A DNA stretch of 20,937 bases, taken from a virus. Where the stretch lies: positions 1 through 20,937 of IMG/VR virus record IMGVR_UViG_3300042539_000484; one strand, 5' to 3'. Both the position numbers and the translations under genes were made by a program. The notes under the pieces are model-generated. The model did not search any database, had not been told where the DNA came from, and was given only the letters and a program-made list of their open reading frames with translations. This document shows, piece after piece, positions 1 to 20,937 of this stretch. How positions within the stretch are numbered: position 1 is the stretch's first letter; the number at the start of each line of letters is the position of its first letter.

Positions 1-17
1 CGACTTTTGAGGATACT

Positions 18-449
18 ATGGCACTAAAGAATATCTATGAGGTTCTTAACGAGTTTAAGACCGTAAAGACAAAGCAGGAACGTATTGGAGTGCTGCGGAA
101 GAATGAGTCATGGGCATTGAAAAGTGTTCTACAAGGCGCATTTCATCCTGACATTAAATTCAATACAAAGGTTCCTGACTACAAAAAGGTTGACGTACCG
201 CCAGGTATGTCATATGATCACATGACAAGCGCAATGCAGCGTGTATATTTGTTCCATGAAGGCAACCCCAAGGCACCCGCAGGCTTAACAGATAAGCGCA
301 GGACAGAACTCCTTATCCAGATTTTAGAATCTCTTGAGCCGCCGGAGGCTGAGGTGTTTACCAACATGCTACAGAAGGATCTAAAAATTCCATATCTAAC
401 ACAAGGACTCGTGAATGAAGCGTTCGAAGGATTATTACCAAAATCGTAA
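18..449 (+). CDS. DUF6433-like conserved phage protein
   Basis: A 143-residue soluble protein with no membrane segment or catalytic motif that I can name. The opening (MALKNIYEVLNEF), the early 'RIGVLRKN' and 'LKSVLQGAFHPDIKF' stretches and the 'YLTQGLVNEAFEGLLPK' end match my memory of DUF6433, found almost only in T4-like phages and of unknown function. A Shine-Dalgarno GAGG lies about 6 nt before the ATG. The next gene overlaps its 3' end by 35 nt, so the two are probably translationally coupled. The family assignment is recalled, not searched. Confidence 0.8.
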   Translation: MALKNIYEVLNEFKTVKTKQERIGVLRKNESWALKSVLQGAFHPDIKFNTKVPDYKKVDVPPGMSYDHMTSAMQRVYLFHEGNPKAPAGLTDKRRTELLIQILESLEPPEAEVFTNMLQKDLKIPYLTQGLVNEAFEGLLPKS

Positions 450-822
450 GATGTTAAAGGAGTTGCAGTATGACAAGATAAGATTTAAGCCCAAGATCGA
501 AGATATCGAAACTTGGTTTGTCATACTGAATGAACAACTCTTTGGTAATAAGCTAGAACCTTTTCACAAGATTGCTATCAAAAGACACAAAGATGCACAT
601 GCATATTTCAACTTTTGGACTGGTAAAGACAAAGACAAACCACCGGAACTAAGTATGGATAAAATCTTTATGAACAAGAAAATGTTTGTGGAGGTATTAG
701 CACACGAAATGATCCATCTGTTTCAACACCAATTCAAAGAACCGCTCGGCCATGGACCATCCTTCTGGGTGTGGCGAGATAATTTTAGCTTCAAAGGACT
801 AAAACTTTACAAGGTAGCATGA
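415..822 (+). CDS. SprT-like zinc metallopeptidase domain protein
   Basis: The 135-residue product carries a zincin active site: H97-E98-M-I-H101 (HExxH) in the context EVLAHEMIHLFQHQ, followed by H113 in 'GHGPSFW', the usual third zinc ligand of SprT-like domains. SprT/Spartan proteins cleave or bind DNA-associated proteins, and short versions are common in T4-like phages. The length is near that of a minimal SprT domain with no added C-terminal zinc ribbon. I chose ATG 415 because AAGGA at 403-407 is well spaced from it. An in-frame ATG at 451, after the upstream stop, has no clear ribosome site but would remove the overlap. Confidence 0.82.
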   Translation: MKRSKDYYQNRKMLKELQYDKIRFKPKIEDIETWFVILNEQLFGNKLEPFHKIAIKRHKDAHAYFNFWTGKDKDKPPELSMDKIFMNKKMFVEVLAHEMIHLFQHQFKEPLGHGPSFWVWRDNFSFKGLKLYKVA

Positions 823-823
823 T

Positions 824-1021
824 ATGAAACAGCATAAGTCACACAATCCTATTGATCCACTTTACGCTGAACTACAGGAAGAAGATCGCAAGTATGGTGG
901 CAAGCGATTAGAAAGACCACAATCAGAGGTCTCTAAGAAGCGACCACTACGCAATCTCAAGAAAGCCTGGATGGAACATACGGAAGACTTTGATGAAGTT
1001 GATGATTTTTACGAACATTGA
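824..1021 (+). CDS. small charged hypothetical protein
   Basis: A 65-residue, very hydrophilic protein, basic in the middle (KKRPLRNLKKAW) and acidic at the C-terminus (EDFDEVDDFYEH). It has no membrane segment or recognisable fold. It starts 1 nt after the SprT-like stop, so it sits in the same transcript. Its end lies just before a strong sigma70-type promoter, making it the last gene of this leftmost unit. Function unknown. Confidence 0.7.
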   Translation: MKQHKSHNPIDPLYAELQEEDRKYGGKRLERPQSEVSKKRPLRNLKKAWMEHTEDFDEVDDFYEH

Positions 1022-1039
1022 ATGTATACAAAAAAGTGC

Positions 1040-1067
1040 TTGACAATCTGTTCCATCCGTGTATAAT
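1040..1067 (+). promoter_or_regulatory. sigma70-type promoter of the restriction-modification pair
   Basis: TTGACA at 1040-1045 and TATAAT at 1062-1067, both perfect consensus, with a 16-nt spacer. The spacer contains TTCC and CGTG blocks shared with the other early promoters here (2633, 3258, 6462, 7468). Unlike three of those it has no dyad upstream. The expected transcript starts near 1074 and leads to the SD GGAAGGA (1085-1091) of the next gene. Confidence 0.8.
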
Positions 1068-1098
1068 ATAAGTCATATTCTCGTGGAAGGAATACATC

Positions 1099-1752
1099 AT
1101 GTCAAATCCTGCTGCTCCTAAGATTCTCAATGATATCGTGGCTGCTCTTTCTACCGCTAATATCAATGCGGTCACTGATGATGATGAAGGTCGTGTCAAT
1201 AGTAAGAAGGACGAAGCTAATGTTATCAATTGGCTTCTGAAAAACAAAAAGTTTAAAAATAGCGTCCGACCTGTGGCGCTACGCCAGTTTGGAGACCTTA
1301 TCGTTACCGACGAAAAGGGTGTTGATCATTATGTGAATATCAAGACCAGTTCCGGTGGATCCGATAATGCGTTCTCTAAACTGGGCTTTTTGTGGGCCTT
1401 CACCGATCTACCCATCGAAAAACTCCCCAAGTCTATATCGAATAAAAAGTGGTTTGAACTTATCACTAAGCACAAGAAAGATGTCGGTCGTGATTACTGG
1501 TTCTTGAGCCTTGATAAGTCAGACATGAACAATGTGACACTCCGTGGTGTCAAGCAGGTTGAAAATTGGGCTAAGAATCCGACTAACAATCTGCAAATCA
1601 ACTGGCGTAAAGAGCATGATACAAAGGTCAAAAAATATACCTTTGAACAGGCTTGGAACCGTGTTATAATCGACGGCGTGCTTTTCTGTTGGGAAAAGTA
1701 TTGTGACTCAATGCTAGAAGGTATCAAGTATCGCAATGCCTATAAAAAGTGA
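1099..1752 (+). CDS. probable type II restriction endonuclease (PD-(D/E)XK-like)
   Basis: A 217-residue protein. Around residues 65-85 it has 'QFGDLIV...HYVNIKTSSGGSDNAFSK', which resembles a PD-(D/E)XK core: Asp of GDL as the first acid, then N-I-K where the core usually has (D/E)-x-K. The layout resembles HincII-type enzymes (ADILLV...DVKT) and the C-terminal 'LQINWRKEH' also recalls HincII, but the second acid is Asn here. The gene has its own strong promoter and SD (GGAAGGA, 7 nt spacing) and overlaps a DNA methyltransferase gene by 17 nt, the strongest support for a restriction role. All eight Arg codons are CGN, unlike the methyltransferase. It could instead be another nuclease, or an inactive one. 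Confidence 0.6.
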   Translation: MSNPAAPKILNDIVAALSTANINAVTDDDEGRVNSKKDEANVINWLLKNKKFKNSVRPVALRQFGDLIVTDEKGVDHYVNIKTSSGGSDNAFSKLGFLWAFTDLPIEKLPKSISNKKWFELITKHKKDVGRDYWFLSLDKSDMNNVTLRGVKQVENWAKNPTNNLQINWRKEHDTKVKKYTFEQAWNRVIIDGVLFCWEKYCDSMLEGIKYRNAYKK

Positions 1753-2575
1753 AATCTATAACGACGACTGTTTCAATGTGTTTCCGCTCATACCAGACAA
1801 CTCTATTGATCTGGTGTGTGTGGATCCACCTTATGGTACAACGTCTATACATTGGGACAAGGTCCTTGACTTTAACAAGATGTGGGTCGAACTAGAGAGA
1901 ATGTGCAAGCCTACTGCCAATATCATTATCTTTGGTAGCCAGCCTTTCTCTAGTCTTGTTATCGTCAGCAAACTAGATTGGTTTCGTTATGAACTAGTCT
2001 GGAATAAGAACAAGTGTGGATCTCCCGGTCTTGCAAAGCATAGACCGCTAAAGGTCCATGAGAATGTTATGGTGTTCAATCGTAAGACTGGCGGCACCTA
2101 TAATCCTATCATGGAAGAAGGTAACCCATACTATCGTGAGACGACTAAAGAGAATGGTTATGGCTCTGGTAAGAATACACATGGCTACGGCTTCGGCAAT
2201 AAGCCTACATTCAAACTAGAGAACAATGGTACAAGATACCCTAAGAGTATCCTCCACGCATCCAGGAACTTCTCTGCTCAACAGACGGTGCATCCTACAC
2301 AGAAGCCAACCAATCTATTAAACTGGCTTATCATGACATACTCTAACCCGGGTGAGACTGTTCTGGATTTTTGCATGGGTTCGGGTTCTTGCGGAGTGTC
2401 CGCTAAAGAAACTGGTCGCTCTTTCATAGGGGTTGAAAGAGAGAAGGAATATTTTGAAATATCTGGCAGGCGGATCGCCGAGGCTGCCGAGGGTGTTGTC
2501 AATCCCGACATCAAACAATTGACAACACAAATGCTTGATGTAAGTCAAAAATCTAGCGGTAAATTACCCCTATAA
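1736..2575 (+). CDS. DNA methyltransferase, beta class (N6-adenine or N4-cytosine)
   Basis: A 279-residue S-adenosylmethionine-dependent DNA methyltransferase. Motif IV DPPY is at 30-33, near the N-terminus. The HPTQKP block is at 186-191 and the AdoMet-binding FxGxG motif (DFCMGSGS) at 211-218 near the C-terminus. This motif IV-before-I order defines the beta class (YhdJ/RsrI/CcrM-like). At 279 residues it lacks the long C-terminal extension of CcrM, so GANTC specificity cannot be assumed. It overlaps the putative endonuclease gene by 17 nt. No strong SD precedes ATG 1736, so coupling to the upstream gene is likely. Six of eleven Arg codons are AGA/AGG, unlike its neighbour, suggesting a different origin. 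Confidence 0.9.
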   Translation: MPIKSEIYNDDCFNVFPLIPDNSIDLVCVDPPYGTTSIHWDKVLDFNKMWVELERMCKPTANIIIFGSQPFSSLVIVSKLDWFRYELVWNKNKCGSPGLAKHRPLKVHENVMVFNRKTGGTYNPIMEEGNPYYRETTKENGYGSGKNTHGYGFGNKPTFKLENNGTRYPKSILHASRNFSAQQTVHPTQKPTNLLNWLIMTYSNPGETVLDFCMGSGSCGVSAKETGRSFIGVEREKEYFEISGRRIAEAAEGVVNPDIKQLTTQMLDVSQKSSGKLPL

Positions 2576-2592
2576 TGAAATCAACGACTTAG

Positions 2593-2613
2593 GGTGCGAC
2601 GTCCTGTCGCACC
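2593..2613. repeat. boundary dyad, copy 1
   Basis: GGTGCGAC, 5-nt loop GTCCT, GTCGCACC: a perfect 8-bp inverted repeat, 17 nt after the methyltransferase stop and 19 nt before the next -35 box. A conserved TTTACATACGATTT tract lies between dyad and promoter. It could be a terminator hairpin (but only TGTTTAC follows, no run of T) or a protein-binding site. Related copies are at 3239, 6422 and 7430. Confidence 0.75.
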
Positions 2614-2632
2614 TGTTTACATACGATTTTTG

Positions 2633-2660
2633 TTGACTGTTCCGCTGGTCGTGCTATAAT
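2633..2660 (+). promoter_or_regulatory. early-type extended -10 promoter for GIY-YIG/sigma4 unit
   Basis: TTGACT at 2633-2638, 16-nt spacer containing GTTCC and TCGTG, and TATAAT at 2655-2660 preceded by TGC (extended -10, TGnTATAAT). The expected start of transcription is about 2667, exactly the A of the downstream ATG, so the message may be leaderless. Confidence 0.78.
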
Positions 2661-2666
2661 GTGAGC

Positions 2667-2990
2667 ATGATCAAAGCAAAACGCAAACCCCGTTCCGACC
2701 GTAAGCACCTAATCTATAGCTTGGCTATAAATGGCCGAGAGTATATCGGTGTTACCTTTGTTGATAAAGGTCGTATCAACGCCTCCCTCACCCGTCGCTG
2801 GCAAAAGCATGTCCGCCGTGCATTGACCGAAGGCAAAGACTGGAAATTGTGCGTAGCCATTCGCAAGTATGGCCCCGATAATTTCAACGTTTCTGTCCTC
2901 GAGGTCGTGCGTGGCAAGACTGCTGCCCATTTGCGTGAGCGTGAATTGATTAAAGAACGTAAGCCCAAACTCAATACGGATGTGCGCTAA
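2667..2990 (+). CDS. GIY-YIG nuclease domain protein
   Basis: A 107-residue single-domain protein with the GIY-YIG signature: 'LIYS' at 15-18 and 'YIGVT' at 26-30, the conserved Arg in 'TRRWQKH' near 44, and Glu/Asn residues in the C-terminal 'LRERELIKERKPKLNT'. GIY-YIG enzymes nick or cut DNA, and phages carry them as free-standing homing or mobility nucleases. The protein is basic, fitting DNA binding. The reading frame can begin at GTG 2661, but that codon abuts the -10 box, so ATG 2667 is preferred. No ribosome binding site is present. The stop overlaps the next start by 1 nt (TAATG). It lacks the extra DNA-binding modules of classical homing enzymes such as I-TevI. Confidence 0.8.
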   Translation: MIKAKRKPRSDRKHLIYSLAINGREYIGVTFVDKGRINASLTRRWQKHVRRALTEGKDWKLCVAIRKYGPDNFNVSVLEVVRGKTAAHLRERELIKERKPKLNTDVR

Positions 2991-3232
2991 TGTCTAATCC
3001 CATCTTTCTCGACCTTATCAATATGCATGAACTGGATTTGCAGATTGTTTTAAAAGATGCAATCGCAAGTCTTGAGCCTCGGCTGCGCCTTGTGGCTGTC
3101 CGTCGTTTCTATCAAAATCAAAATCTATCATCAATTGCGGAAGAGTTGGGTGTTTCTGACAATCGTGTGTGGCAGATCGAAGCCAAGATACTCCGCAAAC
3201 TTAAACAGGGCCTTACCAGCAAACGTATGTAA
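2990..3232 (+). CDS. free-standing sigma-70 region 4-like helix-turn-helix protein
   Basis: An 80-residue protein whose C-terminal half, 'LRLVAVRRFYQNQNLSSIAEELGVSDNRVWQIEAKILRKLKQ' in outline (key parts: R-F-Y, SSIAEELGVS, RVWQIEAKILRKL), matches the region 4 helix-turn-helix of sigma-70 factors that reads the -35 box. Regions 1 to 3 are absent; only about 30 residues precede the domain. It could act as a DNA-binding regulator, bind RNA polymerase as a surrogate region 4, or compete with host sigma. It is joined to the GIY-YIG gene by a TAATG overlap and shares its promoter. The domain call is firm; the role is inference. Confidence 0.75.
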   Translation: MSNPIFLDLINMHELDLQIVLKDAIASLEPRLRLVAVRRFYQNQNLSSIAEELGVSDNRVWQIEAKILRKLKQGLTSKRM

Positions 3233-3238
3233 ACCAGG

Positions 3239-3257
3239 GGTGCGACAATCTGTCACA
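3239..3257. repeat. boundary dyad, copy 2 (degenerate)
   Basis: GGTGCGAC, loop AATCT, GTCACA: the same dyad as copies 1, 3 and 4 but with a C-A mismatch in the stem. It starts 6 nt after the sigma4 stop. The roughly 20-nt TACGATTT tract between dyad and promoter in the other copies is missing, so the dyad abuts the -35 box. Confidence 0.6.
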
Positions 3258-3286
3258 TAGACAACCGATCCGTTCCGTGCTACTAT
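3258..3286 (+). promoter_or_regulatory. early-type promoter of the small-gene cluster
   Basis: TAGACA at 3258-3263, 17-nt spacer with GTTCCGTGC, then TACTAT at 3281-3286 preceded by TGC (extended -10). It is followed by CATAATCGATGAAAGGA, a leader closely shared with the promoters at 6462 and 7468, which supplies the SD GAAAGGA (3302-3308). Confidence 0.7.
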
Positions 3287-3315
3287 ACGTCCATAATCGA
3301 TGAAAGGAATCTGAC

Positions 3316-3480
3316 ATGTCTAACCCCCGTTTCGTGAAAAAGTCCTTTAGCTTGGACGTGGCCACACTCAATGCCCTCACTAACTATTTTGACAATGGGG
3401 GTGTCATCAAAGTAGCCCGACCCGCTAAACGTCCGAAAAGCGGCGTCAATCGTGGCAAATCTATAAACGTGAAAGGTTAA
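3316..3480 (+). CDS. small basic protein, first gene of the small-gene cluster
   Basis: A 54-residue protein starting MSNPRFVKKS and ending in a basic, Gly/Ser-rich tail (RPAKRPKSGVNRGKS). It has a good SD (GAAAGGA, 7 nt spacing) behind its own promoter, which supports its being real despite its size. The tail is suited to nucleic-acid binding, but no family is recognised. It shares the MSNP opening with the genes at 1099 and 2990, perhaps through copying of a translation start. Confidence 0.62.
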   Translation: MSNPRFVKKSFSLDVATLNALTNYFDNGGVIKVARPAKRPKSGVNRGKSINVKG

Positions 3481-3484
3481 TATC

Positions 3485-3664
3485 ATGGAAGTTTTCGCTG
3501 TAATCTTATCTATAGCCTATGAGGGCGAAACGCTGTTGGGCATATTCTCCAGTTATGTGAAGGCTCGTGAGTATGTATTGTCTCTGAAAGATAGTGACGT
3601 TTATATCCGTAAAGTTCAACTGGACGAAATATACCAATTCGGTGAATGCGGAGAGGAAATATAA
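3485..3664 (+). CDS. small protein related to the gene at 4005
   Basis: A 59-residue protein: 'MEVFAVILSIAYEGE', then 'LGIFSSYVKAREYV', then 'VYIRKVQLDEI'. The layout (beta strand, a GIF-SS turn, a helix of 'KAREY' type, a strand, then LDE) resembles small phage proteins of the DUF7336 kind and matches the protein at 4005 (IGVYSS, QAARDAW, YRIEGRTLD). The two look like diverged paralogues. It begins 4 nt after the previous stop and overlaps the next start at TAATG. Function unknown. Confidence 0.55.
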   Translation: MEVFAVILSIAYEGETLLGIFSSYVKAREYVLSLKDSDVYIRKVQLDEIYQFGECGEEI

Positions 3665-3747
3665 TGACTGATATCGTTCTCTTTATAGTTGTGTTTGCTC
3701 CTCCGATTGCGTTTGCGTTAATCGCTCTTACTAACATGGAGAATTGA
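3664..3747 (+). CDS. tiny membrane peptide
   Basis: A 27-residue peptide, 'MTDIVLFIVVFAPPIAFALIALTNMEN', almost entirely one transmembrane helix with a Pro-Pro kink. The start overlaps the previous stop (TAATG) with GGAGAGGAAA upstream as a ribosome site. The context of tightly coupled small genes supports it, but such short frames can occur by chance. Confidence 0.45.
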   Translation: MTDIVLFIVVFAPPIAFALIALTNMEN

Positions 3748-3748
3748 T

Positions 3749-3904
3749 ATGACGGTGTTTTATTCGATATATGATGAACGTGGTACCCGTGAGTATTGCT
3801 TCACACAGTACCTTGGCAATCTACTCCTTGAAACTGATATTTCATATTGGATTGTTCCTGGCACTATAAACGATATGGACGAACTGGAGGATATTTTCAT
3901 ATGA
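3749..3904 (+). CDS. small acidic hypothetical protein
   Basis: A 51-residue protein, 'MTVFYSIYDERGTREYCF' at the start and 'INDMDELEDIFI' at the end. It has a GGAG ribosome site about 8 nt before ATG 3749, starts 1 nt after the previous stop, and overlaps the next start (CATATGA). No family recognised. Its coupling to both neighbours is the main evidence that it is expressed. Confidence 0.5.
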   Translation: MTVFYSIYDERGTREYCFTQYLGNLLLETDISYWIVPGTINDMDELEDIFI

Positions 3905-4005
3905 TGGACGAAACTAAAGTCATGCAATATGCCGCACTCGGTATGGTTGCTACGTTTGCCTTTATCGGCACTTTGCTGTGGATCGTTATTGATTGGACGA
4001 ACTAA
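3901..4005 (+). CDS. tiny single-pass membrane protein
   Basis: A 34-residue protein with a polar N-terminus (MMDETKVMQY) and one transmembrane helix (AALGMVATFAFIGTLLWIVI). Starts at ATG 3901 or 3904, overlapping the previous stop with GGAGG upstream; its stop overlaps the next ATG at TAATG. Small phage membrane peptides of this kind can act as holins or inhibitors, but nothing in the sequence decides this. Confidence 0.5.
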   Translation: MMDETKVMQYAALGMVATFAFIGTLLWIVIDWTN

Positions 4006-4214
4006 TGCGGGTATATCTTCTGATATGTGAAGCACACTCCGATGATGATCGGGCTATAGGTGTGTATTCATCTATTCAAGCGGCTCGTGATGCATGGGAG
4101 GCATGGCCGAGTCGACCTTATTACCCGTTCTATCGTATTGAAGGGCGAACGCTGGATAATCCTGCTGTAGAAGGTCCGGCACCTATCAGTGAAGTTGTTG
4201 AAGTAGGAGAATAA
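4005..4214 (+). CDS. small protein related to the gene at 3485
   Basis: A 69-residue protein, 'MRVYLLICEAHSDDDRAIGVYSS' with a helix 'IQAARDAWEAW' and 'FYRIEGRTLDN'. The order of elements (V-Y-L strand, IGVYSS, AA-repeat helix, Y-I strand, LD) is that of small DUF7336-like phage proteins and mirrors the product at 3485. ATG 4005 overlaps the previous stop; an in-frame TTG further upstream is less likely. Function unknown. Confidence 0.65.
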   Translation: MRVYLLICEAHSDDDRAIGVYSSIQAARDAWEAWPSRPYYPFYRIEGRTLDNPAVEGPAPISEVVEVGE

Positions 4215-4215
4215 A

Positions 4216-4362
4216 ATGGCTGATGCTCATACCGATGAAACTGTTTATTTGCCTACCATAGAGTTGTTGAATAACACCGAACTGTGGGGTGAAGTCGGTG
4301 TGGTAGTGTATAGTAAAGCGTTTGCTGCTAACGGTGTTCAAATCTGGATGGTGCCTGAATGA
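4216..4362 (+). CDS. small hypothetical protein
   Basis: A 48-residue acidic protein, 'MADAHTDETVYLPTIELLNN' then 'LWGEVGVVVYSKAF' and 'GVQIWMVPE'. GTAGGAGA provides a strong ribosome site 5-8 nt upstream and the stop overlaps the next start by 4 nt (ATGA). No family recognised; no membrane segment. Confidence 0.52.
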   Translation: MADAHTDETVYLPTIELLNNTELWGEVGVVVYSKAFAANGVQIWMVPE

Positions 4363-4565
4363 CAAATGCAATCCACTTTGTCGGTTTCAAAAATGACCGT
4401 TATCATACGGCGGTTGCTGTGTTTGGTAAGCCAGACTTTATCCATAGGTTCTGGGATTATCGTGCAGTCTGCGAGGTGCAGGAAAACGACATTGTGGTAT
4501 TTGCTGATGGTGATGAAACACAAAACGTAAATCCTTTTGCTTTCGATGACTCGGCTAACTTCTAA
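4359..4565 (+). CDS. small hypothetical protein
   Basis: A 68-residue protein, 'MTNAIHFVGFKNDRYHTAVAVFGKPDFIHRFWDYRA', ending in an acidic, Asn-rich tail. The pattern of strands and aromatic residues suggests a small folded domain. It opens with an ATGA overlap, so it depends on translation of the gene before it. Phage genomes often carry short proteins with an 'FVGF.....Y..A..VFG.PDFIH..WD.RA' layout, which I recall but cannot name. Confidence 0.65.
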   Translation: MTNAIHFVGFKNDRYHTAVAVFGKPDFIHRFWDYRAVCEVQENDIVVFADGDETQNVNPFAFDDSANF

Positions 4566-4576
4566 GGAGATATATA

Positions 4577-4729
4577 ATGGCTAATGTTAAGACTTTCAAT
4601 CTGTCGATCTATATGGTCGGTATGCCTGATATCACGTTTCGTGGTATCTCTCGTGTAGCAGTAAAACGCTATATAAAGTATTATTCAACTGAATTAAATT
4701 ACCGTGGCAATCATGTAGAGGCCCGATAG
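4577..4729 (+). CDS. small basic hypothetical protein
   Basis: A 50-residue basic protein (MANVKTFNLSIYMVGMPDIT, then 'RVAVKRYIKYYSTELNYRG'). AAGGAGA provides a strong SD 8 nt before ATG 4577. No family is recognised. It is the last gene before rtcB, which starts 10 nt after its stop. Confidence 0.55.
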   Translation: MANVKTFNLSIYMVGMPDITFRGISRVAVKRYIKYYSTELNYRGNHVEAR

Positions 4730-4739
4730 GAGAATTAAA

Positions 4740-5963
4740 ATGGCATATCAGTATGTGGATGGCGCTCGTGGTGGTCGCTTAAAGATGTGGTGTGAGGGAG
4801 TTGAGGTCGAGGCTGATGCCCGCACCCAGTTAGACAATATTGCGGCACTCCCGTTTATTGCTGGCCACGTTGCTGTTATGCCGGACGTCCATCTTGGCAA
4901 GGGTGCAACGGTTGGGTCGGTTATTCCGACGGTCGGTGCTGTTGTGCCGGCTGCTGTTGGTGTTGATATCGGTTGTGGTATGATGGCTGTTCGTCTGTCA
5001 TTGACGGCGAACGATCTGCCGGACAACCTTGCTTCTATTCGTTCTCATATTGAGTCCGTGGTTCCGCATGGTCGCACGGATAACGGTGGTAAGAACGACA
5101 AGGGAACGTGGAGCGATGTGCCGGCTCGTGTTATGATTAAGTGGAAGTTATTACAAAACCGCTATGATGCTATTGTAGCAAAGCACCCGAAGATTGCGTC
5201 ACATAAGACCTTCGAGTTTATGGGAACGCTTGGCACGGGTAATCACTTTATCGAACTGTGTTTGGATGAGGACGATTATGTGTGGGTAATGCTACACTCT
5301 GGTTCCCGTGGTGTTGGTAACAAGATTGGACAATACTTCATTGAGGCTGCAAAGCGTGAAATGGAACGCTACCATATCTTGCCGTATCTGCCGGATCAGG
5401 ACTTGTCCTATCTTGTAGAAAACACGACGCTGTTCGATGATTATGTGGAAGCGGTATCGTGGGCACAGGAGTTTGCCGCTCTTAACCGTCAGTTAATGAT
5501 GGTTGCGGTAATTGAAGTATTGCGCCGGCGTTTGCCGCCGTTCGTTGTGTCTGATGAAAAGGCCGTGAACTGTCACCACAACTATATTGCTAAGGAGAAC
5601 CACTTTGGCAAGAATGTGTGGGTGACCCGTAAGGGTGCGGTTCGTGCCCGTAAGGACGATCTTGGTATCATACCGGGATCAATGGGTACGGGTTCGTTTA
5701 TCGTTCGTGGTCTCGGTAACCAGGAGTCGTTTTGTTCGTGTTCTCATGGTGCTGGTCGTCGTATGTCCCGCAATGCGGCTCGTAAGGCTATCACGCTGGA
5801 AGATCATATCAAGGCGACCGAAGGTATTGAGTGCCGTAAGGACGTTGATGTAATCGACGAAAGCCCGGCTGCTTATAAGGACATTGGCGCTGTAATGGCT
5901 GCACAGGATGACCTTGTTGAGATTGTCCATCGCCTTCGTCAGGTTCTAAATGTAAAGGGATAA
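4740..5963 (+). CDS. rtcB: RNA-splicing ligase RtcB
   Basis: A 407-residue full-length RtcB, close to the length of E. coli RtcB. RtcB joins RNA 2',3'-cyclic phosphate or 3'-phosphate ends to 5'-OH ends using GTP and Mn2+, through a guanylated histidine. Diagnostic blocks are all present: 'MPDVHLGKGATVG' (47-59), 'VGVDIGCGM' with the metal-binding Cys (73-81), 'GTGNHFIEL' (165-173), 'HSGSRGVGN' (186-194), 'HHNYI' (279-283), 'IPGSMGTGSF' (311-320) and 'CSHGAGR', whose H336 matches the guanylated histidine. SD AGGAG precedes ATG 4740. Every Arg codon is CGN. In a phage, the likely role is resealing tRNAs cut by host anticodon nucleases, the job of Pnkp plus Rnl1 in T4. Confidence 0.96.
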   Translation: MAYQYVDGARGGRLKMWCEGVEVEADARTQLDNIAALPFIAGHVAVMPDVHLGKGATVGSVIPTVGAVVPAAVGVDIGCGMMAVRLSLTANDLPDNLASIRSHIESVVPHGRTDNGGKNDKGTWSDVPARVMIKWKLLQNRYDAIVAKHPKIASHKTFEFMGTLGTGNHFIELCLDEDDYVWVMLHSGSRGVGNKIGQYFIEAAKREMERYHILPYLPDQDLSYLVENTTLFDDYVEAVSWAQEFAALNRQLMMVAVIEVLRRRLPPFVVSDEKAVNCHHNYIAKENHFGKNVWVTRKGAVRARKDDLGIIPGSMGTGSFIVRGLGNQESFCSCSHGAGRRMSRNAARKAITLEDHIKATEGIECRKDVDVIDESPAAYKDIGAVMAAQDDLVEIVHRLRQVLNVKG

Positions 5964-5966
5964 AAG

Positions 5967-6140
5967 ATGACAGTAGAACAAGCAATCAAGTTTCTAAATG
6001 ACGCTGCCGACTACTTTGATAAACGAACACTGGCAACCAAAGAGGACAAGTCCTATTGGGCCTATGTTACTAATGCAGAAGGTTGTCGGCAAATTGCAGA
6101 CCTTATACAGGAGTTAGCAAAAGATGAAACTGTCACCTAA
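5967..6140 (+). CDS. small hypothetical protein after rtcB
   Basis: A 57-residue helical, acidic protein (MTVEQAIKFLNDAADYF, then 'YWAYVTNAEGCRQIADLIQELAK'). It starts 3 nt after the RtcB stop, with AAAGGGA as ribosome site, so it is co-expressed with RtcB. It overlaps the next gene by 17 nt. No family recognised. Confidence 0.6.
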   Translation: MTVEQAIKFLNDAADYFDKRTLATKEDKSYWAYVTNAEGCRQIADLIQELAKDETVT

Positions 6141-6354
6141 ACAAATTGAGTATATCAATAAGGAACGAGAGATACTTATTCGACTTATTGATGCAAAAGA
6201 AAAGAGTGAGACCTGGCGTGGCCTTGGCGCAGATCGTCTAAGACTACAAACGATACATCTCATTATCGAATTACACAATCTGGAAATAGGAAAGAAAGAT
6301 GAAACGCAAAACGATAAATCCAGTGGCGAAAGCCCTTCGAAGCCCTCAATGTAG
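6124..6354 (+). CDS. small coiled-coil hypothetical protein
   Basis: A 76-residue protein, mostly one long charged helix ('QIEYINKEREILIRLIDAKEKSE' in outline) and a disordered tail 'ESPSKPSM'. The AGGAG of 6110-6114 serves as its ribosome site. Both ends overlap neighbouring genes, in different frames. Function unknown. Confidence 0.62.
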   Translation: MKLSPKQIEYINKEREILIRLIDAKEKSETWRGLGADRLRLQTIHLIIELHNLEIGKKDETQNDKSSGESPSKPSM

Positions 6355-6415
6355 ACAAAAGGTGTTTGTAGACAAGAAATCTGTCTACAATCGCAAAAGA
6401 CTACCAAAACTATAG
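6299..6415 (+). CDS. short basic phage protein (DUF7230-like)
   Basis: A 38-residue, strongly basic protein: 'MKRKTINPVAKALRSPQCRQ' then 'VFVDKKSVYNRKRLPKL'. The NPVAKALRSP.(F/C)R.(K/R)V core followed by K-x-Y-x-R-K recalls a short protein found in many phages (I believe DUF7230), function unknown. It nests in the 3' end of the previous gene in another frame with AAAGAAAG upstream. Its stop is 6 nt before the next boundary dyad, so it closes the rtcB unit. Confidence 0.68.
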   Translation: MKRKTINPVAKALRSPQCRQKVFVDKKSVYNRKRLPKL

Positions 6416-6421
6416 ACTAAG

Positions 6422-6442
6422 GGTGCGTCATCATGTCGCACC
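6422..6442. repeat. boundary dyad, copy 3
   Basis: GGTGCGTC, loop ATCAT, GTCGCACC: the 8-bp stem carries one T-T mismatch compared with copy 1. The conserved TGTCATACGATTT tract follows, and the distance from dyad end to -35 box is again 19 nt, identical to copies 1 and 4. Confidence 0.72.
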
Positions 6443-6461
6443 TGTTGTCATACGATTTCCC

Positions 6462-6490
6462 TTGCACCTTCCATTCCGTTGTGTTATGAT
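6462..6490 (+). promoter_or_regulatory. early-type extended -10 promoter
   Basis: TTGCAC at 6462-6467, 17-nt spacer with ATTCCGTTGTG, TATGAT at 6485-6490 preceded by TGT (extended -10). It is followed by the shared leader ACATAATCGAGAAAGGG, which carries the SD of the gene at 6517. Confidence 0.72.
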
Positions 6491-6516
6491 TAGACATAAT
6501 CGAGAAAGGGAAAATC

Positions 6517-6750
6517 ATGAAACTCAATAACTTCGCTTCCAATCAGACCCAGATCAATCTCAAGGACGGAACTGTTATTCTGTTCTCCTACAAGACCCCT
6601 GTCGCTGCATATGTGCCTGGCACGGGTTATGTTCGCACGAATTATAAGTGGTCACGTACCACGTCCAAGCATATCAATGCCTGGCTCCGTAACGTCGGCA
6701 TCGTCGGCTCTGTCGACCAGTCTTATCTTGATAACCTCGTTGGCATTTAA
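6517..6750 (+). CDS. small conserved phage protein (DUF8033-like)
   Basis: A 77-residue protein: 'MKLNNFASNQTQINLKDGT' , 'LFSYKTPVAAYVPGTGYVRT' and 'YKWSRTTSKHINAWLR'. The scheme (N-F-S-N-Q, a beta strand, F-x-S-Y-x-T-P-V-A, then the SRTTSK-H/Y block) matches small phage proteins I recall as DUF8033, function unknown. SD GAAAGGG lies at 6503-6509. Sitting first after a strong early promoter suggests high early expression. Confidence 0.72.
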   Translation: MKLNNFASNQTQINLKDGTVILFSYKTPVAAYVPGTGYVRTNYKWSRTTSKHINAWLRNVGIVGSVDQSYLDNLVGI

Positions 6751-6762
6751 GGAGTGATCAAT

Positions 6763-6894
6763 ATGAATAGCAATGATGCTTATCGCTTAGAACTTCAATG
6801 CGCTCTTATTGAGGCTGAGGCTCGTGGCTATTATGAGGCTGCTGAAACATTGCAGCAAATGATAGATGAATTTGATGAAAATGCGGAGGACTAA
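6763..6894 (+). CDS. small acidic helical protein
   Basis: A 43-residue acidic protein, almost all helix (ALIEAEARGYYEAAETLQQM) with an acidic end (DEFDENAED). AAGGAG lies 8-13 nt before ATG 6763 and overlaps the previous stop. Similar helix-turn-helix-pair peptides recur in phage early regions; no family is named. Confidence 0.52.
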   Translation: MNSNDAYRLELQCALIEAEARGYYEAAETLQQMIDEFDENAED

Positions 6895-6895
6895 T

Positions 6896-7036
6896 ATGCA
6901 AAAGATTATCTCTGGTGATTTTAGTTATGTCTGCCGTGTAGCAAATAACTTTATTGCTCTCGGCTGGCATGTTGTAAAACAGAAAAAGTGGTCAGACGGT
7001 AAATATACTCTTGTCCTGGAGTTTTCTGATGTCTAA
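6896..7036 (+). CDS. small hypothetical protein
   Basis: A 46-residue protein, 'MQKIISGDFSYVCRVANNFI' followed by 'LGWHVVKQKKWSDGKYTLVLEF'. A GGAGGA ribosome site is 6 nt before ATG 6896. The end overlaps the next ATG by 8 nt. The pattern suggests a beta-alpha-beta fragment. Function unknown. Confidence 0.52.
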   Translation: MQKIISGDFSYVCRVANNFIALGWHVVKQKKWSDGKYTLVLEFSDV

Positions 7037-7184
7037 TATAGATGCTACGTTAAGCTATCTGCATAGCTATTTCAGTTATGAAGATAATAACGGTCATGAA
7101 GCCGATAATGAAGCGATGCTGATCAAAGTCGGTATTCTAATGTGGATTATAGAGGATATACTTGAAGATGTCAAAAATGTCTGA
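7029..7184 (+). CDS. small acidic hypothetical protein
   Basis: A 51-residue acidic protein beginning MSNIDATLSYLHSYF and ending in a helical 'LMWIIEDILEDVKNV'. GGAG lies 9-12 nt before ATG 7029 inside the preceding gene. It overlaps both neighbours in different frames. No family recognised. Confidence 0.5.
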   Translation: MSNIDATLSYLHSYFSYEDNNGHEADNEAMLIKVGILMWIIEDILEDVKNV

Positions 7185-7380
7185 ATTGTATATTGAGGCC
7201 GTTAATCTTATTCATGATGCAATGGGTGAGCCAGGCGTTATGACAGATAACGATGTCCTCAATTATGTGAATGAGCGGCTGCCAATCAAGATTGAATTAG
7301 AATTTGTGGAGGAAGTCCTTGACAAGTTTTTCAATGATGAATGGGCGACCGATTATGAACTCTCTCCCACCCTGCATTGA
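7168..7380 (+). CDS. small acidic hypothetical protein
   Basis: A 70-residue acidic protein, 'MSKMSELYIEAVNLIHDAMGE' then 'VLNYVNERLPIKIELEFVEEVLDKFF'. I place the start at ATG 7168; an in-frame TTG at 7162 is possible because GAGG at 7151-7154 is better spaced from it. It overlaps the previous gene by 17 nt. It is the last gene before the boundary module at 7430. No family recognised. Confidence 0.6.
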   Translation: MSKMSELYIEAVNLIHDAMGEPGVMTDNDVLNYVNERLPIKIELEFVEEVLDKFFNDEWATDYELSPTLH

Positions 7381-7388
7381 ATGACAAC

Positions 7389-7464
7389 AAATCGTATGAC
7401 AACACTCTACTCATTCTATAGACTATTGGTGCGACAACATGTCGCAGGTGTTTACATACGATTT
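7389..7464. repeat. inverted copies of the CATACGATTT element around dyad copy 4
   Basis: AAATCGTATG at 7389-7398 is the exact reverse complement of CATACGATTT at 7455-7464. The two arms flank dyad copy 4. Only the right arm exists in modules 1 and 3, so the left arm is an extra inverted copy. As RNA the arms could form a long outer stem; as DNA they could be paired protein sites. Confidence 0.6.
7430..7446. repeat. boundary dyad, copy 4
   Basis: TGCGAC, loop AACAT, GTCGCA: a perfect 6-bp inner stem, with the outer pairs of copy 1 lost (AGG follows in place of ACC). It is followed by GTTTACATACGATTT and then a -35 box at the same spacing as copies 1 and 3. Confidence 0.72.
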
Positions 7465-7467
7465 CTC

Positions 7468-7496
7468 TTGACATATGTTCCCGGTCGTGCTATTAT
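7468..7496 (+). promoter_or_regulatory. early-type extended -10 promoter
   Basis: TTGACA at 7468-7473, 17-nt spacer with GTTCCCGGTCGTGC, and TATTAT at 7491-7496 preceded by TGC. The leader that follows (ATCATAATGATGAAAGGAG) is shared with the 3258 and 6462 promoters and supplies the SD of the H1-like gene. Confidence 0.75.
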
Positions 7497-7526
7497 ATGA
7501 TCATAATGATGAAAGGAGTATCTAAT

Positions 7527-8120
7527 ATGGCTAATGTAAACATTCCTGCTTGGGCTGGTTCCGCTGATACCATGGCTCGTCGTGTCAAGCCGATCATCCA
7601 CTTGATTAAACTCGGCAAGGCAGTCTCCCCGTCTGATATCGACAACCTTGTCCGTCCTGCCGGTTCTTCTAAGAACTATTCTGCCAAGTATATCACGTTC
7701 CTGCGTCTGCTCGGCTTTGACTTCACTGTGCAGAAAGACGGTCGCAAGATCGTTTCTTATACCTGCTCCGTCGAGCCGAAGAACGCTGCTGATATTCGTG
7801 GCATTGGTGCTAAAGTCGCCAAGGCTAAGTCACCTGCTGCCCCCAAGGCTGCTAAGGTGAAGGCTCCCAAGAAGGCTGCTGCACCCGCTGCTCCCCGCAA
7901 GGTTGCTGCTGCTAAGTCTTCCAAGTCTGTTGCTGATATCAAGGCAGCCAATCTTGCTAAGTTGAAGGCTGTGGGTGCTAAGTTTAAGCCCAAGAATGTC
8001 CGTGAATATGACGATGTGACTGAACAGTTTGGTACGTCAGGTGAAGTTGGCACCTCGTTCAATGTTGACCGTGACTGGGATAGCATCGAAGGTCTTGACC
8101 TCAAGGCTCTTGGCATCTAA
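7527..8120 (+). CDS. probable DNA-binding protein with winged-helix-like head and histone H1-like tail
   Basis: A 197-residue three-part protein. Residues 18-80 look like a small helix-rich domain ('KPIIHLIKLGKAVSPSDIDN', then 'YSAKYITFLRLLGFDFTVQK') that could be a winged helix. Residues about 95-135 are an Ala/Lys/Pro-rich segment (AKAKSPAAPKAAKVKAPKKA) like histone H1 tails. The last 40 residues are acidic (YDDVTEQF, DRDWDSIEGLD). Such proteins bind and compact DNA non-specifically. It has the best ribosome site in the region (GAAAGGAG) behind a strong promoter, so high early expression is likely. ATG 7527 is chosen over the in-frame ATA/ATG codons upstream because of this SD. Confidence 0.72.
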   Translation: MANVNIPAWAGSADTMARRVKPIIHLIKLGKAVSPSDIDNLVRPAGSSKNYSAKYITFLRLLGFDFTVQKDGRKIVSYTCSVEPKNAADIRGIGAKVAKAKSPAAPKAAKVKAPKKAAAPAAPRKVAAAKSSKSVADIKAANLAKLKAVGAKFKPKNVREYDDVTEQFGTSGEVGTSFNVDRDWDSIEGLDLKALGI

Positions 8121-8144
8121 TCTCTAAACAATAGGAGTGCTTCC

Positions 8145-8405
8145 ATGTCTTACGTCAATGTGCAAATCGACATTAGCGATATCGACACTGATGACCTCAT
8201 TGAGAACGTCGAGCGTCGTGGCTATCGTGTTTTGGAAAAGGGTCAGATTGATGAAGATGTGGAGGCACTACACCGCACACTAGATGAAATACATAACCTG
8301 TATCATTCTTTCTTAGCCTGGAAAGATGGCTGTGTAAAGAATGAATACTTTGAACGTGAAATCAAAACGTTCTTTGATGCTACAATCGACATGAAGGTTC
8401 TCTAA
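8145..8405 (+). CDS. small acidic conserved phage protein
   Basis: An 86-residue acidic protein. The opening 'VNVQIDISDIDTDDLIENVERRGYRV' (strand, acidic turn, DDLIxxxERRGY) recurs in short proteins of alphaproteobacterial and other phages as I remember them, without a function. The C-terminal half is helical (EALHRTLDEIHNLYHSFLAW). AGGAG precedes the ATG, and the stop overlaps the next ATG by 1 nt. Confidence 0.65.
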   Translation: MSYVNVQIDISDIDTDDLIENVERRGYRVLEKGQIDEDVEALHRTLDEIHNLYHSFLAWKDGCVKNEYFEREIKTFFDATIDMKVL

Positions 8406-8746
8406 TGTCTCTTGTCAAACTACGATATAAAACGGCGTTCAAGCCTAATGGGCTTGCTTATAGTCCGTCAGAGGTTGAATATGTGGGGCATGTTGTCCCA
8501 CGTTCCTCATGGCTATCAGAGAATGAGTTTTTTCTCACTACAGGTGACATTGATGCTCCGGTTCGCATACTTGATAAGCGTGATGTTATTCAGGCCTGGG
8601 TCGACAAGTCAAATCGTGGGGATAATGTTTCAATCGTTGATAACAAGTATGTCGTAACTGCGGGTCCGTTCAAGCGTTATTCATGCACCTGCACCGCATA
8701 TAAGTATCGTAGTAAATGCTCTCATATCGATGGAGTTAGAAAATGA
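8405..8746 (+). CDS. SWIM-type zinc finger protein
   Basis: A 113-residue protein whose last 20 residues hold a SWIM zinc-binding motif: C-T-C, then C-S-H (CxC...CxH) in 'SCTCTAYKYRSKCSH'. SWIM fingers mediate nucleic-acid or protein binding, usually inside larger ATPases or transposases; a short free-standing form is unusual. The N-terminal 90 residues look like a small beta-rich domain (VKLRYKTAF, 'EVEYVGHVVPRSSWL', 'VRILDKRDVIQAW') with no recognised family. It begins with a TAATG overlap. Confidence 0.72.
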   Translation: MSLVKLRYKTAFKPNGLAYSPSEVEYVGHVVPRSSWLSENEFFLTTGDIDAPVRILDKRDVIQAWVDKSNRGDNVSIVDNKYVVTAGPFKRYSCTCTAYKYRSKCSHIDGVRK

Positions 8747-8949
8747 ATCATGATCGTTTCTTTGGTGGCTTCGGCCTTATCTTCGCTATCGTGTTTATTA
8801 TTGGTTTGATCGGCGTAGTCTATAATGGTTATCTAATGGGTCAGTGTATGAAAAGTGGTGACCCGAATAGTAAGGCTTGCTTTGAATACAATGTGGCGAA
8901 TAACAATCTCCGCAATAACAATGTCAATCTGAACCTGAATGGTAACTAA
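8743..8949 (+). CDS. single-pass membrane protein with Asn-rich tail
   Basis: A 68-residue protein with one transmembrane helix ('GLIFAIVFIIGLIGVVYNGY', residues about 11-30). Two cysteines follow (C35, C46) in a segment probably outside the cytoplasm, with a low-complexity Asn tail (NNNLRNNNVNLNLNGN). It starts with an ATGA overlap. Location in the inner membrane is clear; the role is unknown. Confidence 0.65.
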   Translation: MNHDRFFGGFGLIFAIVFIIGLIGVVYNGYLMGQCMKSGDPNSKACFEYNVANNNLRNNNVNLNLNGN

Positions 8950-8952
8950 TCT

Positions 8953-9135
8953 ATGTTTTGGATACAAAACAAGGATAGTATTCACTTGTATGTGGGTAAA
9001 TACGGTTTGGGTATCGTATGGCATCCGAAGTATTGGGCCATTCTCAAACGGAGAAAGAGGACGTTTATCACTAATCGTCCTTATGTGTTCTATAAGTTTG
9101 GCCCATTTATGTTTTCAAAGGATATAGACGAATGA
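8953..9135 (+). CDS. small basic hypothetical protein
   Basis: A 60-residue aromatic-rich basic protein: 'MFWIQNKDSIHLYVGKYGLG', then 'RRKRTFITNRPYVFYKFGPF'. It begins 3 nt after the previous stop and overlaps the next start by 4 nt (ATGA). No strong SD is visible, so it may depend on coupling. No family recognised. Confidence 0.55.
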   Translation: MFWIQNKDSIHLYVGKYGLGIVWHPKYWAILKRRKRTFITNRPYVFYKFGPFMFSKDIDE

Positions 9136-9284
9136 CAATCGTATATAATATTCTAGCACGATTGATATTAGCATTTCTAGGAGTGATCCTAACCGTCGGT
9201 GTTCTCATATTTGGACCTGATTGGTTTATCAAATGTATTGGTGCCACCTGGGATGCTTGGTATTACGGAGAAATAGACGAATGA
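9132..9284 (+). CDS. small single-pass membrane protein
   Basis: A 50-residue protein with one long hydrophobic helix (ILARLILAFLGVILTVGVLI) and an aromatic, acidic C-terminus (WDAWYYGEIDE). It shares an ATGA overlap with each neighbour, placing it firmly in the operon. Function unknown. Confidence 0.58.
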   Translation: MTIVYNILARLILAFLGVILTVGVLIFGPDWFIKCIGATWDAWYYGEIDE

Positions 9285-9697
9285 AAATCCATAATGAATG
9301 TACCTTTCTAAAGGTCGATGGCATCGCCAAGATGGAGAATATGTATAAGGCTACATTCGTTATGGAGTCTTGTATCAAAGGCAAGCATGGCTGGGCGAAC
9401 TTTCCTGCAGCCATCTTTTATACAGAAGAAGCCCATCCGCAGGGTTCAAACTACTTTGCCTTGTATCATAATGGCGAACAGTTCATGATCACCAATGGCA
9501 TCACCGCTACTGAACCTTTCGAGGGTATTCAGGTTGGTGATGATGTGTATTATTCTCGTTATCGTCATGATTATCGGGAGTGCGGTCCAGTTGCTATTGA
9601 TGGTGGTCGTGACTATACCAAGCTGGTTGGTAATGTTGATGCCTGTAAGAAAGTAACATTGAAAGTGAATAAAGATAAACTAGAGGTGGTAGAATGA
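9281..9697 (+). CDS. hypothetical soluble protein
   Basis: A 138-residue protein starting at ATG 9281 (MKIHNECTFLKVDG), coupled to the gene before by an ATGA overlap. The start codon upstream at 9221 would run through that gene and is rejected. The sequence is beta-rich with many aromatics (FYTEEAHPQGSNYFALYHNG, 'VGDDVYYSRYRHDYRECG'), suggesting a compact barrel-like domain. No catalytic motif or family is recognised. Confidence 0.68.
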   Translation: MKIHNECTFLKVDGIAKMENMYKATFVMESCIKGKHGWANFPAAIFYTEEAHPQGSNYFALYHNGEQFMITNGITATEPFEGIQVGDDVYYSRYRHDYRECGPVAIDGGRDYTKLVGNVDACKKVTLKVNKDKLEVVE

Positions 9698-9825
9698 CAA
9701 ACGAAGAATATATTGAAAGCAAGATTGCTGCAATGGAGTTACTCTTGCAGCAGGGTTATATCTCTCTCGCTAAGTATATCGAGTTTCTAAGAAATGTGAG
9801 GAAGAATGACCGAGTTTCTAACTAA
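9694..9825 (+). CDS. small helical hypothetical protein
   Basis: A 43-residue helical protein (MTNEEYIESKIAAMELLLQQ, then 'YISLAKYIEFLRNVRK'). It starts with an ATGA overlap and its last 20 nt overlap the next gene in another frame. No family recognised. Confidence 0.5.
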   Translation: MTNEEYIESKIAAMELLLQQGYISLAKYIEFLRNVRKNDRVSN

Positions 9826-10012
9826 GAATGCCGATACGGCACTAATCGAAATCAAAGAAAAACTGTATAACCGACTGGCTGATCTGCGTCGTATCAAACA
9901 TGACTTTGCACAAACGGCAAAGATTGATCCAGTTTGGGAAGGTATTGTCGGCCAGTGTGGTCAAGAGGAACGTTTCCTCACCCAACTGCTTGACTTGATC
10001 GAACGGAGTTGA
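9806..10012 (+). CDS. small helical hypothetical protein
   Basis: A 68-residue, mostly helical protein ('ALIEIKEKLYNRLADLRRIK', 'ERFLTQLLDLIERS'), possibly a two-helix coiled coil. GTGAGGAAG directly before ATG 9806 is a good ribosome site. It sits 4 nt before the next gene. No family recognised. Confidence 0.62.
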   Translation: MTEFLTKNADTALIEIKEKLYNRLADLRRIKHDFAQTAKIDPVWEGIVGQCGQEERFLTQLLDLIERS

Positions 10013-10016
10013 TATA

Positions 10017-10388
10017 ATGTCTAAACTTGTCCTAGTCGAAACTGTTTCCACATTCCGTCATGCTTATGTGGTGCGATTGCCTGACCATGAACCAAATGAA
10101 TATGCTGTTGATGATGTAATTGATAGCATTACTGGTGGACCATATCAAGGTAAACTGGAAGAACTAACACAGCACCATATCGCAGAAGATATCTATAATC
10201 ACCGTGTCATTACTGAAACCGAATATCTACAAATCTTTGACCGTGATAACAGTTATCTAAGTGACTGGGAGCCGATGGAGAAGTTTAAGTTTATCTTTGA
10301 CAGTGCTAAGGCTCGGTCGGAACAAGTCCATAAAGAAGTAAATTGGGGACCGGATGTCGGTCGTGAAATCTTATCAGAGGATTGCTAA
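10017..10388 (+). CDS. hypothetical protein upstream of DNA ligase
   Basis: A 123-residue acidic protein: 'LVLVETVSTFRHAYVVRLPD' then 'AVDDVIDSITGG' and a helical C-terminal half. The first part has the form of a small strand-rich domain that I recall from other phages (V-E-x-V-S-x-F-R-x-R-Y-V-V-x), function unknown. CGGAG is the ribosome site. Its stop overlaps the ligase start by 1 nt, so the two are coupled. Confidence 0.68.
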   Translation: MSKLVLVETVSTFRHAYVVRLPDHEPNEYAVDDVIDSITGGPYQGKLEELTQHHIAEDIYNHRVITETEYLQIFDRDNSYLSDWEPMEKFKFIFDSAKARSEQVHKEVNWGPDVGREILSEDC

Positions 10389-11509
10389 TGACTACCTTCC
10401 CGAAACTTTACAAGATTGACACCAAAGGCCAGACTCGTGTTTGGTGGATGGAACATAATGTTGGTATGGATGGATATCGCACACATTCTGGTATCGATGG
10501 TGGTAAGATTGTAATTTCGGGTTGGACATATCCCGAGGCTAAGAATGTTGGTCGTTCTAATGCTACGACGGTAGAAGAACAGGTTCTAACCGAGATTGAG
10601 TCTGAATATACAAAGAAACAGAACCAGGGTAAATATCACACCTCTGTTGGTGAGTCTATTTACTTTGGTGCCAAATTCTTTGAGTGTATGCTAGCCGACA
10701 AGTTTGATGCTAAGAAGCATAACAAGTTCCCGTATTTCTCACAACCGAAACTTGATGGCGTTCGCTGCCTTATCTCCAAAGATGGTATGCAGTCACGCAA
10801 TGGCAAGCCGATTGTTTCTTGTCCTCATATTCTTGAGGCGCTTGAGCCGTTCTTCCAGAAGTTCCCTGATGCTATTCTGGATGGTGAACTGTATAATCAT
10901 GAACTAAGAGATAACTTCGAAAAGATTATCTCGCTTGTTCGCAAGACTAAGCCAACAACCCAAGACTATATCGAGGCTTCGAAGTTGGTTCAGTATCATG
11001 TCTATGACGAAATCTCTAAGGCTGAATATGAAGATCGTCTAGTATTTCTTCGTGTGTATCTTGGTGACAAGTATGAACCTATAGTGAAGGTTGTTTCTAC
11101 CGGCATGGCGAAAGATTATAATGCTCTATTAGACTTACTAGGCATCTATCTTGAACAGGGTTACGAAGGACAAATGCTTCGTGTTTCTGACTCGCTGTAT
11201 GAAGGTAAGCGTTCCAAGAACCTTATCAAGCATAAGGAATTTGAGGACGATGAATTTGAAATCGTTTCCATCGAAGAAGGAAAAGGTAACTGGGCAGGTG
11301 CTGCCAAGCGTGTGGAAATCCGTTTGAAAGATGGAACGACACAGTTTTCGGGAGTGCGTGGGTCATTTGACATGCTCAAGGACTTGCTGTATAATGCTAA
11401 TGATTATATCGGCACGGACGTTACCGTGAGGTATCAGAACAAAACGGAAGACGGCAAACTTCGTTTTCCTGTTATCGTTGCTTTCTGGAAAGGTAAGCGT
11501 GACATATGA
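10388..11509 (+). CDS. ATP-dependent DNA ligase
   Basis: A 373-residue ligase that seals nicks in DNA using ATP through a lysyl-AMP intermediate. Motif I is K121-LDGVR, motif III 'LDGELY' at 164-169, motif IV 'YEGQMLR' around E260, and motif V 'LIKHK' near 279-283. The OB-fold domain follows ('EFEIVSIEEGKGNWAGAAKR', 'DGTTQFSGVRGSF'). The first 90 residues ('RVWWMEHN', 'GKIVISGWTYPEAKNVGRSN') resemble a WGR-like module, an N-terminal addition seen in some phage ligases. It begins at ATG 10388 (TAATG overlap). Arg codons are nearly all CGN. It likely serves phage replication, recombination and repair. Confidence 0.93.
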   Translation: MTTFPKLYKIDTKGQTRVWWMEHNVGMDGYRTHSGIDGGKIVISGWTYPEAKNVGRSNATTVEEQVLTEIESEYTKKQNQGKYHTSVGESIYFGAKFFECMLADKFDAKKHNKFPYFSQPKLDGVRCLISKDGMQSRNGKPIVSCPHILEALEPFFQKFPDAILDGELYNHELRDNFEKIISLVRKTKPTTQDYIEASKLVQYHVYDEISKAEYEDRLVFLRVYLGDKYEPIVKVVSTGMAKDYNALLDLLGIYLEQGYEGQMLRVSDSLYEGKRSKNLIKHKEFEDDEFEIVSIEEGKGNWAGAAKRVEIRLKDGTTQFSGVRGSFDMLKDLLYNANDYIGTDVTVRYQNKTEDGKLRFPVIVAFWKGKRDI

Positions 11510-11712
11510 CATGGCAACCAATTGCGACATACCCTGGAAGTTCCCGACAATATCTTCTATGTAATGTAGATGAAAAATGGATACGATTTGGACGCCAGTA
11601 TTTTCCGCAGAAAGAATGGTATTATTCTGGCACGAATGAACGATCACAATGGGCGCAAGTAAAGGGCGATGCACCTACACATTGGATGGAAATACCGGAG
11701 TTGCCTAAATGA
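11506..11712 (+). CDS. DUF551-like small protein
   Basis: A 68-residue protein with the DUF551 frame: 'WQPIATYPGSSRQYLL' at the start, a Gly-aromatic centre, and 'PTHWMEIPELPK' at the end (W-x-P-I-x-T-x-P ... P-T-H-W-M-x-L-P). The family is very common in phages and prophages of Gram-negative bacteria; its function is unknown. It begins with an ATGA overlap to the ligase stop. Confidence 0.82.
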   Translation: MTWQPIATYPGSSRQYLLCNVDEKWIRFGRQYFPQKEWYYSGTNERSQWAQVKGDAPTHWMEIPELPK

Positions 11713-11918
11713 CCGATGATATCGTCTATTATGAACTGGTGAAGCGCACCATTCCACATAACCCTAATGCTTGGGTTACCGCTGCTGTTTGGTCTTGCGA
11801 ATTGTGCGGTGAGACGATTAGCGGTCATAGTGGACCTGGTCTTGGTGAAATCTGTGTAAAATGTGGCGATGAAATTCTGAAACACAAACTAAAATATGAG
11901 AGAGCAGATGCGATATAA
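11709..11918 (+). CDS. small zinc-ribbon protein
   Basis: A 69-residue protein with two Cys pairs, C-E-L-C and C-V-K-C, about 17 residues apart: a probable zinc ribbon. The N-terminal 28 residues form a short strand-rich lead (DIVYYELVKRT). It starts with an ATGA overlap to the DUF551-like gene and overlaps the cREC gene at its 3' end. No more specific family is recognised. Confidence 0.68.
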   Translation: MTDDIVYYELVKRTIPHNPNAWVTAAVWSCELCGETISGHSGPGLGEICVKCGDEILKHKLKYERADAI

Positions 11919-12273
11919 ACTCTATCTGGATGACCTGCGTTATCCTGACCTGCATCCCGACTGGCGCATTGCTCGTAACTACCACGATGCCGTGTGGATG
12001 GTTACGAACTATGGAATGCCATACTTCATTTCATTTGATCATGATTTGGCAGACGTTCGATATGATGATAATTGGCCAGGTCCCAGAGGTAAAGAAAAAT
12101 CTATTCCTTACGAATTTACAGGATATGACTTTGCCAAATGGCTCTGTAATTGGATGATGGATAATGATGTATGTCTGAATGACTTTGACTATGGCGTTCA
12201 TTCAGCTAATCCTGTCGGCGCTGAGAATATCCGCTGCTATATGGCCAACTTTATGAAGGATCGCTTCGTATGA
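11908..12273 (+). CDS. cyclic-phosphate processing receiver-like domain protein (cREC)
   Basis: A 121-residue single-domain protein. 'LYLDDLR' (5-11), 'ISFDHDLAD' (41-49) and 'VHSANPVGAENIR' (97-109) are the three hallmark blocks of the cREC family, a receiver-like fold predicted to process 2',3'-cyclic phosphate RNA ends and linked by comparative genomics to RNA repair systems including RtcB. Asp pairs D8/D9 and D44/D46 supply the acidic site. ATG 11908 has GAGAG just upstream and is preferred over ATG 11896; both overlap the previous gene. RtcB, encoded about 6 kb upstream, acts on the same kind of RNA end. The enzymatic role is a published prediction, not shown here. Confidence 0.8.
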   Translation: MRYKLYLDDLRYPDLHPDWRIARNYHDAVWMVTNYGMPYFISFDHDLADVRYDDNWPGPRGKEKSIPYEFTGYDFAKWLCNWMMDNDVCLNDFDYGVHSANPVGAENIRCYMANFMKDRFV

Positions 12274-12836
12274 ATATGTTTTTTATCGATGAACAAGCTG
12301 AAAATTGTGCCAAGTGGGCAGTCGATTCTCATTGTATCAAGATGATCCTTGAGAGTGCCCAACTCTTGTCTACCGCTCACCGTATTCTTGACGGCATCCA
12401 GTATGTTGAGAATAAACCGGTTGCTGGTAGTTCCCCTGTTCGTTATCGTAAGATTAAACGCTGGCTTCTGCCTGATGCTCGTGAGACTGCTATGTATTCG
12501 GCTACGCATGTCAATCACCCGTGTGCTATTTGGGCTCGTGAGTCGCATTGTAACTATGCTTTCTTGTGGGTGTATATGGCCGAGCATTGTAAAGAATATA
12601 CCTACCGTTATGGCAAAGTCCATAAGATTGAGTCAAGCGGCTTGCTTACGTTGCTTGCTGATCATCCAAACAATATGACAAACACCGCTTTTACTACTCC
12701 ACCGAGTGCGATGGATGCTAAATACATCATATCAGAAGATCCGATTGCTAACTATCGGAACTACTACAAGTATGGCAAGGCACATTTGCACAAGTGGAAA
12801 AAGCGCAATGCGCCAGAGTGGTTGAAGGAGGCATAA
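12270..12836 (+). CDS. conserved phage protein of unknown function (HCxKMxLE family)
   Basis: A 188-residue protein with the blocks 'SHCIKMILESAQLLSTAHRI', 'NHPCAIWARES', 'EYTYRYGKVHK' and 'YRNYYKYGKAH....W'. This layout is widely shared among T4-like and other large phages in my memory, always as an uncharacterised protein. The many conserved His, Cys, Glu and Tyr residues suggest an enzyme, perhaps metal-binding, but I see no named motif. It starts with an ATGA overlap to the cREC gene, a possible hint of shared function. Confidence 0.75.
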   Translation: MNMFFIDEQAENCAKWAVDSHCIKMILESAQLLSTAHRILDGIQYVENKPVAGSSPVRYRKIKRWLLPDARETAMYSATHVNHPCAIWARESHCNYAFLWVYMAEHCKEYTYRYGKVHKIESSGLLTLLADHPNNMTNTAFTTPPSAMDAKYIISEDPIANYRNYYKYGKAHLHKWKKRNAPEWLKEA

Positions 12837-13030
12837 TGCCAACATATTCGTTTCGTGATAAGAATACGGGAGATACATTCGACGCCTTTATGTCTATCTC
12901 CGAACTTGACAAGTTTATGGAAGAGAATCCAAATCTTGAAAAGTTACTATCTGCACCACACTTTCTCGGTGCTAATATGAATGGTGGTCTCAAGAATAAC
13001 AAAGCATATGACCCAAAGGAAAATGTATAA
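12836..13030 (+). CDS. FmdB-like small phage protein, copy A
   Basis: A 64-residue protein beginning 'MPTYSFRDKNTGDTFDAFMS' then 'ISELDKFMEENPNLEKL'. It matches the small proteins of T4-like phages that resemble FmdB/zinc-ribbon regulators in their beta hairpin, but the CxxC pairs are absent. It lies head to tail with a homologue at 13030 (MPxYxxxxKxTGxxFxxxMxIxExDxxxxxNPxLxxx), pointing to a tandem duplication. It has GAAGGAGG as SD and TAATG overlaps on both sides. Confidence 0.75.
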   Translation: MPTYSFRDKNTGDTFDAFMSISELDKFMEENPNLEKLLSAPHFLGANMNGGLKNNKAYDPKENV

Positions 13031-13293
13031 TGCCTAACTATACTTGGATGAACAAAGAGACTGGTGAAGAATTTACTAACACCATGACCATTGCAGAACG
13101 TGATGAATACGAAAAGAACAACCCACAGTTGCAGCAAGTCATTCGCAACTTCACAATGGTTGATCCTGTCAATATCGGTGTAACCAAACCCCCAGCCGAC
13201 TTCCAAAAGTATGTATTAGGTCGTATCAAGAGTGCTGTGCCTGAGGCTTCGGCCGTCGCAAGTAAGCGTTGGGATATCCCTAAGGAGATTTAA
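13030..13293 (+). CDS. FmdB-like small phage protein, copy B
   Basis: An 87-residue homologue of the previous gene: 'MPNYTWMNKETGEEFTNTMT', 'IAERDEYEKNNPQLQQV'. The C-terminal 40 residues ('PPADFQKYVLGRIKSAVPEA' then 'KRWDIPKEI') differ from copy A and are typical of the T4-like family. It is the last gene before an intrinsic terminator, so it closes the ligase-cREC operon. No Cys ligands remain, so zinc binding is unlikely. Confidence 0.78.
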   Translation: MPNYTWMNKETGEEFTNTMTIAERDEYEKNNPQLQQVIRNFTMVDPVNIGVTKPPADFQKYVLGRIKSAVPEASAVASKRWDIPKEI

Positions 13294-13324
13294 CCTGACA
13301 GACCAGACACCTTCAAAAAAGTTT

Positions 13325-13361
13325 AGAGGTCGAGCCCGTAAAAAGGCTGCGACCTCTTTTT
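13325..13361 (+). terminator. intrinsic terminator of the accessory operon
   Basis: AGAGGTCG-AGCC (13325-13336) pairs with GGCT-GCGACCTCT (13345-13357), leaving one bulged C, with an 8-nt loop and then TTTTT. It lies 31 nt after the stop of the gene at 13030 and before phoH. It is the clearest U-tailed terminator in the window. A TGTTATGAT sequence follows directly but has no -35 box. Confidence 0.85.
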
Positions 13362-13402
13362 GTTATGATGATGTGCCTAACGATAAAAACAAAGGCAAAT
13401 AT

Positions 13403-14113
13403 ATGTCACGCAAGAGTAGAAGAAATAATAACCAGCCTAATGAGAACCATGCCGAAAAGAACCACTTTGAACTACGCCACATTCGTCCGCTAACAGTAAA
13501 TCAGCAAAGAGTGTGGGATGCTTATTATGCCGGCGCTAATCTCATGCTACATGGTTATGCAGGAACTGGTAAAACATTCCTGTCATCTTATTTGGCAATC
13601 AATGACGTTTTAACATCCGACATATATAAAAAGGTTGTTATCATCCGCTCCGTAGTACCATCCAGAGACATGGGCTTCCTACCAGGTACCGAGAAACAAA
13701 AAGCGGAAGTATATGAACAGCCCTATCAAGAAATTTGTGACGATCTATTTGGTCGTGGTGATGGATATCGCATATTGAAGATAAAGGGGCTAGTCGAATT
13801 TACTACCACATCCTTCTTACGTGGTACTACGTTTAACGACTCAATTATCATTGTTGACGAGTGCGAGAATATGACGTTTTCAGAGATCGATACAGTTATG
13901 ACCAGAATTGGTAACAACTCTCGTATCATCTTCTCTGGTGACTACAGACAGACAGACTTGCATAAGCCACACGACAAGACTGGCATTAAAGAGTTGATGG
14001 CTGTTACTCGCCGTATGGATTCATTCGATCATATTGAGTTTGGCATTGAGGACATTGTAAGAAGCGGTGTCGTTAAAGAATATATCATTCAAAAAACTGA
14101 AATGGGGCTATGA
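13403..14113 (+). CDS. phoH: PhoH-like ATPase
   Basis: A 236-residue P-loop ATPase. Walker A 'GYAGTGKT' is at 51-58, Walker B 'IIIVDEC' at 148-154, and the sensor-like 'SGDYRQTDL' at 178-186. PhoH ATPases are widespread in marine and T4-like phages; the biochemical role is uncertain (RNA helicase or nuclease-linked activity is suspected). The frame is open far upstream, through the terminator, but ATG 13403 has AAAGG 8-12 nt before it and a basic N-terminus (MSRKSRRNNN), so I start there. It appears to lack a strong promoter of its own other than a possible extended -10 at 13361-13369. Confidence 0.93.
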   Translation: MSRKSRRNNNQPNENHAEKNHFELRHIRPLTVNQQRVWDAYYAGANLMLHGYAGTGKTFLSSYLAINDVLTSDIYKKVVIIRSVVPSRDMGFLPGTEKQKAEVYEQPYQEICDDLFGRGDGYRILKIKGLVEFTTTSFLRGTTFNDSIIIVDECENMTFSEIDTVMTRIGNNSRIIFSGDYRQTDLHKPHDKTGIKELMAVTRRMDSFDHIEFGIEDIVRSGVVKEYIIQKTEMGL

Positions 14114-14120
14114 CTAAATA
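14114..14120 (+). promoter_or_regulatory. candidate late promoter of the structural gene
   Basis: CTAAATA at 14114-14120, directly after the phoH stop and 10 nt before the SD AAGGAG (14130-14135). It is one letter off TATAAATA, the T4-type late box, which is read with gp55-type sigma and the sliding clamp and needs no -35 box. A virion gene follows, which fits. The match is imperfect, so confidence is modest. Confidence 0.45.
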
Positions 14121-14142
14121 GATAGAATAAAGGAGTAGACTT

Positions 14143-15456
14143 ATGGCTCAGTTTCGAATAGACTCACATCAATACCTACCACAAGAGAAAACCCTCTTTG
14201 AAGTAGTAATGCTAGCCGACCAGTATGGTAATCAGGTTGGTCCAGCTAATCCTACGGGTATGGCTGTTGATGCTTTCGGCCGAGCCAGAATGTCTACTCC
14301 TCTCACTCTATTTGATTCCAGCCATCGCTTCAAAGATAATGGACTCTGGAACACAGCAAACACCTCTGGCAATTCTACGTTCGCCTTCTCTTCCACAGAG
14401 GGTCTAATTAATATGAACGTCACAACGGCTGCTAATGCCGAGGTCGTTAGAGAGACAACTAAAGTATTCTCATATCAGCCCGGCAAGTCACTACAGATCC
14501 TAACCACATTTGTTATGAATACAGCCAAACCTAATCTTAGACAGAGAGTTGGTTACTACGGTACCGATAATGGTATCTATCTTGAACTTGATGGATCTAC
14601 ACTTTCATTTGTTCAAAGATCAAACACCACTGGCACAATCACAGAAACAAGAGTAAATCAAGCCGACTGGAATATGGACACATTGCTTGGTCCTGTAGCA
14701 TCAAGTCCATCAGGTATCACACTAGACATTTCAAAAGCACAGATTTTGTTCATTGATGTTGAGTGGCTAGGTCTTGGTACAGTTAGATGTGGTTTCGTTA
14801 TTGATGGTCAGCTAATTCATTGTCATTCGTTTCATCATGCTAATCTAATAACATCAACATACATGACCACAGCATCATTGCCGTTGCGTCAAGAAATCAA
14901 GAATACAGCCGTCACAGCAAACAATAGCACTATGAAGCAAGTCTGTTCTTCTGTTATTTCAGAAGGTGGTTATGAGTTGCGAGGATCACAGCAAGGTGTT
15001 GGTACAGTTATCACGGCACCAAAGGCATTGGCAACGGCAGGTACATATTATCCAGTTGTGTCTATCAGACTTAAATCAACAGCACTGGACGCTATCGTTA
15101 TTATGACCGCACTATCTATTCTAGGTCGTGGTAATGGTGTAGATTTCAACTGGCAGGTCATAACTGGAGGCACGGTTACAACATCATCATGGACTCCAGC
15201 AAGCGCCGACTCAGCCGTTGAATATACCATTTCAGGTACCGCTATTACTGGTGGTAGAGTTATGGCTTCTGGATATGTCAATTCATCTACACAAGCATCA
15301 CCATCAATTGACGTTCTCAAAGAGGCTCTATTCAAGTTTCAGTTGGAAAGAAACACATTCACAGGAGTGGCAACACCACTCACACTAGCTATAGCAGCAG
15401 GCACAGATACTAGCACCTGTTTTGGTGCAATGGATTGGGAAGAGGTAACACGATAA
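14143..15456 (+). CDS. virion structural protein, tail-fibre or decoration type
   Basis: A 437-residue Ser/Thr/Ala/Gly-rich, beta-rich protein. The N-terminal 'GMAVDAFGRARMSTPLTLFD' block is typical of structural proteins in T4-like cyanophages and relatives, where the class is reported in virions. Later parts show the repetitive short strands of fibre or capsid-decoration proteins (TYYPVVSIRLKSTALDAIVI, 'TISGTAITGGRVMASGY'). No membrane or enzymatic motif is seen. It has SD AAGGAG and a candidate late promoter. Ten of 17 Arg codons are AGA, in contrast to the early region. Confidence 0.8.
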   Translation: MAQFRIDSHQYLPQEKTLFEVVMLADQYGNQVGPANPTGMAVDAFGRARMSTPLTLFDSSHRFKDNGLWNTANTSGNSTFAFSSTEGLINMNVTTAANAEVVRETTKVFSYQPGKSLQILTTFVMNTAKPNLRQRVGYYGTDNGIYLELDGSTLSFVQRSNTTGTITETRVNQADWNMDTLLGPVASSPSGITLDISKAQILFIDVEWLGLGTVRCGFVIDGQLIHCHSFHHANLITSTYMTTASLPLRQEIKNTAVTANNSTMKQVCSSVISEGGYELRGSQQGVGTVITAPKALATAGTYYPVVSIRLKSTALDAIVIMTALSILGRGNGVDFNWQVITGGTVTTSSWTPASADSAVEYTISGTAITGGRVMASGYVNSSTQASPSIDVLKEALFKFQLERNTFTGVATPLTLAIAAGTDTSTCFGAMDWEEVTR

Positions 15457-15968
15457 TGCTAACATTTTTAGACTTTATACTAGAAGGTAACAAACTACGC
15501 AAGAAGGTTGTTGAGCCACTTTCTAAGGGCCAGGATGTTGGCATTGTTTCTTCTGAGCGTGGTGGTATGTCACGCAAGCAAAAGAGAACCGCAGACAAGA
15601 GCCTAAGTGGCGACCTTGAGCGTCTAAGAAAGAAGGGTGCTATCTCTAAACATGCACCTGCTGGTGGTAGATATCAATACGCCGAACCAAAGCCAGGTGA
15701 GAGTGGTGTTGCTAAGGAAAAGTCACACGTTGTTTCCGCCTCTGGTGATCCGAAGAAAGCAAAGCATTTCGGAAAGATTATGCAGGGTCTTAGGTCAAGA
15801 TACGGTCAGGAAACTACCGCACAGATTTCCGCTAAATCTAAGGAAATGAAATATCATCATGCTGGCGGAAAAGAAACGCCAGAGGGAAAACTTCGTCTTA
15901 ATAAGAAGATGACGACCGGAAGCGGTGAAACTCGACTAAAAGGCGGATCATTTACTACGGAAAAATGA
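15456..15968 (+). CDS. basic T4-like phage protein, possibly DUF3293-related
   Basis: A 170-residue basic protein starting 'MLTFLDFILEGNKLRKKV', the F-x-x-F-x-L-E type N-terminus common on T4-like virion-associated proteins. The centre, 'SERGGMSRKQKRTADKSLSG' then 'GGRYQYAEPKPGESGVAKEKSHVV' and 'GLRSRYGQE', resembles DUF3293 (S-x-x-R-G ... G-x-Y ... E-x-S ... L-x-x-x-Y-x-Q-E). Function unknown. It starts at ATG 15456 with a TAATG overlap to the structural gene, so it is expressed late with it. Confidence 0.7.
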   Translation: MLTFLDFILEGNKLRKKVVEPLSKGQDVGIVSSERGGMSRKQKRTADKSLSGDLERLRKKGAISKHAPAGGRYQYAEPKPGESGVAKEKSHVVSASGDPKKAKHFGKIMQGLRSRYGQETTAQISAKSKEMKYHHAGGKETPEGKLRLNKKMTTGSGETRLKGGSFTTEK

Positions 15969-15969
15969 C

Positions 15970-15998
15970 TTGACTTCCGATGGTGATTAATATATAAT
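15970..15998 (+). promoter_or_regulatory. sigma70-type promoter of the exonuclease unit
   Basis: TTGACT at 15970-15975, 17-nt spacer, TATAAT at 15993-15998, just after the stop of the previous gene. It lacks the dyad and the GTTCC/CGTG spacer blocks of the accessory-region promoters, so it belongs to a different promoter group. The gene at 16025 follows 26 nt downstream. Confidence 0.78.
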
Positions 15999-16024
15999 AC
16001 TAATACAATGAAAGTGAGGCTCCT

Positions 16025-16321
16025 ATGTCAGGTACAGTTGAAGATGAATTTAATGCTTTTGCGGAATCGTTAGCAAAGAGCGAATATACCAAGGAACAGT
16101 CCGTCCTAATCTTAAAAGAATATGTCAATGTGCTAATCAAGAATAACATTCCATTAGAGCAGCGCCAGGGTGTTGCTCTAACGACTGGTGACTTCACCAA
16201 GCGTGTGCGTAAGCACGACTGGAAGTTTGCTAATGGCTTCTTTGGCAACTGGGCTAAGTCTGCCGTTGAAGGCAAGAAAGGTGAGGTCGAAGATTATGAT
16301 GACCACTATTCAGGCTGTTGA
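16025..16321 (+). CDS. hypothetical helical protein
   Basis: A 98-residue protein, 'DEFNAFAESLAKSEYTKEQS' then 'LKEYVNVLIKNNIPLEQRQG' and an acidic end (EVEDYDDHYSGC). Mostly helical with no catalytic motif. GTGAGG is the ribosome site. Its stop overlaps the exonuclease start by 4 nt (TTGA), so the two genes are coupled and may act together. No family recognised. Confidence 0.68.
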   Translation: MSGTVEDEFNAFAESLAKSEYTKEQSVLILKEYVNVLIKNNIPLEQRQGVALTTGDFTKRVRKHDWKFANGFFGNWAKSAVEGKKGEVEDYDDHYSGC

Positions 16322-16992
16322 AAACTTTTAAGCATCTACACAACGATCCTGTTCTTGTAAATCTGAAAAGAGAAGAATATAATGGCAAGCGATTTTATAT
16401 CTCGCCAAAAGGTACTAAACTCCTATCGGTTACGACTTTTCTATCTCACTTCAAAGGCGACTCTATTGAGAAATGGAGAAAAAAAGTCGGCGAAGAAGAA
16501 GCGAACAAAATCTCGGCACGAGCAAGCCGCAGAGGTACAAAATTCCATTCTCTTATGGAATCTTATATCTCTAATCAGGAAGGGTTCCTTGACGAAGATG
16601 TGATGCCTGATATGCGCCATGCGTTTCGTCAGTTTGTTCCAATCTTAGATAGAGTTGATAATGTCCATTACATGGAAACTATGCTTTATAGCGAGATTCT
16701 TGGTCTTGCTGGTCAGGTGGATTGTATTGCCGAGTTTGATGGTGTCCCTTCTATTATTGACTTTAAAACATCTTTAAAGCCTAAGAGAGAAGATTGGATC
16801 CTCAACTACTTCGAACAATGCACCTGCTACTCTCTCATGTATGAAGAAATGACAGGTGTTCAATGCAAGCAGATTGTGGTTATGATTGCCGTTGATCACG
16901 AAAAACCACAGGTGTTTGTTCGTAATCGTAAAGATTATATGCCAGAGTTGGCACGTAAGATAAGGCAGTTTAGGGATGAAACAGTTATCTAA
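16318..16992 (+). CDS. PD-(D/E)XK exonuclease, T4-like phage type
   Basis: A 224-residue nuclease of the RecB/Cas4/MGME1-like PD-(D/E)XK group. The active-site series is complete: 'RRGTKFH' (71-77), D135 in 'GQVDCIAEF', D148 and K150 in 'IIDFKTS', and Q167-x-x-x-Y171 in the QxxxY motif. Near-identical architecture is common in T4-like cyanophages and relatives, annotated as exonuclease. The start is TTG 16318 within a TTGA overlap; no ATG lies near. Likely role: DNA end processing in recombination or host DNA breakdown. Confidence 0.9.
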   Translation: MKTFKHLHNDPVLVNLKREEYNGKRFYISPKGTKLLSVTTFLSHFKGDSIEKWRKKVGEEEANKISARASRRGTKFHSLMESYISNQEGFLDEDVMPDMRHAFRQFVPILDRVDNVHYMETMLYSEILGLAGQVDCIAEFDGVPSIIDFKTSLKPKREDWILNYFEQCTCYSLMYEEMTGVQCKQIVVMIAVDHEKPQVFVRNRKDYMPELARKIRQFRDETVI

Positions 16993-17179
16993 AACCTGTT
17001 ATGTGTCTGATGACAATCTTGTTGGTTGTGCAGCGTCTACTGATGGTCGTTTCGCATATATCGAAAACGATCCAGCAGGAGTTAAGATATTGAAAGTGGT
17101 CAACTCACTAGCAGAAGGTAAAGAGTTAGTGTTAGACTATGAAATGTCAATGAAAGAATTTTGGGCAGTCTTTAAGTGA
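16976..17179 (+). CDS. small hypothetical protein
   Basis: A 67-residue protein, 'MKQLSKTCYVSDDNLVGCAA' then 'RFAYIENDPAGVKILKVVNS' and 'YEMSMKEFWAVFK'. It overlaps the exonuclease gene by 17 nt in another frame and overlaps the next gene by 4 nt (GTGA). It looks like a compact alpha/beta domain. No family recognised. Confidence 0.62.
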   Translation: MKQLSKTCYVSDDNLVGCAASTDGRFAYIENDPAGVKILKVVNSLAEGKELVLDYEMSMKEFWAVFK

Positions 17180-17328
17180 GATCCATTGGCACACATTGTA
17201 AAGCTGGTAACATCAATCTCAAAGGTAAGAAATATAAACTCTTATCTTGTAAATGCTGTGTTATTCAGGATCTTCGTGGTAAAGAACGTATCAAAGAAGC
17301 AAAGAAAGAAATAGGGGAATACAAATGA
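17176..17328 (+). CDS. small Cys-containing conserved phage protein
   Basis: A 50-residue basic protein read from GTG 17176 in a GTGA overlap. 'IGTHCKAGNINLKGKKYKLL' then 'SCKCCVIQDLRGKERIKEAKKEI' fits a short protein I recall from several T4-like phages (H-C-K-x-G-N ... K-G-K-K-x-K-L-L-x-C-x-C-C-x-x-x-D-x-R). The Cys/His set could bind zinc. Function unknown. The conserved look supports it despite the non-ATG start. Confidence 0.65.
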   Translation: MRSIGTHCKAGNINLKGKKYKLLSCKCCVIQDLRGKERIKEAKKEIGEYK

Positions 17329-17444
17329 AGAAAGTATATCTAGCAATCGCATTGGTGTTTCTTAGTTTGGGCTTGTCTGGTTGCTTGGTGGCGACCGTCG
17401 GTGAGTGCATTATACGGGACACAACTAACAAGCCGTGCCAGTAA
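17325..17444 (+). CDS. small lipoprotein
   Basis: A 39-residue protein with an N-terminal signal (MKKVYLAIALVFLSLGLSGC) ending in a lipobox L-S-G-C at 17-20, so a 20-residue lipidated mature peptide (CLVATVGECIIRDTTNKPCQ) with two more Cys is predicted. Tiny phage lipoproteins can be outer-membrane spanins (Rz1-like) or surface-exclusion factors. Rz1-type proteins are usually Pro-rich, which this is not. It starts with an ATGA overlap. Confidence 0.7.
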   Translation: MKKVYLAIALVFLSLGLSGCLVATVGECIIRDTTNKPCQ

Positions 17445-17464
17445 CGGACCCGGAGGCATACAAG

Positions 17465-17758
17465 GTGCAGAGATTGAAGATTTTGAAAATACTATTGATG
17501 CTAATTAGCACACCAGCATTGGCGTCAGAAGATATCTCGTGTGAGAAGAAACTGGCAGATAGCCATGTTGTTCATTGTAAAGCGAAGAAGGTGATAGATG
17601 TTTCGTTGGTCAGCATTAATGGTGGTGAGTGTAACGCTCCTGCATTTCACTGGCATGGTTCAGGTGGGTTCGCTATCCCAGGAACAAAAGAATGTCACTA
17701 TGTTGGTGCAGTCACATTATCAATAGACGGACATAACAAGACATTTGCCCCATTATAG
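17465..17758 (+). CDS. secreted or periplasmic protein with cleavable signal peptide
   Basis: A 97-residue protein with a Sec signal peptide (basic start, then 'ILKILLMLISTPALA' ending in an A-x-A site at about residue 20) and a mature part with four Cys ('ISCEKKL', 'VHCKAKK', 'GGECNAP', 'TKECHYV'), probably two disulfides. GTG 17465 is chosen because GGAGG lies 8 nt upstream. An in-frame GTG at 17435 would add a hydrophilic lead that spoils the signal peptide. It follows the lipoprotein and probably acts in the same compartment. No family recognised. Confidence 0.7.
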   Translation: MQRLKILKILLMLISTPALASEDISCEKKLADSHVVHCKAKKVIDVSLVSINGGECNAPAFHWHGSGGFAIPGTKECHYVGAVTLSIDGHNKTFAPL

Positions 17759-17769
17759 GAGATAGATTA

Positions 17770-17928
17770 ATGGATAAGCCTAAGACATTAGAAGAAAAGA
17801 AAGAACAGTTTTATGAAGGCCTAAGAAAGATCATCGAGGCTAAAGAAAAGCTAGGTCTAACAAAAGACGCTACCTATAAAAAGTCAAAAGAACTCTTGGA
17901 TAAGCTGACACAAGAAAAGACACAGTGA
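17770..17928 (+). CDS. small coiled-coil protein
   Basis: A 52-residue, Lys/Glu-rich helical protein (LEEKKEQFYEGLRKIIEAKE, 'KKSKELLDKLTQEKTQ'). TAGGAGA lies 9-14 nt before ATG 17770. Its stop overlaps the GTG start of the adenylating enzyme by 4 nt (GTGA), so it is translationally coupled to that enzyme. Its size and charge could suit a partner protein, but it shows no carrier-protein serine motif. Confidence 0.6.
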   Translation: MDKPKTLEEKKEQFYEGLRKIIEAKEKLGLTKDATYKKSKELLDKLTQEKTQ

Positions 17929-19427
17929 ATAAGATTATCACCCGTGACTGGATAAACGACGACATTGTTATCCGTTGTGGTGTGACATACAAGATGCCTA
18001 GAAAGGTGTTGATTGAAAGTTACACCAAACAGGATTTGTGTCAGTTTATAAATTTCTGGAAGGTAGAATTGCTATCTAATGGAGCCAAGCGTGGTGATAA
18101 GATAGGCTATTGTATCGAACCTTCAGACATTCACTCAACCGCACTTATGTTTGCTGCTTTCGAGTTAGGCATGAGTGTGGTTGTTTTGCATAGACCAAAC
18201 AACGAAAGAGAATGTCTGGCCCCTAAAAGTAACTCACACCTACCATTAGACTTCTTTGTTTATCTGGCAGCGTATGAGCATATTCCATTACTAGTTACCG
18301 CTATAGTTCATTTCAGTCGTAACTCAAAGAAGGTATTGGTGTATGGTAATCACGATTGGCAGAACCAGCGTTCGACTCTAAAATCAGACGAAGAAACTCC
18401 CATACTAGCCCAGCCGGGTGATGTTGCTCTATTGTGCAATAGCAGCGGCACTACTGGTGTTCCTAAACTCATATCACACTCACATGAGTTTTTCCATGAC
18501 CTATGCACGTATAACTGGGAGGTGTTGAAATATGATCCTGAGGATCATTTCATGCATCTTTCGTCGCTCAATCATGGTGCCGCATTATCATTTGTTCTAC
18601 CTGCACTACACATATGCAAGCATAACTATTTTTATGTTGATATGGGTGGCAAAGGTGAGTTACAATCAGATCCTTTCTATCAAGAATACTACGATCTAAC
18701 TAACGACTGTATTGAGCATGGCATCACCAGAATATTCTGTGCAGGTGGTGGCGCTATCAATGAGTTTATCAAACACCTAAGAGCAAGAGATATCAAGCTA
18801 CCCAATACTAACATTATGATACTATCATTCATTAGTCCTGACTGGCGTGCTGCTATCAGCGAGAGTGTGCTACAAAGCATTAACAGCCCATTTGGATGTA
18901 GTGAGGTATGTGGTCCAGTGTTCATGACATGGCTTGATAAGGATACTGTAGATAAGTTTGATCCTAGATATCTGGGATATCCTACAGAAGGCTTCTATGA
19001 TACAAAGGTCATTGATGGTCGTATTCATACTAGCACACCTTACAATCAGGTTGTCTTTGATGACATTGTAGAAGAAAGAGCCGATGGCTATTACTTCAAG
19101 AGTAAGAACAGACTGCAAAAGCTAAACGATATTGATATCAATCCAGTGGATATTATGGAGATACTTGAGCATTATAATACCAGATATGCGTTTGAGATTT
19201 ATATTGACGAGGTCTATAATGAGTTGTATATTCTAACGTCAGACTCGAAAACGTATAAGATGGGTAAGTTTATCGTGGAAGATATCGACTCGTTCTATCA
19301 CGGTAAGATACCCACCGCTAATGTCATATATGATCCCGAACTAAACCAAGCCACGATAAGCAACAAAGCGGACAAAGATAAGCTGGCAGGTATAGTTGAA
19401 AGATATCGCTTGACAAAAAACTCCTGA
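17925..19427 (+). CDS. ANL-superfamily adenylating enzyme (acyl-CoA synthetase/NRPS A-domain-like)
   Basis: A 500-residue, full-length adenylate-forming enzyme of the ANL superfamily, which activates a carboxylate as acyl-AMP and passes it to a thiol or amine. The A3 P-loop core 'LLCNSSGTTGVPK' is at 169-181, the A4-like 'LNHGAAL' at 215-221, and the A5 equivalent 'FGCSEVCG' at 323-330. An A7/A8 region follows ('FDDIVEERADGYYF', 'NRLQKLNDIDINPVDI', 378-410), and an A10-like 'NKADKDKL' at 480-487 supplies the candidate catalytic Lys. No thiolation domain is fused. The start is GTG 17925 in a GTGA overlap. The substrate cannot be read from sequence. Arg codons are mixed CGN/AGA. Confidence 0.88.
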   Translation: MNKIITRDWINDDIVIRCGVTYKMPRKVLIESYTKQDLCQFINFWKVELLSNGAKRGDKIGYCIEPSDIHSTALMFAAFELGMSVVVLHRPNNERECLAPKSNSHLPLDFFVYLAAYEHIPLLVTAIVHFSRNSKKVLVYGNHDWQNQRSTLKSDEETPILAQPGDVALLCNSSGTTGVPKLISHSHEFFHDLCTYNWEVLKYDPEDHFMHLSSLNHGAALSFVLPALHICKHNYFYVDMGGKGELQSDPFYQEYYDLTNDCIEHGITRIFCAGGGAINEFIKHLRARDIKLPNTNIMILSFISPDWRAAISESVLQSINSPFGCSEVCGPVFMTWLDKDTVDKFDPRYLGYPTEGFYDTKVIDGRIHTSTPYNQVVFDDIVEERADGYYFKSKNRLQKLNDIDINPVDIMEILEHYNTRYAFEIYIDEVYNELYILTSDSKTYKMGKFIVEDIDSFYHGKIPTANVIYDPELNQATISNKADKDKLAGIVERYRLTKNS

Positions 19428-19440
19428 TATGTTATAAATA
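19410..19440 (+). promoter_or_regulatory. tmRNA promoter: early -35/-10 overlapping a T4-type late box
   Basis: TTGACA at 19410-19415, 17-nt spacer, TATAAA at 19433-19438 preceded by TGT (extended -10). The same bases extend to TATAAATA (19433-19440), the T4 late promoter box, followed by CTATG. The promoter lies across the end of the ANL gene, so the tmRNA has its own transcription start near 19445 and could be read both early and late. Confidence 0.75.
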
Positions 19441-19511
19441 CTATGCTTAGGTCGTTGAGAGACGAAACATAGGTTTCTTGGACGTGGGGGCAGTTCCCAC
19501 CCGGTCCACCA
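19441..19511 (+). ncRNA. ssrA: tmRNA acceptor piece
   Basis: Contains the T arm (GTGGG 19484-19488, loop GGCAGTT, CCCAC 19496-19500), the acceptor 3' strand CCGGTCC (19501-19507), discriminator A and encoded CCA (19509-19511). The loop GGCAGTT differs from the usual TTCGAAT of tRNAs; I recall this form from alphaproteobacterial two-piece tmRNAs. Upstream, ACATAG (19467-19472) can pair with CTATGT (19735-19740) of the coding piece, as expected for helix P2. The 5' end is approximate. Confidence 0.85.
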
Positions 19512-19582
19512 TAAGCACTTGCGTATTAGCCGCACCATGAAAATGACGTATGCGGGGGAATGTAAATCGGGTAGTGCTTATG
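19510..19582. repeat. processing stem of the tmRNA precursor
   Basis: CATAAGCACT (19510-19519) and AGTGCTTATG (19573-19582) form a perfect 10-bp inverted repeat that closes the segment between the two tmRNA pieces. It extends nearly from the acceptor stem, so the precursor can fold with both pieces joined by one long hairpin, which is then cut out to make the mature two-piece RNA. Confidence 0.85.
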
Positions 19583-19584
19583 AT

Positions 19585-19757
19585 GGGCCGGAATCAGGTT
19601 CGACAGGATTCAGTAAGGTCGTAAGGAGACCGAAAGCAAATCGTAAATGCAAACGACAACAATGCATATGAGGCTTTCGCTCTAGCAGCGTAATCCTTTG
19701 GGTATGGGCTCCACCTCGAAACAGAACGGGCCCGCTATGTGTTCCATCGCACACGAT
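19585..19757 (+). ncRNA. ssrA: tmRNA coding piece
   Basis: Begins at GGGCCGG (19585-19591), followed by the D-loop-like GGTTCGACAGG. Within it, GGTC/GACC around 19617-19632 could be part of a pseudoknot. After the tag stop, GGGCTC (19706-19711) pairs with GGGCCC (19728-19733) and CTATGT (19735-19740) can pair with the acceptor piece. The 3' end near 19757 is inferred from the start of the hairpin at 19758. Confidence 0.82.
19649..19693 (+). other. tmRNA proteolysis tag reading frame
   Basis: Resume codon GCA at 19649, then AAC GAC AAC AAT GCA TAT GAG GCT TTC GCT CTA GCA GCG and TAA at 19691-19693. The tag is ANDNNAYEAFALAA. The AND start and the hydrophobic ALAA end match bacterial SsrA tags; the -LAA end is what ClpXP recognises. 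The extra length and E-x-F-A before LAA are of alphaproteobacterial type. Confidence 0.9.
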
Positions 19758-19796
19758 TTTCCCCTTTTTCATTATAAATACCAATGAGAGGGGAAA
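19758..19796 (+). promoter_or_regulatory. hairpin with late promoter in its loop and ribosome site in its stem
   Basis: TTTCCCC (19758-19764) pairs with GGGGAAA (19790-19796), and inside that TCATT (19769-19773) with AATGA (19783-19787). The late box TATAAATA (19773-19780) spans the inner stem edge and loop, and the SD GAGAGGGG of the next gene is in the 3' arm. Transcripts from the tmRNA promoter would hide the SD; transcripts from the late box would start after the 5' arm and leave it open. T4 gene e is controlled this way. It may also mark the tmRNA 3' end. Confidence 0.6.
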
Positions 19797-19799
19797 GCC

Positions 19800-19895
19800 A
19801 TGATCAAAGTCCTTCAAATCTACTTGACAGCCTTTATCTTTGTTGCTACAATACTACCAATCATGACCTATGCTGCACTAGCCTCTACATGCTAA
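19800..19895 (+). CDS. tiny membrane or signal-peptide protein
   Basis: A 31-residue peptide, 'MIKVLQIYLTAFIFVATILP' then 'MTYAALASTC', almost wholly hydrophobic: one transmembrane helix or a signal peptide with an A-x-A-like end before the final S-T-C. A strong SD (GAGAGGGG) lies 6 nt upstream, within the hairpin described at 19758. Too short for a family call; its position right after a late box supports expression. Confidence 0.55.
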   Translation: MIKVLQIYLTAFIFVATILPIMTYAALASTC

Positions 19896-19910
19896 TAAAA
19901 GGAATATATT

Positions 19911-20105
19911 ATGAGTGAGAAAGACAAATACACTGGTATGCGTGAGTTTAACTTTGCTCTAAGCGCCAACGTCTATATCTGTGCCTTTGCCGGTTTGTTT
20001 CTAGGTGCTATTCTAGGATACTGGGCAACAGGAGTAATCGAAATCACTATCGCATCCGCAGTTACAATATCGCTTCTTTCAGGCATCTTTGGTATGTTCG
20101 TATGA
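19911..20105 (+). CDS. two-helix small membrane protein
   Basis: A 64-residue protein with a polar start (MSEKDKYTGMREFNFALSAN) and two transmembrane helices ('VYICAFAGLFLGAILGYWAT' and 'IEITIASAVTISLLSGIFGM') joined by a short turn, so N- and C-termini are on the same side. AAAGGAA is the ribosome site. It overlaps the next gene by 4 nt (ATGA). The hairpin topology resembles class II holins, but nothing more supports a lysis role. Confidence 0.68.
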   Translation: MSEKDKYTGMREFNFALSANVYICAFAGLFLGAILGYWATGVIEITIASAVTISLLSGIFGMFV

Positions 20106-20326
20106 CGCCCGACGACATTCAGAAATTCAGTTTGCAGATTGAGGAAATGGTCTATATGAAAGACATTCCTTATATCGATGCTGTTATCATGTATTGTGAA
20201 GAAACAGGATTTGAACTAGAGACAGCCGCCAAACTTATCTCTGGCGTTCTCAAATCTAAGATAAAATTAGAAGCCGAAGACCTCCACTACCTTAAGAAAT
20301 CAAACACCTCCCAACTCCCTCTCTAA
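20102..20326 (+). CDS. gp33-like late transcription co-activator
   Basis: A 74-residue helical, acidic protein: 'MTPDDIQKFSLQIEEMVYMK', 'IPYIDAVIMYCEETGFELET', 'AAKLISGVLKSKIKLEAEDL', ending KKSNTSQLPL. The scheme F-S-x-x-I-E-x-x-V ... Y-x-D-A-V-x-x-Y-C-E-x-x-x-x-E-x-x-x-A-A-K-L-I ... L-K-x-K-I-x-x-E-A-x-x-L and final LPL matches the small protein annotated in T4-like phages as gp33, which binds RNA polymerase and links late promoters to the sliding clamp. Consistent with the TATAAATA boxes nearby. The call rests on recalled family pattern. Confidence 0.62.
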   Translation: MTPDDIQKFSLQIEEMVYMKDIPYIDAVIMYCEETGFELETAAKLISGVLKSKIKLEAEDLHYLKKSNTSQLPL

Positions 20327-20335
20327 TATGGTGAT

Positions 20336-20937
20336 ATGATGTTTAGTGAATATGAAGTATATGATATTGAAAAAGCAAAGAACCATATCAAAACTCTAAT
20401 CGGAACCCGTAGCCTTTTGTGGAATGGTATCACTCGCAATGTCGTGATTGCTGGTGGTTTCTTTACAAGCGTTTTACAAAACACACCTTTCAAGGACGTT
20501 GATATCTTTATTCTGAACAATGATGTTGATGTTTATAACAACTTGACCGAGCGCCAGCAGCGGCCGCTATGGCGCCGATCTGAAATGATGTCATACATGC
20601 ACAATAAAAACATTGTTGATGTTATCAATAATACTAAAACAGATGCACAGTATATTCTCACCAAGTATAAGACCCGTGAGGAACTACTGAGTCACTTTGA
20701 TTATAAGCATTGCAAGGTGTCGTATGTTCCTGAGGAAGATAAACTCTATATCAACCGTGAGACCTTCGACTGCATCAAGAATAAGATCCTCAAGTGGAAC
20801 AACAATAAACAACTTGAACACCCAAATCAGATATATCGTAAGAACAGGTTTCTCAATCAAGGTTGGGTGCTTGAAACAGATAAAAAAGAAGAACAATCAT
20901 ATGGTAATATTTTGATGCAGTCTTATGAGAAGTTGAA
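20336..20937 (+). CDS. nucleotidyltransferase-like protein, cut by window end
   Basis: At least 200 residues, open to the window edge. 'VVIAGGFFTSVLQNTPFKDVDIFIL' near residues 38-62 is the nucleotidyltransferase signature G-G-(x)n-S...D-x-D-I-F, with a D-V-D metal-binding pair as in poly(A) polymerase or CCA-adding folds. The later part ('ILTKYKTREELLSHFDYKHC', 'YINRETFDCIKNKILK') resembles uncharacterised T4-like phage proteins. ATG 20336 and 20339 are both possible; no clear SD is visible. Substrate unknown: adenylylation of RNA ends or of a protein are both open. Confidence 0.7.
   Translation, partial: MMFSEYEVYDIEKAKNHIKTLIGTRSLLWNGITRNVVIAGGFFTSVLQNTPFKDVDIFILNNDVDVYNNLTERQQRPLWRRSEMMSYMHNKNIVDVINNTKTDAQYILTKYKTREELLSHFDYKHCKVSYVPEEDKLYINRETFDCIKNKILKWNNNKQLEHPNQIYRKNRFLNQGWVLETDKKEEQSYGNILMQSYEKL

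Follow-up and report, generated by a model that had tools for sequence, protein, structure and literature searches.

Results

The window, by which we mean the whole 20,937-nucleotide stretch analysed here (positions 1 to 20,937 of IMG/VR record IMGVR_UViG_3300042539_000484), derives from an aquatic, T4-like phage and carries on its plus strand a gene for a predicted ANL-superfamily adenylate-forming enzyme of 500 amino acids (17925..19427). The preliminary description had placed such an enzyme in a phage genome, and the T4-like identity of the carrier is indicated by a terminase 53% identical to those of cyanomyoviruses, a gp59-like helicase loader, PhoH and a virion structural protein. Contig G001 (47.9 kb), obtained from another sample, overlaps the window over 7,952 bases with 77 mismatches (~1%), and its copy of the enzyme differs from that of the window at two residues. 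The branch of the window enzyme is completed by three contigs at 63–65% identity, i.e., L070, L071 (on the 81-kb contig G005) and L030. Among these three relatives dN/dS is ~0.09 (0.036/0.383 and 0.058/0.627); the gene is therefore under purifying selection and does not persist merely as a decaying copy, a scenario that the preliminary description had raised. Elsewhere the window encodes an RtcB-type RNA ligase (4740-5963) and an ATP-dependent DNA ligase (10382-11509), and the region 15435-15968 matches the S-adenosylmethionine lyase family PF23780 weakly (19.7 bits vs. a cut-off of 28).

The gene order around the enzyme is kept throughout the branch and consists of an exonuclease, a 39-residue lipoprotein, the ANL enzyme, a permuted tmRNA, a 74-residue coactivator-like protein and a gp59-like gene. 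The PD-(D/E)XK exonuclease in the upstream flank (16318..16992, plus strand; PF12705, E = 3e-7; phrog_298, E = 2e-71) belongs to cluster c40, which is kept in L070, L071, and L030. The predicted lipoprotein (MKKVYLAIALVFLSLGLSGC...; 17325..17444, plus strand), which carries the lipobox LSGC and had been noted ahead of the enzyme before, has orthologues in L070 (3560-3679), L071 (3212-3331), and L030 (231-350) and thus lies upstream of the enzyme in all four phages of the branch. Two other upstream genes that had been emphasized are present in the window and confined to its own strain. A secreted protein of 107 amino acids with four cysteines (17435..17758, plus strand, start probably the GTG at 17464) appears to be a strain-specific insertion, as tblastn matches were restricted to same-strain contigs. 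A small coiled-coil protein of 52 amino acids (17770..17928, plus strand) does overlap the enzyme start at a GTGA (stop codon at 17926-17928, enzyme start at 17925), but it was absent from the branch relatives by tblastn, and we reject a conserved translational coupling between the two genes on these grounds. The 64-residue membrane protein downstream (19911-20105) was likewise found in same-strain contigs only, so that the neighbors stressed in the preliminary description are mostly strain-specific, with the exception of the lipoprotein and the tmRNA. In the downstream flank, near gp59, the 74-residue protein (20102..20326, plus strand; cluster c41, found in all branch members) is probably a T4 gp33-like late-transcription coactivator, judging from its position and from a previous report (PMC9004378). 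Between this gene and gp59 the window additionally encodes a nucleotidyltransferase-like protein (20336-20935; phrog_1614, 2e-11), which is absent in the relatives L070 and L071. A match to the T4 late promoter (TATAAATA) was at chance level and was discarded.

Directly downstream of the enzyme, as previously noted, lies a permuted (two-piece) tmRNA of the alphaproteobacterial type with the tag ANDNNAYEAFALAA (19406..19784, plus strand), called by ARAGORN (19419-19784) and by the Rfam models RF01849 (19406-19736) and RF04321 (19450-19693). Its type hints at an alphaproteobacterial host, short of proof. The tmRNA begins inside the final codons of the enzyme, and it occupies the same place in L070, L071, and L030. 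This direct adjacency in all four branch members could be taken to mean that the enzyme acts on translation, e.g., through the adjoining tmRNA. However, the adjacency is limited to this one branch, for which reason we reject a functional link: where phages elsewhere in the family carry a tmRNA, it is located apart from the enzyme (in G013, enzyme at ~31 kb and tmRNA at 65.5 kb). Charging of tRNA is not known for ANL enzymes, and a role in translation appears most improbable. Moreover, the marine phage Melnitz has already been reported to carry a permuted tmRNA ahead of its transcription coactivator, in a paper that makes no mention of an ANL gene (PMC9004378).

Several lines of evidence indicate that the open reading frame encodes an intact ANL enzyme with a predicted two-domain fold and all core catalytic motifs. 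It starts with GTG, where relatives have ATG at the same position, and its product matches the Pfam AMP-binding model PF00501 above the cut-off (E = 7e-14, 51.8 bits vs. 29.9). The motifs listed in the preliminary description were all recovered: A3 reads SSGTTGVPK (K181), the A4-like motif is NHG (H217 followed by Gly218), A5 is FGCSE (G324, E327) within FGCSEVCGP, and A7 contains D380. K181, H217, G324, and D380 are identical across all 44 family members, and E327 is conserved too. The A8 hinge motif GRxD (PMC11253843) reads KNR within an A8-like KNRLQK, a replacement of the hinge Asp by Arg that is common to the window's branch and that could alter the thioester half-reaction. The A10-like SNKADKDKL holds K481; since the automatic family alignment misplaced this region, its pairing with GIKxDN, the counterpart of the C-terminal Lys in most other family members, was obtained by shifting a gap by hand. 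An AlphaFold2 model built from 24 family sequences (pLDDT 83.8, pTM 0.77; residues 475-483, including K481, at low confidence) spans both the N- and the C-terminal domain, and Foldseek matched it to full-length ANL structures such as McyG, EntE, and acyl-CoA and acyl-ACP synthetases with E values down to 1e-19 at 11–16% identity. The completeness that had been claimed for the enzyme is thus supported by the Pfam match, the predicted full-length fold and the core residues, and the enzyme very probably has adenylating activity. None of the NCBIfam subfamily models reached its cut-off; the nearest curated models describe long-chain acyl-CoA and aryl-acid ligases (15–37 bits vs. cut-offs of several hundred), and TIGR01733, the amino-acid adenylation domain, matches weakly. 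A GH3 acyl-acid amido synthetase was considered and rejected (16.9 bits vs. a cut-off of 23.6).

Relatives of the enzyme were gathered from IMG/VR by a motif scan and a profile-guided scan (48 loci), with extra members contributed by the DUF6356 scan described below. The approximately 44 non-redundant members form a single virus-only clade, which has support 98 and includes several long branches. The phylogeny against phage ANL sequences that the preliminary description had called for thus places the window enzyme inside this clade, its branch lying deep in the tree with a stem of 1.43 changes per column. Among the matches listed, close homologues came from viral contigs only, and those listed for the 84,980 bacterial and archaeal genomes that were scanned agreed with the enzyme at motif level only. 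The family profile scores ~270–640 bits on phage members (fragments and one decayed copy lower) vs. 17–37 bits on bacterial ANL proteins; its score of 468 bits on the window enzyme comes from a profile that was built with this sequence included. Searching 50,697 annotated phage genomes by tblastn with four family members yielded no match. In BFVD/UniProt, the best viral structural match (E = 6e-28) was to A0A6J5L571 and A0A6J5L563 of an uncultured Caudovirales phage, which are 18% identical to the window enzyme and named AMP-dependent synthetase/ligase; ANL genes in phages are therefore not new as annotations. We found no report of a function or gene context for these two proteins. The literature searched contained nothing relevant on ANL enzymes or acyl-CoA synthetases in phages.

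The A4 motif provides an indication of the substrate. NHG is of the acyl/aryl-acid type, and in an alignment with salicylate-AMP ligase the AHN of the latter pairs with it. In GrsA, D235 of the FDxS-type A4 binds the α-amino group (PMC11253843), while at the corresponding position 40 of the 44 family members have Gly and the others Ser or Ala. The lack of a D235-type Asp in 44 of 44 members favors a carboxylate other than an amino acid, which we consider the probable substrate, although the deep branch position allows for a different substrate in the window's branch. The earlier proposal that the enzyme activates an acyl or an amino acid therefore fits better on its acyl side, as the motifs argue against an α-amino acid. 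The absence of this Asp is not an absolute sign against amino acids, as McyG activates Phe without it (PMC11253843). An alternative is accordingly that the enzyme adenylates an amino acid and passes it on to a sugar, a peptide, or a small molecule, as a stand-alone NRPS-type A domain or DltA would. The A-PCP structure of McyG was indeed the top Foldseek match, TIGR01733 matches the enzyme weakly, and the amidinotransferase in five related cassettes (see below) suggests amino or guanidino chemistry. However, the Foldseek scores are nearly level among ANL enzymes, the position of D235 is occupied as described, and a carrier protein is missing from the enzyme contigs, so that we regard amino-acid activation as improbable. 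Specifically, PP-binding domains were detected in none of the 43 enzyme contigs, most of which are fragments, compared with 11 of 14 control genomes. The missing carrier could reflect incomplete contigs; taken at face value, it makes CoA or a host carrier the likely acceptor, and from the sequences we give thioester transfer to either of them about even odds.

A small membrane protein of the DUF6356 family (PF19883) is encoded on 30 of the 43 enzyme contigs, and its gene usually either overlaps the enzyme gene at its end or just precedes the enzyme start. The order varies by group, with either the enzyme first or DUF6356 first (transaldolase group). A scan of viral sequences for DUF6356, with patterns independent of the enzyme but a query taken from copies adjoining it, gave 40 loci, some redundant. 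In 38 of them an ANL gene is located no more than 4 kb away; the remaining two are found where a contig starts. L148 and L151, which are among the 38, have a different and very divergent ANL gene (4478-6001) directly beside DUF6356, to which the family profile gives only 41 and 39 bits. A second DUF6356 copy occurs elsewhere in the genome of G013, and L150:6173-9207 contains tandem enzyme copies by DUF6356, the second of which has lost A3 and continues into a kinase-like sequence. DUF6356 was absent from G000, G001 (47.9 kb), and G005 (81 kb), i.e., from the window's branch, as well as from L091, L081, L105-L107, and L027/L088. The predicted DUF6356 structure has four helices, one of 27 residues, and invariant His residues. 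Outside viruses, DUF6356 was found in 48 of 240 alphaproteobacterial genomes; none of 30 alphaproteobacterial loci (L153-L182, ~3 kb context) showed an ANL gene beside it, and in 16 of them a divergent gene for an Lrp/AsnC-type regulator adjoins. We found no match to DUF6356 in annotated phages (tblastn) or, with its profile, in a sequence search of the PDB, and the literature searched contained nothing relevant beyond one unrelated paper that mentions the name.

These observations bear on the possibility that the enzyme is a plain metabolic helper, i.e., an acyl- or aryl-CoA ligase that supplies the carbon or lipid metabolism of the infected host and belongs to no phage pathway of its own. 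Such a function would agree with the nearest curated models, with the acyl/aryl type of A4 and with the stand-alone position of the enzyme in the window's branch. However, the family consists of viral proteins only and is distant from all cellular CoA ligases among the matches listed, and a DUF6356 partner, as present in most relatives, would be needless for a housekeeping CoA ligase. We consider this explanation unlikely.

In many relatives the enzyme is accompanied by gene cassettes, whose partners include SPASM radical SAM proteins, Asp/Arg-hydroxylase-like proteins, StrB1-like amidinotransferase, RfbH-like proteins and carbamoyl transferases, together with mannose-6-P isomerase, epimerases and transaldolase. 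Counting genes no farther than 6 kb from the enzyme over 34 non-redundant loci, we found radical-SAM clusters in 17, hydroxylase-like genes in 16, tail-fibre-like genes in 16 (read from the sequences), epimerases and the mannose-6-P isomerase cluster in 9 each, transaldolase in 7 and amidinotransferase in 5; all of these counts come from loci that carry the enzyme. Tandem SPASM/twitch radical-SAM genes (cluster c2) lie by the enzyme in L083-L102 and others, and in L072-L076 and L078 a gene resembling inosamine-phosphate amidinotransferase StrB1 (E = 8e-88; cluster c25, e.g., L072:8937-9989) is directly upstream of it. In the window's branch no sugar or radical-SAM cassette was found next to the enzyme; in G005, two radical-SAM genes occur 60 kb away from the enzyme, in an apparent tail-fibre block. 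Tandem SPASM/twitch radical-SAM genes at L183:16425-18734 lie in what is likely the tail-fibre block of the window's branch. Overall, what the neighboring genes in relatives suggest is a tailoring of small molecules, glycans or the envelope. The modification of DNA or RNA that the preliminary description had also considered gained no support from the analysis, which does not argue against it either. Many cassettes border tail-fibre-like genes in a variable region, however, and the sugar and radical-SAM neighbors may therefore be mere co-located cargo. The enzyme gene is accessory, and its sites vary and lie close to further accessory genes, which would also suit the role in defense or counter-defense put forward in the preliminary description; an adenylate or conjugate made by the enzyme would then act against host immunity or a rival phage. 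Nothing in the analysis supports this role specifically, and we deem it very unlikely.

Discussion

The reading that we prefer, to which we assign a probability of roughly 0.4 as a whole, is that of a stand-alone ANL ligase transferring a non-amino acyl group to a host pantetheine thiol for envelope tailoring. The enzyme would use ATP and a carboxylic acid without a free α-amino group (acyl, aryl, keto, or hydroxy) to form an acyl-AMP. Its C-terminal domain would then swing, and the acyl group would pass to the thiol of a pantetheine supplied by the host as CoA or a host carrier protein. The activated acyl group would finally feed phage tailoring at or for the cell envelope, with DUF6356 and the radical-SAM, hydroxylase-like, and sugar-enzyme cassettes as partners in most relatives and possibly the conserved 39-residue lipoprotein in the window's branch. 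This tailoring is the weakest step, and for the window's branch we infer it from kinship and the conserved lipoprotein; a role in envelope or glycan tailoring is accordingly a tentative proposal.

The pairing of ANL enzyme and DUF6356 appears to be the undescribed part of these findings. That a conserved adenylating enzyme of T4-like aquatic phages is linked in most of them with a single family of membrane proteins implies a biochemical pathway in phages that is undescribed in the literature searched; DUF6356 gains its first candidate functional partner, and the small two-gene system is open to test. More speculatively, and with considerable doubt, the two genes may constitute a phage system that loads an acid onto a membrane or envelope acceptor, in which case the ancestor would have had both and the window's branch would have swapped the membrane part for the 39-residue lipoprotein. 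If true, the system could, e.g., exclude other phages.

With the ANL superfamily (PF00501) the window enzyme shares the predicted two-domain fold, A3, A5, A7, and an A10-like Lys, but it is set apart by low identity (11–16%), by passing no NCBIfam subfamily cut-off and by the change of GRxD to KNR. NRPS-type A domains for α-amino acids have D235 and a cognate carrier, in contrast to the window enzyme, which lacks the former and has no carrier in the 43 contigs. The replacement of the aromatic-Asp pair in A4 by His is found in EntE, the salicylate-AMP ligase CahJ, MenE, and acyl-CoA/acyl-ACP synthetases as in the window enzyme. However, aryl-acid ligases of the EntE/DhbE type carry QQVxFMAEGL as their A5 signature (PMC11253843), where the window enzyme has FGCSEVCGP and no carrier partner. 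A parallel to the gene pair, as an analogy only, is offered by a different type of system. DltA/DltX-type systems combine an ANL enzyme with a small membrane protein for envelope acylation. While they have a DltC-like carrier, of which none was found in the 43 enzyme contigs, they share with most relatives of the window enzyme the placement of an adenylating enzyme beside a tiny membrane protein.

Follow-up and report, generated by a model that had tools for sequence, protein, structure and literature searches.

The tmRNA gene described here raises the question of when, in the course of an infection, a phage would make such an RNA, and whether the gene belongs to the phage or was lately taken from a host. 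It lies near the right end of an entire virus record of 20,937 bases, which is the whole stretch of DNA that was analysed (hereafter the window). The role and timing of phage tmRNAs have so far been guesswork, and a conserved promoter that combines host-type and late elements amounts to a direct and testable statement about timing. The window encodes a complete two-piece tmRNA of the alphaproteobacterial type in an ssrA-gp33 locus that is conserved in T4-like phages. We consider it probable that this RNA would be transcribed from a fused early/late promoter, and that it would serve trans-translation together with the SmpB of the host, adding a tag of the LAA type.

ARAGORN found a single tmRNA in the window, of the class 'Permuted' (19419-19784, tag ANDNNAYEAFALAA). 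At Rfam gathering thresholds the locus was matched both by RF04321 tmRNA_permuted (19450-19693, 95.3 bits, E 1.1e-17, cut-off 47) and by RF01849 alpha_tmRNA (19406-19736, 95.1 bits, E 4e-25, cut-off 50), the latter being the model with which the initial annotation had proposed to check its claim of a complete permuted two-piece tmRNA; these matches bear that claim out. All features given here are on the plus strand. ARAGORN places the 3' half of the acceptor ahead of both its 5' half and the tag. The acceptor piece (19446-19511), which ends in an encoded CCA, is based on ARAGORN and, from 19450, on RF04321, its 5' end being deduced from the -13 rule of T4; the tRNA-like domain delimited by ARAGORN comprises a 3' part at 19473-19511, with a terminal encoded ACCA, and a 5' part at 19585-19611. 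As read on the sequence, the acceptor stem has seven pairs (G19585-G19591 with C19501-C19507), the third of which is G19587-U19505, that is, G3-U70. A processing helix, with 10 perfect pairs out of 10, is formed by 19510-19519 and 19573-19582 and includes the last two bases of the CCA. The intervening segment (19512-19584) lies between the ARAGORN domains and is expected to be excised, and the coding piece follows at 19585-19740 (ARAGORN 5' domain at its start, RF01849 to 19736, 3' end approximate), with the resume-codon consensus at 19642-19659 and the tag frame with its stop at 19649-19693, both from ARAGORN. No intrinsic terminator was found at the 3' end of the coding piece. The seven-pair stem with its G3-U70 and encoded CCA, the 10-bp processing stem and the tag had all been read correctly beforehand, and the limits then proposed, 19441-19757, contain the gene, although they are loose by a few bases. 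A chance match or a pseudogene is ruled out by the two covariance models, the intact tag and the covarying helix. The folding energy of the whole segment is ordinary (z -1.09) and was dropped as evidence, so that the case for a tmRNA rests on the covariance models and on comparison, not on stability.

For this comparison, viral contigs were drawn from four scans with tmRNA core motifs, from relatives of the head protein, and from the phages Melnitz and HTVC008M. ARAGORN called at least 102 permuted tmRNAs in them, of which at least 100 are far enough from a contig end and at least 90 are distinct; the viral set is biased, the last core-motif scan contributing the matches listed. The tmRNA of the window stands in the 90-gene set as L022, with duplicates merged. 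The alphaproteobacterial set came mainly from a class-wide Rfam search, which matched 107 of 115 genomes, together with a pattern scan, and yielded 104 genes called by ARAGORN, 99 of them distinct. The counts of 90 and 99 exclude loci entered more than once from the same record, two tmRNAs of viral contigs that lie near a contig end, one viral match of the standard form, and several loci that ARAGORN did not call despite tmRNA_permuted matches (Phosso, L003, L020, L023, L028, L032, L036, L047, L049 and L053). Six excluded loci were aligned: the octamer TATAAATA, treated below, is present in L003, L023, L028, L036 and L047, and L020 is cut off. In the viral contigs L023, L032 and L053, which have equal tmRNA_permuted scores and look like copies, the match missed by ARAGORN spans 663 bases, which implies a very long intervening segment.

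Among the matches listed, the encoded ACCA is kept in all 90 distinct viral tmRNAs, G3-U70 in 89 and a tag ending in LAA in 78; LAA endings are recognised by ClpXP-type proteases. Since ARAGORN searches for acceptor and T stems, pairing in those stems is not independent evidence. The processing helix covaries across the viral tmRNAs: in 88 distinct genes its strands form a mean of 9.98 pairs with their own partners versus 4.57 with swapped partners, the highest value in 200 swaps being 5.11. Alphaproteobacterial ssrA genes, the class described by RF01849, resemble the window in gene order, acceptor identity pair, resume region and the ANDN...AA style of tag, but their helix beside the CCA is weaker (mean 4.03, swapped 2.95, n = 69). 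A shortened coding piece was considered as a phage trait and dropped: the tag stop lies close to the 3' motif in many bacteria as well, and no more than 25 of the 90 viral rows yielded that motif. A tag of 10 residues, ANDNVFALAA, is common to a large viral group (L006, L015, L019, L021, L026, L030, L042, L044 and L054), in which the start of the gene lacks an exact TATAAATA and gp33, where found, is 2-4 kb away.

The surroundings of the gene are those of a T4-like phage, as had been proposed. Upstream lie a conserved exonuclease gene (16318-16992, phrog_298, E 1.9e-71), which is also a neighbour of the tmRNA in Melnitz and HTVC008M, and, further away, a conserved PhoH-like gene (13232-14113, phrog_170, E 1.4e-78); the conserved downstream neighbour encodes a gp33-like late-transcription coactivator (20102-20326, PF16805, E 4.7e-21). 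The window also holds genes for RtcB and a DNA ligase, as well as one for a head protein like that of cyanobacterial T4-like phages; the best isolate match of this protein has 61% identity. Methylophilales phage Melnitz, a T4-like phage described with a two-piece tmRNA (PMC9004378), shares with the window a permuted ssrA (MZ577097.1; RF04321, 113.4 bits), the order PhoH - nuclease - tmRNA - coactivator, and the fused promoter TTGACA - 17 nt - TATAAATA. Unlike the window, it has the tag ANDNYVPVDYALAA and a glutamine riboswitch (RF01739) after the tmRNA, a family with no match in the window. In Pelagibacter phage HTVC008M (NC_020484) Rfam located a permuted tmRNA at 145161-145370, with PhoH and the exonuclease upstream and a late promoter factor downstream; the annotated features of that stretch include no tmRNA, and the gene differs from that of the window in its tag, ANFNEYALAA, and in having no TATAAATA at its start. 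With a small HMM trained on four gp33 proteins plus the first matches to them, a gp33 frame was detected no more than 5 kb downstream of the tmRNA in 61 of the 90 distinct viral permuted tmRNA loci (among the matches listed), and 17 of the 29 loci without such a frame have less than 2.5 kb of DNA downstream. The gene order common to Melnitz and HTVC008M, together with this linkage to gp33, indicates a standing phage locus.

Two-piece tmRNAs of phages are already known, and the window adds one member to them. In the Melnitz report, 53 of 133 distinct phage tmRNA structures are two-piece (PMC9004378), and the 2025 tmRNA database includes 79 sequences from bacteriophages, all forms taken together (PMC11915505). 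The initial annotation, which was right about the anatomy and missed the promoter, the synteny and the gp33 neighbour, had presented a permuted tmRNA in a T4-like phage as a less familiar case, a rarity that does not hold with Melnitz already in print (PMC9004378). Among 50,697 phage records, the only DNA match to the window tmRNA at E 1e-5 was Sinorhizobium phage Phosso (PV764938.1), which likewise has a permuted tmRNA (113.3 bits), but is a 469-kb jumbo phage with a much longer intervening segment. The Phosso gene (L168; 349596-350198, minus strand) is unannotated at the site and was missed by ARAGORN. The fused promoter, the extent to which it is conserved and how widely ssrA is linked to gp33 appear to be new; no report of them, and none of a fused promoter of this kind at a tmRNA, was found in the literature searched, which consisted mostly of sources other than subscription journals.

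The promoter begins with TTGACA, a -35 box of the sigma70 type, at 19410-19415, within the 3'-terminal part of the preceding gene. After 17 nt comes TATAAATA (19433-19440), the exact late-promoter octamer of T4, which doubles as a -10 box (TATAAA). In T4 this octamer sits at -13 to -6 (PMC1524935); the transcription start predicted from it is 19446, relative to which 19433-19440 occupies those positions. At the same time, TTGACA - 17 - TATAAA has the form of an early-type sigma70 promoter (TTGACA, 17 nt, TATAAT-like -10), which a promoter scan requiring T at the sixth -10 base does not list. A second TATAAATA (19773-19780), without TTGACA at -35, precedes the next small gene. The count of octamers in the whole window (2 seen, 1.21 expected) was discarded as evidence, and it is position and conservation that carry the argument. 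Scored 12-22 nt after the ARAGORN start, TATAAATA is present at the tmRNA start in 49 of the 90 distinct viral genes (among the matches listed) versus none of the 99 alphaproteobacterial ones, including none of the 27 bacterial tmRNA loci with less than 45% GC; its density in the viral loci would predict ca. 0.006 per gene, or ca. 0.5 in 90 such intervals. At least five of the six TTGACA bases are found at exactly 17 nt in 41 of those 49 genes. An alignment of 47 distinct viral upstream regions, in which the octamer is fixed by construction, shows a conserved CTTGAC and a T (0.87) three bases before the octamer, separated by a variable spacer. Since 41 of the 90 viral tmRNAs, including that of HTVC008M and the ANDNVFALAA group, have no exact octamer (among the matches listed), the fused promoter is common, not universal. 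The 90 contigs form 36 clusters at 85% identity, near relatives not being independent, and 17 of these clusters have TATAAATA and 12 the full fused promoter.

The conserved TTGACA at exactly 17 nt could also mean that the tmRNA is early only and that TATAAATA is a variant -10 box for the host sigma70. The Melnitz authors, using BPROM, predicted an early promoter ahead of their tmRNA and postulated that it acts early (PMC9004378). However, other TTGAC-spaced promoters of the same contigs have TATAAT as -10 in 84 of 341 cases and TATAAATA in 6, whereas at tmRNA genes the figures are 8 and 43 of 77, a difference that Fisher p-values overstate because the contigs are related. Moreover, TATAAATA agrees exactly with the late consensus, and in these phages it marks the borders of head genes: in 33 of 78 loci of the virus group it occurs no more than 40 nt after a head gene, against 0.31 expected, and from these positions it appears to behave as a promoter in this group. 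An early-only tmRNA is therefore unlikely. A tmRNA that is late only, with an incidental -35 motif, would account for the exact octamer in 49 of the 90 viral genes (among the matches listed), but not for a -35 hexamer at 17 nt in 39 of the 47 distinct tmRNA upstream regions against 10 of the 238 other TATAAATA sites in the same viral loci (here, too, relatedness of the contigs makes Fisher p-values overstate); we regard it as very improbable. This count and the -10 comparison supersede a looser rule for tmRNA sites, which had given 15 of 19 versus 11 of 120. With a promoter read in both phases as the preferred reading, and the same fused promoter present in Melnitz, the early-only interpretation of that gene is probably half the picture.

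Two further explanations would deny the gene a function in rescue for the phage. Integration of phages at ssrA is frequent (also noted in PMC9004378), and the tmRNA could have been captured recently from a host and persist as a passenger or as the scar of an integration, with no function for the phage. A tree was computed from 89 viral and 99 bacterial genes (188 rows, 237 columns), one of the 90 viral rows having failed a length filter. The virus label changes four times on it, compared with a mean of ca. 62 when shuffled; one branch, of modest support (SH-aLRT 69), unites 87 of the 89 viral rows with only one row, L292, that comes from a bacterial genome, and a tighter branch contains L292 together with 84 viral rows (SH-aLRT 89). 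L292 (G117:C5:288509-288849), counted as bacterial although it is surrounded by phage genes, is the second permuted tmRNA of its genome and lies beside two tRNAs; the frames around it, as read from the ORF list, are portal-, terminase- and capsid-like, so that it is probably a prophage gene. As the viral tmRNAs group almost entirely together, the gene reports phage ancestry more than the present host, and these sequences make an old phage lineage more likely than a fresh host gene. The gene is also complete, its helix covaries and a phage promoter precedes it, all of which makes a recent capture highly improbable. The other explanation is that the phage RNA acts as a decoy for, or an inhibitor of, trans-translation in the host; such a role has been proposed for the tmRNA of phage DS6A, which lacks a tag, and a tag-less form of this kind inhibits host tmRNA (PMC11915505, PMC4131195). 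In the window the tag frame, the stop, the resume region and the LAA-type ending are intact, and they are kept across the relatives; we give a decoy hardly any credence.

The initial annotation had also noted that no smpB is visible in the window, and this holds more widely: SmpB was not detected in any of the related viral records searched (0 of 17 and 0 of 22, 39 in all), which are the whole isolate genomes of Melnitz, HTVC008M and Phosso together with fragments, the record of the window itself having only 20,937 bases and two others (behind L005 and L041) being probably the same virus, while the same search was positive in 10 of 14 control genomes. A tmRNA search of the 17 records gave none in G002, G003, G005 and G009 and sub-threshold matches in G007, G012 and G016, with G015 outside. 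From these searches, host SmpB is the likely partner of the phage tmRNA. As to which host, the tie to an alphaproteobacterium that had been drawn from the type of tmRNA is weak: an alpha-like tmRNA is present in Melnitz, whose host is OM43 (Gammaproteobacteria), and the viral tmRNAs group together, so that the tree and the Melnitz host rule out inferring a host from the tmRNA type. When the first codons were fixed, a degenerate search pattern for the tag ANDNNAY(E/D) had no match in the genome collection; ANDNN with upstream bases matched 28 stretches, 12 of them titled Thalassospira, with the tags ANDNNAPVAVAA or ANDNNAPVAAAA.

In the mechanism that we propose, the host sigma70 polymerase would read the tmRNA early through TTGACA - 17 nt - TATAAA, and the late machinery of the phage (gp55, gp33 and clamp), with gp33 encoded nearby, would read it late through TATAAATA. 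The precursor would fold with a long helix beside the CCA and be cut into two pieces, the acceptor of ca. 66 nt and the coding one of ca. 155 nt. Once charged with alanine, the phage tmRNA and host SmpB would free stalled ribosomes, and broken proteins would receive a phage-specific degradation tag of the LAA type, presumably to the benefit of the phage. The combined promoter places the tmRNA firmly within the regulatory programme of the phage itself and suggests that freeing stalled ribosomes is of importance to these phages at all stages of infection. This would fit the persistence of host SsrA, which is reported to stay abundant in T4 infection while host tRNAs are degraded (PMC9697503). 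We lean slightly towards a broader proposal, namely that T4-like phages with a tmRNA of the alphaproteobacterial type have evolved a fused promoter that may be common to tmRNA and a few genes for translation and protein quality (tRNA, Hsp20-like), with phage trans-translation in every phase. If this is true, the phage supplies trans-translation also after the shut-off of host transcription, ribosome rescue is independent of the stage, and the published view of an early-acting tmRNA in Melnitz is corrected.

Directly upstream of the tmRNA, at 17925-19427, the window encodes an AMP-binding enzyme of the acyl-adenylate-forming type (500 residues, PF00501, E 7e-14). It had no tblastn match in the 50,697 phage records, and in the viral contigs it occurs in only three near-identical copies, apparently from the same phage. 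The arrangement TTGACA-17-TATAAATA was also seen in front of other genes, at position 10200 of L113, 12738 of L116 and 13111 of L108. In two contigs the gene that follows the fused promoter was read as an Hsp20-type chaperone, a name given by reading without a search, and in a third the promoter precedes a tRNA-Met and then an Hsp20-like gene, likewise named by reading.
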